From Luteimonas sp. MC1572 (GTDB lineage: Bacteria; Pseudomonadota; Gammaproteobacteria; Xanthomonadales; Xanthomonadaceae): 64,000 bases of DNA. Shown here in pieces: positions 1 through 64,000 of the stretch; position 1 is the stretch's first letter; every line of letters begins with the position of its first letter. A program made the position numbers and the translations under genes. Location of the stretch: the NCBI RefSeq assembly GCF_016615815.1, contig NZ_CP067112.1, forward strand, positions 434,001 to 498,000, given 5' to 3'. Below the pieces are notes generated by a model that saw only the letters and a list, made by a program, of their open reading frames with translations, ran no database searches and was not told the DNA's origin.

Positions 1-109
1 CTGCTGCCTTTGCCACGTTCGTCGGTCCCCAAACAGGGTCGACGCCTCGCGCCCCCCGGCCGTCAAGCCTACAACGAACGCGCGCCCGGATCGCTGCGGG
101 CCGTCGCAG

Positions 110-700
110 TCAGGAGCCTGGCGCGGCGGCGTGCGGCGGCCGGCGGCGGAACAGGCGCCGCCAGATCCACCACAGCGCCAGCGCCAGCAGCACGCTGATC
201 AGCGCCGCCAGGCCCAGCGCCAGCCAGGGATAGGCGAAGGCGAGACCCATCAGCCCGACCACCGCCACGTCCTCCGCCGCCGATGCGGTCCAGTTGCTGA
301 TCGGTTCCGGCGACGTGTTGATCAGTGCGCGGCTGGCGGCCTTGAGCACGTGGCTGCCGAGCGCGACGCCCGCGCCGGTGGCGAGCATGCCGGTCGAGAG
401 GTCGCCGTCCGGCGACAGCGCGGCGGCGGCCAGGAAGGCGCCGGCCGGTACCCGGGCGAGGGTCTGCAGCAGGTCCCATGCGGAGTCGACGCCCGGGATC
501 TTGTCGGCGAAGAACTCGACCAGCGCCAGCGCGCCGGAGATGCCCATCACCCACGGCGAGGTGGTGACCTCGAGCGCCTGTGGCAGGTCCAGCCAGCCAA
601 GCGCGCCGGCCACGCCCACGCCGAACACCGTCATGTACACGCGGATGCCGGCAAGCCACGCCAGCAGCACGCCGATCGCGAACAGGTGGGCTTCGGACAT
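110..700 (-). CDS. DUF4126 family membrane protein
   Basis: Predicted 196-residue integral membrane protein with several hydrophobic segments (about residues 5-35, 45-65, 85-100, 135-185) and an Arg-rich, Pro-rich tail. The overall pattern matches the DUF4126 family, whose function is unknown. The ATG at 700 is preferred over a GTG three bases upstream because a GGGAG Shine-Dalgarno sits 7 bases before it. It is divergent from the DUF6776 gene at 778; the 77-base gap holds a TATACT-type -10 box for this gene on the minus strand near 730. Family assignment is from memory of the family and the helix pattern only. Confidence 0.75.
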   Translation of the reverse strand: MSEAHLFAIGVLLAWLAGIRVYMTVFGVGVAGALGWLDLPQALEVTTSPWVMGISGALALVEFFADKIPGVDSAWDLLQTLARVPAGAFLAAAALSPDGDLSTGMLATGAGVALGSHVLKAASRALINTSPEPISNWTASAAEDVAVVGLMGLAFAYPWLALGLAALISVLLALALWWIWRRLFRRRPPHAAAPGS

Positions 701-765
701 CACGCATCTCCCGGAGTCTTACGCCCGGAGTATAGGGGCCTTGCGCCACGGCCGAGGACCCGCGC

Positions 766-771
766 TACCAT
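766..771 (+). promoter_or_regulatory. -10 box, leaderless promoter of DUF6776 gene
   Basis: TACCAT lies 6 bases before the ATG at 778, so the expected transcription start coincides with the start codon. No Shine-Dalgarno is visible. The same spacing recurs before ampE, glnE and the J-domain gene. No convincing -35 is seen. Confidence 0.4.
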
Positions 772-777
772 GCGCCG

Positions 778-1473
778 ATGCCCGATTCCACGCTCCCGGA
801 ACATCCACACCCGCGCGCGCATCTCGCGCTGCTGGTCCTGCTCGCCGCCGCGCTGCTGTTCGGCCTGTGGGGCGTGTGGACGGTGGTCTCCGGCCGCGGT
901 GGCGAGTCCGCGGCGGTCGGCTCGGAGCTCGACGGCCTGCGCCAGCAGGTGGCGACCCTGGCACGGTCCGACCAGGTGAGCCGCGAGGCCAACCAGGACC
1001 TGCAGGGCACCCTGGCCGAACGCGACGAGGAAGTCTCCGCACTGCGCGCCGACGTCGCCTTCTATGAACGCCTGGTCGGGTCCACCAGCCAGCGCCGCGG
1101 CCTGACCGTGCATGGCCTGCGCCTGCAGCCGCAGGGCGAGGGCGCCTGGCACTTCACCGCCACCCTCACCCAGACCTTGAACCGCGCCGCGGTCAGCCGC
1201 GGGCGGCTGACGCTGGCCGTCGAAGGCTCGCGCAACGGCAGCCTGGAGCGGCTCGAATGGAGCGACCTGCGCCCGCAGGATGACGCGATGGGTGCGGAGT
1301 ATTCCTTCAAGTACTTCCAGCAGATCGAGGGCGACATCCTGCTGCCCGAGGGATTCACCCCGCTGCGGGTCCACGTGCGCCTCGCGCCGGCCGGCGCGCC
1401 CGCGGTCGACGGGTCCTTCCCGTGGACCGAGGCGGCAGGCGAAGCCACGCCACGTTCCAGCCCCGACGCTTGA
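778..1473 (+). CDS. DUF6776 family membrane-anchored coiled-coil protein
   Basis: 231 residues. One N-terminal transmembrane helix (about residues 15-37) is followed by a coiled-coil stretch (about 48-90) and a C-terminal globular part of roughly 130 residues that probably lies in the periplasm. It resembles the DUF6776 proteins found beside erpA in Xanthomonads; no biochemical role is known. It is followed 31 bases later by erpA on the same strand. Function cannot be inferred from sequence; the anchored coiled-coil form suggests an envelope structural or assembly role, which is inference. Confidence 0.65.
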
Positions 1474-1504
1474 AGCGCGGGGCCGGGCCCCCCATCCTGT
1501 CCGC

Positions 1505-1879
1505 ATGGACACCATCATCGATCTTGCCGCCCCCGACTATCTCGGGCTGGACCGACCGCTCGATTTCACGCCGGCCGCCGCGGCCAAGGTCCGCGAGCTG
1601 ATCAGCGAAGAGGGCAACCCGGCGCTGAAGCTGCGCGTGTACATCCAGGGCGGCGGCTGCTCGGGATTCCAGTACGGCTTCGAGTTCGACGAGACCCGTG
1701 GCGAAGACGACCTGGCGGTGGACACCGACGGCGTCACCCTGCTGGTCGACCCGCTGAGCCTGCAGTACCTGATGGGCGCGGCGGTGGATTACAGCGAGAG
1801 CCTGCACGGCGCGCAGTTCACCATCCGCAACCCGAACGCCAAGTCGACCTGCGGCTGCGGCAGCAGCTTCACCACATGA
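1505..1879 (+). CDS. erpA: Iron-sulfur cluster insertion protein ErpA
   Basis: 124 residues, A-type Fe-S carrier that passes clusters to apoproteins, including those of isoprenoid synthesis and respiration. The three conserved cysteines are visible: one in GGCSGF near residue 48 and two in CGCGSSF at the C-terminus. The ATG at 1505 gives the usual family length; longer upstream in-frame sequence reads into the previous gene and has no family similarity. The stop codon overlaps the ATG of nudC (ATGA, 1876-1879), implying translational coupling. No Shine-Dalgarno is evident. Confidence 0.95.
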
Positions 1880-2769
1880 CGGCACGGCGCACCGCGCCGT
1901 TCGCCTTCATCGACGCGCCGCTCGACCGCGCCGAACACCTCCGTGACGATGCCGAAGCCCTCGCGCGCCTGTGGGCGGATGGCCGCGTGCTGGTGGTCGA
2001 CGCGGAGGGGCGCGCCTGGGCCGACGACCAGGGCCAGCTGCTGGCACCACCGTGCACAAGCCTCGGCCCGATGCCCGCGGATGCGCTGTTCCTGGGCCTG
2101 CGTGGCGATGAAGGCTGGTTTGCCATGCCTGCCGCCTCGGCGGTGGAATCCGGCGAGCCGCCCGGCGTCGACTTGCGCACCGCGGCCGGGCAATGGCCCG
2201 GGTTCGAAGCGACCGCGTTCGCGCAGGCGCGCGCGGTGCTGCACTGGCGCGCGCGCCACCGCCATTGCGGCGCCTGTGGCACGACTCTGACCTTTGCCCG
2301 CGCCGGCTGGCTGGGCCGCTGTCCGGGCTGCGCGCTGGAGCATTACCCGCGTACTGATCCGGCGGTGATCGTGGCGGTCAGCGATGGCGCGCGGCTGCTG
2401 CTCGGCCGCAGCCCGGCATGGCCGCCGCGTCGCTACTCGGTGCTCGCGGGTTTCGTGGAGCCGGGTGAATCGCTGGAGCAGACCGTGGTCCGCGAAGTGT
2501 TCGAGGAAAGCGCGGTGCGCGTGCGCGCCTGCCGCTACCTGGGGTCGCAGCCGTGGCCGTTTCCGTCGTCGCTGATGCTCGGCTTCGCGGCCGACGCCGA
2601 GCCCGATGTCCCGCGCTGCAACGACGAACTCGAGGACGCGCGCTGGTTCGATCGCGACGAAGTCGGCGCCGCGCTGCGCGGTGAATCGGGGGATGACGGA
2701 CTGCTCCTGTCGCCGTCGATCTCGATCTCGCGCTGGCTGATCGAAGGCTGGTACGCCGGCACCGGCTGA
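1876..2769 (+). CDS. nudC: NADH pyrophosphatase NudC
   Basis: 297 residues. Hydrolyses NAD(H) to NMN(H) and AMP and can remove NAD caps from RNA. Seen in order: an N-terminal domain, a zinc ribbon with paired CxxC motifs (CGAC and CPGC, about residues 133-154), then the Nudix box with GFVEPGES followed by REVFEES, and downstream the NudC signature SQPWPFPSS. All key residues are intact. It starts inside the erpA stop codon (ATGA overlap), so the two are probably one transcript. Confidence 0.95.
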
Positions 2770-2807
2770 GCCCGGCATCGGCCACGCGCGGGTGCCGTGG
2801 CTGCGGC

Positions 2808-2813
2808 TAGAAT
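2808..2813 (+). promoter_or_regulatory. -10 box, leaderless promoter of ampE
   Basis: TAGAAT ends 6 bases before the ATG at 2820, placing the likely transcription start at the start codon. There is no Shine-Dalgarno in between and no clear -35. Confidence 0.45.
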
Positions 2814-2819
2814 CGGCGC

Positions 2820-3689
2820 ATGTTCGCCACCCTCTTTGCTGTCGTGATCGCGCTGGTGATCGGCCATGCCGCACCCGCATTCGCCGCCGCCATGCGTGAT
2901 GACGGCTGGTACCGCGGCTGGCTGCGCTGGCTGGACGGCCGCTTTCCCGGTGACAGCTTCTGGCGCGGCCCGGGCGGCGTCCTGCTGGCGTTACTGCCAC
3001 CGCTGTTCGTGGTCGGCCTGCTGCAACTGGCGCTGCGCGACGTGGTGTTCGGGCTGCCGGCGCTGCTGTTCGGCGTGGCGGTGCTGTTCTATTCGTGGGG
3101 GCCGCGCGACCTGGACCGCGATGTCGACGTGATCATCGATGCGCCGGATCCCACCGCACGTTCCGAAGCACTGGCCCTGCTGCGCCCGCCGGCCGCGGCG
3201 GGCGCAGCCTCCGCCGCCGATCCCGTGGGCCGGGTGTTCAGCGCGGCGCTGCGGCGCTGGTTCGGCGTGCTGCTCTGGTTCCTGCTGCTCGGCCCCGTGG
3301 GCGCGCTGCTGTACCGGCTCACGGCTACCGCCGCCGAAGGCGAGCCCGCGCTCTACCTGCCGTCAGGCTTCGTCGAAGGCGCCCGCCGCCTGCTGGCGCT
3401 GCTCGACTGGCCGGCGGCGCAGGTGATGGCGCTGTCGCTGGCGCTGGTCGGCAATTTCGACGTGGTGGTGGGGGCGTGGAAGGCGGGCGGCGGTGCCGGA
3501 TTCACGCTCGATGCCGGATTCCTTCCCGCGGTCGGGCGCGCCAGCGTGCGCCACGAGCTGCTGGAAGAGGGCATGGAGGATGCCGCGCTGCCGCAGGCCT
3601 TGCGCGATGCGATGTCGCTGGTGTGGCGCATCCTGCTGGCGTGGCTGGCGCTCCTGGCGCTGTTCGTGGTCGCCGGCTGGGTGAACTAG
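2820..3689 (+). CDS. ampE: AmpE-like inner-membrane signalling modulator
   Basis: 289 residues, about four hydrophobic segments, with the AmpE/CobD-like layout: N-terminal helix with APAF motif, a cytosolic loop containing an arginine/aspartate cluster (about residues 95-125), and a C-terminal membrane pair. In enterobacteria AmpE is encoded with AmpD and modulates beta-lactamase induction; here ampD is not adjacent, so that role is uncertain. The stop codon overlaps the stop of the convergent transporter gene by four bases. Confidence 0.75.
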   Translation: MFATLFAVVIALVIGHAAPAFAAAMRDDGWYRGWLRWLDGRFPGDSFWRGPGGVLLALLPPLFVVGLLQLALRDVVFGLPALLFGVAVLFYSWGPRDLDRDVDVIIDAPDPTARSEALALLRPPAAAGAASAADPVGRVFSAALRRWFGVLLWFLLLGPVGALLYRLTATAAEGEPALYLPSGFVEGARRLLALLDWPAAQVMALSLALVGNFDVVVGAWKAGGGAGFTLDAGFLPAVGRASVRHELLEEGMEDAALPQALRDAMSLVWRILLAWLALLALFVVAGWVN

Positions 3690-5596
3690 GCGGCGTCGCC
3701 GCGCAGCGCGCGCACCTCTGCTTCAAGTGACGCCGCAGTGGCTTCATGGCCCGCGACTGGCGCCTGCGCCATCACTGCGACATGCGCGCGGAAGCGGCGC
3801 GGCACACGCATGCGGTCGAGCAGGCCGCCTGCGGCGGCGGCACCGCGGCGGCTCCACATGCTGGCCCACATCCCACGCAGCGCCATCGGCACCACCGGCA
3901 CCGGGCGGCGCGCGAGGATGCGCTCGACGCCCGATTTGAACGGCGCGATCGCGCCGTCCTTCGTCAGCCGCCCTTCGGGGAAGATCAGCACCAGCTCGCC
4001 GTCGGCCAGCGCCGCGTCGATGGCGTCGAAGGCGCGTTCCATCATCGCCAGGTCTTCGCGCGGGCTGGCAATCGGGATCGCACCGGCGGCGCGAAAGATC
4101 CAGCGCATCACCGGGATCTGGAAGATCCGGTAGTACATGACGAAGCGCACCGGCCGCGGGATGCTCGCCGCCAGGATCAGCGCATCCATGTAGCTCACGT
4201 GGTTGCAGACCAGCAGCGCCGGGCCATCATCGGGCACGTGGCGTTCGATGCCGTGCAGCTCCAGCCGGTACAGCGTGCGCACCAGCAGCCAGCTGACGAA
4301 GCGCATCGCGAACTCGGGCACGATGGTGAAGATCCAGGTGGCGACCACCAGGTTGGCGATCGCCAGCGCCAGGAACACCTGCGGGATGCTCCAGCCCAGC
4401 ACCTGCTGCAGCGCCAGACCGATGACCGCCGCAGCCACGATGAAGGCCGAGTTCTGGATGTTGAGGCCGGCAAACACGCGCGCCATCTCGTCCTTCGGCG
4501 TGCGGCTCTGCACCAGCGCGAACAGCGGCACGATGAACAGCCCGCAGGAGAAGCCGATGCCGGTGAGGTCGAACGCGATGCGCCAGCCGTTGTCACCGGC
4601 CAGGAACCCGGCGATGTCGAGCCCGGCCTGCGGCGCCAGGCCGCTGCGCGCGAAATACAGGTCCAGCATGAAGGCGCTGATGCCCAGCGCGCCCAGCGGC
4701 ACCAGGCCGATCTCGACCGTGCGTGCGGAGAGCCTCTCGCACATCAGCGAGCCCACGCCCACGCCGATGGAGAACAGTGCCAGGCCGAAGATGTACAGGC
4801 TGGTGGAGCGCTCGGCCGCGCCCAGGTGCAGCTCGGCGTAGTTGGGCAGTTGCGCGGTCAGCACCGTGCCCACGAACCAGAACCACGACACGCCAAGGAT
4901 CGCGTTGCGCACCGCCGGCGTGCGCCGGGTGAGCTTCCAGATGCGCACCGACTCCGGCACCGGGTTCCAGTTGACCTTGAGGTCCGGCGCACCGGCGTCG
5001 ACGCGCGGGATCATGCGCGCGACCAGGTTGCCGGCGAGCGCGAGCGCGACCACCGATGCCGCCGCGGCTTCCGCGCCCCAGGTGCCCGCGACCTGGAAGA
5101 TCAATCCGCCGTAGATCATGCCGGCGAGGATCGACAGCGAGGTGCCCATCTCCACCAGGCCGTTGCCGCCGGTGAGTTCTTCAGGCTTGAGCACCGCCGG
5201 CAGGATCGAATATTTCACCGGCCCGAACAGCGTCGACTGCATGCCGGTCGCGAACAGCGCCACCAGCAGCAGCGGCATGCTGCCGAGCAGGAAGCCGATG
5301 CCGGCCAGCGACATGATCCCGATCTCCATCGCCGTGGTGATGCGGATCAGGCGCTGTTTCTCCAGCTTCTCGGCGAACTGCCCGGCGATCGCCGAAAACA
5401 GGAAATACGGCGCAATGAACAACGCCGGCGCGAGGTTGGTGTAGAGCGTGCGCTGCTCGCTGTCGACGCCGAGGTAGAACAGCAGGCCGATGATCGCCTG
5501 CCGGTACACGTTGTCGTTGAAGGCGCCGAGCGCCTGTACGCCGAAGTAGGGCAGGAAGCGGCGCTGGCTGAGCAGTGCGAACTGGCTGTGGCGCAT
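3686..5596 (-). CDS. MFS transporter fused to 1-acylglycerol-3-phosphate acyltransferase
   Basis: 636 residues. The first ~410 residues form a 12-helix major facilitator domain of the LplT lysophospholipid flippase type; the rest is a PlsC acyltransferase domain with motif I NHVSYMDA (about residue 464) and motif III FPEGRL. The likely role is uptake of lysophospholipids and their re-acylation in the inner membrane, as in the LplT-Aas system, but without the AMP-ligase domain of Aas. It ends in a 4-base CTAG overlap with ampE, where both strands use the same palindrome as stop. Confidence 0.88.
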   Translation of the reverse strand: MRHSQFALLSQRRFLPYFGVQALGAFNDNVYRQAIIGLLFYLGVDSEQRTLYTNLAPALFIAPYFLFSAIAGQFAEKLEKQRLIRITTAMEIGIMSLAGIGFLLGSMPLLLVALFATGMQSTLFGPVKYSILPAVLKPEELTGGNGLVEMGTSLSILAGMIYGGLIFQVAGTWGAEAAAASVVALALAGNLVARMIPRVDAGAPDLKVNWNPVPESVRIWKLTRRTPAVRNAILGVSWFWFVGTVLTAQLPNYAELHLGAAERSTSLYIFGLALFSIGVGVGSLMCERLSARTVEIGLVPLGALGISAFMLDLYFARSGLAPQAGLDIAGFLAGDNGWRIAFDLTGIGFSCGLFIVPLFALVQSRTPKDEMARVFAGLNIQNSAFIVAAAVIGLALQQVLGWSIPQVFLALAIANLVVATWIFTIVPEFAMRFVSWLLVRTLYRLELHGIERHVPDDGPALLVCNHVSYMDALILAASIPRPVRFVMYYRIFQIPVMRWIFRAAGAIPIASPREDLAMMERAFDAIDAALADGELVLIFPEGRLTKDGAIAPFKSGVERILARRPVPVVPMALRGMWASMWSRRGAAAAGGLLDRMRVPRRFRAHVAVMAQAPVAGHEATAASLEAEVRALRGDAA

Positions 5597-5679
5597 GCGG
5601 CCCCCGGTCGAGTGGCCGCGAGACTAGCAGACCTGTTGCGCGGTGCGGACGACAGGCAGGTGGCTTGCCGTCCGACGTG

Positions 5680-6159
5680 TCAGGCGCTCGCGGCCTTCTT
5701 CGCACGCGGCTTGGCTTTCGCCTTGGGTGCGCTCGACAGCGCCTCGAGTCGCGCCTGCGCCTCGCGCTTGCCGAGCGAACGCAGCGGCACGATGCCCGCG
5801 ACCTGGGTGGCGCGGGGAATGGTCTTGCCGTTTTCCCAGTTGTACACCGATTGCGCGCTGGCGCCGGCCAGCTTGCCGAAGTCGGCGGCGGACAGGTCGA
5901 GGCGCGCGCGCAGCGACTTCAGGCCCTTGGCGGAGAAGCGCGATGAGCTGGTTTCATCCTCGTCACCGGAAGTATCGACCGCCTGCTTGGCGCCGGACTT
6001 TTTCAGTTGCCGGGACAGGACGGCCACCTGGCGCTTTAGTTCGGCGATGTCGCGGCGGTAACCGCTGCTGGCCTTGCGCAGCGCATCGGTCTGCGTCTTG
6101 ATTTCCTTGCGCGCAAGACGCGAGATTTCAGTCTTGAGAGTCGAGGCGAGATTGGACAC
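5680..6159 (-). CDS. Helix-turn-helix regulator with coiled-coil N-terminus
   Basis: 159 residues. Residues 1-55 are charged and predicted coiled-coil (repeated KxxxR/L heptads), residues ~80-125 form an XRE/Cro-type helix-turn-helix (SAADFGKLAG then SVYNWENGK), and the tail is Ala-Lys-rich like histone H1-type tails. Start chosen at the GTG at 6159, giving the VSNLAST N-terminus seen in related Xanthomonad proteins as I recall them, with AAGG about 8 bases upstream. It is divergent from lemA; the gap contains paired inverted repeats that may be its operator. Targets are unknown. Confidence 0.75.
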   Translation of the reverse strand: MSNLASTLKTEISRLARKEIKTQTDALRKASSGYRRDIAELKRQVAVLSRQLKKSGAKQAVDTSGDEDETSSSRFSAKGLKSLRARLDLSAADFGKLAGASAQSVYNWENGKTIPRATQVAGIVPLRSLGKREAQARLEALSSAPKAKAKPRAKKAASA

Positions 6160-6234
6160 CGGCAATACCTTGTTCGGGGGATTCGCGAGTTTAGCGATAA
6201 CCCGGCAAATATCCATGTGAGGGTCATCGTCACA

Positions 6235-6287
6235 GTATCCCGTTGGAATGGCGGGATACCCCATATGACGGGATTTGATATGTCCCG
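6235..6287. promoter_or_regulatory. Paired inverted repeats, candidate operator
   Basis: Positions 6235-6259 read GTATCCCG-N9-CGGGATAC, a perfect 8-base inverted repeat. Ten bases on, 6269-6287 read CGGGA-N9-TCCCG, so four half-sites containing CCCG/CGGG occur with the same 9-base spacer. The array lies between the HTH regulator gene and lemA and could control either. Binding by the neighbouring regulator is inference. Confidence 0.45.
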
Positions 6288-6378
6288 GGCATCCATCCGG
6301 CATGGCCGGCGATGCCTTCATCGCGCCTTTCCCTTGGCGATGCTGGAATGCGCGCGACAAACCCATGGGAGCGGGGCG

Positions 6379-6993
6379 ATGCGCTACATCCTGTTGATGG
6401 TGCTGGCCGCGATGCTGAGCGGCTGCGGCTACAACCAGATCCAGCAGAAGGACGAGGCGGTCGACGCCGGCTGGTCCGAAGTGCTCAACCAGTACAAGCG
6501 CCGTGCGGACCTGGTTCCGAACCTGGTCTCCACGGTGAAGGGCTACGCCGCGCATGAGCAGCAGGTCCTGACCGCGGTCACCGAGGCGCGCGCCAAGGTG
6601 GGCGAGATCAACGTCAACGCCGATGACCCGGCTTCGCTGCAGCAGTTCCAGCAGGCGCAGGGCGAGCTTTCGAGCGCGCTGTCGCGGTTGATGGTGGTGG
6701 TGGAGAACTATCCCAACCTCAAGGCCGACCAGGGTTTCCTCAACCTGCAGACGCAGCTGGAGGGCACCGAGAACCGCATCACCGTGGCCCGCGGCCGCTA
6801 CATCCAGCTGGTGCAGGACTACAACACCTATATCCGTTCGTTCCCGCAGAACCTGGTCGCGATGATGTTCGGCCACAAGGTGCGGCCCAACTTCAACGTC
6901 GAGAACGAGCGCGAACTCCAGGAGGCGCCGGCGGTCGACTTTGGCGCGGCGGCGGCCAACGAGCCGCAGCTGCAAACGCAGCTGGTGGCCTGA
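6379..6993 (+). CDS. LemA family lipoprotein
   Basis: 204 residues. The N-terminal signal ends in a lipobox LSGC (Cys near residue 16), so a membrane-anchored lipoprotein is expected. The body matches the LemA alpha-helical fold, with the conserved stretch NQYKRRADLVPNLV and the Tyr-Asn motif QDYNTYIRSFP. GGGAGCG precedes the ATG at 6379. It forms an operon with two TPM-domain genes, the usual lemA-ygcG arrangement; the family's molecular role is unclear. Confidence 0.9.
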   Translation: MRYILLMVLAAMLSGCGYNQIQQKDEAVDAGWSEVLNQYKRRADLVPNLVSTVKGYAAHEQQVLTAVTEARAKVGEINVNADDPASLQQFQQAQGELSSALSRLMVVVENYPNLKADQGFLNLQTQLEGTENRITVARGRYIQLVQDYNTYIRSFPQNLVAMMFGHKVRPNFNVENERELQEAPAVDFGAAAANEPQLQTQLVA

Positions 6994-7012
6994 GCGGCCG
7001 CGGAGCGCCACG

Positions 7013-7942
7013 ATGCGCCGGCGCGCGGAGGTGATCGGCGGATGGTGGCCGGGCCTGTTGCTGGCGTTCGTGCTGGCATGCCTGCCGGGGCAGCACGCAC
7101 GCGCGCAGGAGCTCGCCGCGGTGCCGGCGCTGGACTCGCCGGTGGTCGACACCACCGGCACGCTCGATGCCGCGCAGCGCACGCAGCTGGAACGCCAGGC
7201 GCTGGACCTGCAGCAGCGCAAGGGCAGCCAGCTGCAGGTGCTGGTGGTCGCCAGCACGCAGCCGGAATCGATCGAGCAGTTCACGCAGCGCGTGTTCGAC
7301 CAGTGGCGGCCCGGGCGCAAGGGCGTCGACGATGCGGTGCTGGTGGTGGTCGCCAAGGATGATCGCCGCGTGCGCATCCAGCCCGGCTACGGGCTGGAAG
7401 GCGCGATCCCGGACATCACCGCCGGGCGGATCATCCAGGAATACATGGCGCCGAAGTTCCGGGCCGGTGATTACGGTGGCGGGATCATCGATGCCACCGC
7501 GGTTCTGGTGCGGCTGATCGATGGCGAGCCGCTGCCGGAGCCGATCGCAGGACACCGCGGTGACGGTGATCGTGGCGGTGGCGGAGGAAGCAACTGGCTG
7601 GGCGCACTGTTCGCCGCGTTCGTGGTCGCGACCATCGTGCGCGGCGTGTTCGGGCGCGCACCCGCGCTCCTGCGTGGCCTGTTCACCGGCGGCGCCGCCG
7701 GTGCCGCGGCCTGGCTGCTTTCGGCCGCGCTCGGACTGGGCGGCATTGCCGCGGTGATCGGCTTCCTGTTCGGACTGTCCAAGGCCTCGGGTGGGCGCTA
7801 CGTGCGCCATGGCGGCTGGGGCGGGTTTGGCGGCGGTGGCTGGGGCGGTGGCGGCTTCGGCGGCGGAGGGGGCGGAGGTGGTGGCGGCTGGTCGGGCGGC
7901 GGCGGCATGAGCGGAGGCGGTGGCGCCTCGGGGAGCTGGTGA
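7013..7942 (+). CDS. TPM-domain (YgcG-type) membrane protein
   Basis: 309 residues. Signal peptide to about residue 32 (ending HARAQ), a TPM domain of ~120 residues (PVVDTTGTLD, then a hydrophobic core, then PGYGLEGAIPD), two to three hydrophobic helices (about 185-260), and a Gly-rich tail of more than 40 residues that is low complexity (GGGGW repeats). TPM domains include a thylakoid phosphatase; the bacterial role with LemA is undefined. The ATG at 7013 has GGAG 7 bases upstream. Its TGA overlaps the next ATG by one base (TGATG). Confidence 0.88.
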   Translation: MRRRAEVIGGWWPGLLLAFVLACLPGQHARAQELAAVPALDSPVVDTTGTLDAAQRTQLERQALDLQQRKGSQLQVLVVASTQPESIEQFTQRVFDQWRPGRKGVDDAVLVVVAKDDRRVRIQPGYGLEGAIPDITAGRIIQEYMAPKFRAGDYGGGIIDATAVLVRLIDGEPLPEPIAGHRGDGDRGGGGGSNWLGALFAAFVVATIVRGVFGRAPALLRGLFTGGAAGAAAWLLSAALGLGGIAAVIGFLFGLSKASGGRYVRHGGWGGFGGGGWGGGGFGGGGGGGGGGWSGGGGMSGGGGASGSW

Positions 7943-8442
7943 TGGCGATGGTGATGCGCCTGCTGCGGCACCTGTTCGCGCCCGAGGCGAGCGGCGTGTT
8001 TCCCGCCGCCAGCCTGCAGCGGATCGCGGACGCCGTGGCGGCGGGCGAACAGCGCCACCGCGGCGAGGTGTGCTTAGCGGTGGAGCCGGCGCTGCCGGCG
8101 TGGCGCGTGGTCCGGGGCATGATCGCGCGCGAGCGCGCGCTCGACGTCTTCGCGCAGCTGCGCGTCTGGGACACGCAGGCCAACAACGGCGTGCTGGTCT
8201 ACCTGCTGCTGGCCGACCACCGGATCGAGATCGTCGCCGACCGCGGGTTCGACGGGCTGGTCGGCGACGCGCAGTGGCGCGATGCATGCCGGCTGATGGA
8301 AGAACGGCTCGCGGCGGGGGAGCCGGAAGCGGCCGCAATGGCCGGCGTCGGCGCGGTCACGAGCCTCCTGATCCGTCACTTTCCCCGCATGACGGGGGAT
8401 GTCGACGAGAACGAGCTGCCGGACCTGCCGCGGCTGCTTTGA
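7942..8442 (+). CDS. Second TPM-domain protein
   Basis: 166 residues, no signal peptide and a shorter TPM domain than its upstream neighbour; conserved features are the R-x-x-x-R core near residue 60 and the stretch DHRIEIVADRGFDGLVG. GGGGAG lies 6 bases before the ATG at 7942, which supports this start over the GTG at 7939. Third gene of the lemA-TPM-TPM operon. It converges on the MgtC-type gene, with 30 bases between the stops and no clear terminator. Confidence 0.82.
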   Translation: MAMVMRLLRHLFAPEASGVFPAASLQRIADAVAAGEQRHRGEVCLAVEPALPAWRVVRGMIARERALDVFAQLRVWDTQANNGVLVYLLLADHRIEIVADRGFDGLVGDAQWRDACRLMEERLAAGEPEAAAMAGVGAVTSLLIRHFPRMTGDVDENELPDLPRLL

Positions 8443-8472
8443 GCGGCTCCGCTGCGCCGCCGCGTCGGAGGA

Positions 8473-9708
8473 TCAGTCCGGCGCCAGCCACGCACCGAGC
8501 GCGGCCAGCACCACCATCAGCACCAACCCGCCGCCGGCGATGCGGCCATAGCGCGCGCCGCCGCTGGCGAAGGCCAGCACCACCTTGGTCAGCGCGGACG
8601 CGGCGAGCAGGCCGGCCACGCCCCATCGCGCCTGCGCGTGCGACAGGCCGCCGAGATCGGCCAGCCGCGCGATGGTGGCGCCCGCGGCCTGCAGTTCGGC
8701 CAGCGCGGCGACCGTTGCACCGACCAGGGCGCCGGCGTCGCCAAACATGCGGCGCAGGGCCTCGGCGGCGAGCATCACCGCGGCAATCAGCAGCGCGACC
8801 CCAAGTGCGTGGCTCAGGTGGAAGGCGCGCGCCTGCGGTGCCTGGGCGGCGGGGGTGTCACCGCGGGTCCGGTGCAGGCCGGTGGCGGCGACCAGCAGCA
8901 GGCCGATCGCGGCGCCGCCCAGCGGCCACGCCGCCGCGCGCAGGAACCCCGGCGAGACCGCGCCGATCACCGCCGCCAGCAGCAGCACCGAGGCGAGGTT
9001 GGACAGCAGCGCCGCGGCGGCGGCTTCGGTCGACAGCCGCGGTTCGTCGCGCGCCAGGCGGCCGTAGCTCGCGACTGCGGCGGTGGACGACGCGAAGCCG
9101 GAGAAGAAGCCGGCCACCGGCAGTCCGCGGCGCGCGCCGACCGCGCGCAGCGCGACGTGCCCGAGCATGCCCACCGCCAGCACCAGCACCACGATCCGCC
9201 AGAGCATCGACGGCTGCAGCACGCCCCATGGATCGAGCGGCACGTCGGGGAGCAGCGGCAGCACCACCAGCGCGGCGGCGGCGAGCAACAGGCCGTCCTT
9301 CACTTCGCGCTCGCTGATGAGCTCGCGGCTCAGGCGCCGCAGCGGATCCTTCGCCCACAGCAGCAGCGCAGCCACCACGCCCAGGCCCGCGGCCAGCGAT
9401 GCGGATTCGCGCGACAGCCCGCCCAGCGCCACGGTGAGCAGCATCGCGACTTCACCGGTGAGGCCCGGGTCCTCGTTGCACGTGCGCACGTAGGCGGCAT
9501 GCGCCAGCACGGCGACGGCCAGCAGCACCGCGATCCAGGCGGCGATGCCGAAGCCGTAGCCGATGGCGCCCAGCAGGCCCAGCAGCGCATGGGTGCGTAC
9601 GCCGGCGATGCCGGTGCCTTCGGTGTGCGCGCGCTCGCGCACCGCGCCGATCAGCAGGCCGATGCCGAGCGCGGCGCTGAGCGCTCGGACCACTTCGTTC
9701 CAGTCCAT
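8473..9708 (-). CDS. MgtC/SapB and DUF4010 membrane protein
   Basis: 411 residues and about 11-12 hydrophobic helices. The N-terminal ~140 residues resemble MgtC/SapB (short loops, RxHALLGLLGA motif); the rest is the DUF4010 membrane domain. Such fusions are widespread and uncharacterised; MgtC itself is tied to magnesium limitation and ATP synthase control, which cannot be carried over with confidence. It lies 18 bases after purD on the same strand and may be transcribed with it. Confidence 0.82.
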   Translation of the reverse strand: MDWNEVVRALSAALGIGLLIGAVRERAHTEGTGIAGVRTHALLGLLGAIGYGFGIAAWIAVLLAVAVLAHAAYVRTCNEDPGLTGEVAMLLTVALGGLSRESASLAAGLGVVAALLLWAKDPLRRLSRELISEREVKDGLLLAAAALVVLPLLPDVPLDPWGVLQPSMLWRIVVLVLAVGMLGHVALRAVGARRGLPVAGFFSGFASSTAAVASYGRLARDEPRLSTEAAAAALLSNLASVLLLAAVIGAVSPGFLRAAAWPLGGAAIGLLLVAATGLHRTRGDTPAAQAPQARAFHLSHALGVALLIAAVMLAAEALRRMFGDAGALVGATVAALAELQAAGATIARLADLGGLSHAQARWGVAGLLAASALTKVVLAFASGGARYGRIAGGGLVLMVVLAALGAWLAPD

Positions 9709-9726
9709 GGCGCAGCGCCTGTTGCG

Positions 9727-11013
9727 TCAGCCGCGTTCGCGCGCGATCGCGCGCCAACCAATGTCGTGGCGGTGGAACTCGCCATGCCAGGAGATGCCGG
9801 CCAGTTCGGCATAGGCGCGCTGCTGTGCGTCGGCGACGCTGTCGCCCAGCGCGCAGACACACAGCACGCGGCCACCGGCGGTGACCGCCTGGCCACCCTC
9901 GAGGCGGGTGCCGGCGTGGAATACACGGGTGTCGTCGAGGTCGGGCACGTCCCAGGTGTTGATGACATCGCCGGTGCGCGGCGCCTCCGGGTAGCCTTCG
10001 GCCGCCATCACCACGCCCAGCGCCGGCCGCGGATCCCAGCGCGCCTCCATGCCGGCCAGCCGGCCGTCGATGGCGGCCTGGACCAGTGCCGCGAGGTCCG
10101 ACTGCAGCCGCATCATCACCGGCTGGGTTTCCGGGTCGCCGAAGCGCACGTTGAATTCGATGACCTTGGGCATGCCGTCGCCGTCGATCATCAGGCCCGC
10201 GTACAGGAAGCCGGTGAACGGAGTGCCGTCGGCGGCCATGCCGCGCACGGTTGGCTCGATCACCTCGCGCATGACCCGCGCGTGCACTTCGGGCGTGACC
10301 ACCGGCGCCGGCGAATACGCGCCCATGCCGCCGGTGTTGGGGCCGGTGTCGCCGTCGCCGACGCGTTTGTGGTCCTGGCTGGTGGCCATCGGCAGCGCGG
10401 TCGTGCCGTCGACGATGGCGATGAAGCTGGCCTCTTCGCCGTCGAGGAATTCTTCCACCACCACGCGTGCGCCGGCGTCGCCGAACGCATTGCCGTCCAG
10501 CATGTCGGCGACCGCGGCTTCCGCCTCGGCCAGCGTCATCGCGACGATCACGCCCTTGCCGGCGGCCAGGCCGTCGGCCTTGATCACGATCGGCGCGCCG
10601 AGGGCGCGTACGTGCGCGAGTGCTGCATCCACGTCGGTGAACACCGCGTAGTGCGCGGTGGGAATGCGGTGGCGTTCCAGGAAGGCCTTGGCGAAGGCTT
10701 TGCTGCCCTCGAGCTGCGCGGCGGCGGCGGTGGGGCCGAAGATGCGCAGCCCGGCGGCGCGGAAACGATCGACGATGCCGGCAACCAGCGGCACCTCGGG
10801 GCCGACCAGCGTGAACGCTACGGCCTCGTCGCGCGCCAGCTGCAGCAGCGCATCCAGGTCGGTGGCGGCGATGGCGACGTTGCGGCATTTGCCCTCGGTC
10901 GCGGTGCCGGCGTTGCCGGGGGCGACGAGGACGTCGTGCACGTCAGGCGACTGCGCCAGCTTCCAGGCCAGCGCGTGCTCGCGGCCGCCGGAGCCAATGA
11001 CCAGGACTTTCAT
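9727..11013 (-). CDS. purD: Phosphoribosylamine-glycine ligase
   Basis: 428 residues, full family length. Second step of de novo purine synthesis: phosphoribosylamine + glycine + ATP to GAR. The N-terminus carries the diagnostic KVLVIGSGGREHALAW, and the ATP-grasp core includes KADGLAAGKGV and, further on, the metal-binding EFNVRFGDPE. It follows purH by 79 bases; that gap contains a GC-rich hairpin at 11049-11067. Confidence 0.97.
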   Translation of the reverse strand: MKVLVIGSGGREHALAWKLAQSPDVHDVLVAPGNAGTATEGKCRNVAIAATDLDALLQLARDEAVAFTLVGPEVPLVAGIVDRFRAAGLRIFGPTAAAAQLEGSKAFAKAFLERHRIPTAHYAVFTDVDAALAHVRALGAPIVIKADGLAAGKGVIVAMTLAEAEAAVADMLDGNAFGDAGARVVVEEFLDGEEASFIAIVDGTTALPMATSQDHKRVGDGDTGPNTGGMGAYSPAPVVTPEVHARVMREVIEPTVRGMAADGTPFTGFLYAGLMIDGDGMPKVIEFNVRFGDPETQPVMMRLQSDLAALVQAAIDGRLAGMEARWDPRPALGVVMAAEGYPEAPRTGDVINTWDVPDLDDTRVFHAGTRLEGGQAVTAGGRVLCVCALGDSVADAQQRAYAELAGISWHGEFHRHDIGWRAIARERG

Positions 11014-11048
11014 GCGTCAACCTCGCCGTTCAACTGGGTGGGAGCATA

Positions 11049-11067
11049 GCCCCCTGAGTCAGGGGGC
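11049..11067 (-). terminator. Intergenic hairpin between purH and purD
   Basis: Perfect 7-base stem GCCCCCT/AGGGGGC with a 5-base loop. No U-tract follows on the minus strand, so it is more likely an mRNA-processing or pausing hairpin than a full terminator. Confidence 0.35.
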
Positions 11068-11092
11068 GATTCGCGCCATACGCGCGAAGTCA

Positions 11093-12664
<1,572 letters not shown>

Positions 12665-12735
12665 GGGATGCGTGGGGGCAGCGGGAAAGCGGCAATTATA
12701 CGACCGGGCCCGAAGCACCGGCCCGCACCGCGGCT

Positions 12736-13008
12736 TCAGACGATGCCGTAGTCGCGCAGCTTGCGGCGCAGCGTGGCGCGGTGGATGCCGAGGATCGCCG
12801 CAGCGCGGCTCTGGTTGCCTTCGCAGTGGTTCAGGACCTCGACGAAGAGCGGGATCTCGAGCTCGCGCAGGGCGATCTCGTAGAGATGCTCTTCATCGCA
12901 GCCGTCGAGGTCGCGGATATAGCGGCGCACGGCGTTCGCGACGTGCTCGCGCAGCGGCGGACGCGGCGTGCCGCGCGCAGGCGGCTCGGATTGGTCGGCA
13001 GCGTTCAA
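12736..13008 (-). CDS. fis: Fis family nucleoid/transcription factor
   Basis: 90 residues. The C-terminal half is the Fis helix-turn-helix ([20 protein letters not shown], then LRRKL), preceded by two dimerisation helices. Fis bends DNA and activates rRNA and other growth-phase promoters. The start is a TTG at 13008, with only a weak GGGAC upstream; no better in-frame start gives the usual length of the N-terminal beta-hairpin region, so the start is tentative. Neighbours DUF3426 and prmA upstream match the conserved prmA-fis linkage. Confidence 0.9.
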
Positions 13009-13094
13009 AGGGGTCCCGGAAGCACCGCGCCCTGGCGGCGCGGATCACGGACGAGTCTAGCGCGCGCCCGGCGGGCAAGCCAATTGGCGCCGAC

Positions 13095-14165
13095 TCAGCG
13101 GAAGTCGAACATGAAGGCGACCGCGCCCCGGCCCGGTTCGCGCACGTCCATGCGGATCACCGCGCCCGCGCCGCTGTCGATGAGCGCGCCGTCCGGCGCC
13201 TGCCCCAGGTATTCGTCGGGCGCGAATGCGCGCGTGCCCAGCGGGCGGCCGTCGACATCGGACAGGGTCAGCACCACCTCCGGCCACGGCTGCGGCCAGG
13301 CGGCGTTGTTGCGGAAGCTGGCGGTGATGCGCAGCGTGTCGGCGCGTTGCGGATGCGGGCGTACGTCGCGTTCGAGCAGCGCGAACGCGGCAGGTTCGCG
13401 CCACGGCGGCAGCGTGCAGCGCAGCAGCGCGCAGGTGCGGGCCACGACCGGACGCCAGGCGGGGTCGGCCGCCAGCCGTGCGCGGTCGGCGAGCAGCCAC
13501 TGCACGCCGAGCAGTGCGGTCAGGCCGACGATGGCGGCCGGCATGACCCAGCGCCGCCCGGGCGGCACATCGGCGGCGATGCGACGCGCGCGGGCGAAGC
13601 TCGGTGCCGGCTTGCCGGTGCGGCGTGCCGGTGTCGGCGCGATGACGGAGGCGTCCGCAGCGGCGGGCTGGGCGGGCACGTCGCCTGCGGGTGTGGGTAC
13701 GTCGTCGGCGATATCCGGGAGAACGCCAGGGCCCGCGGTGTCCAGGCTTGCTTCCTCCGCGTTCGCCGCGTGTTCTCCGTCAGCAAGCTTCACCGCATTC
13801 GCGAGGTCGGGCGACGGGGCAGGTGCCGCCGCGACTGCTGTCGACGCCGCCGCATCCTGCGGCGCAACGTCGCCTTCTGCGACATCGGTGCCGCTCCGCA
13901 GCAGCGAAGCCACCGAGATCGCCGGGCGCGCGAGCAGCTCCGCGTCCGCATCGCGCGCGGGTCCGAAGGCATCTTCGATGGCCGCGGCCACGCCGCTGCG
14001 CGCGGCTTCGATCGCGTCGGCGTCGGGGCCGCGCACGTCATGCGCCTGCTCCGGCGGCCGTGTGGCATCGAGCTGTGCCGCGCAGCGCGGGCAGCGCGGC
14101 GGCGGCAGGTCGGTGGCCGGATCGGTGGCGATCAGGCCGCGGCAGTACGGGCAGTTGATGAACAT
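13095..14165 (-). CDS. Zinc-ribbon DUF3426 membrane protein
   Basis: 356 residues. Begins with a MJ0042-type zinc ribbon (CPYC near residue 5 and CPRC near residue 26), followed by a long Ala/Pro/Asp-rich linker of low complexity, one transmembrane helix (about residues 225-245), then the DUF3426 domain (about 250-355), a beta-sandwich probably outside the membrane. Sits between prmA and fis as in other Xanthomonads. Role unknown. Confidence 0.85.
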   Translation of the reverse strand: MFINCPYCRGLIATDPATDLPPPRCPRCAAQLDATRPPEQAHDVRGPDADAIEAARSGVAAAIEDAFGPARDADAELLARPAISVASLLRSGTDVAEGDVAPQDAAASTAVAAAPAPSPDLANAVKLADGEHAANAEEASLDTAGPGVLPDIADDVPTPAGDVPAQPAAADASVIAPTPARRTGKPAPSFARARRIAADVPPGRRWVMPAAIVGLTALLGVQWLLADRARLAADPAWRPVVARTCALLRCTLPPWREPAAFALLERDVRPHPQRADTLRITASFRNNAAWPQPWPEVVLTLSDVDGRPLGTRAFAPDEYLGQAPDGALIDSGAGAVIRMDVREPGRGAVAFMFDFR

Positions 14166-14214
14166 GGCGGCTATTCAAGCATGCGCGGCGGACGCCGTGC
14201 AGGCACCCGGGCGC

Positions 14215-15141
14215 TCACGCCACGCTGCGGCGCACGCCGTCGATACGCACCCAGTCGCCGTCGATGGCCACGTCGAGATCGTCGAACCAGGTGCCGTAGC
14301 GCGCCAGCAGCGCGTCCTGCTGGCCGTCGAGGATGCCCGACAGCGCCAGCCGTCCACCCGGCGCCACGCGCGCGGCGATGGTGTCGGCAAGCGCATCGAG
14401 CGCGGAGGCGAGGATGTTGGCCACCACCACCGGCCAGGTGCCGGGCGGCGCGTCGTCGGGCGCGAAGACTGCCAGGCGCGCATCCACGCCGTTGCGGGCG
14501 GCGTTGTCGTGCGTCGCGAGCAGTGCCTGCGGATCGTTGTCGATGCCGGTGGCTTCGGCCGCGCCCAGCTTCAGCGCCGCCAGCGCGAGGATGCCGCTGC
14601 CGCAGCCGAAATCCAGCACGCGCGCGCCGGCCAGCACGCCATCGGCCGCCAGCCCGTCCAGCCAGCGCAGGCACAGCGCGGTGGTCGGGTGGGTGCCGGA
14701 GCCGAACGCCAGCCCCGGGTCCAGGCGCACCACCGCGGCATCGCCGCCGGCGGCATCGTCAGGCAGCTCGCGGTTCCACGGCACGATCCAGGTGCGCTTG
14801 CCGAACCGGAGCGGTTCGTACTGGTCCATCCACGCGCGCTCCCAGTCCTGGTCCTCGACGCGGCGGAACGCCACGCGTGCCCAGTCGAGGTCGGGGTCGA
14901 AGCTTTCCAGCGCGGCGAGCAGCAGCAGCGCGTCGGCGTCGTGGGCGAACAGCGCGGTCAGGCTGATGTCGTCCCACAGCGGCGTTTCGCCGACGCCGGG
15001 CTCGAGGATCGCGTGTTCGTTGCTGGTGCCGGCATCGGCATCGAGCATGGTCACCGCCAGCGCGCCGACGTCGTCGAGCGCGTGCTCGTAGCGGGCCTGC
15101 TCGGATTCGCGGCAGCGCAGGGTCAGTTCGAGGAAGGGCAT
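14215..15141 (-). CDS. prmA: Ribosomal protein L11 methyltransferase
   Basis: 308 residues. Trimethylates ribosomal protein L11 using S-adenosylmethionine. The Rossmann motif [19 protein letters not shown] is intact and GTHPTT and NILA motifs follow the family pattern. The ATG at 15141 gives the conserved N-terminus FLELTLRC. Head of the prmA-DUF3426-fis-purH-purD run. Confidence 0.96.
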
Positions 15142-15226
15142 CGCACGCCACCGGGACCTGGGGCGTGCATGGTACGGCCTTGCAGGCGTGGAAGCCGGCC
15201 CGGGACTGCCCGGGCCGGCCGTTGCC

Positions 15227-17227
15227 TCAGGCGCCGGGCACCAGGGTGGCGACCTGGAAGCTGCGCGGCCGCGTGGCGCCGTCGGCGCGCAGGATGGCGA
15301 CACCGTCCACCGGTGGCTTGGTGGACATCAGCGTGAACGAGTACAGCACGCCCCATGACAGCGAATTTCCGCCGGCCGCGTCGCGCCACTCGATGCCGCT
15401 GCCGCCGGCGTTGAACTGCCAGTCGTTGCCGGCGTTGATGTCGCCGTCGCGGAACACCGTGCCGGACACCTGGGCGCCGGCGCTGGTGGCCAGTGCGAAG
15501 GCGTCGAAGCCCTGGTTATTGGACACGCGGATGTTCGGGTTGGTGCCGGTGATGTCGGCGAACGCGAACTCGAAGTTCATCACCGCGTAGTGGTACTGCC
15601 ACAGCCCGTTCGGCAGGCGCTTGGCTTTCACTGCCACCTTGGCGCGCGATGCCTCGGTCACGAGTTCGGTCATCAGCGTCCGCTCGAAGCGGGCGCCCAG
15701 CTTCGGATTGCGCGGATTGGTCGGCGTATTGCCCTGTGCGAACCAGCGGTCGATCGCCGGGCCGAGGCGTTCGCTGCCGTTGCTGGCGTTCCAGGTGGAG
15801 CCGGTCCACGCGGGCGTGACCGGGCGTGACGACATCGAGTTGTAGATGTTGATGTCGTCGCGCGCGATGTACCAGGACTCGTACATCCAGGTGGCGCCGG
15901 GATGCAGCGACGGCGCGATCTGCGATTCGCGCACCACCAGGCGCTCCCAGTACTCGTCGCCCGGGCCGGTGTTCATGACGCCGTCGCAGTTGGTGTCGAA
16001 GGTCGAGCCGCAGCGGCCCCACAGTCCGGCGGAAGGCACCAGTTCGCTGCGCGGCGACAGGCCCTGCGTGTAGTCGTTGTTGCCGGCCGAGTAGGTGTCG
16101 GTACAGCCGCGGCCGAGCGCGTGGCCGTGGTGGTCGCCGCTGTCCAGGCAGCTGCCGTTGGTGGTCAGGTAGGCCTGCTTCACGCCCGAGCGGCCGATCT
16201 GCTCGATGCTGCCGTCGGCGTTGGTGCGGTACATGTTCCAGATGAGGTACGGGTGCTGGTCGTTCTGGTACGGCGGCGACGGCGCGGTGAACTTCTGGTA
16301 CCACGGGATGGTGGCGGTCCAGCGCGCGGTGCTGGTGCCAAGCGGATCGCCGGGCACGGTGGCGCTGATGTTGCCCTCGTTGACGTTGTTCTTCAGCGTC
16401 GACGACGGCGTGAACACCACCTGGCCGCTGCCGTTGGGGCCGGTGCAGCTGCGGCAGCGCGTGTAGTACAGCGTGGTGTTCTGCATGAACAGGTCGTTTT
16501 CGTAGACGCCACCATTGGGCGCCGGGGCGCCGTGCCAGGTGATGTAGTTCGCGAGCGGGCGCGCGCCGCCGCTGCCACGCACCTGCACGGTGGCGTCCAG
16601 CTGCACCTCGCCGATCGGCCAGCCGGCGGCATACGGCGCGCCGATGCGCCTGGCCAGCCGCTCGCTGATCATGATGTCGGACGAACCGATGGTGAGCGCT
16701 GCCGGGTCGTCGAGCAGCTCGTGCATCACGTGGTCGACATGGAACCAGGCCACGCCGTCGGCGCCGACCAGGTCGAACTCCGGCTCGGCACCGGCCGCGA
16801 CCTTGCGCGGGACCAGGCGGAAGCCGTCGAGGTCGATGCTGCCGTCGCGCAGTTCAAGCCGGTAGCCGCCGCGCGCCTGCAGCGCGCCGCCGGTCATCTC
16901 GCGTGCATAGCCGTTGTCGACGTTGAAGCGCAGCTGCGAGAACGGCTGCAGGGCGAAGCGCTCGGAGCCGTCGCTGGCGCGCGTGCCGAGCACCGAAGCG
17001 GGGCGGATGCGGATGCCGAGGTCGCCGGCAAGGTCGTTGTTCCAGCGGATGCCGATGTCGCCACCGGCGACGGCCCATGGCCTGGACTGCACTTCGCCCG
17101 TCGCGGGTCTGTCGACGGCGGTGCGCGCCTGCGACTGCGCGAGCGCGGTGGCGGTGGTGCCGGCGACGCCGGCCGCCAGCAAGCCGCCGATCACGACGGG
17201 TAGGACGTTCTTCCTGCAAAGACGCAT
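15227..17227 (-). CDS. Large secreted protein, function unknown
   Basis: 666 residues. Signal peptide with cleavage near ATALAQ (about residue 31), so exported. No motif I can assign: it is rich in Asn, Thr, Trp and Gly, has Cys pairs (CRSC near residue 210, CGSTFDTNC near 370) suggesting disulfides, and reads like a beta-rich extracellular protein. It interrupts the otherwise conserved accC-prmA order, which suggests lineage-specific insertion. No neighbouring secretion genes. Start at the ATG at 17227 with AGGGAGA about 8 bases upstream. Confidence 0.7.
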
Positions 17228-17340
17228 CGGTTCTCTCTCCCTTGAACGTGATGTCGGCCCCCCCGGTCCGACGAACGTCCGAGCATATGCGAGAACCGGG
17301 CCTGTCAACCACGTGCGCCGGCGCATGCTGCGCCGCGGGA

Positions 17341-17364
17341 AAAGAAGGGGCGCAGGGCGCCCCC
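17341..17364 (-). terminator. Rho-independent terminator after accC
   Basis: On the minus strand GGGGCGC-CCT-GCGCCCC is followed by TTCTTTT. It lies 8 bases after the accC stop and ends the aroQ-accB-accC transcript, separating it from the secreted-protein gene. Confidence 0.75.
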
Positions 17365-17371
17365 CGATGCA

Positions 17372-18739
17372 TCAGAGGATCGAGAGCGCCATGTCCTTGC
17401 GCTCGGACAGCCGCTTCTCGAGGTAGTGGATGTTCTGTCCACCGTCCTCGAAGCCGCGGTCGGCGAGGATGCGCTGCTGCAGCGCGATGTTGGTCTTGAT
17501 GCCGTCGACCACCATCTCCGACAACGCCACGCGCATGCGGCAGATCGCCTGCTCCCGCGTCGCGCCGTGCACGATCAGCTTGCCGATCATCGAGTCGTAG
17601 TTGGCCGGCACGCGGTAGCCCTCGTAGATGTGCGAGTCCACGCGCACGCCCGGCCCGCCCGGGGCGTGGAAGTGCTGGATCAGGCCCGGCGAGGGCAGGA
17701 AGCTGTCCGGGTCCTCGGCGTTGATGCGGCATTCGATCGCGTGGCCGTTCAACACCACGTCCTCCTGGCGGATCGACAGCGGCCGACCGGACGCGATCAG
17801 CAGCTGTTCGCGGATCAGGTCGATGCCGGTGACCATTTCGGTGACCGGATGCTCCACCTGGATGCGGGTGTTCATTTCGATGAAGTAGAAGCGGCCGTCC
17901 TCGTACAGGAACTCGAACGTGCCGGCGCCGCGGTAGCCGATGCGGATGCAGGCCTCCACGCAGGTCCGGCCGATCGCCTCGCGCTGTTCGGCGCTGATGC
18001 CCGGCGCCGGTGCCTCCTCGACCACCTTCTGGTGGCGGCGTTGCATGGAGCAGTCACGCTCGCCGAGGTGGATGGCGTTGCCCTGGCCGTCGGCGAGCAC
18101 CTGGATCTCCACGTGGCGCGGGTTCTCCAGGAACTTCTCCATGTAGACCATGTCGTTGCCGAACGCGGCCTTGGCCTCGGCCTTGGTGGTCTGGATGGCG
18201 GTGACCAGCGCGGCTTCGGTGTGCACCACGCGCATGCCGCGCCCGCCGCCGCCGCCGGAGGCCTTCACGATCACCGGATAACCGATCTCGCGGGCGATCT
18301 TCACGTTGGCCTCGGGCTCGTCGCCGAGCGGGCCGCCGCTGCCGGGCACGCAGGGCACGCCGGCCTCCTGCATGGCGCGGATGGCTTCCACCTTGTCGCC
18401 CATCAGGCGGATGGTGTCGGCCTTGGGGCCGATGAACACGAAGCCGGACTGCTCCACGCGCTCGGCGAAGTCCGCGTTCTCGGCCAGGAAGCCGTAGCCG
18501 GGGTGGATCGCCTGCGCATCGGTGACCTCGGCGGCGGCGATGATGCTGGCCATGTCGAGGTAGCTCTGCTGCGACGGTGCCGGCCCGATGCATACCGATT
18601 CATCGGCCATCGCCACGTGCTTGAGGTTGCGGTCGACGGTGGAGTGCACCGCGACCGTGCGGATGCCGAGCGCATGGCAGGCGCGCAGGATGCGCAGCGC
18701 GATCTCGCCGCGGTTGGCGATGACGACCTTGTCGAGCAT
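17372..18739 (-). CDS. accC: Acetyl-CoA carboxylase, biotin carboxylase subunit
   Basis: 455 residues, full length. ATP-dependent carboxylation of the biotin on AccB, the first committed step of fatty-acid synthesis. Motifs: N-terminal [15 protein letters not shown], the Gly-rich ATP lid [12 protein letters not shown], and [13 protein letters not shown] with catalytic residues. Ten bases after accB, same operon. Confidence 0.98.
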
Positions 18740-18749
18740 GGTCCGCGCC

Positions 18750-19229
18750 TCAGCCGATCACGAACAGCGGCTGGTCGAACTCGACCGGCTGGCCGCTCTC
18801 GCCGAGCACGGCGAGCACGGTGCCGCCGACGTCGGCCTCGATCGGGTTGAACATCTTCATCGCCTCGATGATGCCCAGCGTCTCGCCGGCCTTGACCGCC
18901 TGGCCGACGGTGACGAAGGCCGGCTTGTCGGGTGCCGGCGACGAATAGAACGTGCCGACCATCGGCGAGCGCACGACGTGGCCGTCGGGCAGGGCCGGGC
19001 CGGTGGGCTCCGCGGCGGCGGGGCGCCCGCCGGTGGCGGCGTCGACCGGCGACTGCATCGGCATCGGCGGGCCGCGGTGGTAGTCCGCCGGTGCCGGCGC
19101 GGACATCGCCGCCGTGCCGCGCGGCACGCGTGCCAGGCGGACGGACTCTTCGCCTTCCTTGATCTCGATCTCGGCGAGGTTGGATTCCTCGAGCAGGTCG
19201 ATCAGCTTCTTGATTTTTCTCAGGTCCAT
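18750..19229 (-). CDS. accB: Acetyl-CoA carboxylase, biotin carboxyl carrier protein
   Basis: 159 residues. N-terminal helix region [15 protein letters not shown], a Pro/Ala linker (about 45-80), and the C-terminal biotinyl domain with the modified lysine in [11 protein letters not shown] (near residue 122). Partner of AccC, with which it is cotranscribed; aroQ lies 64 bases upstream. Confidence 0.98.
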
Positions 19230-19293
19230 GCGGGCCTCGTCTGGTGGTGTCCGCGCTGGTGCGCAGGCGATGGGAATGGGGAGTTGCGGAAAG

Positions 19294-19740
19294 TCAGGGC
19301 GCGGTGCCGAGGCGCGGCAGGGCCGCATCCAGCGCCAGCGAATAACTGGTGGCGCCAAAGCCGCAGACCACGCCGACGGCCAGGTCGCTGAAAAAGCTCT
19401 GGCGACGGAACGGCTCGCGGGCGTGCGGGTTGGACAGGTGCACCTCGATGAACGGCACGGCGACCGCGGCCAGCGCGTCGCGCAGGGCCACCGAGGTGTG
19501 GGTGAATGCGGCCGGATTGAGCAGGATGAAGCCGGTGCCGTCGACCGAGGCGGCCTGCACGCGATCGACCAGCACGTGCTCGGCGTTGGACTGCAGGCTC
19601 TCGAACGCGTGCCCCGCGGACTCCACCCGGGCGCGCAGCGCGGCGTCGATCGACGCCAGCGTGTCGCGGCCGTAGATCTCCGGCTCGCGGCTGCCGAGCA
19701 GGTTGAGGTTGGGTCCATGGAGGACGAGGAGCTTGCCCAT
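19294..19740 (-). CDS. aroQ: Type II 3-dehydroquinate dehydratase
   Basis: 148 residues. Third step of the shikimate pathway. Conserved [16 protein letters not shown] holds the catalytic Tyr and Arg, and [13 protein letters not shown] and [15 protein letters not shown] the substrate site with its His. First gene of the aroQ-accB-accC operon. The promoter should lie in 19741-19862, where GTTTTTGGC occurs twice in the same orientation (minus strand). Confidence 0.97.
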
Positions 19741-19862
19741 TCGCTGCTGCGCGGCCCGTGGCCAAAAACGGCGGCCAGTCTGCGCCAAGCGTCGGATCGT
19801 GTCCAGATCGCAGAAGTTGCGCCAAAAACCGCTGTTTTAAGCGCCCGTTTGAGTCGCTGCCC

Positions 19863-20456
19863 TCAGGGGGCCGCCCAGCCGCTGATTTCGCCGTGCGAGA
19901 ACGGCCCGATCCGCTGCTTCAGCAGGCGCCCGTCAGCACCGATCAGTACCGTATACGGCAGTACGCCGCGCGGATTGCCGAGCTGCACGCCGGAGTCGCG
20001 CGGGCCGGGCGTATCGATCGCGATCGGGTAGCTGACCGGAATGCGCGCCAGGAAGTCTTCCACCGCGGCCTGGTCATCGAGCGCGATGCCGAGGACCTGC
20101 ACGCCGTTGGCACCCTGTTCGACGGCGAAGCGCTCCAGTTCCGGCATCTCCTCGATGCACGGCCCGCACCAGCTGGCCCACAGGTTCACCAGCAACGGGC
20201 GGCCTGCGGAGTCGCCCGGGACGATGATCGGTGCGCCATCCAGGCCGGGCAGGGTGATCGTCGGGACCTGCTCTCCACGCGTCGCGACCTGCAGGCCGTC
20301 CGGCGCGGGCGGCGCGACGGCGGACATCGCGCCCTGCATCGCCCGCTGGCCCAGCTCGGTGCGCAGCAGCGGGCCGGGGCCGTTCACCGCCAGGCCGGCC
20401 ACGATACCCAGCACCCCGGCGGCCAGCGCCGCCAGCACCACGGTCCGCGTGCGCAT
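19863..20456 (-). CDS. TlpA-type membrane-anchored thioredoxin
   Basis: 197 residues. One N-terminal membrane anchor (about residues 5-25) and a periplasmic thioredoxin fold with the active site WASWCGPC (about residues 93-100) and a cis-Pro near 165. Likely a periplasmic thiol reductase kept reduced by DsbD, its upstream partner: the two genes overlap by one base (TGATG). Whether it serves cytochrome c maturation or general reduction is not visible. Confidence 0.88.
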   Translation of the reverse strand: MRTRTVVLAALAAGVLGIVAGLAVNGPGPLLRTELGQRAMQGAMSAVAPPAPDGLQVATRGEQVPTITLPGLDGAPIIVPGDSAGRPLLVNLWASWCGPCIEEMPELERFAVEQGANGVQVLGIALDDQAAVEDFLARIPVSYPIAIDTPGPRDSGVQLGNPRGVLPYTVLIGADGRLLKQRIGPFSHGEISGWAAP

Positions 20457-22864
20457 CAGCGCGCCGCCCGCTCGATGGCGGCCACCGCGGTCGCGCGGTC
20501 GAGCACCGCCGGCAGCACTTCGCCCGGACCGCCGTCGCGCGGGTACACGACGTACAGCGGCACCCCGACCGCGCGGTGCACGGCCAGGAACGCGCTGATC
20601 TCCGGATCCACGTTGGTCCAGTCGCCGACCATGTAGGTGGCGCCGGCGCGCTCCAGCGCGTCGCGGAACGCGTCGCTGGTCAGCGTGCCGCGCTCGTTGG
20701 CCTTGCAGGTCACGCACCAGTCGGCGGTCATGTTCACGAACACCACCCGGCCTTCGTCGCGCAGCGCCTGCAGCCGCGCGGCGGAGTAGGCGACGGTGGC
20801 CTCACCGGCCGGCTGCTGCACCCGCTCGGGCGGCGGCAGGCGCGCGACCATCCACACCGGGGCCAGCGCCACCAGCAGCAGCGCGAGCGCCGGCAGGCGC
20901 CGCCATCCGCCGCGCATGCGCGCACGCTCGAACCACCACAGGGCGAGCGCCATCAGCGCCACGCCGATCGCCACCAGCGCCATCGCGTCCACACCGCGCT
21001 GCTTGCCGAGCACCCACGCAAGCCAGATCGCGGTCAGGTACATCGGGAACGCAAGTACCTGCTTCAGCGTCTCCATCCAGGCGCCGGGCTTGGGCAGCCG
21101 GTCCGCCAGCCCCGGCACGAAGCCGACCAGCAGGAACGGCAGCGCGAGTCCCAGGCCCAGCGCCAGGAACACCGCCAGCGCCGCGGGCGTGGGCGCGGCG
21201 AACGCGAACGCCAGCGCACCGCCCATGAACGGCGCGATGCACGGGCTGGCCACCACGCAGGCCAGCACGCCGGTAAAGAAGTCCCCGAGCGGACCGCTGC
21301 GCGTGGCCAGTCCGCGGCCCAGGTTGGCACTGCCGCCGATGGTGAACACCCCCGACAGGCTCAGTCCCACGGCGGCCATCAGCAGGACCAGCGCAGCCAC
21401 GAAGCCCGGCTGCTGCAGCTGGAACCCCCAGCCCAGCGCCTGGCCCGCGGCGCGCAGCGCGATCACCAGCAGGCCGATCACCGCAAACGCCGCCAGCACG
21501 CCGGCGGTGTACCAGAGCGCGTGGCGGCGCGCGGCGGCGCGGCCGGAGCCGGTCTGCGCCAGCCCGAGCACCTTGAGGGAGAGGATCGGCAGCACGCAGG
21601 GCATGACGTTGAGCAGCAGGCCGCCGGCAAGCGCCAGCAGCAGGGCGGCCAGCACGCCGGTGCCCGCCGCGGCCGGCGGCGTGCTGCGCGCGGCGTTGTC
21701 GCTGGTGGCGTCCGGGGTTGCCGCGGGCGCGCTGGCGTCGCCGCCCGGGGCCACGCCGCTGCCGGTGCCGGAGGTCGGCAAGCGCGCCGCGCCGCTGTCG
21801 CCACTGCCGGCTTCGACATCACCCCCGCCGCCGGCGGCGTTGTCGCGGACGCCCGCGTCGGCCCCAACCGCCGTGGCCGCGTCGCCGGGCGTCGTTGCTG
21901 GCGTCGCGGCGGGCGTGACCGTTCCGGCCGGAAGCGCCAGGCGCACGCTGCGCGTCATCGGCGGGTAGCAGATGCCGTCGTTCTGGCATCCCTGGAACGT
22001 GGCGGTCAACGTGGCCTGGCGGGCTTCGCCGTGCCTGCGCAGCAGTGGCAGCGGCACGTCGACCTGGTCGAAATAGACCACCACGTCGCCAAAATGTTCG
22101 TCGTGGTGCGACACGCCGCGCGGCCAGCGCGGCGCCGCGGCGGTGATGCCGTCGGCCTCGAGCCGGAAGCTGCTGCGGTCCCGGTACAGGTAGTAGCCGG
22201 GCGCCGGGGTGAAGCGCATCAGCACCGTGTTGCCGTCGCCGGCAATCGCTTCGAAGCCGAACGCCTGCGCTTCTGGCAGTGGCAGCGCGTCCGCCCTGCC
22301 GCCTGCGGACAGGGCTGGCGCGCCGGGCTGCGGTGCGCCGCCGCCGAGGGCGCGGCCGAGCGCGGCGAAGCCGGCGTCAGGGGCCGCACTCGAGGGCGCA
22401 GCCGGCAGGGCCACGGTCACGATGCGCGTCTGCGGTGGATAGCAGACGCCCAGGTCGGCGCAGCCCTGGTAGCGGACCTTCAGGCGCGTGCTGGCGGCAG
22501 CGCCGGCCTGCCCGGTGAGCACCGCCTCGACGCGGCCGCGATACGTCTCGACCTCGCCGAAGAATTCGTCGGTGTGCCGGCGCCCGGCGGGCAGCTGCAG
22601 GCCGCGGGCATCCACCGAAAAACCGGCGTCCACGGGCTCGGCGCCCATGCGGTGGCGATACAGGTAGTAGCCGTCGGCGATCGTCCAGGCGAGCTCGATG
22701 CGCCCCGCGTCGGTCGCCTGGGCGCGCAGCACGAAGGCTTCGTCGACCGGCAGCAGGTCGTCGACGTCGACGGCGGCAACGGCCAAGCATGGCAGGAAAA
22801 GCAGGGCGAGCGCCAGGCATGCGCGGCGCCAGCTGGCGGCAGACGTGATGGAGGGAGCGTTCAA
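20456..22864 (-). CDS. dsbD: Thiol:disulfide interchange protein DsbD
   Basis: About 802 residues. Signal peptide (about residues 12-30), then two tandem DsbD-alpha domains, each ending in a Cys pair followed by YPP (GCADLGVCYPP and GCQNDGICYPP), a low-complexity linker, an eight-helix membrane domain with the two electron-transfer cysteines, and a C-terminal thioredoxin domain with CVTC (about 716-719). It carries electrons from cytosolic thioredoxin to the periplasm. The start is a TTG at 22864; a TACCCT -10 box about 29 bases upstream supports it, but the start is not certain. Confidence 0.9.
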   Translation of the reverse strand: MNAPSITSAASWRRACLALALLFLPCLAVAAVDVDDLLPVDEAFVLRAQATDAGRIELAWTIADGYYLYRHRMGAEPVDAGFSVDARGLQLPAGRRHTDEFFGEVETYRGRVEAVLTGQAGAAASTRLKVRYQGCADLGVCYPPQTRIVTVALPAAPSSAAPDAGFAALGRALGGGAPQPGAPALSAGGRADALPLPEAQAFGFEAIAGDGNTVLMRFTPAPGYYLYRDRSSFRLEADGITAAAPRWPRGVSHHDEHFGDVVVYFDQVDVPLPLLRRHGEARQATLTATFQGCQNDGICYPPMTRSVRLALPAGTVTPAATPATTPGDAATAVGADAGVRDNAAGGGGDVEAGSGDSGAARLPTSGTGSGVAPGGDASAPAATPDATSDNAARSTPPAAAGTGVLAALLLALAGGLLLNVMPCVLPILSLKVLGLAQTGSGRAAARRHALWYTAGVLAAFAVIGLLVIALRAAGQALGWGFQLQQPGFVAALVLLMAAVGLSLSGVFTIGGSANLGRGLATRSGPLGDFFTGVLACVVASPCIAPFMGGALAFAFAAPTPAALAVFLALGLGLALPFLLVGFVPGLADRLPKPGAWMETLKQVLAFPMYLTAIWLAWVLGKQRGVDAMALVAIGVALMALALWWFERARMRGGWRRLPALALLLVALAPVWMVARLPPPERVQQPAGEATVAYSAARLQALRDEGRVVFVNMTADWCVTCKANERGTLTSDAFRDALERAGATYMVGDWTNVDPEISAFLAVHRAVGVPLYVVYPRDGGPGEVLPAVLDRATAVAAIERAAR

Positions 22865-22892
22865 CGGGCGCCGGGTGCGGGGAGGGCAGCCT

Positions 22893-22898
22893 AGGGTA
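22893..22898 (-). promoter_or_regulatory. -10 box upstream of dsbD
   Basis: TACCCT on the minus strand, 29 bases before the proposed TTG start of dsbD. No clear -35. Confidence 0.35.
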
Positions 22899-23010
22899 GC
22901 GGAGACATGGCCCGCAGGCAGGCGGCGCGTCGGGATGAGCGGCCCCTGGGACACACAGTTGCGTGCTCCCCGTGCATCGGGCAGGCCGGCGATTGCCGCC
23001 GGCATGCCAT

Positions 23011-23041
23011 GCGAGGGCCGGCGACATCGGCCGGCCCTCGC
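23011..23041 (-). terminator. Hairpin downstream of endonuclease gene
   Basis: Perfect 11-base stem GCGAGGGCCGG/CCGGCCCTCGC with a 9-base loop, starting 15 bases after the stop of the endonuclease gene. No U-tract, so a weak or Rho-assisted terminator at best. Confidence 0.5.
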
Positions 23042-23056
23042 AGGTGGAACCTTGCC

Positions 23057-24955
23057 TCAGCGGACAGCGCTGCGGATAGCCGGTGCCGATACCTTGGCCG
23101 GTGCAGCGACAACCTTCGACGGCGTGGCCGTCGTGGAAGGACGGTACGGCGGACGCAGCTTCGGGTTGCGCGGCGTGTCGCCACCGGGCGTGCCGAGTTC
23201 GCAGACCGTCGGCGTGGTGGAGGTGAACAACGCGTTGCTCGCCCACTCCGGATGGTCGATGAACGGGTTGCGGTTGCCCTGGTACGCGGCCACCACTTCG
23301 TTGCGCGCGCGCTCGGCGTCATCCGGCGGATCGCCGGCGTGCCAGTCGAGCAGGGTGGACAACATGCCCATGTAGGCCGGCGACGACGACGTGCCCACGA
23401 TCAGGCTGCGGTTGTTGGTGAGCTCGAGGTCGGGCTCGGCCTGGCCGTTGGTCGGGTGCACGCCGCCTTCGTAGCGGATCGCCATGTACAGCACCGCACG
23501 TGCCATGTCGCCCTTGCGCGCGCCCCAGGCTTCGAACGAACCCTGGTTGCCGTTCGGTCCCTTGAACCAGTTCGAGTTGCCGGGATACGTGCCGCTGCCG
23601 CCGCCACGGCCGTTGTTGGCCTCGGTGACGCGCTCGGTGCAGCCGGACGCCTGCGTGCAGTTGTCGAAGGGCATGTTGCCGCGATTGGAGTTGTAGAGCT
23701 CGTCGCTCAGGTAAAGCATGTGCGCATCGGTGTACGGGGCGTTGGGGAAGCCCTTGTTGCCGGTGGTGCTGGGGAAGCCGAGCGAGTTCGGCCAGGTGTG
23801 TTCGCGGTTGTACTTGTTGCTGCCGCCGCTGCCGGCGCGGTCGGTGCCCTTGGTGTAGCTGCGGTTGCGGTACACGTCGAGGATCTTGCCGGCGTCGTTC
23901 GGGTCTTCGTCGGCGATCTCGAGGATCGTCCAGGTGCTGGTGCCGCTGCCGCTGTACGGATAGGCCACGTGGCCGTTGATGGTTTCGTGCAGCGAGCAGC
24001 GCAGCTGGCCGGGGCTGGAGGTGTTCACCAGGCCGTAGTAGCCCGCACCGCCGTTGCCGCCGCCGAGCGGGAGCTTCACCTTGAACGCCACGTCGGTGTC
24101 GGCTTCAAGCGCAGCGCCGTCGAGGTCGGCGATGTGCGTCGCGTCAACCAGCAGCGAGCACGCCTGGCCAGGCACCAGCGGCTTGGCCGGGGTGAGGGCG
24201 AAGGTGGTCGCCTGGGCGACATGGTCGAGGTCGAGGCGCTGGCGGCGCAGGCCGTCGCAGGCCAGCACGAACGCGCCGGGCTGGGCGACCACCGGCTCGC
24301 TGAAGGTCACGCTCAGGTCCGCGGCGTACGGGAAGTCGGTGCCGCCGTTGGCCGGGAACGTGGTGGTGACGCGCGGCGCGGCGTTGCCGGCCTCGCCGAA
24401 GGACTGGTTGTTGTTGCAGGTGCCGAAGGTCTGGGTGGCCGAGTCCGCCCAGCTGAAGCTGGCGTAGGTGTTGCCGGTGCCGCCCAGCTGCAGCGACGTG
24501 CCGACCGGCGCCATGTTGGACTCGAAGACACCGATGTCGGTGCTGGTCAAGCCCGCGGCCGGACCGTTGCTGGCGGTCATCGCGCCTTCGTAGCTCAGGA
24601 ACTGGACCACGTTGCCCTGCGGGTCGATCAGGGCGATGCCGTCCGGCGAGCCGTTCTGCAGGCCGTCCAGCGGATAGTTGATGGTGGCCAGCCGCACCTG
24701 GCCGCCGCACGCGACCACGTTGCCCGCGGGCACCGCGGTGGTGGAATAGCTGGCGTTGTTGCTGCCGTTGTAGAGCACGACCTGGTAGCCGCTCAGGCTT
24801 TCGCCCGCGCTGGCGACGATCTCGATCGCCTCGCCCACGTCGGTGCCGGCGTTGTCGTAGTGGATCTCGTTGACGAAGACGTCAGCGTGAGCCGGAAGTG
24901 CTGCGAACGCGGCCAGCGCGATCGCGCAGCGGACCGATAGTGTGGAACGACGCAT
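23057..24955 (-). CDS. Secreted endonuclease I with lamin-tail and Ig-like domains
   Basis: 632 residues. Signal peptide cleaved after AHA (about residue 23). Residues ~24-160 resemble a lamin-tail (LTD) domain (VFVNEIHYDNAGTDVGEAIEI), ~190-290 a Big_5/SbsA-like Ig domain, and ~300-590 the endonuclease I/NucM nuclease domain with NREHTWPNS, the beta-beta-alpha-metal catalytic His. Likely a secreted or surface DNase that degrades extracellular DNA. The C-terminal Pro/Ala/Lys-rich tail is low complexity. Same strand as dsbD but 192 bases away and probably separate. Confidence 0.85.
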   Translation of the reverse strand: MRRSTLSVRCAIALAAFAALPAHADVFVNEIHYDNAGTDVGEAIEIVASAGESLSGYQVVLYNGSNNASYSTTAVPAGNVVACGGQVRLATINYPLDGLQNGSPDGIALIDPQGNVVQFLSYEGAMTASNGPAAGLTSTDIGVFESNMAPVGTSLQLGGTGNTYASFSWADSATQTFGTCNNNQSFGEAGNAAPRVTTTFPANGGTDFPYAADLSVTFSEPVVAQPGAFVLACDGLRRQRLDLDHVAQATTFALTPAKPLVPGQACSLLVDATHIADLDGAALEADTDVAFKVKLPLGGGNGGAGYYGLVNTSSPGQLRCSLHETINGHVAYPYSGSGTSTWTILEIADEDPNDAGKILDVYRNRSYTKGTDRAGSGGSNKYNREHTWPNSLGFPSTTGNKGFPNAPYTDAHMLYLSDELYNSNRGNMPFDNCTQASGCTERVTEANNGRGGGSGTYPGNSNWFKGPNGNQGSFEAWGARKGDMARAVLYMAIRYEGGVHPTNGQAEPDLELTNNRSLIVGTSSSPAYMGMLSTLLDWHAGDPPDDAERARNEVVAAYQGNRNPFIDHPEWASNALFTSTTPTVCELGTPGGDTPRNPKLRPPYRPSTTATPSKVVAAPAKVSAPAIRSAVR

Positions 24956-25100
24956 AGGTGACTCCCCTGTGAAAGCGGGCGAGCGTACCCCGCCCATATG
25001 ACGGTTGCCATAGCAAGCGCACGCAGCTTTCCATTTGCCTGCACGCCGGCGTGACGCCGTCCACGTATCGTGATGACTCCCCCGCATTCACGCCGAATCG

Positions 25101-25610
25101 ATGTTCTCTCCGATCCACAGCTCCAGGGCCCTTGCGGGCCTGGTCGTCGTTCTCCTGGGCCTTGCCGCCGGGCCCGTCGCCGCGCGCGAGGCGGCGGATA
25201 TCGAGATCGCGCTCGGCGCGTCCAACACCACCGACCGCGAGTTCACGCCGGTCGCATCGGTGGCCTGGCTGCCGGAGCTCATGCAGATGCACAACGCCGT
25301 GCTGCGCGCAGATGCAGGCGTTGTCTACGTCGACGGACGCGGCGACGTGGTGGGCCGTGACCTGGGCGACAGCGTGGTGGTGGGCCATGTCGGCCTGCGC
25401 TACGAGCGCACCGACAACGGCCTGACGCTGGGCGCCGGCGTGGGCGGTCAGGCGGGCGAGACCGACGCCCTGTCGGGCGACGTGCAGTTCATCACCACCG
25501 GCGGCTGGCGCTGGGAGCGGTTCTCGCTGCTGGTGCGCCACATCTCCAATGCCAGCCTGAACTCGCCCAATGACGGCGAGACCATGCTCGTGGCCGGCTG
25601 GCGCTTCTAG
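25101..25610 (+). CDS. PagL-like acyloxyacyl hydrolase (lipid A deacylase) candidate
   Basis: 169 residues. Signal peptide to about residue 29 (PVAARE), then alternating beta-strands as in an eight-stranded outer-membrane barrel, ending in the C-terminal aromatic F. The stretch HISNASLNSPNDGE carries the PagL catalytic His147 and Ser149 with Asn150; the acid, Glu160, is one position closer to the Ser than in Pseudomonas PagL as I remember it. Probable role: removal of the 3-O acyl chain of lipid A. It precedes groES by 204 bases. Confidence 0.65.
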   Translation: MFSPIHSSRALAGLVVVLLGLAAGPVAAREAADIEIALGASNTTDREFTPVASVAWLPELMQMHNAVLRADAGVVYVDGRGDVVGRDLGDSVVVGHVGLRYERTDNGLTLGAGVGGQAGETDALSGDVQFITTGGWRWERFSLLVRHISNASLNSPNDGETMLVAGWRF

Positions 25611-25661
25611 CGCACCCGCCGGGCGCGTTCCGCCCGGCGCACATCCTTGTTCCGCCGGGGC

Positions 25662-25687
25662 CTTGATCCCGGCCCGCCCCGCCCCAT
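25662..25687 (+). promoter_or_regulatory. Sigma32-type heat-shock promoter of groESL
   Basis: CTTGAT (25662-25667), 14 bases, then CCCCAT (25682-25687, continuing CTT). This closely follows the RpoH consensus CTTGAA-N13/15-CCCCATNT. The predicted transcription start is near 25695. Confidence 0.7.
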
Positions 25688-25698
25688 CTTCCGTGCAT

Positions 25699-25717
25699 CC
25701 CGGCATTGCCGGGTTTT
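25699..25717 (+). terminator. Hairpin with T-run in the groES leader
   Basis: CCCGGCA-T-TGCCGGG is directly followed by TTTT. It sits between the sigma32 -10 box and the CIRCE. It could end transcription from the upstream pagL-like gene, or act on the heat-shock transcript itself as an early pause or attenuator. Confidence 0.45.
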
Positions 25718-25730
25718 CGTGGCCCGGGTT

Positions 25731-25760
25731 TTGGCACTCGGCATGGCCGACTGCTAGAAT
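25731..25760 (+). promoter_or_regulatory. CIRCE operator overlapping a sigma70 promoter
   Basis: TTGGCACTC-N9-GACTGCTAG (25731-25757) matches the HrcA operator TTAGCACTC-N9-GAGTGCTAA at 15 of 18 arm positions. The same bases form a sigma70 promoter: -35 TTGGCA (25731-25736), 18 bases, -10 TAGAAT (25755-25760). HrcA binding would block this promoter directly. hrcA itself is not in the window. Confidence 0.82.
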
Positions 25761-25814
25761 TCGCGCCCGATACCCCCGTTTCTTCAACCCAATCAATAAC
25801 TTGTGAGGATTGCC

Positions 25815-26102
25815 ATGAACCTGAAGCCGCTCTACGACCGCGTGGTCGTCAAGCCCATCGAAGCCGACGAAGTCTCCGCCGGCGGCATCCTGATCCCGGA
25901 CAACGCCAAGGAAAAGCCCACCAAGGGCGAAGTGGTCGCGGTCGGCGAGGGCAAGGCGCTCGACAACGGCACCGTGCGCGCGCCGAAGGTCAAGGTCGGC
26001 GACAAGGTCATCTACGGCCAGTACTCCGGCTCCGCCTACAAGCTGGAAGGCGTCGAATACAAGATCGTGCGCGAAGACGACATCCTCGCCGTCCTCGGCT
26101 GA
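25815..26102 (+). CDS. groES: Co-chaperonin GroES
   Basis: 95 residues, normal length. Forms the heptameric lid of GroEL. Conserved [12 protein letters not shown] and the mobile loop [13 protein letters not shown] are present. Start at the ATG at 25815, after the Shine-Dalgarno TGAGGA at 25804-25809. First gene of groES-groEL, with heat-shock promoter and CIRCE upstream. Confidence 0.98.
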
Positions 26103-26131
26103 GCCCCGCGCCCCACTTCTTCCACCCCTGA

Positions 26132-27793
<1,662 letters not shown>

Positions 27794-27823
27794 GCCAGTC
27801 TCCAGTTGTCACACCGCACCACG

Positions 27824-27851
27824 AAAAACCCCGCCGCGAGGCGGGGTTTTT
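27824..27851. terminator. Bidirectional terminator between groEL and the kinase gene
   Basis: AAAAACCCCGCC-GCGA-GGCGGGGTTTTT: a 7-base GC stem with A/T runs on both sides, serving groEL on the plus strand and the kinase gene on the minus strand. Confidence 0.92.
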
Positions 27852-27862
27852 CTTTGCCCGGG

Positions 27863-30490
27863 TCAGGGGAGCGCCAGGCAGTGCGCTTCGCTGGGGCGCG
27901 CCAGGCAACGCGCCAGGGGCTCCGCCGCAGCATGTGCCGCGAGGCCGGATTCCAGGGTGGCCAGGACTTCATGCTGCCCCTGCCGGTGGGCCAGCAACAG
28001 CGACAGCATCCACGGCCGCATCCAGTAGCGGTCGCCGGTCTCCGGAGGTCTCGTGCCGCGCATTTCCGCGGCAAGCTTCGCCGCCTCCGCCAGCTCGCCC
28101 CGCACCAGGTGCAGCTCCGCGTGTGCCTGGGTGTGCATCATCTGCGGCGGCTCACCGTCTGCCATTGGACACCCGGCAAGCGTCCGCGCCGCGCCGCCGA
28201 GGTCACCCAGCCGGAGCTGGACGCTCGCGCGTACTCCGCAGCTGCCGTATCCGGTCGCTGACGCCCGGTAATCGTGCTGGCCAAGGATCTGCCAACTGCG
28301 CTCCAGGTCGACAAGGGCGGCACCGTGGTCACCCAGCGCGGCTCGCACGTAGCCGCTGTAGCGGAAGCAGGCCTCGACGTGGAGGTCGCTGCGTTCGAGC
28401 GCCGTGTTGATCTCGTTGGCGATCGCGTAGTGCTCGAGTGCCTCGGCGTGACGTCCGCGCCACTGCAGGAAGGCGGCCAGCTGGCAATGCACGGATGATC
28501 TGGTCGAGTGCGGCCTGGTGTAGATGCGGTCGGCGATGGCGGCGGCTTCGAACGCGATCTGCTCGGCACGGGCATGGTCGCCTGCCCGGCTGAAGCTGGG
28601 CACCTGGTTGGCAAGTGCGCTGGCGTGCCAGCCGCTGTCGGTGCCGTCGAGCAATCGCGACAGCCGGATTTCCTCCTCCGCGAGCGCGACGATCCGCGCG
28701 GTGTCGTCCGGATCCGTTGCATTCATCGCAGTGCCCAGGCCGCCGAGCGCGGTGAGGTGCAGCTCGGTGTCCTGCAGTCCGTGCTGCAGCAGGGCCTCCA
28801 GCACCTCCTCGAACATCACCTTGGCGGCGTGGGGGTCGCTGCTGAACAGGCCCATGGCGAGCGTGGTCTTCGCCTCGAGGAGCGGCCGTGGATCATTTGC
28901 GCCCGCAAGTGCCAGCTCCGCGAACGCCACGCCCGCGCGCGCGTGCGCGAGCGCGGCATCGACTTCGCCGCGATCGCGCATCAGACGGCTGAGATCGCTC
29001 TCGACGCGGGCGCGTTCCGCGTGCGCGTCGGGGGCGTGGACCGCGAACAGGTCGCGGGCCTGCTCCAGGTCGGTGCGTGCTTCATCGACGTGGTCCAGCT
29101 CCAGTCGCGCCCTGCCCGTGAGCATCAGGATGTCCGCCGCGGCGAGCGGATCATCCGCAAGGACCTCAGAGCGCGCGCGTTGCGCGCCTTCGCCCAGAAG
29201 TTCCAGCGCATCCGGTACGCGGCCGTTGGCCGGCTCGGTCGACGCGAACACGCGCTGCAGGAAATCGCGGACGAGGATCGCGCGCTGCGCCTGCACCCGT
29301 GCGTTCGCCGCTTCGTTCCTTGCCACGCTGGCCTGCCACAGGGTGGCCCCGATGCCGCCCGCCAGACTGGCCGCCAGCAACACGCCAGCCGCCACCCCAA
29401 GCGCATTGCGCGCCACGAACTTCCGAACCCGGTAGCCAAGGCCCGGCGCCTGCGCCAGCACCGGCATGCCGTCCAGCCAGCGGCGCAGGTCGTCGGCGAA
29501 GGATTCGGCGGATGGATAGCGTGCGCCCGGCTGCTCGGCCAGCGCCTTGAGCAGGACGCGGTCGAGGTCGTTCTTCAGCGGCACGTAGTGGCGGTGGCAG
29601 GCGTCGCGGCTGTCGCGCACCAGCTGCGAGGGACGCGTGGTGGTGCCGGCGCCGGTGGCGGCCTGCGGCGTGCGCCCGGTGAGCAGGCGGTGCAGCAGGG
29701 CGCCCAGGCCGTAGACGTCGATCGCGGTGCTCGGCGGCGCGCCGTCCATCTGCTCCGGTGCGGCGTAGCCGGGTGTCATCGCCCGCCACATGGTCTGCGT
29801 GGCCTCGTCGGTGGAGTCGGTGAACTGGCCGATGCCGAAGTCGAGCAGGCGTACGTGGCCGCCGGCTTCGACCAGGACGTTGGATGGTTTCAGGTCGCGG
29901 TGGATCACCAGGTTGCGGTGGGCGTAGGCCACGGCGTCGCAGACCTGCAGGTAGAGCCGCACGGTCGCGCGCGCATCGGGCGAATGCGCTTCGCACCAGC
30001 GGTCGATGCGCTCGCCCTCGACCAGCGGCATCGCCAGCCAGCAGGTGCCGTCGGCGGCGCTGCCGGAGTCGGTGAGCGGGGTGATGTTGGGGTGGTTGAG
30101 GCGGGCGAGGATGGCGGCCTCGCGCTGGAAACGCTCACGCCCGGTGGCGCCCAGCGCGGCCAGCGTCAGGATCTTGATCGCCGCGTGCTGGCGCGCCATG
30201 CCGTCGTCGCGTGATGCGCGGTAGACCACGGCCATGCCGCCGCGGCCGAGCTCGGACTCCAGGGTCCAGCTGCCCAGCCTGCAGCCCGCCAGGTCGCCGC
30301 GCAGCGGGTCGAGCGAGGCGCGCGGGCGCACGTGTGCGTTGGTCAGCTGTTCCAGGCGATGGGCGACGGCCGGGTCGGGCCGTTGCGCGGCGAGCCAGGC
30401 CGCGCGTTCGCCTTCGGGCAGGTCCAGCCACTGGTCGAAGAGGGTGTCGGCGGCGCGCCAGTCGTCGAGGTCACGCGGGTCGATCGGCAT
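27863..30490 (-). CDS. Transmembrane Ser/Thr protein kinase with TPR-like periplasmic region
   Basis: 875 residues. Eukaryotic-type kinase domain about residues 76-340: Gly loop LGRGGMAVVY (81-90), Lys106 in AIKIL, catalytic HRDLKPSN (Asp199), DFG (217-219) and APE. One membrane helix at about 362-384, then ~490 helical residues with TPR-like repeats, presumably periplasmic. It overlaps the end of the ECF sigma gene by 20 bases. Start at the ATG at 30490, because upstream in-frame sequence lies wholly inside the sigma gene. Such kinase/ECF pairs are common in Lysobacteraceae; substrates are unknown. Confidence 0.9.
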   Translation of the reverse strand: MPIDPRDLDDWRAADTLFDQWLDLPEGERAAWLAAQRPDPAVAHRLEQLTNAHVRPRASLDPLRGDLAGCRLGSWTLESELGRGGMAVVYRASRDDGMARQHAAIKILTLAALGATGRERFQREAAILARLNHPNITPLTDSGSAADGTCWLAMPLVEGERIDRWCEAHSPDARATVRLYLQVCDAVAYAHRNLVIHRDLKPSNVLVEAGGHVRLLDFGIGQFTDSTDEATQTMWRAMTPGYAAPEQMDGAPPSTAIDVYGLGALLHRLLTGRTPQAATGAGTTTRPSQLVRDSRDACHRHYVPLKNDLDRVLLKALAEQPGARYPSAESFADDLRRWLDGMPVLAQAPGLGYRVRKFVARNALGVAAGVLLAASLAGGIGATLWQASVARNEAANARVQAQRAILVRDFLQRVFASTEPANGRVPDALELLGEGAQRARSEVLADDPLAAADILMLTGRARLELDHVDEARTDLEQARDLFAVHAPDAHAERARVESDLSRLMRDRGEVDAALAHARAGVAFAELALAGANDPRPLLEAKTTLAMGLFSSDPHAAKVMFEEVLEALLQHGLQDTELHLTALGGLGTAMNATDPDDTARIVALAEEEIRLSRLLDGTDSGWHASALANQVPSFSRAGDHARAEQIAFEAAAIADRIYTRPHSTRSSVHCQLAAFLQWRGRHAEALEHYAIANEINTALERSDLHVEACFRYSGYVRAALGDHGAALVDLERSWQILGQHDYRASATGYGSCGVRASVQLRLGDLGGAARTLAGCPMADGEPPQMMHTQAHAELHLVRGELAEAAKLAAEMRGTRPPETGDRYWMRPWMLSLLLAHRQGQHEVLATLESGLAAHAAAEPLARCLARPSEAHCLALP

Positions 30491-31043
30491 GGTCGTCGTC
30501 GAGGAAGGCCTGCAGGAAGGCCCGCGCGCGCTCCCATTCGCGCTGCGCGGTGCGCTCGGAGATGCCGAGCAGGGTGGCGACTTCGGCGAATTCCAGGCCT
30601 CCGAAGTAGCGAAGCTCGACCACCTGGCGGCGTTGCGTGCTGATCGCGTCCAGCGCCTCCAGGCCTTCGTGCAGGGCGAGGATGGCGGTGTCGGCGACCG
30701 GAGCTGCCGGGAACTGATCGTCCAGCTCGACGTGGGCCAGGCCGCTGCCACGCTTCTGCGCGGATCCGCTGCGGGCGTTCTCCACCATGATCCAGCGCAG
30801 CGCCTGGGCCGCGGCGGCGAAGAAGTGCCGGCGATCGGCGAGGCGCAGGTTGTTGCTGCCGGTGACGCGCAGGAACAGCTCGTGGACCAGGACGGTGGGG
30901 CTGAGGGTGGCGTCGTGGCCGCGCAGCCGCGAGCGCGCCATGCGCCTGAGTTCGGGGTACAGCGCTTCGAACACCGCACCCAGGCGCTCGGGCTCGCCAT
31001 TGCGCGCGTCGGCAAGCAGTTGAGTGATATCCGTTTCGACCAC
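30471..31043 (-). CDS. ECF-type RNA polymerase sigma factor
   Basis: 190 residues, of the ECF group annotated as sigma-70 family TIGR02999: region 2 (about residues 20-95, SRLRGHDATLSPTVLVHELF) and region 4 (about 130-185, RRQVVELRYFGGLEFAEVATLLG). Start at the GTG at 31043, with GGGGAG 6 bases upstream, rather than farther-upstream codons. No anti-sigma gene is adjacent; the overlapping kinase gene may control it, as proposed for similar pairs (inference). Confidence 0.88.
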   Translation of the reverse strand: MVETDITQLLADARNGEPERLGAVFEALYPELRRMARSRLRGHDATLSPTVLVHELFLRVTGSNNLRLADRRHFFAAAAQALRWIMVENARSGSAQKRGSGLAHVELDDQFPAAPVADTAILALHEGLEALDAISTQRRQVVELRYFGGLEFAEVATLLGISERTAQREWERARAFLQAFLDDDHADRPA

Positions 31044-31165
31044 GCCGGCCTCCCCGCCTGGGCGCAAGCCCGCACCGTAGCAGCCACTCCGGGGGGTCGC
31101 CAGCCGTCATCCGGTCTTGCCGGCGGGATGCCACAATCGCGCCACCCGAATTTCGCTGGATTCCG

Positions 31166-32110
31166 ATGGCCGGTGCTTCGCTGCTCCTCCTGCTCGACGA
31201 CATCGCCGCCATCCTCGACGACGTCTCCATCCTCACCAAGGTGGCCGCCAAGAAGACGGCCGGCGTGCTCGGCGACGACCTGGCGCTGAACGCGCAGCAG
31301 GTGGCCGGGGTGCGCGCGCACCGCGAGCTGCCGGTGGTGTTCGCGGTGTTCAAGGGGTCGATGCTCAACAAGGCGATCCTGGTGCCGGCGGCGCTGGCGA
31401 TCAGCCTGTGGCTGCCGTGGCTGGTCACCCCGCTGATGATGATCGGCGGCGCCTACCTCTGTTACGAGGGCGTGGAAAAGCTGGCCCACAAGTTCCTGCA
31501 CAAGGAGGACGCGCCGCCGCCGCGCAACGATTCGCAGCGGCGCGCCGAGGCGGTGCTGGCGAAAGCGGCCGCCGCGCCGAACGAGGCGGACGTGCTCGCC
31601 AGCGAAAAGCAGAAGATCCGCGGTGCGATCCGCACCGACTTCATCCTCTCCGCCGAGATCATCGTGCTGTCGCTGGGCGTGGTGGCGGGTCAGCCGCTGC
31701 CGCAGCAGGTGACGGTGCTGGTGGTGATCGCGCTGGCCATGACCTTCGGTGTCTACGGCCTGGTCGCGGGCATCGTGAAGCTCGACGACGTCGGCCTGTG
31801 GCTGACCAAGAAGCCCGGGAAGGTCGCATGCATGGTCGGGCGCGGCCTGCTGTACGCCACGCCCTGGCTGATGAAGACGCTGTCGGTGCTCGGCACCGCG
31901 GCAATGTTCCTGGTCGGTGGCGGCATCCTGGTGCACTCGATTCCCGTGCTGCACCACGCGGTCGAGGCCCTCGGGCCGGACGGCTGGCTGGGTGCGATCG
32001 TCAGCGCGCTGTGCAATGCGCTGGTCGGCATCGCCGCCGGCGCGCTGGTGCTGGGCGCGGTGACGCTGTTCGGAAAGCTGCGCGGCAAGGCGCCGGAGCC
32101 GGCGCACTGA
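31166..32110 (+). CDS. DUF808 family membrane protein (YedI-like)
   Basis: 314 residues. N-terminal LLLLLDDIAAILDDVSILTKVAAKKT is the family hallmark, followed by four to five hydrophobic helices (about 75-95, 165-205, 230-255, 270-300). Function unknown; the family is a predicted inner-membrane transporter-like protein. Divergent from the ECF sigma gene; a CACAAT -10 box lies at 31132-31137. Confidence 0.85.
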   Translation: MAGASLLLLLDDIAAILDDVSILTKVAAKKTAGVLGDDLALNAQQVAGVRAHRELPVVFAVFKGSMLNKAILVPAALAISLWLPWLVTPLMMIGGAYLCYEGVEKLAHKFLHKEDAPPPRNDSQRRAEAVLAKAAAAPNEADVLASEKQKIRGAIRTDFILSAEIIVLSLGVVAGQPLPQQVTVLVVIALAMTFGVYGLVAGIVKLDDVGLWLTKKPGKVACMVGRGLLYATPWLMKTLSVLGTAAMFLVGGGILVHSIPVLHHAVEALGPDGWLGAIVSALCNALVGIAAGALVLGAVTLFGKLRGKAPEPAH

Positions 32111-32113
32111 AGC

Positions 32114-32119
32114 TATAGT
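32114..32119 (+). promoter_or_regulatory. -10 box of murG-like gene
   Basis: TATAGT lies 27 bases before the ATG at 32147 and just after the DUF808 stop, so the murG-like and FAD oxidoreductase genes probably have their own promoter. Confidence 0.4.
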
Positions 32120-32146
32120 CGGCACCCGCACCACATCCCGCATCCG

Positions 32147-33298
32147 ATGCCCGATCCGCACAACGCGCCGCGCCGCATCACTGTCGGCCTTGCCGCCGGT
32201 GGTACCGGAGGCCACCTCTTTCCGGCGGAGGCGCTGGCGCGCGAACTGCTGCGCCGTGGCCACGACGTCGTCATCTATACCGAGCGCCGTGGCGCGCAGT
32301 TCACGCGCGCGCTCGACGGCCTGCCGCACGTGGTGCTGCCGGCGCGCAGCCTGGCCGGCGGTGCAGGCGGCAAGCTGGCGGCGGCGGCAGTGATCGCGCG
32401 TGCCACGCTGGCCGCGCGCGCCGACATGAAGCGCCGCGGCGTGCGCCTGCTCGCGGGCTTCGGTGGCTATCCGAGTTTCGCGCCGGCGCTGGCCGCGCGC
32501 AGCCTGGGCCTGCCGTTGCTGCTGCACGAGCAGGGCACGCGGCTGAGCATGGCCAATCGCCAGCTGCTGCGCTTCGCCACGCGCGTGGCGACCTCGTTCC
32601 CGGGCATCGCCGGCATCGACGCCGGGCGCGTGGTGGAAACCGGCAATCCGGTGCGCGCGGAGATCCTTGCCGCCGCCGGCGCACCGTATCCGTCGCTGGA
32701 TGCCGGGGCGCCGCTGCGCCTGCTGGTCGTTGGCGGTAGCCAGGGCGCCGCCGTGTTCGGGCGCGTGGTGCCGGCGGCCCTGCTGGCGCTGCCCGAAACG
32801 CTGCGCCGACGCCTCCAGGTAGCGCTGCAGTACCGCGGCGACGATGCGGCCACCGTGGCCGCAGATCTGCAGGCAGCCGGCATCGACGCCGAGGTGCGGC
32901 CGTTCTTCGACGACATGGCGGCGCGGCTGCGCGATGCGCACCTCGTGCTCACCCGCGCCGGCGCCACCACCATCGCCGACCTGCTGGTGGTCGGACGCCC
33001 GGCGATCTTCGTGCCGATCCCGCAGGGCGGTTCGCGCGAGGAGCAGCGCGGCAATGCCGATGCGCTGGAGCGGCTGGGGGCCGGATGGAGCATGCCGGAA
33101 CCGGACATGTTCACGGCAGAGACCCTGTCCGCGCGCCTCATGCAGTTGTTCGCGGATGCCGCGACGCTGCCGCGCGCTGCCGCAGCGGCAGCGGCATTGG
33201 GCCGGCCCGATGCTGCCGCGCGCCTGGCGGATGTGGTCGAGGCGCTGCTGCGGTCGCCCGTCGACAGCGCGACCCGTCGCACGCAGGCGGGGGGCTGA
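32147..33298 (+). CDS. MurG-like N-acetylglucosaminyltransferase
   Basis: 383 residues, GT28 family. N-terminal AAGGTGGHLFPA binds lipid, and the GGSQGA motif and C-terminal GATTIADLLVVGRP match MurG. The donor-site DxQxxNA of canonical MurG appears as EEQRGNA, preceded by an unusual Pro-Gln-Gly-Gly-Ser insert. MurG makes lipid II in peptidoglycan synthesis, but its gene normally sits in the dcw cluster, absent here. This may be a second MurG-type transferase or a relocated murG. It is followed 5 bases later by an FAD oxidoreductase gene. Confidence 0.8.
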   Translation: MPDPHNAPRRITVGLAAGGTGGHLFPAEALARELLRRGHDVVIYTERRGAQFTRALDGLPHVVLPARSLAGGAGGKLAAAAVIARATLAARADMKRRGVRLLAGFGGYPSFAPALAARSLGLPLLLHEQGTRLSMANRQLLRFATRVATSFPGIAGIDAGRVVETGNPVRAEILAAAGAPYPSLDAGAPLRLLVVGGSQGAAVFGRVVPAALLALPETLRRRLQVALQYRGDDAATVAADLQAAGIDAEVRPFFDDMAARLRDAHLVLTRAGATTIADLLVVGRPAIFVPIPQGGSREEQRGNADALERLGAGWSMPEPDMFTAETLSARLMQLFADAATLPRAAAAAAALGRPDAAARLADVVEALLRSPVDSATRRTQAGG

Positions 33299-33303
33299 TC
33301 ACG

Positions 33304-34917
33304 GTGGCCGCCGACACGCAGGAAGTGCTGATCGTCGGCGGCGGCCATAACGGCCTGGTCTGTGCCGCCTACCTCGCGGGTGCCGGCCTCAAGGTCCGCG
33401 TGCTCGAGCGCCGCGGCATCGTCGGCGGCGCCGCGGTCACCGAGGAGTTCCATCCCGGCTTCCGCAACTCGGTGGCCAGCTACACCGTCAGCCTGTTGAA
33501 CCCGCGCGTGATCGCCGACCTGCGCCTGGCGGCGCACGGCCTGCGCGTGGTCGAGCGGCCGTACTCCAACTTCCTGCCGCTGCCCGATGGCCGCGCGTTC
33601 CGCCTCGGCGGCGAGCACGGCACGGCCGAAGTGGCGAAGTGGTCGGCGCGCGATGCGCAGCGGCTGCCTGGGTACTACGCCATGCTCGACCGCGTGGTGG
33701 TGGTGCTGCGCCAGCTGATGCTGGAAACACCACCCAACGTATCCGACGGCTTCGTGCTGGCCGACTGGCTGGCATCGCTGACCGTGGCGCGGCGCCTGAA
33801 ATCGCTGGACATGCGCGGCCGCCGCGACCTGCTCGACCTGTTCACCAAGTCGGCGGGCGAGCTGCTCGATGCCTGGTTCGAATCGGAACCGCTGAAGGCG
33901 GCTCTGGGTTGGGACTCGGTGGTCGGCAACTTCGCCAGCCCGTACACGCCCGGCAGCGCCTACGTGCTGCTGCACCACGTGTTCGGCGAGGTGAACGGCA
34001 AGCAGGGTGCCTGGGGCCATGCGATCGGCGGCATGGGCGCGATCAGCGACGCGATCGCGGCCGAGTGCGCGGCGCGCGGCGTGGTGGTCGATACCGACGC
34101 CGAGGTCGCCGAGGTGCTGGTGGAGCAGGGCCGCGCGGTCGGCGTGGCGCTGGCCGATGGCCGCGAGCTCCGCGCGCGCGTGGTCGCCAGCAGCCTCAAC
34201 CCCAAGCTGCTGTACACCCGGCTGATCGCGCGCGAACACCTCGACGACGACACCGCCGAGCGCATTGCCCGCTACCGCTGCGGGTCGGGCACGTTCCGGA
34301 TGAACGTGGCGCTGTCGGAGCTGCCGGACTTCAGCGCCGCACCCGGCACCGCGCTGCAGCCGCATCACCAGAGCGGAATCCTGATTGGCCCCTCGCTGCG
34401 CTATTTCGAGCAGGCCTACTTCGACGCCCGCTCGAAGGAGCACAATGCCGGCTGGGCGCGCGAACCGATCGTCGAGCTGGTGATTTCCTCGACGCTCGAT
34501 GCCAGCCTCGCGCCGCCGGGAGCGCACGTCGCCAGCCTGTTCTGCCAGCACGTGAACCCGGAGGTCGACGGGGGCTGGGACGCGCACCGCGACACCGTGG
34601 CGCGGCTGATGATCGACACCGTCGATGCGCAGGCGCCGAACTTCCGCGCCAGCGTGCTCGGCTACGAGGCGCTGACGCCGCTGGACCTCGAGCGCCGCTT
34701 CGGCCTGGTGGGCGGCGACATCTTCCACGGCAGCCTGGGGCTCGACCAGCTGTTCGCGGCACGGCCACTGCTCGGCCAGGGCAACTACCGTGGCGCGTTG
34801 GCGGGGCTGTACCTGTGCGGTTCCGGTACGCATCCGGGGGGCGGCGTGACCGGCTTGCCGGGGCGCAATGCCGCGCGCGAGATCGCCCGCGACCTGGGGC
34901 GTCGCATCCCCGGTTGA
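33304..34917 (+). CDS. Phytoene-desaturase-like FAD oxidoreductase (PYROXD2-like)
   Basis: 537 residues. N-terminal dinucleotide fold LIVGGGHNGLVCAAYLAGAG and the C-terminal FAD contact CGSGTHPGGGVTGLPG define the flavin amine oxidase/phytoene dehydrogenase superfamily. The closest familiar type is the NAD(P)/FAD oxidoreductase resembling human PYROXD2; substrate unknown. Start at the GTG at 33304, preceded by a GGCGGGGGG run. Follows the murG-like gene by 5 bases and is probably cotranscribed. No carotenoid genes are nearby. Confidence 0.82.
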   Translation: MAADTQEVLIVGGGHNGLVCAAYLAGAGLKVRVLERRGIVGGAAVTEEFHPGFRNSVASYTVSLLNPRVIADLRLAAHGLRVVERPYSNFLPLPDGRAFRLGGEHGTAEVAKWSARDAQRLPGYYAMLDRVVVVLRQLMLETPPNVSDGFVLADWLASLTVARRLKSLDMRGRRDLLDLFTKSAGELLDAWFESEPLKAALGWDSVVGNFASPYTPGSAYVLLHHVFGEVNGKQGAWGHAIGGMGAISDAIAAECAARGVVVDTDAEVAEVLVEQGRAVGVALADGRELRARVVASSLNPKLLYTRLIAREHLDDDTAERIARYRCGSGTFRMNVALSELPDFSAAPGTALQPHHQSGILIGPSLRYFEQAYFDARSKEHNAGWAREPIVELVISSTLDASLAPPGAHVASLFCQHVNPEVDGGWDAHRDTVARLMIDTVDAQAPNFRASVLGYEALTPLDLERRFGLVGGDIFHGSLGLDQLFAARPLLGQGNYRGALAGLYLCGSGTHPGGGVTGLPGRNAAREIARDLGRRIPG

Positions 34918-34923
34918 AGCTTC

Positions 34924-34960
34924 CCGGGCATTCAATTCATGAACTGCCCGGTTTCATTTT
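34924..34960 (+). terminator. Terminator after FAD oxidoreductase gene
   Basis: CCGGGCA/TGCCCGG stem, extended inward by TTCA/TGAA, followed by TTTCATTTT, immediately after the stop codon. Confidence 0.75.
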
Positions 34961-34986
34961 GCAGCGCAGCGTGCAAGTTGCATAAC

Positions 34987-35064
34987 GCTTCCTTCACGAT
35001 CGACCTGCACCCGACGTGGGGGAGGGAGCAAAGCCCGAAGCGGTTCGCCGCTTCGGGCTTTTTT
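34987..35064 (+). ncRNA. Candidate small RNA ending in a strong terminator
   Basis: A stem formed by GCTTCCTTCACG with CGTG and GAGGGAGC (34987-35029) is followed by a perfect 13-base terminator hairpin and T-run (35031-35064). The unit lies between two other terminator or promoter elements and no gene. A weak promoter, TTGCAG-N16-CATAAC (34959-34986), precedes it, though its -10 is close to the first stem. No family recognised. Confidence 0.35.
35031..35064 (+). terminator. Strong Rho-independent terminator
   Basis: AAGCCCGAAGCGG-TTCG-CCGCTTCGGGCTT plus TTTT: 13 perfect base pairs, UUCG tetraloop, U-tract. Confidence 0.9.
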
Positions 35065-35176
35065 ATGTTTCCGCTCCTGCGCGCGGGCGCCAGGTACCAA
35101 TGCCCTTGAGGGCTCATGTCCGCCGGCCACCACAGGGCGCTAGAGGGTCAGGCGTTTGTACCGCCCGCGCCGATGC

Positions 35177-35182
35177 CACAAT
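35177..35182 (+). promoter_or_regulatory. -10 box, leaderless promoter of glnE
   Basis: CACAAT ends 6 bases before the GTG at 35189, so transcription would begin at the start codon. No Shine-Dalgarno is present. Confidence 0.4.
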
Positions 35183-35188
35183 CCCCGC

Positions 35189-37978
35189 GTGAACCCGGTC
35201 TCCGACATGCTTGCTGACGTGCGCCTTGGCGACCATGTCGACCGCCTGCTGGCGCGCCTTCCGGACGGGCTTGGCGAGCGCGGCGGCGATGCGCTGCGCC
35301 GCGTGGCGATCGCCAGCGACTTTGCGGCCGAGGTGTTCGCAAGGCAGCCCGAGGTGCTGGCGCGGCTGATCGACGCGCAGGATGCGCCCGCCCTGCCGCT
35401 GCCAGCCCTGGTCGCAGGCGCGCAGGCTGAATGGCCGGCGCTGCTGCGCCGGTATCGGACCGCGGAGTCTGCGCGGCTGGTGTGGCGCGACGTGCTCGGG
35501 CTGGATTCGGTGGGCGACACCCTGGCGGCGACCACCCGTCTGGCGGAGGACTGCCTGCAACTGGGGTTGGCGGCGCTGGAAGAGCAGTTCGAGCAGCGCC
35601 ACGGACGGGTGCGCGACGCCGACGGCCGCGCGGTGCGGCTGGTGGTGTACGCGCTCGGCAAGCTCGGCGGGGGCGAACTCAACTTCAGCTCCGATGTCGA
35701 TCTTGTCTACGCCTACGCGGCGGGCGGCGAGAGCGACGGCGCGCGCCCGCTGGCGGCCGAGGACTACTTCGCCCGCCTGGGCCAAGCGCTGGCGAGGCTG
35801 CTCGACGAGCCGACCGGCGACGGCTTCTGCCATCGCGTCGACCTGCGCCTGCGCCCGTTCGGCAACGCCGGGCGCATCGCGCTCAGCTTCGCGGCGATGG
35901 AGCTGTACTTCCAGCGCGAAGGCCGCGACTGGGAGCGCTATGCCTGGCAGAAGGCGCGGCCGGTGGCGGGCGACATCGCCGCCGGCGAGGCGTTCCTGGC
36001 CACGCTGCGGCCGTTCGTCTACCGGCGCTATCTCGATTACGGCGCGCTGGAAGGCCTGCGCGACATGAAGCAGGCGATCGCCGCCGAGGTCGCGCGCAAG
36101 GATCTGGCCGACGACATCAAGCGCGGGCCGGGCGGCATCCGCGAGATCGAATTCCTGGTGCAGGCGCTGCAGCTGATCCGCGGCGGCCACGAACCGGCGC
36201 TGCGCGGCCGCCGCCTGCTGCCGATGCTCGAGGCGCTGTGCGCGTCGCGGCAGGTCGCCCCGCAGGCGGCCGCCGACCTTGCCGACGCCTACCTGTTCCT
36301 GCGCCGGGTGGAGAACCGCCTGCAGATGCTGCGCGATGCGCAGACGCACGTCCTGCCCGATGACGGCTTCGACCGCCTGCGCGTCGCGCGCGGGCTTGGT
36401 CATGACGGCTGGCCGGCGCTTGCCGCGGAGCTCGAGGCGCATCGCGCGCGCGTCGCTGCGGAATTCGACGCACTGCTGGCGCAGCGTCGCGCGCAGCCTG
36501 GTGTCGACAGCGACATCGCGGGCTACTGGCGCGCGCTGCCCGATGCCGGCACGGCCGATGTGCTCGCCGCCGCCGGCTATGGCGATGCCGCCGAAGTCGA
36601 CGCGGCGCTGCGCGATTTCGCACGTTCGCCGAGCGTGCGCGACCTGTCCGATGCCGCGCGCGCACGCCTCGACCGGGTCATGCCGCTGCTGCTGCAGGCC
36701 AGCGCGCCCGCCGACCGCCCGCTGCAGGCGGTGCGCCGCCTGTTGGCGCTGCTGCACAACATCCTGCGACGTCCCAGTTACCTGGCGCTGCTCGACGAGC
36801 AGCCGGTGGCGCTCGCACGCCTCAACGGCCTGGTGGCGCGCAGCGCATTCCTCGCCGAGCGCGTCGCTGCGCACCCGTTGCTGCTCGACGAGCTGCTGGA
36901 CGCACGCGTGGAAGGCCCGTTGCCCGGGCGCGCGCAGCTCGACGCCGCCTGCCGCGTGGCGCTGCAGCGCGACGACATCGAGGCGGCGCTGTTCGCGCTC
37001 AACGAAACCCGCCAGGCGCTCAGCTTCCGCATCGCGCTGGCCACGCTCGATGACCGCCAGCCGGCGCCGGACAGCACCCGCCAGCTGTCCTGGCTCGCCG
37101 ATGCGGTCGTGGCGGTGGTGATCGCGCTGGCGCGACGCGAGATGCAGGCTGCGCACGGCGACATCGCCGGCGCGCGGTTCGCGGCGATCGGCTACGGCAG
37201 CCTCGGCGGCGAGGAGCTCGGCATCGGCTCCGACCTCGACCTGGTGTTCCTGTACGAGGCGCCGGCCGATGCCCATTCCGACGGCGCACGCAGCGTGGAC
37301 GCCGGGCGCTGGTTCGCGCGCCTGGCGCAGAAGGTCGTGGCGCTGCTCGGCACCAGTACCGGTGCGGGCCGCCTGTACGAGGTCGATGTGCGCCTGCGCC
37401 CGGATGGCGCCAGCGGCCTGCTGGTCTCGTCGCTGGCCAGCTACGGCGAGTACCAGCGCACCCGCGCCTGGACGTGGGAGCACCAGGCGCTGGTGCGCGC
37501 GCGCTGCGTGTCCGGCGATGTCGACCTGTGCGCGGCGTTCGAGCATGTGCGCACTGCGGCGCTGGCGCAGCCGCGCGATCCCGCGGTGCTGTTCACCGAT
37601 GTCGCCGCGATGCGCGCGCGCATGCGCGGCGAGCTCGATCGCGGCAGCGCCGCCCGTTTCGACCTCAAGCAGGGCGGAGGCGGGCTGGTGGACCTGGAGT
37701 TCCTGCTGCAGGCGCTGGTGCTGCGCGAAGCTGCCGCGCGTCCGGCGCTGCTGGTGCCGCGCGCCACGCCGGAGCTGATCGCGGCGTGTCGTCGCGAGGG
37801 CCTGCTGGATGATGCGACCGCCGCGCAGCTGACCGATGCGCACGCCACGCTCGTGGCGATGGGGCTGGCATGCACGCTGGACCGCCGCGCGCGGCTGGTG
37901 GACGACAGCCCCGAGCTGCAGGCTGCGCGCGATGCGATCCGCGCCGCCACGCGTGCGGCCGGGCTCGCGTTCGGTTAG
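35189..37978 (+). CDS. glnE: Glutamine synthetase adenylyltransferase/adenylyl-removing enzyme
   Basis: 929 residues. Controls glutamine synthetase by adding or removing AMP in response to PII. Two nucleotidyltransferase domains are seen: [19 protein letters not shown] (about residues 157-175, adenylyl-removing) and [20 protein letters not shown] (about 670-690, adenylylating), each with the metal-binding Asp pair. The GTG at 35189 is chosen because a -10 box lies just before it; the ATG at 35207 is the alternative. Its stop shares four bases with that of the convergent purC. Confidence 0.96.
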
Positions 37979-38904
37979 GCCGCCGCGTCGATGCTGATCC
38001 CGGCCAGCCGCTGCAGCGCTTCGGCGTACTTCTCGCGGGTGCGTGCGATGACGTCCGCCGGCAGCGATGGCCCGGGCGCGGTCTTGTCCCAGCCCTGCGC
38101 CTCCAGCCAGTCGCGCACGAACTGCTTGTCGTAGCTCGGCGGGCTGGTGCCGACTTCGTAGGCATCCGCCGGCCAGTAGCGCGACGAGTCGGGCGTGAGC
38201 ATCTCGTCCATCACGTACAGGCGGCCGTCGGCGTCGGTGCCGAATTCGAACTTGGTGTCGGCGAGGATGATCCCGCGCCCGGCGGCATGCTCCGCGGCGA
38301 AGGCGTACAGCCGCAGCGTGGCGTCGCGCACCTGCTCGGCAAGCTCGGCGCCCACCTTGTGCACCATCGTGTCGAAGTCGATGTTCTCGTCGTGGTCGCC
38401 GGCGGCGGCCTTGGTGGACGGGGTGAAGATCGGCTGTGGCAGGCGTTCGGCCTGGCGCAGGCCATCGGGCAGGGTGATGCCGCTGATGCGGCCGGTGCGG
38501 CGGTAGTCGTTCCAGCCGCTGCCGATCAGGTAGCCGCGGGCGATGGCCTCCACCGGCACCGGTTTCAGGCGCCGCGTCACCACCGAGCGCTGCAGGTAGG
38601 GCGCGGGATCCACGCCGGCCGGCAGCACGCTGGCCACGTCGATGCCGGTGAGGTGGTTGCGCATCAGGTGTTCGGTCTTGTCGAACCAGAAGTTCGACAC
38701 CTGGCAGAGCATCTCGCCCTTGCCGGGGATCGGGTCGGGCAGGACCACGTCGAATGCGCTCAGCCGGTCGCTGGCCACGATCAGCAGCAGCGGGCCGAAC
38801 GCCTCGGGGCCGGAGCCGGGAGGCAGCTCGTAGACATCGCGGACCTTGCCGCGGTGGAGCAGGTTGAGGCCGGGGAGGCGGGCTTCGAGCAGGGTCGTTG
38901 CCAT
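37975..38904 (-). CDS. purC: Phosphoribosylaminoimidazole-succinocarboxamide synthase
   Basis: 309 residues, the longer form of the family found in many Xanthomonads. Joins aspartate to CAIR. Motifs: HRGKVRDVY near the N-terminus, ASDRLSAFD, the SAICAR signature [11 protein letters not shown], and LADTKFEFG. Start at the ATG at 38904. It converges on glnE with a 4-base stop overlap (TTAG) and is divergent from the J-domain gene. Confidence 0.97.
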
Positions 38905-38969
38905 CGTGTCGGGTCGCAGCCGTCGGGCGGGCATTGTAGCGATGACGGCGTCGCGGTGCCGGGGGACGG

Positions 38970-38975
38970 TAGAAT
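38970..38975 (+). promoter_or_regulatory. -10 box, leaderless promoter of J-domain gene
   Basis: TAGAAT lies 7 bases before the ATG at 38983 with no Shine-Dalgarno. Confidence 0.45.
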
Positions 38976-38982
38976 CACGCGC

Positions 38983-39312
38983 ATGACACGCTGGTACGGA
39001 AAACTCCTGGGCTTCATCGCCGGCTGGCTGCTGCTGCGCCACCCGGCCGGCGGGCTGATCGGCCTGCTGATCGGCCACGCCTTCGACAGCGACTGGTTCC
39101 GGCGCCCGACCGACAACGCCTATGGCGTGCTGGGCCTGGGGCCGGACGCCAGCGACGCCGACGTCGACCGCGCCTACCGGCGGCTGATCGCGCAGTACCA
39201 CCCCGACCGCCTCGGCGGCGCCGCCGAGGAGCTGCGCGAGCAGGCCGAGCGCCGCGCACGCGAGATCAACGGCGCCTACGACCGCATCCGCGCGCTGCGC
39301 AAATCGCGCTGA
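38983..39312 (+). CDS. Membrane-anchored J-domain protein (DjlA-like, short)
   Basis: 109 residues. An N-terminal helix with [11 protein letters not shown] is followed by a glycine-zipper-like stretch, [12 protein letters not shown], and a J domain (about residues 46-109) with the HPD motif in QYHPDRLGG. Resembles the ends of DjlA (membrane anchor and J domain) without the central TerB domain. Probably a DnaK recruiter at the inner membrane. Followed by rpe 48 bases later. Confidence 0.85.
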
Positions 39313-39360
39313 CCGCGGGACGGCCGCCGCACCGCATCCTTCCCCCTGTCCGGATACGCC

Positions 39361-40032
39361 ATGCAACCGACCGTCATCGCCCCATCGATCCTTTCGGCGG
39401 ACTTCGCCCGCCTCGGCGAGGAGGTCGACAACGTGCTCGCCGCCGGCGCGGACTGGGTGCACTTCGACGTGATGGACAACCATTACGTGCCCAACCTCAC
39501 CATCGGCCCGCTGGTGTGTTCGGCGCTGCGCAAGCATGGCGTCACCGCGCCGATCGACGTGCACCTGATGGTGTCGCCGGTGGACCGCATCGTCGGCGAC
39601 TTCGCCGAGGCAGGCGCCACGCTGATCAGCTTCCACCCGGAGGCGAGCTCGCACGTGCACCGCACCGTCCAGCTGATCCGCGCCGCCGGCTGCAAGCCGG
39701 GCCTGGTGCTGAACCCGGCCACGCCGATCGAAGTGCTCGACTACGTGCTGGACGAGCTCGACCTGGTGCTGCTGATGTCGGTCAATCCGGGGTTTGGCGG
39801 CCAGGCCTTCATTCCGTCCGCGCTCGACAAGCTGCGCGCGGTGCGCAAGCGCATCGATGCCAGCGGCCGTGACATCCGCCTCGAGATCGACGGTGGCGTG
39901 AAGCCGGACAACATCGGCGCCATCGCCGCCGCCGGTGCCGACACCTTCGTCGCCGGCTCGGCGATCTTCAGCCAGCCCGACTACGCCGAGGTCATCGCGC
40001 GCATGCGCGCGCACGCCGCCGCGGGGACCTGA
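39361..40032 (+). CDS. rpe: Ribulose-phosphate 3-epimerase
   Basis: 223 residues, full length. Interconverts ribulose 5-phosphate and xylulose 5-phosphate. Conserved [22 protein letters not shown] with metal-binding His/Asp, and VNPGFGGQ are intact. Its TGA overlaps the ATG of the lipid kinase gene (TGATG), starting a coupled rpe-yegS-trpE run. Confidence 0.98.
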
Positions 40033-40979
40033 TGGTCGCGCCGTGCTGGAGGCTGGTGCTCAACGGCAAGTCGGCCGGCGACGACGCGCTGCGCGATGCG
40101 GTGACCGCGATCCGCGACCGCGGCGTTGCGCTCGACGTGCGGGTGACGTGGGAGGCAGGTGATGCGGAGCGCCATGTGTCCGAAGCCATCAGCGACGGCG
40201 TGGCGACGATCATCGCGGCCGGTGGCGACGGCACGCTGAGCGAAGTCGCGGCGGCGCTTGCGAACCGCGCCGACGCCGCCGACGCCCTGCCGTCGGTCGC
40301 CCTGGTGCCGATGGGCACCGCCAACGACTTCGCGAGCGCGGCCGGCATTCCGGACACGCCGTTCGACGCGATGGCGCTGGTGCTGGAGCAGCCACCTGCG
40401 GTCGTCGACCTGTTGCGCATCAGCGCGGACGGCGAGGTGCACTGGGCGGCGAACATGGCCAGCGGCGGATTCGGCACCGACGTCACCGTGGAGACCAGCG
40501 AGGGCATGAAGAAGCTGCTCGGTGGCCTGGCGTACGTGGTCACGGGCATGGCCAGGCTGGGCCGGATCGAGCCGGTCACCGCGCGCTTCAACGGCCCGGA
40601 TTTCGAATGGCACGGTGACTTCATCGCGCTCGGCATCGGCAATGGTCCGCAGGCCGGTGGCGGGCAGGCGCTGTGCCCCGACGCGCTGGTCGACGATGGC
40701 CTGCTCGAACTTACGATCGTGCCCACGCTCGAAGGCGAAGTGGGCGCGACGATGGCCACGCTGCTGGCCGACGGCAAGCATGCCGCGCTCGATCGCGTCG
40801 CGGTGCGCACGCGCCTGCCTTGGGTGGACGTGGCATCTGACGCGCCGCTCACGCTCAACCTGGATGGCGAGCCCGTCACGGCCACGCACTTCCGCATCGA
40901 ATGCGTCGCCGGGCGCCTGCGCATGCACCTGCCGGCCGGCTGCGCCCTGCTCTCCGCGAACGGTACGGGCACGCCATGA
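40032..40979 (+). CDS. YegS-like lipid kinase
   Basis: 315 residues, diacylglycerol kinase catalytic fold. The ATP-binding [10 protein letters not shown] (about residues 64-73) and GTANDFA motif are intact; the C-terminal beta-sandwich is present. YegS-type enzymes phosphorylate phosphatidylglycerol or diacylglycerol. It overlaps rpe by one base and trpE by four (ATGA), so all three are probably one transcript. Confidence 0.9.
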
Positions 40980-42448
40980 CCCCCGAAGAATTCCAGCGCC
41001 ACGCCGACGCCGGCCACACCCGCATCCCGGTGCTGCGCGAGGTGCTGTCGGACCTGGACACGCCGCTGTCGGTGTACCTGAAGCTGGCCGATGGCCCCAA
41101 CACCTATCTGTTCGAGTCGGTGGAAGGCGGCGAGCGCTTTGGCCGCTACTCGATCATCGGCCTGCCGGCGACGCGCGTGTACGCGTTCCATGGCCACGTG
41201 CTCAGCGTGCGCGAGCACGGCGAGGTGGTGGAGACGCGTGAGGTCGCCGATCCCTTCGCCGAGGTCGAACGCCTGCGCGCCGCGCACTCTGTGCCGCGCA
41301 TCGCCGGGCTACCGGGGTTCACCGGTGGCCTGGTGGGCTGGTTCGGCTTCGAGTGCATCGGCTATGTCGAGCAGCGCCTCGATGGTGCCGACAAACCGGA
41401 CGAGCTCGGCACGCCCGACATCCTGCTGATGGAGTCGGACGACCTCGCGGTGTTCGACAACCTCAAGGGCCGCCTGTACCTGGTGGTGCACGCCGACCCG
41501 CGCGAGCCGCAGGCGCTGGCACGCGCCAACCGTCGGCTCGATGCGCTGGTGCATCGCCTGCGCAGCGGCGGCGCGGCGTACCCCGAGATGCTGCAGCCGG
41601 CGGCGCTCGACGAAGCGGACTTCGTCTCCGGGTTCACCCGCGACGGCTTCATCGATGCGGTGAAGCGCTGCCAGGAGTACATCGCCGCCGGCGACGTGTT
41701 CCAGGTGGTGCTGTCGCAGCGGCTGTCGGTGCCTTTCCACGCGCGCCCGGTGGATGTCTACCGCGCGCTGCGTGCGTTGAACCCGTCGCCGTACATGTAC
41801 TTCCTAGACGTTGGTGGCACCCAGGTGGTGGGCAGCTCGCCGGAGATCCTCGTGCGCCAGCAGGGCGACCTGGTCACCGTGCGCCCGATCGCCGGCACCC
41901 GCCCGCGCGGAGCCACGGCCGAGGAAGACGCCGCGCTCGAGGCCGAGCTCCTGGCGGACCCCAAGGAGCGCGCCGAGCACCTGATGCTGATCGACCTCGG
42001 CCGCAACGATGTCGGCCAGGTCGCGCGCCCGGGCACGGTGGAGATGGGCGAGCGTTTCGTGATCGAGCGCTACAGCCATGTCATGCACATCGTCAGCGAG
42101 GTCACCGGGCGCCTGCGCGAAGGGCTGTCGTATACCGACGTGCTGCGCGCCACGTTCCCGGCCGGCACGGTCAGCGGCGCGCCCAAGATCCGCGCGCTGG
42201 AGATCATCCGCGAGCTCGAGCCGGTCAAGCGCAACGTGTACGCGGGCAGCATCGGCTACATCGGCTGGCACGGTGATGCCGACACCGCGATCGCCATCCG
42301 CACCGCGGTGATCCAGGGGGGCCGCCTGCACGTGCAGGCCGGCGCCGGCATCGTCTACGACTCCGACCCGGTGAAGGAGTGGGAGGAGACGATGAACAAG
42401 GGGCGCGCGCTGTTCCGCGCGGTGGCGCAGGCGGCGGGCGGGCTGTAG
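40976..42448 (+). CDS. trpE: Anthranilate synthase component I
   Basis: 490 residues. Chorismate to anthranilate with the TrpG amidotransferase. Conserved chorismate-binding motifs [16 protein letters not shown], and [11 protein letters not shown] are present, as is the N-terminal feedback region. It overlaps the lipid kinase gene by ATGA. No leader peptide or tryptophan attenuator is seen, because the start lies inside the preceding gene. Confidence 0.97.
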
Positions 42449-42505
42449 CCGGCGCGAACGCGCGGTTTGGGTGAAAATGATCGATCCGCCGGCACGGATG
42501 CAGCC

Positions 42506-43087
42506 ATGCTGCTGATGATCGACAACTACGACAGCTTCACCTTCAACCTCGTGCAGTACCTGCAGGTGCTCGGCGCCGAGGTGCGCGTGGAGCGCAACGA
42601 TGCGCTCACCGTGGATGACATCGCACGCATGGCGCCGGAGCACATCGTGCTGTCGCCGGGGCCGTGCACGCCGAACGAAGCCGGCATCTGCCTGGCGGTG
42701 ATCGAGCAGCTCGGCCCGCGCATCCCGATCCTCGGCGTGTGCCTGGGCCACCAGGCCATCGGCCAGGCGTATGGCGGGCGCGTGGTGCGCGCCAAGCGGA
42801 TCATGCACGGCAAGACTTCGCCGATCCGCCACACCGGAGCCGGCGTTTTCAGCGGCCTGCCGGATGGCTACGAGGCCACCCGCTATCATTCACTGGTGGT
42901 CGAGCAGGGCAGTCTCCCGGACTGCCTGGAAGTCACCGCCTGGACCGACGACGCCGACGGCGGCCGCGAGGAAATCATGGGCCTGCGCCACCGCGAGCAT
43001 CCGGTGCAGGGCGTGCAGTTCCATCCGGAGTCCATCCTCAGCCAGCACGGCCATGCGCTGTTGCGCAACTTCCTCGAACAGGTTTGA
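42506..43087 (+). CDS. trpG: Anthranilate synthase component II (glutamine amidotransferase)
   Basis: 193 residues, class I amidotransferase with catalytic Cys in [12 protein letters not shown] and the His-Glu pair in VQFHPES. Could also serve para-aminobenzoate synthase, as trpG does in several bacteria. 57 bases after trpE, 8 bases before trpD. Confidence 0.97.
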
Positions 43088-43095
43088 AGCACGCG

Positions 43096-44136
<1,041 letters not shown>

Positions 44137-44174
44137 GGTCGGCGCGCGCGGGGCCTGCCTGGCCGGACGCGTGC

Positions 44175-44209
44175 TATTTTCCAGCCTCCGTGGCATCCGC
44201 GTGATGCCA
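44175..44209 (+). promoter_or_regulatory. Candidate promoter and palindromic operator of the cyanophycin cluster
   Basis: TATTTT (44175-44180), a possible -10 box, is followed by a perfect inverted repeat, TGGCATC-CGCGT-GATGCCA (44191-44209), just past the expected transcription start and 53 bases before cphB. It could be a repressor site or a 5' mRNA hairpin. No convincing -35. Confidence 0.4.
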
Positions 44210-44262
44210 TCCATTGAATTTCGCCGTTGCGCTGGGAGCGCGCGGCCGGGAGTGTTTGCTGC

Positions 44263-45105
44263 ATGTGTCCGAGCAAGGTCGCCGACGGCGAAGAGCGTGG
44301 CTGGATCGTTCCCATCGGCGGGGCCGAGGACAAGGAAACCGGGCGCAGGATCCTCAAGCGCTTCGTGGAGCTGTGCGGCGGCCGCGATGCCGACATCGCC
44401 ATCATCCCCACCGCAAGCCGCCTGGCCGAAACCGGACCGCGCTACGAGGATCTGTTCAACAGGCTCGAGGCCGGGCGCGCGCGTTCGGTGCCGTTCGCGT
44501 CCCGCGAGGACGGTGGCCGCGATGCCTACCTGCGCCAGCTGGAGGAGGCCACCGGGGTGTTCATCACCGGCGGCAACCAGCTCCGCCTGTCGACCATCCT
44601 CGGCGGCACCGCGGCCGCACGCATGATCCGCGAACGCAACGCCAGCGGCGTGCATGTCGGCGGCACCAGCGCCGGCGCCAGCATCCTCAGCGAGCACATG
44701 ATCGCGTTCGGCAAGGAAGGTTCGTCGCCGCGCGCCAGCAGCGTGCGGCTCGCGCCCGGGCTGGGGCTGACCAACCGCTTCATCATCGACCAGCATTTCC
44801 GCGAACGCGACCGGCTTGGCCGGCTGGTGGCGGCGCAGGCCTACAACCCGTTCGCGATCGGCATCGGCCTGGACGAGGACACCGCCGCCTTCATCGCCCC
44901 CGACAATACGCTCGAGGTCGAGGGCAGCGGCTCGATCACCGTCGTCGATGCCAGCGGCCTGCAGTTCTCGTCGATGGCCGAAGCGGGCCAGGACGATCCG
45001 GTGTGCCTGCTCGGGCTCACCGTCCACATCCTGGTGGCGGGCGCCACCTACAACCTGCATACGCGCCGCGCGTCGCCCGGTACATTGGCCGACACACACG
45101 ATTGA
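44263..45105 (+). CDS. cphB: Cyanophycinase
   Basis: 280 residues, peptidase family S51. Hydrolyses cyanophycin to beta-Asp-Arg dipeptides. The catalytic serine sits in GGTSAGAS (about residue 138), with GWIVPIGGAEDK at the N-terminus and FITGGNQ upstream. Cytosolic form, with no signal peptide, so it serves mobilisation of an internal store. The ATG at 44263 is chosen over a TTG at 44227 because a GGGAG lies upstream; the spacing is rather long. 28 bases before cphA. Confidence 0.93.
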   Translation: MCPSKVADGEERGWIVPIGGAEDKETGRRILKRFVELCGGRDADIAIIPTASRLAETGPRYEDLFNRLEAGRARSVPFASREDGGRDAYLRQLEEATGVFITGGNQLRLSTILGGTAAARMIRERNASGVHVGGTSAGASILSEHMIAFGKEGSSPRASSVRLAPGLGLTNRFIIDQHFRERDRLGRLVAAQAYNPFAIGIGLDEDTAAFIAPDNTLEVEGSGSITVVDASGLQFSSMAEAGQDDPVCLLGLTVHILVAGATYNLHTRRASPGTLADTHD

Positions 45106-45132
45106 TCCAAACGCCACCATGAAGGGAATGAC

Positions 45133-47925
45133 ATGCGCGTCCTGAACCGTTCCGTCTACGTCGGTCCATCGCTTTACGCGCACTTCCCGGTGATCCGCCT
45201 CGAGCTCGACCTGGGCCTGCTGGAGCAGTGGCCCACCGCGCGCCTGGGCGCCGGTTTCATCGATGGACTGGTTGCCGCGCTCCCGGGCCTGGCCGAGCAC
45301 GGCTGCTCGTACCGCGAGCCCGGAGGCTTCCTCCGCCGGCTGCGCGAAGGCCAGGGCACCTGGCTCGGCCACGTGCTGGAGCACGTCGCGATCGAACTGC
45401 AGAACGTCGCCGGCGAAGACGTCACGTTCGGCAAGACCCGCGGCATCGACGACGACCGTCCCGGCGTGTACGCGGTGATCTACGAGTACGCGCAGCGCGA
45501 GGAAGGCATCGCCGCCGGCGAGCTCGCGCTGAAGCTGCTGGAATCGCTGTTGCCCGCGGAGCTGCGCACGCCCGGCAGCGTGCCCGATGGCTGGGAATGG
45601 GACGAGGCGCTGACCGCGTTCATCCGCTACGCGCAGCGACGCCAGCTGGGCCCGTCGACGGCATCGCTGGTGCGCGCCGCCGAGGAGCGCGACATCCCGT
45701 GGATGCGCCTCAACGAGCAGTCGCTGGTGCAGTTCGGCCACGGCAAGTACCAGCAGCGCATCCAGGCCACGGTCACCGGGCGCACCTCGCACATCGCCGT
45801 TGAGCTCGCCAGCGACAAGGAAGAAACCAACAAGATCCTTGGCGCACTCGGCCTGCCGGTGCCGCGGCAGGTCATGGCCAGCAGCCAGACCGATGCCATC
45901 AAGGCGGCGAACCGGCTGGGCGGCTCCGTGGTGCTGAAGCCGTGGAACGGCAACCACGGTCGCGGCATCACCATCGACGTAAGTGGCGACGACGCCATCC
46001 GCGAGGCGTTCAACGCCGCGCGCGAGCATGCGCGCTCGGTGATCGTGGAGACCTTCCAGCCCGGCGACGACCACCGCCTGCTGGTGGTCGATGGCGAGCT
46101 CGTCGCCGCCACCCGGCGCACGCCCGGGCACGTGGTGGGTGACGGCCGCAGCACCATCGCCGAGCTGGTGGAGGTGGTGAACCAGGACCCGCGCCGCGGC
46201 GTGGGCCACGAGAAGGTGCTGACGCGGCTGGAACTCGACGATGCCGCGGTGCTGATGATGGAGCGCGTGGGCATGGCCGCCGATTCGGTGCCGGCCGAAG
46301 GCGAGGTGGTGTACCTGCGCGCCACCGCCAACCTGTCCACCGGCGGCACCGCCACCGACGTCACCGACACCATCCACCCCGACAACCGCGACATGGCCGA
46401 GCGCGCGGTGCGCGCGATCGGGCTGGACGTCGGCGGCGTGGATTTCATCACCCCCAACATCGCCGAGAGCTATCGCACCATCGGCGGGGCGATCTGCGAG
46501 GTCAACGCCGCGCCCGGTTTCCGCATGCACGTGGCACCCAGCGAGGGCACGCCGCGCGATCCCGCCGGGCGCGTGATCGACATGCTGTTCCCCGCCGGCG
46601 CATCGACGCGCGTGCCGATCGCGGCCATCACCGGCACCAACGGCAAGACCACCACCGCGCGCATGCTCGCGCACATCACCAAGATGGCCGGCTACACGCC
46701 CGGGCTCACCACCACCGACGGCGTCTACATCGACGGCCAGCGCACGGTGGAAGGCGACATGACCGGGCCGACTTCGGCACGCATGGTGCTGCGCGACCCG
46801 CAGATCGACATGGCGGTGCTTGAAACCGCGCGCGGCGGCCTGCTGCGCGCCGGCATGGGCGTGCGCCACGTGGACGTGGGCGCGGTGCTCAACGTCGCCG
46901 CCGACCATCTCGGCCTGAAGGGCATCGACACGCTGGAGCAGCTCGCCGAGGTCAAGCGCGTGGTGGTGGAGGTGGCGCGCGAGTGCGCGGTGCTCAACGC
47001 CGACGACCCGCAGGTGCTGCGCATGTCCGCGTACACCGATGCGCGCAGCATCTGCTACGTGACCATGAACCCTTCGCACGCGCTGGTGCGCGAACACATC
47101 CGCGCCGGCGGCGGCGCCTGCGCGCTGGAGGCGGGCGTCAACGGCCAGATGATCACGCTGTACGACAAGGGCGCGCACCTGCCGTTGATGTGGACGCACC
47201 TGATCCCGGCGACGCTCGAGGGACGCGCGCTGCACAACGTGCAGAACGCGATGTTCGCCGCCGCCATGGCCCATGCGCTGGGCATCAGGCTCGATGCCAT
47301 CCGCCAGGGCCTGCGCACCTTCGATTCCACGTTCTTCCAGGCCCCCGGCCGCATGAACGTGTTCGAGGGGCACCCGTTCAAGGTGGTGATGGACTACGCG
47401 CACAACGCGCACGCGGTGGCGATGATGGCCGAGCTGGCGCAGCGGCTGGATGTCGCCGGGCGCCGGATCGTGGTCGTCGCCGGGCCGGGCGACCGCCGCG
47501 ACGAGGACCTGGTGGCGATCGCCGGCAGCGTCGCCGGGAAGTTCGACCACTACATCGTGCGCCGCGACGACAGCCTGCGCGGCCGCGACGGCGACGAGGT
47601 GCCGCGCATCATCTCCGACGCGCTGCGCGCCGCCGGCGTGGGCGACGATGCGATCAGCGTGATCGCCGACGAGCAGGCCGCGGTGGACGCCGCGATGCGC
47701 ATGGGCCGCGCCGGCGACCTGGTGCTGGTGCTGGCCGACGCGCTCACCCGCACCTGGAAGCAGATCACCAAGTTCCGCGCCGATGGCGAGGCGCCGCCCG
47801 CACCGGTGCGCGCGGAGCCGCCGACGCTCTCGGAGTCCGAGCACGACGCGGCCACGGTGGCGGCGATGGACGGCGTGGTGCGCGACGAGCGCGGCCTGGT
47901 GTTCGAGCGCGAAGAGAACGACTGA
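45133..47925 (+). CDS. cphA: Cyanophycin synthetase
   Basis: 930 residues, full CphA1 length. Polymerises aspartate and arginine into multi-L-arginyl-poly-L-aspartate. Three parts are seen: an N-terminal domain (about 1-165), an ATP-grasp domain (about 215-480, with LKPWNGNHGRGITID), which adds Asp to the backbone, and a Mur-ligase domain from about 495 (ITGTNGKTTT, then ETARGG and the DYAHN motif), which adds Arg to the side chain. GAAGGGAATG precedes the ATG. 20 bases before the shorter homologue. Confidence 0.96.
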   Translation: MRVLNRSVYVGPSLYAHFPVIRLELDLGLLEQWPTARLGAGFIDGLVAALPGLAEHGCSYREPGGFLRRLREGQGTWLGHVLEHVAIELQNVAGEDVTFGKTRGIDDDRPGVYAVIYEYAQREEGIAAGELALKLLESLLPAELRTPGSVPDGWEWDEALTAFIRYAQRRQLGPSTASLVRAAEERDIPWMRLNEQSLVQFGHGKYQQRIQATVTGRTSHIAVELASDKEETNKILGALGLPVPRQVMASSQTDAIKAANRLGGSVVLKPWNGNHGRGITIDVSGDDAIREAFNAAREHARSVIVETFQPGDDHRLLVVDGELVAATRRTPGHVVGDGRSTIAELVEVVNQDPRRGVGHEKVLTRLELDDAAVLMMERVGMAADSVPAEGEVVYLRATANLSTGGTATDVTDTIHPDNRDMAERAVRAIGLDVGGVDFITPNIAESYRTIGGAICEVNAAPGFRMHVAPSEGTPRDPAGRVIDMLFPAGASTRVPIAAITGTNGKTTTARMLAHITKMAGYTPGLTTTDGVYIDGQRTVEGDMTGPTSARMVLRDPQIDMAVLETARGGLLRAGMGVRHVDVGAVLNVAADHLGLKGIDTLEQLAEVKRVVVEVARECAVLNADDPQVLRMSAYTDARSICYVTMNPSHALVREHIRAGGGACALEAGVNGQMITLYDKGAHLPLMWTHLIPATLEGRALHNVQNAMFAAAMAHALGIRLDAIRQGLRTFDSTFFQAPGRMNVFEGHPFKVVMDYAHNAHAVAMMAELAQRLDVAGRRIVVVAGPGDRRDEDLVAIAGSVAGKFDHYIVRRDDSLRGRDGDEVPRIISDALRAAGVGDDAISVIADEQAAVDAAMRMGRAGDLVLVLADALTRTWKQITKFRADGEAPPAPVRAEPPTLSESEHDAATVAAMDGVVRDERGLVFEREEND

Positions 47926-47945
47926 GATGACCGGCGGGTACTGAC

Positions 47946-49730
47946 GTGGCGGACGCATTCGAGGACTCGCGCCGGCTCACCGGCGGCAACGTCTATTTCG
48001 CAGGTCCCGGCGCCGCGCTGGAAGCGGCGGCCGGTGCCGCGGCGGACGCCGCGACGCTCGCGCGCTGGGCCGGCAACATCGCCGCGGCGCGCGCGGCGCT
48101 CGGCTGGCCTGTCGGCGCGGTGCTGGTGCGCCCGCATGCCAGCGGCGCCTCGCTGGCGTTCGAGGCTCCGTTCGACCAGCTGTATGCCGCCACCGAGGTC
48201 AACGAGTGGGCGTGGACGGCCGCCGTGGCGTCCACCAGCGGCGACCCCGGTGCCGCGTACCTGGCGCCGGGGCATGCGGCCTGTCGCGATGCCGACAGCG
48301 CGCTGCACACGCTGCGCGCGGTCGCCGCGGCCGAAGCCAACCCGGCGCTGGTCGCGCTGCGCGCCGCCGCCCATGCGCGCGGCCTGCCGTTCCTGTTCGA
48401 CGACGACGAGGCCACCGTCGGTGCCGGCCGTGGCGCAGCCACCTGGCCGGTGCATGCGCTGCCGGCGGCCGACGCGATCGACTGGGCGGCGCTGCACGAC
48501 ATTCCGTCGGCGCTGGTCACCGGCTCCAACGGCAAGACCACGACCGTGCGCCTGGTCGCGGCGATGACGCGTGCGCACGGCTGGCCCACCGCGCACAGCT
48601 GCACCGATGGCGTGTTCTTCGACGGCGTCGAACTCGAATCCGGCGACTACTCCGGCCCGACCGGCGCGCGCACCGCGCTGCGCCAGCCCCACGCCGAGGC
48701 CGCGGTGCTCGAAACCGCCCGTGGCGGCCTGCTGCGCCGCGGCCTGGCGGTGGAGCGCGTACGGGCGGCCGTGGTCACCAATGTCAGCGAGGACCACTTC
48801 GGCGAATACGGCGTGCACGGGCTGGCCGACCTAGCGCGGGTCAAGCTCACGGTGGCACGCGCGGTGGCCGATGACGGCCTGCTGGTGCTCAACGCCGATG
48901 ACGCACTGCTGCGCGAACTTGGCGCTGACAGCGACCGCTCGCTGGGCTGGTTCGCGCTGGATGCGGAAGCGCCATGGCTGGTGGCGCATCGCGCCCGCGG
49001 CGGGGCGACCTGCGGCGTGCGCGCCGGTCGCCTGCAGCTGCACTGGCAGGGCAAGGACCACGACCTCGGCGTGGTGGCGGACATGCCGCTCGCGCTGGGC
49101 GGCCGCGCCACCTACAACGTCGCCAACATCGCCGCCGCGAGCCTCGCGGCGTCCGCCATGGGCGTGCCGCCGGCGACGATTGCCGGCGCGCTCGCACGCT
49201 TCGGCGCGGGCACTGGCGACAATCCCGGGCGCCTGCAGCACTGGCGCTTCGACACGCTCGACGTGTTCGTGGACTACGCGCACAACCCCGACGGCCTGCA
49301 CGGTTTCCTGCGCGCGATCGGCGCCGGGGAACGTGGCGGTCGCCTGGCGTTGATCCTCGGCCACGCCGGCAACCGCGAAGACGCCGACCTGCGCGCGGTG
49401 GCCGCGACCGCGGCGGCCTACCGCCCAGAGCTGGTGGTGCTGAAGGACATCGGCGGCTACGAGCGCGGCCGCGCCGCGGGCGAGGTGGCCGGTATCATGC
49501 GTGCCACGCTGCTTGCTTCGGGCGTCGGCGCGGACGCGATCGAGACCCGTCTCGACGAGGTCGAGGCCGCGCGCCGACCGCTCGAATGGGCGCGTGCCGG
49601 CGACCTGCTCGCACTGCCGGTCCATGAACTTTCCGCGCGTGCCAGCGTGGTCCGCCTGCTCGACGCGCTGCACGCGCAGGGCTGGCGGCCCGGCCAGCCG
49701 CTGCCCCCGATACAGGACGACATGCCATGA
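47946..49730 (+). CDS. Cyanophycin synthetase-like Mur ligase (no ATP-grasp domain)
   Basis: 594 residues. The Mur-ligase module starts near residue 190 ([26 protein letters not shown]) and is collinear with the C-terminal half of cphA, but the ATP-grasp domain is missing. The first ~190 residues resemble the N-terminal domain of CphA only loosely. It may bind and add the side-chain amino acid, replace Arg by another residue, or assist CphA. GTG start at 47946. Its stop overlaps the ATG of trpC (ATGA, 49727-49730). Confidence 0.82.
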
Positions 49731-50545
49731 CCCAACCCCGCCACGACGTGCTGCGCCGCATCCTCGCGCGCAAGGTGGAGGAAGTCGCCGAGCGCAGCGC
49801 GCGCGTGCCGCGCGAGGCGCTTGCCGCGCGCCTGGCCGATGCGCCGCCGGTGCGCGGCTTCGCCGCGGCCATCGAGCGCGTCGCCGCGTCCGGTCGCCCG
49901 GCGGTGATCGCCGAGGTCAAGAAGGCCAGCCCGTCGAAGGGCGTGATCCGGGCGGACTTCGATCCCGCCGCGATCGCGCGCAGCTACGAAGCCGGCGGTG
50001 CCGCCTGCCTGTCGGTGCTCACCGACATCGACTTCTTCCAGGGCGCCGATGCCTACCTGCAGCTGGCGCGCGACGCCTGCGGCCTGCCGGTGCTGCGCAA
50101 GGACTTCATCGTCGATGCCTACCAGGTCGACGAGGCGCGCGTGCTCGGTGCCGACTGCGTGCTGCTGATCGTCGCCGCGCTCGACGATGCGCGCCTCGCC
50201 GCGCTCAGCGCGCAGGCGCTCGCGCTGGGCATGGACGTGCTGGCCGAGGTGCACGACGCGGACGAATTCGCACGCGCGCTGCGGCTGCCGGCGGTCGAGG
50301 GCCGCGCGCCGCTGCTGGGCGTCAACAACCGCGACCTGCGCAGCTTCGAGGTGTCGCTGGAGACCAGCGAAGCGCTGGCTGCCAGCGTGCCCGCCGGGCG
50401 GCGGCTGGTGTCCGAGAGCGGAATCATGACCACGGCGGATGTCGCGCGGCTGCGCGCGGCGGGCATCGAGGCGTTCCTGGTCGGCGAAGCCTTCATGCGT
50501 GCCGACGACCCGGGCGAGGCGCTGCGCGCGCTGTTCGCGGCATGA
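49727..50545 (+). CDS. trpC: Indole-3-glycerol phosphate synthase
   Basis: 272 residues, monofunctional. Ring closure of carboxyphenylaminodeoxyribulose phosphate to indole glycerol phosphate. Conserved [23 protein letters not shown] and [10 protein letters not shown] are intact. Starts within the stop of the cyanophycin-like ligase gene and its own stop overlaps the next ATG, so it is embedded in a coupled chain with the cyanophycin genes upstream. Confidence 0.97.
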
Positions 50546-51291
50546 GCAGTGGTCCCCACCCCGGCGCGGCTCGTGGCGTGCCGCGCGCGGACGCGCCGCT
50601 GGTGGTGTTCGATTTCGACCACACGCTGTACGACGGGGACTCCGGAAGCCACCTGTTCGCCTGGCTGATCCGCCGCAGTGCGTGGCGCACCGCGCTGGCA
50701 TTGCTGCTGGCGCCGGTGTTCGCGCCGATGGTGGCGTTCCTGCCGACGCGGCGCATCGGCATCTCGGCGTTCGTCTGGGCCGGTACGGTCGGCTTCCACC
50801 GGCGCCGCGACCTCGACGCGCTGATCGACACCTATGTCGCCGGCCACGTCGACACCATCCGCGCCAGGCTGCTGCCGACGGCGCTGGCGGTGTTCCAGGC
50901 GCATCGCGAGCGCGGTGACCGCGTCGTGGTGGCGACCGGCGCACCCCCGGAACTGGCGCGCGCGATCCTCGCGTTCGTCGCCCAGGAGGACGTGCCGGTC
51001 GTGGGCACGCTCGCGGGTCCGCGCTTGGGCGCGGTGGTCGCGGTGCGCCACTGCCACAACGAGGAGAAGATGCGCATGCTGCGCGAGCGCGGCTGGGGCG
51101 GCATCGATATCGCGTACTCCGACTCCAGCGCGGACCTGCCGCTGCTGCGCGCGGCGCGCGCGCCGGTGGTGGTCAATCCCAAGCCCGGCGCGGTGGCGCT
51201 GTTCCGCCGCGAACTTCCGGCCGGCACGCCGATCCTCAACTGGGGCTGCCCGGGGCGTGCCGGCGATCCGGTGGCGACCGCGCAGGGCTGA
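50542..51291 (+). CDS. HAD-IB family phosphatase
   Basis: 249 residues. HAD motif [12 protein letters not shown], motif [10 protein letters not shown], motif III Lys in HNEEKMRML, and motif [18 protein letters not shown] members include phosphoserine phosphatase and phosphatidylglycerophosphatase-like enzymes; the substrate is not evident. Overlaps trpC by ATGA, so coexpressed. One hydrophobic segment (about residues 50-75) may touch the membrane. Confidence 0.87.
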
Positions 51292-51323
51292 AGCAGGCGT
51301 GCGCGCATGGCGCGCCGGCCGAG

Positions 51324-52079
51324 TCAGGCGCCGAACAGCGCCCGGTAGATCTGGAAGCCGCTGATCGACAGCACCAGGCCGCCGACGGCGAACAGCACCA
51401 GGCGCTCGCGCACGTGGCGCACCATGAGCGCCGAGATCGGCGCGGCGACCACCCCGCCAATCAGCAGGCCGAGGGTGATCTTCCAGTGTTCCAGCCCGAT
51501 GGAGAGCAGGAACGTCACCGAGATCGCCAGGGTCACCATGAACTCCGATGCGCTGACGGTACCGATGCTGGTCCGCGCCTCGCCGCCGCGGGCGAGCAGC
51601 GTGGAAGTGGCGATCGGCCCCCAGCCACCGCCGCCGATGGCATCCAGCAGGCCGGCGAAGAAGCCGAGCACGCCGACGCGCTTCACCCGGCTGCGCGGCA
51701 CCATGCGCCCGCCCGCGCGCAGCAGGATCAGCAGCGCCAGCACCAGCAGGTAGCCGTAGATCCACGGTTTGATGGCATCGCCGTCGATGCGGCTGAGCGC
51801 ATATGCGCCGATCACCCCGCCCACCACGCCCGGCACCGCCAGCCGCAGCATCAGCTTGCGGTCGACGTTGCCCAGTGCGCCGTGCGCCGCGCCTGAGACG
51901 CCCGTGGTGAAGACCTCGGCGGTGTGCACGCTGGCGCTCACCGCCGCCGGCGGCATGCCCATCGCCAGCAGGATCGACGACGACACCAGCCCGTAGGCCA
52001 TGCCCAGTGCGCCATCGATCAGCTGTGCGCACAGGCCGATGGCCACGAACATCGCGAAATCGCCGCCTAGCAGGTCCAT
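51324..52079 (-). CDS. TauE/SafE family transporter
   Basis: 251 residues, about eight membrane helices. Family members export sulfite, sulfoacetate or other organosulfonates, or import sulfate-like anions; nothing here fixes the substrate. Signature GLLDAIGGGGWGPI (about residue 138) is typical. Last gene of a clp-GNAT-tauE run on the minus strand; converges on the HAD gene. Confidence 0.88.
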   Translation of the reverse strand: MDLLGGDFAMFVAIGLCAQLIDGALGMAYGLVSSSILLAMGMPPAAVSASVHTAEVFTTGVSGAAHGALGNVDRKLMLRLAVPGVVGGVIGAYALSRIDGDAIKPWIYGYLLVLALLILLRAGGRMVPRSRVKRVGVLGFFAGLLDAIGGGGWGPIATSTLLARGGEARTSIGTVSASEFMVTLAISVTFLLSIGLEHWKITLGLLIGGVVAAPISALMVRHVRERLVLFAVGGLVLSISGFQIYRALFGA

Positions 52080-52155
52080 GCACCTCCCGTCGCGCCTGGC
52101 GCGTGGTTCAGGGGCTCAGGATAACGGGCGGGGCAGGGGCGGGTGTTGCCGCGGA

Positions 52156-52626
52156 TCAAGCGTCGCCGAGCCGCTTGACGAAGCGCACCGTGCCGTCGCC
52201 AAAGCCGCAGGCCTGGTAGAAGGCGTGCGCGTCGCTGCGCTGCGAGCCGCTGGTCAGCTCGATGCGCGCGGCCCCGGCGGCGCGGGCGCGGCGCTCCGCC
52301 TCGCGCAGCAGCTGGCGGCCAAGGCCGCGCCCCTGCGCACCGGCGGTCACCACGAGTGCGGTGATCCGGCAGGTGATGGTGTCCAGCGGCAGGTAATACA
52401 TGAAGTCGAGCGCGACCAGGCCGCACACCACGCCGCCACAGCGCGCGACCACCAGCGCCTGGCGGTCGTCGCCGACGATCGCGGCGATGCGCCGCCCGGC
52501 ATCCGCGCGGTCGCAGGGATAGCCCATCTCGCAGAGCAGGGCGGCGACGTCGTCGGCGTCGATCGACGACGCGCTGCGCAGGTCGGCCTCGGGCAGGGTG
52601 CCGCGGGATTCGAAATGCGCCGGCAC
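52156..52626 (-). CDS. GNAT family N-acetyltransferase
   Basis: 156 residues. Acetyl-CoA site QGRGLGRQLL (about residues 96-105) and the C-terminal HAFYQACGF are typical of GNAT. Substrate unknown. GTG start at 52626, 7 bases after the clp stop, without a clear Shine-Dalgarno; it may be translated by coupling with clp. Confidence 0.82.
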   Translation of the reverse strand: MPAHFESRGTLPEADLRSASSIDADDVAALLCEMGYPCDRADAGRRIAAIVGDDRQALVVARCGGVVCGLVALDFMYYLPLDTITCRITALVVTAGAQGRGLGRQLLREAERRARAAGAARIELTSGSQRSDAHAFYQACGFGDGTVRFVKRLGDA

Positions 52627-52633
52627 GCGCGGC

Positions 52634-53323
52634 TCAGCGCGTGCCGTACAGCACGACGGTCTTGCCGCGGGCGTGCAGCTTGCCGTCGATCTGCAGCTTC
52701 TTCAGCACGCGGCCGGCCATTTCGCGCGAGCAGCCGACCAGGCGGGCGAGCTCCTGGCGAGAGACGCGCAACTGGGTGCCGTCGGGATGGCTCATCGCCT
52801 CGGGCTCCTTGGTCAGGTCGTGCAGGGTGCGCACGATGCGGTCGGTGACGTCGAGGAAGGCGAGGCGACCGGCCTTGCGGCTGGTGTCGAGCAGGCGCCG
52901 CGAGAGCTGCGCGCCGATCGAATACATGATCTGCGTGGCGTCGCCGGACAACGAGCCTTCGAACAGCTGGTAGAGGCGCTCGTAGCTGATCTCGGCGAGT
53001 TCGGTCTGCGTGCGCGTGCGCAGGATCACCTCGCGTACGTCGGACTCGATGAACAGGCCCATCTCGCCGACGAATTCGCCCGGCCCGAAGTAGCCGAGGA
53101 TCAGTTCGCGACCGTCGTCTTCCTCGGTGATGATGCTGACCGAGCCGTTGATGACGTAGTACATGGTGCCGGCCTGGTCGCCCGGGCGGAACACCTCCGT
53201 GCGCGGCGGATAGCGGCGTCGATGGCAGTGCGCCAGGAAACGTTCGATCGTCGCCGGCGAAGGCATGAGTGGATGCAGGGGGCGTCTATAGGTACTGAGG
53301 ATGGCCACAGGGCTTGTATTCAT
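52634..53323 (-). CDS. clp: CRP-family regulator Clp
   Basis: 229 residues. N-terminal cyclic-nucleotide-binding fold (about 30-140, with GEFVGEMGLF) and a C-terminal winged helix whose recognition region RVSRQELARLVGCSREMAGR is as in Xanthomonas Clp. In Xanthomonas, Clp is inhibited by cyclic di-GMP and governs exopolysaccharide and extracellular enzyme genes; by homology the same is expected here. Start at the ATG at 53323 keeps the N-terminal length of Xanthomonas Clp. Confidence 0.93.
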   Translation of the reverse strand: MNTSPVAILSTYRRPLHPLMPSPATIERFLAHCHRRRYPPRTEVFRPGDQAGTMYYVINGSVSIITEEDDGRELILGYFGPGEFVGEMGLFIESDVREVILRTRTQTELAEISYERLYQLFEGSLSGDATQIMYSIGAQLSRRLLDTSRKAGRLAFLDVTDRIVRTLHDLTKEPEAMSHPDGTQLRVSRQELARLVGCSREMAGRVLKKLQIDGKLHARGKTVVLYGTR

Positions 53324-53442
53324 GGGCAGGGTGAACGGGGGATTCAGGGAGAGTAGGCCGTTCGACCCCCGCGGGCAAACCGGTTGCGCCCGGATACACG
53401 GCCACAACCCGCCTGCGGGTCGCCCCCCGGGGCGCGATGCCG

Positions 53443-53448
53443 CATAAT
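53443..53448 (+). promoter_or_regulatory. -10 box of speD
   Basis: CATAAT, 33 bases before the GTG start of speD, in the region divergent from clp. No -35 is obvious. Confidence 0.35.
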
Positions 53449-53481
53449 CGCGCACTTTCCGCCGAACCTGGATCCGATGCC

Positions 53482-54273
53482 GTGGTCAAGCCGCTCCCCC
53501 GCCTGAAGCTCCAGGGGTTCAACAACCTCACCAAGGCGCTTTCCTTCAACATCTACGACGTCTGCTACGCGGTGTCCGAAGAAGAGCGGCAGCGCTACAT
53601 CGAGTACATCGACGAGGAATACAACGCCGACAGGCTCACCCAGATCCTGACCGACGTCGCCGAGATCATCGGTGCCAACATCCTCAACATCGCGCGCCAG
53701 GACTACGATCCGCAGGGCGCGTCGGTGACGATCCTGATCTCCGAGCAGCCGGTGATCGACAAGGCGGATGCGAAGGGCGTGATCTCCGACGCCGTGGTCG
53801 CGCACCTGGACAAGAGCCACATCACCGTCCACACGTATCCCGAGACCCACCCGCAGGCGGGCATCGCGACCTTCCGCGCCGACATCGACGTCGCCACCTG
53901 CGGCGTGATCTCGCCGCTGAAGGCGCTGAACTACCTGATCGAGAGCTTCGAGTCGGACATCGTCATCACCGACTACCGCGTGCGCGGCTTCACCCGCGAC
54001 ATCAAGGGCAAGAAGCACTTCATCGACCACAAGATCAATTCGATCCAGGATTACCTGGCGAAGAACATCAAGACCCGCTACGAGATGTTCGACGTGAACG
54101 TCTACCAGGAAAACATCTTCCACACCAAGATGCACCTGAAGGACTTCGACCTCGACCAGTACCTGTTCGAAGAGAAGGCGCGCAACCTGTCGTTCAAGGA
54201 GCGCATGAAGATCGAGGCGCTGCTGAAGCGCGAGATCGAAGAGCTGTTCCACGGCCGCAACCTGGTGGAGTGA
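53482..54273 (+). CDS. speD: S-adenosylmethionine decarboxylase proenzyme
   Basis: 263 residues. Makes decarboxylated SAM for spermidine synthesis. The self-cleavage site is the Lys-Ser in [14 protein letters not shown]; Ser112, which becomes the pyruvoyl group, is at the same position as in E. coli. The GTG at 53482 yields the [14 protein letters not shown] start seen in Xanthomonads; the upstream in-frame sequence contains the promoter. Followed by the riboswitch region of sugE. Confidence 0.97.
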
Positions 54274-54337
54274 CCGCGGCGCCGGGTCATCCGGCGTTCG
54301 GCGCGCACGTGCCAGGATCCAGCCACGATTGAACACT

Positions 54338-54392
54338 GCGGGACGACCCGCGCGCGGGACCGGGTCCCGCGGATGACAGACCGACGGCGGTC
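54338..54392 (+). promoter_or_regulatory. Guanidine-II (mini-ykkC) riboswitch
   Basis: Two short stems with ACGR loops, the defining feature of the class: P1 GCGGG-ACGA-CCCGC (54338-54351) and P2 GACCG-ACGG-CGGTC (54379-54392). The 27-base linker holds a third hairpin, GCGGGAC-CGG-GTCCCGC (54354-54370). The next gene encodes a SugE/Gdx-type guanidinium exporter, the usual target. P2 shares its 3' arm with the terminator that follows, so ligand binding should favour read-through. Confidence 0.85.
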
Positions 54393-54424
54393 CGGAGCGA
54401 AGGCTCCGGGCCGCTTCTTTTTTT
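54387..54424 (+). terminator. Conditional terminator of the guanidine-II riboswitch
   Basis: GCGGTCCGGAGC-GAAG-GCTCCGGGCCGC, a 12-pair stem with one G-U, is followed by TTCTTTTTTT. Its 5' arm includes bases 54388-54392, which also form the 3' arm of P2, so the two structures exclude each other. Confidence 0.85.
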
Positions 54425-54446
54425 GACTGACCAAGGAAACGCCGCC

Positions 54447-54764
54447 ATGGCCTGGATCTACCTGCTGCTCGCCGGCCTGTTCGAAATCGGCTTCGCGATC
54501 GGACTCAAATACACCGAAGGCTTCACCCGGCTCTGGCCGAGCGTGTGGACGGTGGCCACCGCGGCGATCAGCCTGTGGCTGTTGACGCAGGCGCTGAAGG
54601 TCATCCCGGTGGGCACGGCGTACGCGATCTGGACCGGAATCGGTGCGATCGGCGTGGCCACCATCGGCATCCTGGTGTTTTCCGACAGCGCCTCGCCGGC
54701 GCGGCTGGCGTGCATCGCGCTGATCGTGGCCGGCGTGGTGGGCTTGAAGCTGGTTTCGGGCTGA
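54447..54764 (+). CDS. sugE: SugE/Gdx guanidinium exporter (SMR family)
   Basis: 105 residues, four membrane helices. Conserved Glu in [15 protein letters not shown] (helix 1) and [12 protein letters not shown] (helix 3) place it in the Gdx branch of small multidrug resistance proteins, which exchange guanidinium for protons. AAGGAA lies 8 bases before the ATG at 54447. The guanidine-II element upstream supports this function. Confidence 0.93.
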
Positions 54765-54772
54765 AACGCCCG

Positions 54773-54792
54773 GCGCCGGCCCGCGCCGGCGC
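54773..54792. terminator. GC hairpin between sugE and coq7
   Basis: GCGCCGG/CCGGCGC stem with a 6-base loop between the two convergent stops; no U-tract on either strand. Confidence 0.3.
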
Positions 54793-54800
54793 GCCGTGGC

Positions 54801-55442
54801 TCAGATGCGGTACGCGACGGTCTTCATGAGCTTCGATGCCACCGCCATCAGCGCGGGTATGGGCTGCGGCAGCACGCGTGCGCCGGCGGCTTCGGCGTTG
54901 TCGGCGTGGCGCGCCTCGTCGGCCTTCATCACTTCGAGGATCGCGCGGCTGCGCAGGTCGGCCCCGGGCAGGGTGAGCAGGTGTTCCTCGAGATGCGCCT
55001 CCACCTGGCGCTCGGTCTCCACCACGAAGCCGAGGTTCCAGCCGTCGCCGCGCAGCCCGGCCAGCAGGCCGATCGCGTAGCTGCCGGCATACCAGAGCGG
55101 GTTGAACAGGCTGGGCCGGCTGTCCAGCTCGCGCAGGCGGTCGTCGCACCACGCCAGGTGGTCGGTCTCCTCCTGCGCCGCCTCGAGCAGGTGCGCGCGG
55201 GTGGCGGGGTCGCGCGCGACCGTCGCCTGGCCGACATACAGCGCCTGCGCGCAGACCTCGCCGACGTGGTTGATGCGCATCAGCCCCGCGGCATGGCGGC
55301 GCTCGGACTCGTCCAGCACGACTTCGGCGTGGTCCGCGCCCGGATTGGGGCGCTCGGCACGGGGCCGTCCGGCGACTGTTTCCAGTGCGTTCTGGGCATC
55401 CGCCAGCAGGCGGTCAAGCGGGGAGAGGGTGCGCGTGGTCAT
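54801..55442 (-). CDS. coq7: Demethoxyubiquinone hydroxylase Coq7
   Basis: 213 residues. Hydroxylates the demethoxyubiquinone ring in ubiquinone synthesis with a di-iron centre. Ligand Glu/His residues occur in [21 protein letters not shown], and in the C-terminal EARHADNAE. Start at the ATG at 55442. Single gene, convergent with sugE and divergent from rplM. Confidence 0.95.
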
Positions 55443-55509
55443 GCGGGCATTGTGCGCCCGGCGATTCGCGCCGGCCAACCGGGCAGACGCCGCCTGCCCA
55501 CCCCCCGGC

Positions 55510-55538
55510 TTGCGGCGAGCCCGGGCGGCCGGTACAAT
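55510..55538 (+). promoter_or_regulatory. Promoter of rplM-rpsI
   Basis: TTGCGG (55510-55515), 17 bases, TACAAT (55533-55538). The start codon is 95 bases farther, leaving a leader of about 88 bases with a GGAAC/GTTCC stem (near 55557-55595), long enough for L13 autoregulation. Confidence 0.65.
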
Positions 55539-55633
55539 TCCGCCTCTTGCGTTCCTGGAACGTGAAAACGCGTGGCGAAGTTCCCGGCCGAGGCCTCGGA
55601 ACCAACCCGACCAGTCACCCCTGAGAGTTCCCG

Positions 55634-56062
55634 ATGAAAACCTTTATTGCCAAGAACGAGACCGTCCAGCGCGACTGGTTCATCGTCGATGCCACCGGCA
55701 AGACCCTTGGTCGCCTGAGCACCGAAATCGCGCGCCGCCTGCGTGGCAAGCACAAGCCCGTCTACACCACCCACGTCGACACCGGCGACTACATCATCGT
55801 GGTCAACGCCGAGAAGATCCACGTGACCGGCAACAAGCTGGCCGACAAGATGTACTACCGCTTCACCGGTTACATCGGCAACCTCAAGTCCGAGTCCCTG
55901 GCGCAGGCGCTGCAGCGCCACCCGGAGCGCGTGATCGAGCATTCGGTCAAGGGCATGCTGCCGAAGAACACCCTCGGCCGTGCGATGTACAAGAAGCTCA
56001 AGGTCTACAAGGGTGCCGAACATCCGCACGCCGCCCAGCAGCCGCAAGTCCTGGATATCTAA
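55634..56062 (+). CDS. rplM: 50S ribosomal protein L13
   Basis: 142 residues, normal length. [15 protein letters not shown] at residues ~19-33 and the family C-terminus are intact. Partner of rpsI, 3 bases downstream. The long leader suggests autogenous control. Confidence 0.99.
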
Positions 56063-56065
56063 GTC

Positions 56066-56458
56066 ATGGCAATCACCCAGAATTACGGCACCGGCCGTCG
56101 CAAGTCCTCCACCGCCCGCGTGTTCCTGCGCCGCGGTACCGGCACCATCACCGTCAATGAGCGTCCGCTCGACGAGTTCTTCGGCCGCGAGACCGCGCGC
56201 ATGATCGTGCGCCAGCCGCTCGAGCTGACCAAGAACACCGAGAGCTTCGACATCTACGTGACCACGCACGGCGGCGGCACCACCGGCCAGGCCGGCGCCA
56301 TCCGCCTGGGCATCGCCCGCGCGCTGGTCGAGTACGACGAGACGCTGAAGAGCGAGCTGCGCAAGGCGGGCTTCATGACCCGTGACGCACGCGAAGTCGA
56401 GCGCAAGAAGGTCGGCCTGCACAAGGCACGTCGCGCCACCCAGTTCTCGAAGCGCTGA
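56066..56458 (+). CDS. rpsI: 30S ribosomal protein S9
   Basis: 130 residues. [16 protein letters not shown] at the start and the basic C-terminus RRATQFSKR, which reaches the P-site tRNA, are present. Followed after 51 bases by a tRNA gene; an AGGATCGC/GCGATCCT hairpin (56470-56490) lies between them. Confidence 0.99.
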
Positions 56459-56494
56459 TCGAGGTATTCAGGATCGCCTCGCGCGATCCTGCGT

Positions 56495-56500
56495 TACAAT
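56495..56500 (+). promoter_or_regulatory. -10 box of tRNA-Gln
   Basis: TACAAT, 9 bases before the first tRNA base. No good -35; the tRNA may also be cotranscribed with rplM-rpsI. Confidence 0.4.
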
Positions 56501-56509
56501 TTGCTCCAT

Positions 56510-56584
56510 AGCCCCGTCGCCAAGCGGTAAGGCACCTGACTCTGACTCAGGCATTCGGAGGTTCGAATCCTTCCGGGGCTGCCA
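56510..56584 (+). tRNA. tRNA-Gln (anticodon CTG)
   Basis: Acceptor stem AGCCCCG/CGGGGCT, D-loop GCCAAGCGGTAAGGC, anticodon stem CCTGA/TCAGG with the 7-base loop CTCTGAC (anticodon CTG at positions 34-36), T-arm GGAGGTTCGAATCCTTCC, discriminator G and encoded CCA. Reads CAG codons. Confidence 0.97.
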
Positions 56585-56650
56585 CATCCAAGCTAGGCCC
56601 GAAGCCCGCCACGTGCGGGCTTCGTCCTTTCCGCCTGCCGGAGCCCGCAC

Positions 56651-57394
56651 ATGGCCATGACCTTTCCCCCGCCATACACCGCCGAGGACGGCGTGCTGGC
56701 CGCGCTGCGCGATGACGGGTATGCGGTGCTTTCGCCGGCAATGGTCGCAGCGATGGCCGGCATGGTGCCGGCAGACATCGCCGGCCTGCAGATCGGCTGG
56801 GACGACCTGCCGCTCGACGGCTACCTGCGCGATGGCGGCAGCTACCGCCGGCGCCGGCATTCCTGCTTCACCGTCGGCGGCGAGGGCGCGCAGCTTGCCC
56901 CGCATCGCGCGCACTGGCAGTCGCTCGACTACAACGCACTGCACGGCGGCATGGAGCGCATGTACCAGCCGCTGTCTCCGACCCTGACCGGGTTGCCCGC
57001 CTGGTCGCGACTGCTCGAGTCGCTCGGCGCGCTGTTCTCGCAGGTCCGCGCCGCGCGTCCCTGGTATGTCGAGGCGCACCAGTTCCGCATCGACACCAGT
57101 GACGGCATCGGCCGGCCGACGCCGGAAGGCGCGCATCGCGACGGCGTGGACTTCGTCGCCGTGTTCGTGGTCGAGCGCCACGGCATCAAGGGCGGAGAGA
57201 CCCGCGTCTTCGATGCGGCCGGCCCCGACGGCCACCGCTTCACGCTCGAGGATCCGTGGTCGCTGCTGCTGCTCGACGACACCCGCGTGATCCACGAATC
57301 CACCCCGATCCAGCCGCTCGCCGCCGATGCCATCGGCCACCGCGACACCCTCGTCCTGACCTACCGGTCCGGTGCGTTCCAGGGTGAGGATTGA
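56651..57394 (+). CDS. 2OG-Fe(II) dioxygenase family protein
   Basis: 247 residues, of the 2OG-Fe_Oxy_2 type (PF10014) that includes Bacillus L-isoleucine hydroxylase. The iron ligands are visible: HRDGVDF (H-x-D, near residue 161) and the distal His in TRVIHEST (near 216), with Arg in TYRSGAF for 2-oxoglutarate. The substrate may be a free amino acid but is not known. GGAG lies 9 bases before the ATG at 56651. 66 bases before the fumarylacetoacetase gene. Confidence 0.82.
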   Translation: MAMTFPPPYTAEDGVLAALRDDGYAVLSPAMVAAMAGMVPADIAGLQIGWDDLPLDGYLRDGGSYRRRRHSCFTVGGEGAQLAPHRAHWQSLDYNALHGGMERMYQPLSPTLTGLPAWSRLLESLGALFSQVRAARPWYVEAHQFRIDTSDGIGRPTPEGAHRDGVDFVAVFVVERHGIKGGETRVFDAAGPDGHRFTLEDPWSLLLLDDTRVIHESTPIQPLAADAIGHRDTLVLTYRSGAFQGED

Positions 57395-57426
57395 GGGCAC
57401 TGCCCACACGCCACCCACGGCCCCGC

Positions 57427-57432
57427 TACAAT
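57427..57432 (+). promoter_or_regulatory. -10 box of fumarylacetoacetate hydrolase gene
   Basis: TACAAT, 28 bases before the ATG at 57461; GGAG is 5 bases before that ATG. Confidence 0.45.
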
Positions 57433-57460
57433 CGACCGATTGCGACTTCGCGGAGCAGTG

Positions 57461-58450
57461 ATGAAGCTGGGTTCTTTGAAAGAGGGCGGCCGCGACGGCA
57501 CGCTGGTGGTGGTGTCACGTGACCTCGCGCGCGCCGTGCGCGCGACCGGGATCGCCCCGACCCTGCAGCAGGCGCTCGAGGACTGGTCCAACATCGCACC
57601 GCGCCTGGTGGCGCTGTCCGACGCGCTGAATGCCGGCACCGCCGACGGCGGCTTCGACCTGGAGCCCGCGCATCTGGCGGCGCCGCTGCCGCGCGCCTAC
57701 GAGTTCCTCGATGGCAGCGCCTACCTCCCGCACGTGGCGCGCGTGCGCCGCGCCCGCGGCGCCGAGGTGCCGGAGAGCTTCTACACCGATCCGCTGATGT
57801 ACCAGGCGACCAGCGCCGGTTTCCTCGGCCCGCGCGACCCGGTGCGCGTGACCAGCGAGGAACACGGCATCGACCTCGAGGCCGAGATCGTGGTGATCAC
57901 CGACGACGTGCCGATGGCGGTCACGCCCGAGCAGGCCGCCGGCCATATCCAGCTGATCGGACTGGTCAACGACGTCAGCCTGCGAAACCTGATCCCGGGC
58001 GAGCTGGCCAAGGGGTTCGGATTCCTGCAGTCCAAGCCGCGCTCGGCGCTGTCGCCGGTGTTCGTGACGCCCGACGAGCTGGGTGGGGCCTGGGTCGACA
58101 ACAAGCTGCACCGGCCGCTGGTCACCCACGTCAATGGCGAATGGTTCGGCGCGCCGGAGGCCGGCGTCGACATGCAGTTCGATTTCGCGCAGCTGGTGGC
58201 GCACGCGGCGAAGACGCGGCCGCTGTCGGCCGGCACCATCGTCGGCTCCGGCACCATCGCCAACGAGGACACCGCGCTGGGCGCATCGTGCTTTGCCGAG
58301 AAGCGGACCGTCGAGGCGCTGGAGCACGGCAAGCCGGTCACGCCGTTCATGAGCTTTGGCGACAGCGTGCGCATCGAGATGTTCGATGCCGCGGGTGCGA
58401 CGATCTTCGGTGCCATCGAGCAGCGGATCGAGCGCCAGGCCGCTCCCTGA
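57461..58450 (+). CDS. Fumarylacetoacetate hydrolase family protein
   Basis: 329 residues. Two-domain form, with N-terminal cap and FAH domain. Metal and catalytic residues are seen in the C-terminal domain: EEHGIDLEAEIVVI (metal Glu pair) and GSGTIANED. With the maleylacetoacetate isomerase gene 65 bases downstream it should act in homogentisate (tyrosine) breakdown to fumarate and acetoacetate. The homogentisate dioxygenase gene is not in the window. Confidence 0.9.
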   Translation: MKLGSLKEGGRDGTLVVVSRDLARAVRATGIAPTLQQALEDWSNIAPRLVALSDALNAGTADGGFDLEPAHLAAPLPRAYEFLDGSAYLPHVARVRRARGAEVPESFYTDPLMYQATSAGFLGPRDPVRVTSEEHGIDLEAEIVVITDDVPMAVTPEQAAGHIQLIGLVNDVSLRNLIPGELAKGFGFLQSKPRSALSPVFVTPDELGGAWVDNKLHRPLVTHVNGEWFGAPEAGVDMQFDFAQLVAHAAKTRPLSAGTIVGSGTIANEDTALGASCFAEKRTVEALEHGKPVTPFMSFGDSVRIEMFDAAGATIFGAIEQRIERQAAP

Positions 58451-58515
58451 CGGCGTCAGCGGCGCGCGGGCCCCGCGCAGGCGGGATGGGTTTGGCGGAT
58501 AGGGGGAGTGGCCAG

Positions 58516-59190
58516 GTGGCGACCGTTAAAGAATCCTTGTGCCTGCATTCGTACTGGCGCTCCAGCGCCGCATACCGCGTGCGCATCGGCCTCAACCTCA
58601 AGGGGCTGGCCTACGACATCGCCCCGGTGCACCTGGTGCGCGACGGCGGCGAACAGCACAGGCCGGACTTCGCGGCGATGAACCCGCAGGAACTGGTGCC
58701 GGTGCTGCAGCACGGCCAGCGCATGCTGCGGCAGTCGCTGGCGATCCTCGAGTACCTGGACGAGATGTGGCCCACCCCGCCATTGCTGCCGGCCACCGCG
58801 CGCGATCGTGTCCGCGTGCGCGGGCTGGCGCAGCTGGTGGCGTGCGACATCCATCCGCTCAACAACCTGCGCGTGCTGCAATACCTCGAGCGCGACTGGG
58901 GCGTGCCGGGCGCGGAGCGCGATGTCTGGGTCAAGCACTGGATCGTGGAAGGCTTCCGCGCGCTGGAAGCTCTGCTGGCTGGAAATCCATCGACCGGCGA
59001 GTACTGCGACGGCCACGCGCCCGGCCTCGCGGACTGCTGCCTGGTGCCGCAGGTCTACAACGCGCGGCGGTTCGGCGTCGACATGGCGCCGTTCCCGATC
59101 ATCGCGCGCATCGAGCGCGAATGCCTGCAGCTGCCGGCGTTCGACGCCGCGCGCCCCGAGCGCCAGCCCGACGCGCCGGAAATGGCCTGA
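58516..59190 (+). CDS. maiA: Maleylacetoacetate isomerase (zeta-class GST)
   Basis: 224 residues. Isomerises maleylacetoacetate to fumarylacetoacetate with glutathione. N-terminal YWRSSAAYRVRIGLNLKGL has the Ser-rich glutathione site of the zeta class; QSLAILEYL and CDIHPLNNLRVLQYL are family motifs. Start at the GTG at 58516, with GGGGAG 7 bases upstream. Converges on the pilus ATPase gene with only 4 bases between the stops. Confidence 0.93.
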   Translation: MATVKESLCLHSYWRSSAAYRVRIGLNLKGLAYDIAPVHLVRDGGEQHRPDFAAMNPQELVPVLQHGQRMLRQSLAILEYLDEMWPTPPLLPATARDRVRVRGLAQLVACDIHPLNNLRVLQYLERDWGVPGAERDVWVKHWIVEGFRALEALLAGNPSTGEYCDGHAPGLADCCLVPQVYNARRFGVDMAPFPIIARIERECLQLPAFDAARPERQPDAPEMA

Positions 59191-59194
59191 CGCC

Positions 59195-60310
59195 TCAGTG
59201 CGAGGCGTGGCCGGTGTCGAAGACGTCGGCGTAGGGGTCGTGTTCGTCGCCGCCTTCGGACAGGCGGAACTTCAGGTCCAGGCCGTCGCGGGAATCCGCC
59301 GCCCGCAGCGCGGTCTCGCGCTCGATGCGGCCTTCCTTGAACAGCCGGAACAGGCACTGGTCGAACGACTCCATGCCTTCCTCCAGCGATTCCTCCATCG
59401 CCTGCTTGATCTCGTGAACCTGGCCGCGGCGCAGCAGGTCGCGGATCATCGGCGTGTTGATCAGCACTTCGGTCGCCGGCATGCGGCGGCCATCGGTGCC
59501 CACGACAAGGCGCTGCGACACCACCGAGCGCAGGTTCAGCGCCAGGTTCATCAGCACGTTCTTGTGCGCCGCCTCGGGGAAGAAGTTGAGGATGCGCTCG
59601 ATGGTCTGGTCGGCGTTGTTCGAGTGCAGGGTCGCCAGGCAGATGTGGCCGGTTTCGGCGAATGCGATCGCGGCCTCCATGGTGGTGGCGTCGAGGATCT
59701 CGCCGATCAGGATCACGTCCGGCGCTTCGCGCATCGCGTTCTTCAGCGCGTTGTGGAAGGCGTGGGTGTCGATGCCGACCTCGCGCTGGTTGACGATCGA
59801 CTTCTTGTGCCGGTGCAGGTATTCGATGGGATCCTCGATGGTGAGGATGTGCCCGGACGTGGTGCTGTTGCGGTAGTCGATCATCGACGCGAGCGTGGTC
59901 GACTTGCCGGAGCCGGTGGAGCCGACGATGAGCACCAGGCCGCGCGGGGCCATGATGATCTCCTTCAGCACGGACGGGAGCTGCAGCTCCTCGATCGACG
60001 GAATGGTGCTGCGGATCGAGCGGATCACCATGCCGACTTCGCCGCGCTGCTTGAACACGTTGACGCGGAAGCGCCCCGAGTCCGCCAGCGACAGCGCCAT
60101 GTTGAGCTCCAGCTCGCGCTCGAACTGCGGCACCTGGCCTTCGTCCATCAGCGAGTAGGCGATCTTCTTGACCATGCCGGGAGGCAGGCCGGTGTTGCCG
60201 AGCGGGTAAAGCCTGCCTTCGACCTTGATGTACACCGGCGCGCCGGTGGTCAGGAACATGTCGGAGGCATTCTTTTCCGTCATCAGCTTGAGGAAATAGC
60301 CGATGTCCAT
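59195..60310 (-). CDS. PilT/PilU family type IV pilus ATPase
   Basis: 371 residues. Hexameric retraction-type ATPase: Walker A GSTGSGKST (about 130-138), Asp box ILTIEDPIEY (156-164), Walker B VILIGEILD (199-207), His box ATLHSNNADQ. It is more like PilU than PilT in its C-terminus (QCLFRLFKEGRIERE). The residues after the Walker B Glu are LDATTM, where PilT/PilU commonly have an Arg and ETM/EGM. No other pilus gene is nearby, so it may be an additional paralogue. Confidence 0.88.
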   Translation of the reverse strand: MDIGYFLKLMTEKNASDMFLTTGAPVYIKVEGRLYPLGNTGLPPGMVKKIAYSLMDEGQVPQFERELELNMALSLADSGRFRVNVFKQRGEVGMVIRSIRSTIPSIEELQLPSVLKEIIMAPRGLVLIVGSTGSGKSTTLASMIDYRNSTTSGHILTIEDPIEYLHRHKKSIVNQREVGIDTHAFHNALKNAMREAPDVILIGEILDATTMEAAIAFAETGHICLATLHSNNADQTIERILNFFPEAAHKNVLMNLALNLRSVVSQRLVVGTDGRRMPATEVLINTPMIRDLLRRGQVHEIKQAMEESLEEGMESFDQCLFRLFKEGRIERETALRAADSRDGLDLKFRLSEGGDEHDPYADVFDTGHASH

Positions 60311-60405
60311 TGACGAAATCCCCTGTCGCGCCGCGCCGGCACATTGCGTACCGCGCGGATGCTGATAACAATGGCCGCGCGATCCCCCAATCGGCACGAC
60401 CCCCT

Positions 60406-60792
60406 ATGCGCACAAGCTTCGCACAAATCCAGACGGCCCTGCATGGCCTGTGTCTCGTTCCGGTGCTCGTTCTCGGGGCCTGCGCGAGCCTGCCGCCGCC
60501 CACGGCCGAACTCTCCGCCGCGCAGCAGGCGGTTTCGCGCGCCGATGCTGCCGATGCCCAGCAGTACGCGCCCGAGGAACTTGAGCGTGCACGCACCGCG
60601 CTGAGCCGCGCGCAGTCGGCGATGGCGATCGGCAAGGAGCGTGACGCGCGCGTGCTGGCCCAGCTCGCGGCAGCTTCGGCCGACCTCGCCAACGCCCGCA
60701 GCCAGCAGGCACAGACCGCATCCGCGCTCGCCCAGCGCCGCAGCGAGGTGGCCGGCCTGCGCCAGCGGCTCGGCGTGGAGGGCACGCCATGA
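60406..60792 (+). CDS. DUF4398 lipoprotein
   Basis: 128 residues. Signal with lipobox VLGAC (Cys near residue 26), then two long helices with heptads (ASLPPPTAELSAAQQAVSRA onward), the DUF4398 pattern. Probably an outer-membrane lipoprotein of unknown role. Start at the ATG at 60406 because it gives a compact signal peptide. Overlaps the next gene by ATGA. Confidence 0.8.
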   Translation: MRTSFAQIQTALHGLCLVPVLVLGACASLPPPTAELSAAQQAVSRADAADAQQYAPEELERARTALSRAQSAMAIGKERDARVLAQLAAASADLANARSQQAQTASALAQRRSEVAGLRQRLGVEGTP

Positions 60793-61421
60793 CGCGCCTC
60801 CTCGCCAGTGCGGCGATCGCAGTCGCGCTACTGGCCGCGCCGGCCTTGGCGCAGGCCCAGGCGCGCGGGCAGGTGCCGGCCAAGTCGCAGGCCGCCAGCG
60901 ACCTGGCGCGCCTGGAGTCGCGGCTGCATGCAATCGAAATCGATCCCGCCCGCAACACGCTGGCCTCGTACGAGCGCCTGCAGGCCCGCCAGGCGCTGGA
61001 TGCGCTGGCTGCCGCGAGGAGCGGCCAGGCGCGCACCGATGCCCACCAGGTGGCTGAATGGCGGGTCGAAACTGCCGAGATCGCGGCAGCCAACGCCGTC
61101 GACCGTCGCGAGCTCGACCGCCTCGAGCGCGAGCGCAGCGAACTTCTGGTGGAAGCCAGCCGCCAGGATGCCGCCCGCGCGCGTGCAGAGGCCGAGCGCC
61201 TGCGCATCCAGGCCCAGGTGCAGGCCGAGGAGGCCGAGCGCCTGCGCCTGGCGGCCGAGGAGGAATCCAGCGCCCGCCAGCAGGTCGAAGGCGTGCTGGA
61301 TGACGTGGCCGGCGCGCAGGCCGCCAAGCTGCGCGCCGCGCGCCAGCGCGAGGCCGAGCTCAAGCGCCAGGAAGCCGAGCTCATGCGGGACGTGCCGGGA
61401 CCTGCCAGGCGCCCGCACTGA
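60789..61421 (+). CDS. Exported coiled-coil protein, partner of DUF4398 lipoprotein
   Basis: 210 residues. Signal peptide ending ALAQA (about residue 22), then an almost continuous coiled coil rich in Ala, Glu, Arg (about 40-200). It looks like a DUF4398-related periplasmic helical protein; in related genomes an OmpA-type partner often follows, here the next gene is unrelated. Translationally coupled to the lipoprotein gene. Function unknown. Confidence 0.72.
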   Translation: MTRLLASAAIAVALLAAPALAQAQARGQVPAKSQAASDLARLESRLHAIEIDPARNTLASYERLQARQALDALAAARSGQARTDAHQVAEWRVETAEIAAANAVDRRELDRLERERSELLVEASRQDAARARAEAERLRIQAQVQAEEAERLRLAAEEESSARQQVEGVLDDVAGAQAAKLRAARQREAELKRQEAELMRDVPGPARRPH

Positions 61422-61452
61422 GGCCGGCAGGGGCCTGAAACCGGGTTCCGCC

Positions 61453-61474
61453 GGCGCCTGTCCGGCGCCTGTCC
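61453..61474. repeat. 11-base tandem repeat
   Basis: Two perfect copies of GGCGCCTGTCC, followed by a partial third (GCGCCT). It lies between the coiled-coil gene and the promoter of the structured RNA. Confidence 0.6.
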
Positions 61475-61492
61475 GCGCCTCCCGGCGGACCC

Positions 61493-61521
61493 TTGCCCCT
61501 CCCGATCCGGAGGAGTAGGGT
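61493..61521 (+). promoter_or_regulatory. Promoter of the structured RNA
   Basis: TTGCCC (61493-61498), 17 bases, TAGGGT (61516-61521). The expected transcription start is near 61528. Confidence 0.5.
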
Positions 61522-61527
61522 CGAACA

Positions 61528-61713
61528 TGCAGGCGGCGACCACCTACGGTGAGGCCGCCTCGCGGAGCGGAAGGGTGACGTGACGGAATCGTGCGACTCC
61601 AACGGGAATGTCGCCGCGGGCAAGGCCCCGCGGACGTTCCCGAGGGGGCGTCCGGAGCGCGCCGGTCCAGCTTCAAACGACACGCCTCGGGCCGCAAGGT
61701 CCGGGGCGTTTTT
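61528..61713 (+). ncRNA. Unassigned structured RNA of about 186 nt
   Basis: The 340-base stretch between 61422 and 61762 has no credible gene but is highly structured. Stem A: AGGCGGC/GCCGCCT (61531-61560) enclosing CACC-TAC-GGTG. Stem B: 61603-61642, 16 pairs with one G-U and a 2-base bulge. Stem C: a terminator at 61682-61713. Several GGA triplets lie in unpaired stretches. A sigma70-type promoter precedes it. It could be a free small RNA or the leader of the DUF465 gene. I do not recognise the family; 6S, SRP, tmRNA and common riboswitch signatures were looked for and not found. Confidence 0.55.
61682..61713 (+). terminator. Terminator of the structured RNA
   Basis: ACGCCTCGGGCC-GCAA-GGTCCGGGGCGT, 12 pairs with two G-U, followed by TTTTT. 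Confidence 0.85.
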
Positions 61714-61762
61714 GCATGTCCGCGCGGAGGGTCGCGCGGGTCACAGCTGAAAGGAGGTTTCC

Positions 61763-61981
61763 ATGTTCGAAGGTCAACCGCAGGCGGAAATGGACGAGCT
61801 GTTCAAGTCCAACCCGGAGTTCCGCCAGCTCTACCACCGGCACAAGGAACTCGACAAGAAAGTGCTCGATGCGGAACTCGGCGTGCTGCCGATCGACGAC
61901 ACCAGGTTGTCACAGATGAAGCGCGAGAAACTCGTCGCCAAGGACCGCCTGGCGCAGATGTTCAATACCCTGACCCACTGA
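61763..61981 (+). CDS. DUF465 (YdcH-like) small protein
   Basis: 72 residues, all helical. The motif FQ/RQLYHRHKELDKKV and the final LKxEKLxxKDRL-type helix (REKLVAKDRLAQM) fit DUF465, a small helical-hairpin family of unknown function resembling SlyX. AAGGAGG lies 8 bases before the ATG at 61763. Its leader may include the structured RNA at 61528-61713. Confidence 0.85.
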   Translation: MFEGQPQAEMDELFKSNPEFRQLYHRHKELDKKVLDAELGVLPIDDTRLSQMKREKLVAKDRLAQMFNTLTH

Positions 61982-62097
61982 TCCCGCTCCCCCACGCAGC
62001 GTAAAGGCCACCGTGTGCGGTGGCGGCCACCCTCGTCGGTCGTCGCCGCACACGTGCCACATGCCGGGGCCGCGCAACGGATGGCGACGCGCGATGC

Positions 62098-62103
62098 GAT
62101 AAT
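62098..62103 (+). promoter_or_regulatory. -10 box of cystathionine beta-synthase gene
   Basis: GATAAT, 31 bases before the ATG at 62135. No clear -35. Confidence 0.35.
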
Positions 62104-62134
62104 CGCCGCCCCGTTGCACGACAGGCTGCCAGGC

Positions 62135-63511
62135 ATGCCCATCCACGATTCCGTCCTCGGACTCATCGCCGATACCCCCATCGTCAAGGCGCAACGCCTG
62201 GATGCGGGTTGTTGCGAGCTGTATTTCAAGCTCGAGAGCCAGAACCCCGGCGGTTCGATCAAGGACCGCATCGGCATGAGCATGATCGAGGCCGCCGAGG
62301 CGCGTGGCGACATCAAGCCCGGCGACACCCTGGTGGAAGGCACGGCCGGCAACACCGGCATCGGCCTGGCACTGGTGGCGCAGCAGAAGGGCTACAAGCT
62401 GGTGCTGGTGGTCCCCGACAAGATGAGCCGGGAAAAGATCTTCAACCTCAAGGCGATGGGTGCCGAGGTCGTGCTGACACGATCGGACGTCGCCAAGGGC
62501 CATCCGGACTACTACCAGGACCTGGCCGAGCGGCTCGCCGCGGAGACGCCAGGCGCGTATTTCATCAACCAGTTCGGCAACCCCGACAACCCGGCCGCGC
62601 ACGAACACGGCACCGGACCGGAGATCCTGCGCCAGATGGCCGAGGTCGGCGGGCTCGACGCGATCGTGTTCGGCTGCGGCAGCTCCGGCACGATGAGCGG
62701 TCTGTCGCGCTGCTTCGCCACGCAGGCGCCGGCCGTGGAGATGGTGCTGGCCGATCCGGTCGGCTCGATCCTTGCCGAGTACATCAACGAGGGCACGCTG
62801 AGCGACAAGTCCGCCAGCTGGATGGTGGAGGGCATCGGCGAGGATTTCCTGCCGTCGATCTCCGACTTCTCGCGGGTGAAGAAGGCCTACGCGATCACCG
62901 ACAAGGAAAGCTTCCTGACCGCGCGCGAGCTGCTGGCCAAGGAAGGCATCCTCGGCGGCTCCTCCACCGGCACGCTGCTGGCCGCCGCGCTGAAGTACTG
63001 CCGCGAGCAGACCACGCCGAAGAGGGTGCTGGTGTTCGTCTGCGACACCGGCAACAAGTACCTGTCGAAGATGTACAACGACTACTGGATGCTCGACAAC
63101 GGCTTCATCGAGCGCGAGCAGCACGGCGACCTGCGCGACCTGATCCTGCGCCCGTTCTCGCAGCGCGACACGGTAGTGGTGGGGCGCAACGACCTGCTGG
63201 TCACCGCCTACCAGCGCATGAAGCTGTACGAGATCTCGCAGCTGCCGGTCATGGATGGTGACGAGCTGGTCGGCATCCTCGACGAGTCCGACGTGCTGCT
63301 GCACGTCTACGGCGACGAGGCGCGGTTCCGCGACCCGGTGTCGACCGCCATGGCCAGCAAGCTGGAGGTACTGGACGTCAAATCGCCCATCGAGTCGCTG
63401 CTGCCGGTGTTCGACCGCGGCCAGGTGGCGATCGTGATGGACGGCGGACGCTTCCTGGGCCTGATCACCCGGATCGACTTGCTGAACTGGCTCCGTCGCC
63501 GCGTCAACTGA
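62135..63511 (+). CDS. Cystathionine beta-synthase
   Basis: 458 residues. PLP fold type II domain (about 1-320): PLP lysine in NPGGSIKDRIG (near residue 43), GTAGNTGIGLAL binding substrate, GCGSSGTMSG binding phosphate. Two C-terminal CBS domains (about 335-455), as in the regulated form. Condenses serine and homocysteine to cystathionine. Start at the ATG at 62135. The next gene is a cystathionine gamma-synthase/lyase homologue, which completes a transsulfuration pair. Confidence 0.93.
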   Translation: MPIHDSVLGLIADTPIVKAQRLDAGCCELYFKLESQNPGGSIKDRIGMSMIEAAEARGDIKPGDTLVEGTAGNTGIGLALVAQQKGYKLVLVVPDKMSREKIFNLKAMGAEVVLTRSDVAKGHPDYYQDLAERLAAETPGAYFINQFGNPDNPAAHEHGTGPEILRQMAEVGGLDAIVFGCGSSGTMSGLSRCFATQAPAVEMVLADPVGSILAEYINEGTLSDKSASWMVEGIGEDFLPSISDFSRVKKAYAITDKESFLTARELLAKEGILGGSSTGTLLAAALKYCREQTTPKRVLVFVCDTGNKYLSKMYNDYWMLDNGFIEREQHGDLRDLILRPFSQRDTVVVGRNDLLVTAYQRMKLYEISQLPVMDGDELVGILDESDVLLHVYGDEARFRDPVSTAMASKLEVLDVKSPIESLLPVFDRGQVAIVMDGGRFLGLITRIDLLNWLRRRVN

Positions 63512-63547
63512 GCCGCGCTGGCGGGCGGGGCGGCCCTGCCCCGATGC

Positions 63548-63553
63548 TACAAT
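63548..63553 (+). promoter_or_regulatory. -10 box of the cystathionine gamma-synthase-like gene
   Basis: TACAAT, 29 bases before the ATG at 63583, so this gene probably has its own promoter in addition to read-through. Confidence 0.4.
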
Positions 63554-63582
63554 CCGCAGTCTTTTCAAGCGGATGTGAAGGC

Positions 63583-64000
63583 ATGCACGACGACCAGGGT
63601 CACGGCGGCGCGGACGCCTCCGGTTGGGGCCACGGCACCCGGGCGATCCACGCCGGGCAGTCGCCGGATCCCTCCACCGGCGCGGTCATGACGCCGATCT
63701 ACGCGACCTCCACCTACGCGCAGTCCAGCCCGGGCGTGCACCAGGGCTTCGAGTATTCGCGTACCCACAATCCCACGCGCTTCGCCTACGAGCGCTGCGT
63801 GGCCGGGCTTGAGGGCGGCAGTCGCGGCTTCGCGTTCGCCTCCGGCCTCGCCGCCAGCGCAACGGTGCTGGAGCTGCTCGACAGCGGCGCGCACGTCATC
63901 GCCATGGACGACCTCTACGGCGGCAGCTACCGGCTGTTCGAGCGCGTGCGCCGGCGCACCGCGGCGCTGGATTTCAGTTTCGTCGACCTGACCGATCCCG
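63583..64000 (+). CDS. Cystathionine gamma-synthase/gamma-lyase (partial)
   Basis: First 139 residues, open at the window edge. GHGTRAIHAGQSPDPSTGAV, then PIYATSTYAQSSPG and YSRTHNPTR are hallmarks of the Cys/Met metabolism PLP enzymes; the PLP lysine lies beyond the edge. The downstream half would be needed to tell gamma-synthase from gamma-lyase. Next to cystathionine beta-synthase, gamma-lyase would give reverse transsulfuration to cysteine; gamma-synthase would give methionine. GAAGG before the ATG. Confidence 0.9.
   Translation, partial: MHDDQGHGGADASGWGHGTRAIHAGQSPDPSTGAVMTPIYATSTYAQSSPGVHQGFEYSRTHNPTRFAYERCVAGLEGGSRGFAFASGLAASATVLELLDSGAHVIAMDDLYGGSYRLFERVRRRTAALDFSFVDLTDP

Follow-up and report, generated by a model that had tools for sequence, protein, structure and literature searches.

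Core-biosynthesis operons are usually seen as conserved blocks, and the presence of cyanophycin genes inside the tryptophan cluster of Luteimonas sp. MC1572 raises the question of how a storage-polymer locus came to occupy such a position, and whether its expression is bound up with that of the trp genes on either side.

The locus and its predicted products

The window, by which is meant the whole stretch of 64,000 nucleotides that was analysed, carries on one strand the order trpE-trpG-trpD-cphB-cphA-(Mur-ligase homologue)-trpC, with gaps from trpD through to trpC of 126, 27, 20 and -4 bases. The original prediction had placed cphB, cphA and a shorter Mur-ligase homologue between trpD and trpC; its coordinates and gaps were reproduced, families could be assigned, and by the CphB and CphA family scores it was correct in describing a cyanophycin locus that interrupts the trp cluster. 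Curated NCBIfam cut-offs were used to assign CphB, CphA, TrpD, TrpG, TrpE and TrpC, and all were exceeded. The features, by position within the window, are as follows.

40901..42448, + strand: trpE, anthranilate synthase component I (TIGR00564, 541 bits, cut-off 517.7; the start is that listed by the ORF tool and the real one is possibly further in)
42467..43087, + strand: trpG, anthranilate synthase component II (TIGR00566, 268.4 bits, cut-off 121.05; listed start TTG, family match from residue 14 on)
43096..44136, + strand: trpD, anthranilate phosphoribosyltransferase (TIGR01245, 398.9 bits, cut-off 199.05)
44137..44262, + strand: trpD-cphB gap, 126 bases (no consensus promoter or terminator, no Rfam match)
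44263..45105, + strand: cphB, cyanophycinase, S51 peptidase (TIGR02069, 246.5 bits, cut-off 126.6)
45133..47925, + strand: cphA, cyanophycin synthetase 1 (TIGR02068, 1106.2 bits, cut-off 850)
47946..49730, + strand: cphA-prime, Mur-ligase-type homologue of the CphA M domain (Mur_ligase_M and _C)
49727..50545, + strand: trpC, indole-3-glycerol phosphate synthase (NF001373, 375.3 bits, cut-off 317)
50542..51291, + strand: HAD-family hydrolase (PF12710, 84.4 bits)

The cluster thus runs on beyond trpC into a HAD-family gene that overlaps it by 4 bases, and the trpC of the locus is the only match to indole-3-glycerol phosphate synthase in the genome (3.02 Mb, one contig). These reading frames are not chance ones, since they are long and assigned to families and the cph order recurs in 29 other genomes. 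There was no break in GC content between the cph genes (0.695-0.748) and the trp genes (0.665-0.739) at the window copy, and a repeat scan of positions 43900-50700 revealed short matches only, of which several pair cphA with its homologue cphA-prime.

The window CphA, which lies above the TIGR02068 cut-off, possesses the N domain (PF18921), the ATP-grasp G domain (RimK) and the Mur-like M domain (Mur_ligase_M and _C), and matches the solved CphA structures 7lgn, 7lgm and 7lg5. When it is aligned to 7lgn and 7lgm its NHGRG and DHLG motifs are found, and these can be read as the counterparts of the catalytic residues of the G and M domains of SuCphA1, given in extracts of PMC9262961 as H267 and as D585 and H586 respectively. 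Amongst the sampled CphA proteins GTNGKT and DHLG were present in 31/31 and NHG[RK]G in 28/31. The primer-making N-domain motif, Cx19HxxEH, may be represented in 28 of the 31, the window protein included, by C58 and HxxEH with a spacing of 21 and not 19, and is absent from the CphA of G044, of G097 and of the partial G122. CphB matches the solved cyanophycinases 7uqv, 3en0 and 7uqw, and its serine motif, GTSAGA, occurs both in the window copy and in 25/25 sampled CphB proteins. The name cphA-prime has been in earlier use for an isolated Mur-ligase homologue beside cphA. The window cphA-prime scores 308.7 bits against TIGR02068, under the cut-off of 850, and represents the Mur-ligase half of CphA only, corresponding to residues 487-853 of CphA 7lg5; a domain search detected Mur_ligase_M and _C and no ATP-grasp domain, and by these models it is therefore not a second cyanophycin synthetase. 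Its P-loop, GSNGKTT in the window, was retained in 29/29 sampled proteins, and source databases label its relatives either 'Mur ligase' or 'cyanophycin synthetase'. Plasmids were searched with the cphA-prime protein, and the 22 records found all had less than 60% identity, so that there is no close plasmid copy in that collection.

It is predicted that CphA would polymerise Asp and Arg, its conventional role, and that CphB would release beta-Asp-Arg dipeptides. Neither IadA nor a match to PF04952, the single model used for the cyanophycin dipeptide hydrolase type, was detected in the window genome, which has one PF01112 (IaaA-type) gene at C1:2281966-2282883, unlinked to cph; this putative peptidase could complete the breakdown.

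Distribution of the linkage and of the empty interval

The family sample comprised 395 genomes, 91 of them with CphA. At least 30 of the 91, spread over six genera, have their cph genes in the trpD-trpC interval (L057, Lysobacter sp. Root916, and G585, identical in CphA-prime and ABM, were counted once). In the other 61 no trp link was seen, some of them being cut by contig ends. The arrangement is not peculiar to the window genome, and a one-off accident or an assembly artefact of that genome can be ruled out, as 29 further genomes are linked and the window genome is a single contig of 3.02 Mb. Outside the family the linkage was found in 0/19 CphA genomes from 13 genera, the two genes being far apart on one contig in 5 and on different contigs in 14, where a contig end may hide the linkage. 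The iadA gene is part of the cph cluster in g14, g40 and g44 and precedes the cassette in many relatives. The 4-base overlap of cphA-prime and trpC was observed in 13 of the 26 genomes in which the two genes meet directly, and the HAD gene stands at -4 after trpC in 26/30 linked rows; gap values of -741, -783, -730 and -169 amongst the linked genomes are artefacts of start choice.

The usual state in the family is for trpD to adjoin trpC. Of the named loci, which are the best 80 of at least 548 confirmed matches, 77 show trpD, and in 76 of these it was no more than 700 bases from trpC. In the fetched stretches 128 of 137 trpD/trpC pairs, a count that leaves out G020, G029, G030, G040, G060, G066, G091, G096 and G135 of a 149-genome sample and the trp stretches of unlinked genomes from the 395-genome sample, had no cph genes between them, the distance in those 128 ranging from -20 to 1309 bases. 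Adjacency elsewhere in the family was the point on which the original prediction had proposed that a comparison of gene order could overturn it, and adjacency holds. Of these 128 pairs, 66 had an unrelated gene of the ABM family in that gap, which lends support to the earlier suggestion that the cassette had gone into a tolerant site; this suggestion is now better supported than the shared regulation that had been offered beside it. It might be argued that the linkage was selected because it is useful to express nitrogen storage and tryptophan synthesis together, and such a view would fit the finding that several lineages have cph in one and the same interval, always in trp orientation (30/30 linked genomes). 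However, that orientation represents few independent events, the 61 CphA genomes without a visible trp link have to be set against it and the ABM gene fills the same gap, so that selection appears quite improbable as the explanation. To our knowledge there is no direct metabolic tie between an Asp/Arg polymer and tryptophan.

Number of insertions and possible exchange of the cassette

As a small gene often fills the trpD-trpC gap, ABM can serve as a marker for the point at which cph was inserted. The order trpD-ABM-cph-trpC was found in 14 of the 30 linked genomes and trpD-cph-ABM-trpC in 4, and 12 had no ABM gene. In the CphA-prime tree all 4 genomes with cph before ABM fell in one clade and all 14 with ABM before cph in two other clades, each of the three having an SH-aLRT value of 100, which suggests that at least two insertions of the cph cluster into the gap would be the simplest reading. 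The ABM tree is poorly resolved, with the four ABM genes that follow the cassette split over two places, and it is therefore possible that ABM itself was moved or regained. The CphB tree places G073 with G000 and G011, and not with G072 and G032, which is partly at odds with the CphA-prime grouping, and so the cassette may be a mosaic; in the CphA tree G000, G130 and G011 were unresolved and did not form one clade.

A single early insertion, made in a common ancestor of the linked genera, with many subsequent losses and later movement or regain of ABM, would be consistent with several of these observations. In an RpoB tree of 51 genomes one subclade (33 rows, SH-aLRT 96) takes in all 10 linked genomes of the first sample, the linked CphA-prime rows cluster (4 changes of linked label, compared to 15.4 in shuffles), and the failure of the post-cassette ABM genes to form one group also counts for it. 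Against this, G011 and G032 are sisters by RpoB (99) and belong to different CphA-prime clades, and three g15 rows, which are unlinked and outside the RpoB subclade, nest with one linked CphA-prime lineage; a single insertion is consequently considered somewhat unlikely.

The flanking genes were compared in g44, between 8 linked genomes and 4 without a linked cassette, a comparison settled on after the tree had been viewed. TrpD identity was 87.0 among the linked genomes and 80.2 between linked and unlinked; the equivalent figures were 87.2 and 87.2 for TrpE, 84.0 and 81.9 for TrpG, 79.2 and 79.5 for TrpC, and 75.1 and 73.3 for the HAD protein. In a relabelling test that ignores relatedness the observed split ranked 1 of 495 for TrpD, compared to 31 for TrpG, 91 for TrpC and 41 for HAD. 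The AU test against a single g44 TrpD clade was borderline (p 0.049), and TrpC as one clade was not rejected (p 0.70). Among the four unlinked species, G044 and G097 have a divergent CphA pair elsewhere in the genome. TrpD thus separates linked from unlinked genomes whereas TrpE and TrpC do not, hinting that in g44 the cassette may have been exchanged through trpD.

Transcription, significance and relation to known systems

The trpEGDC genes share a strand and are separated by short gaps, and from the tight spacing it is likely that trp and cph are co-transcribed. No consensus promoter or terminator was detected in the 126-base gap by a scan that covers one promoter type, its predicted fold was no better than those of shuffled sequences, and there was no Rfam match in positions 40000-52500. 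The two sets of genes could instead be neighbours only, separately regulated from a cph promoter in the 126-base gap and a trpC promoter inside cphA-prime. The widest gap from trpD onward is indeed the one before cphB, and 39-260 bases precede cphB in the eight other linked g1 genomes, but the failure of the scan to reveal a consensus promoter and the spacing of 27, 20 and -4 bases after cphB make separate regulation unlikely.

The reading preferred here, to which a probability of about 0.6 is attached, is that the interval between trpD and trpC is a permissive one in which the cassette has been gained at least twice and repeatedly lost, and that the cassette is carried on read-through from trp. 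A cphB-cphA-cphA-prime cassette, often with iadA before it, would fill the interval of an ordinary trpE-G-D-C cluster, with gain and loss proceeding in part by recombination for which the flanking trp genes provide the homology, and trpC, overlapping cphA-prime by 4 bases, would depend on transcripts that cross the cph genes. If this is true, cells in which transcription through cph is blocked should be starved of tryptophan. In a stronger version the interval would be a recurrent exchange site in this family, a whole cassette being gained, replaced and lost there by recombination through the flanking genes of an essential pathway, and the expression of nitrogen storage would be obligately coupled to tryptophan supply, as the only transcripts to reach trpC would be those that cross the cassette; this version is regarded as doubtful.

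The same core interval has apparently taken up an accessory nitrogen-storage cassette on more than one occasion, and possible causes of operon-sharing (hitch-hiking, homology-assisted transfer, co-regulation) become testable in relatives that carry the cassette there, carry it at another place or lack it. By prediction from their genes, the likely producers of cyanophycin now also include members of Luteimonas, Lysobacter and genera related to them.

Isolated Mur-ligase homologues occur beside cphA in other systems, and the window cphA-prime corresponds to the M domain in solved structures of CphA. For cyanophycin gene clusters, which may also include iadA or iaaA, Sharon and Schmeing (2023; PMC10206079) put the clustering of cphA1 and cyanophycinase at 81%, and that of both together with iadA at 16%. 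The present locus resembles those clusters in that cphB adjoins cphA, with iadA joining in g14, g40 and g44, and differs from them, as far as they are described there, in being embedded between trpD and trpC; neither tryptophan, Lysobacter nor Xanthomon occurs in the main text of that paper. In Lysobacter capsici AZ78, of the same family, extracts of PMC4742617 describe a cyanophycinase followed directly by the synthetase, as in the window, with no orthologues of this cphA-cphB pair among the genomes of Stenotrophomonas and Xanthomonas used for comparison, and that account of the cph genes makes no mention of a trp cluster. Genes without a known role in tryptophan synthesis have been recorded inside trp operons, for example between trpB and trpA (an excerpt of PMC2395257, citing Xie et al. 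2003). The present locus shares with those operons the inclusion of non-trp genes and, unlike the cases given there, involves a cassette for a storage polymer, three or four genes long, placed in the trpD-trpC interval and in several genera.

The cyanophycin genes of the window and their products

According to the original prediction, cyanophycin (cph) genes had been inserted between trpD and trpC, all on one strand with gaps of 126, 27, 20 and -4 bases. This arrangement was reproduced, with a further overlap of 4 bases (-4) before a HAD-family gene, and the gene identities were confirmed with NCBIfam and Pfam. The source genome is a single contig of 3.02 Mb, of which the window occupies positions 434001-498000, and only one IGPS (trpC) match was found in the whole of it.

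Genes of the locus in the window, identified by NCBIfam/Pfam
40901-42448, + strand, trpE
42467-43087, + strand, trpG
43096-44136, + strand, trpD
44263-45105, + strand, cphB
45133-47925, + strand, cphA
47946-49730, + strand, cphA-prime, Mur-ligase homologue
49727-50545, + strand, trpC
50542-51291, + strand, HAD-family gene

Judged by domains, motifs and structure matches, the cyanophycin genes look intact for function. CphA has all three domains, residues 1-893 of its 930 align with solved cyanophycin synthetase, and it keeps the motifs NHGRG and DHLG, which are taken to carry the G- and M-domain residues of CphA named in PMC9262961. The N-domain metal motif has a spacing of 21 residues, compared with 19 published; this spacing is common to 28 of 31 sampled CphA proteins, and three of the 31 show no such motif. 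CphB possesses the GTSAGA motif and matches solved cyanophycinases. Similarity of the cphA-prime product is confined to the Mur half of CphA, and no ATP-grasp domain was found in it with NCBIfam, Pfam or comparison with solved CphA. Neither IadA nor PF04952 found a match in the window genome, and its one PF01112 peptidase gene, situated away from the cph cluster, could be a candidate for the last step of polymer breakdown. In linked genomes (those with cph between trpD and trpC) of genera g14, g40 and g44, iadA lies upstream of cphB (loci L057, L127, L133, L112 and L117 among them), the L057 IadA scoring above the TIGR01975 cut-off.

An in-frame stretch with a DUF559 domain, a very-short-patch-repair endonuclease in the source naming, occurs in the Mur-ligase homologue of genomes G130, G144, G056, G126, G035 and G021 (genera g1, g15, g35 and g22), placed by alignment at the same point, following about residue 96-101 of the window homologue. 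PF04480 was found in 24 of 120 listed Mur-ligase homologues, those with 753-800 residues; the window cphA-prime is without the stretch.

Locus L113 (G130), 10969-13245, cphA-prime with DUF559 stretch (domain by Pfam in G130 alone, by alignment in the others)

Prevalence of the linkage in the family

Whether trpD-trpC adjacency is ancestral in the family had been named as the test of an insertion, and the check that was run establishes trpD next to trpC as the usual state. Among loci around the nearest TrpC relatives (best 80 of 548 matches), trpD lies upstream of trpC on the same strand in 77 of 80, and 76 of these 77 have no more than 700 bases from hit to hit, the exception being L057 (Lysobacter sp. 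Root916), where the interval is filled by cph genes. In L039 (Luteimonas sp. BDR2-5) the end of cphA-prime lies immediately upstream of trpC, at a contig end. A sample of 149 family genomes covered the trp stretch of 139 genomes and the window, nine genomes falling outside the count; of the 139 stretches, 128 have a trpD-trpC pair free of cph (gap -20 to 1309 bases), nine have cph between the two genes and two have no trpD. The trpE-trpG distance varies widely across the family: among the named loci the two genes overlap in L021 but are about 5.8 kb apart in L002 and 7.4 kb apart in L023. The trp cluster as a whole is thus loosely organised.

CphA scored above the curated cut-off in 30 of the 149 genomes, with cph between trpD and trpC in 10 of the 30. 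A sample of 395 family genomes, including the 31 genomes of the first sample with CphA at E <= 1e-150, gave 91 with CphA at that threshold. TrpC positions revealed 20 more linked genomes among the 60 new ones, all 20 read in fetched stretches, bringing the linked total to 30 of 91 (g1 9, g12 1, g14 10, g32 1, g40 1, g44 8). This is a lower bound because many of the other 61 have cph and trpC on separate contigs; these 61 also include G729 (linkage undecided at contig ends), G710 (no TrpC match), at least two with partial CphA (G122, G606) and four with only a divergent CphA pair (G044, G097, G571, G666). Outside the family, in a class-wide sample of 370, trpC was near CphA in 0 of 19 CphA genomes, the two being on separate contigs in 14 of the 19.

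Several unlinked arrangements were also observed. The divergent CphA-like pair lies away from trp in g44 (G044 and G097, at L140 and L139, with G571 and G666); the match of its second gene stops at about position 716 of the profile, and the divergent CphA of G044 and G097 has 36-43% identity to that of the window. In g1 genomes G642, G684 and G722, CphA and trpC are on opposite strands, 86-97 kb apart, a placement that an inversion through a linked locus might leave. The unlinked cph cluster of g15 loci L126, L129 and L136 adjoins another amino-acid operon, whose genes we take to resemble thrA, thrB and thrC.

Probable insertion points and descent of the cassette

In 66 of the 128 pairs that lack cph, trpD and trpC are separated by a gene of about 119 residues, a representative of which is an antibiotic biosynthesis monooxygenase (ABM) by Pfam; this gene often touches or overlaps both neighbours (median spacing 1 base on the trpD side, -2.5 on the trpC side). 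In 14 of the 30 linked genomes (all 10 of g14, and G130, G555, G731 and G737 of g1) ABM precedes cph (order B), in four (G032 of g32; G582, G593 and G622 of g44) it follows cph (order A), and in 12, including the window genome, it is absent. In a CphA-prime tree of 50 proteins a single clade contains all four order-A genomes, along with further rows of g44 and g40 and two unlinked rows, and the order-B genomes all fall in two other clades (SH-aLRT 100 for each of the three); the three lineages were recovered again in a careful 29-row tree. The simplest account of these orders would be two insertions, one on each side of ABM. It is also possible that ABM was regained or moved instead, since the tree of this short protein has poor resolution and places the four order-A copies in two positions.

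The CphA tree likewise recovered the order-A lineage (99/100) and g14 (100/99), but did not resolve G000, G130 and G011, and CphB places G073 beside G000 and G011 rather than beside G072 and G032; parts of the cassette may therefore have been exchanged separately. All 10 linked genomes of the first sample fall in one 33-row subclade of an RpoB tree of 51 genomes. The cph trees conflict with RpoB, in which G011 and G032 are sisters, yet their CphA-prime proteins belong to different lineages.

In g44, eight linked genomes were compared with four lacking the linked cassette, two of which have the divergent CphA pair elsewhere. TrpD identity is 87.0% among the linked and 80.2% between linked and others, with no split in TrpE (87.2/87.2) or TrpC (79.2/79.5) and little in TrpG (84.0/81.9) or the HAD protein (75.1/73.3). 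Under relabelling, which ignores relatedness, the split ranked 1 of 495 for TrpD, 31 for TrpG, 41 for the HAD protein and 91 for TrpC. A single g44 TrpD clade gave a borderline result in the AU test (p 0.049), and a single TrpC clade was not rejected (p 0.70). TrpD of G032 is 86.1% identical to linked g44, 79.9% to unlinked g44 and 82.2% to G011. These figures hint that the cassette was gained or lost together with trpD.

Expression and comparison with known operons

The short spacing argues for a single transcript, which would start at trpD or further upstream and run through trpC and the HAD gene, and translation of trpC would be coupled to that of cphA-prime; we infer this co-transcription and its consequences from gene layout. 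The 4-base cphA-prime/trpC overlap occurs in 13 of the 26 genomes in which the two genes meet directly. No consensus promoter or terminator was found in the 126-base trpD-cphB gap, such scans being weak in GC-rich DNA, and its fold is ordinary. No metabolic reason for pairing cph with trp was apparent to us, and a permissive site, retained by chance and flank homology, is better supported than selection for shared regulation.

In searches of the open literature on cyanophycin, from which subscription papers are largely absent, no title or abstract opening described cph genes inside a trp cluster. Sources for comparison are PMC10206079 for cyanophycin gene clusters and PMC4742617 for the cyanophycin genes of Lysobacter, and the insertion of non-trp genes into trp operons is already known (PMC2395257).
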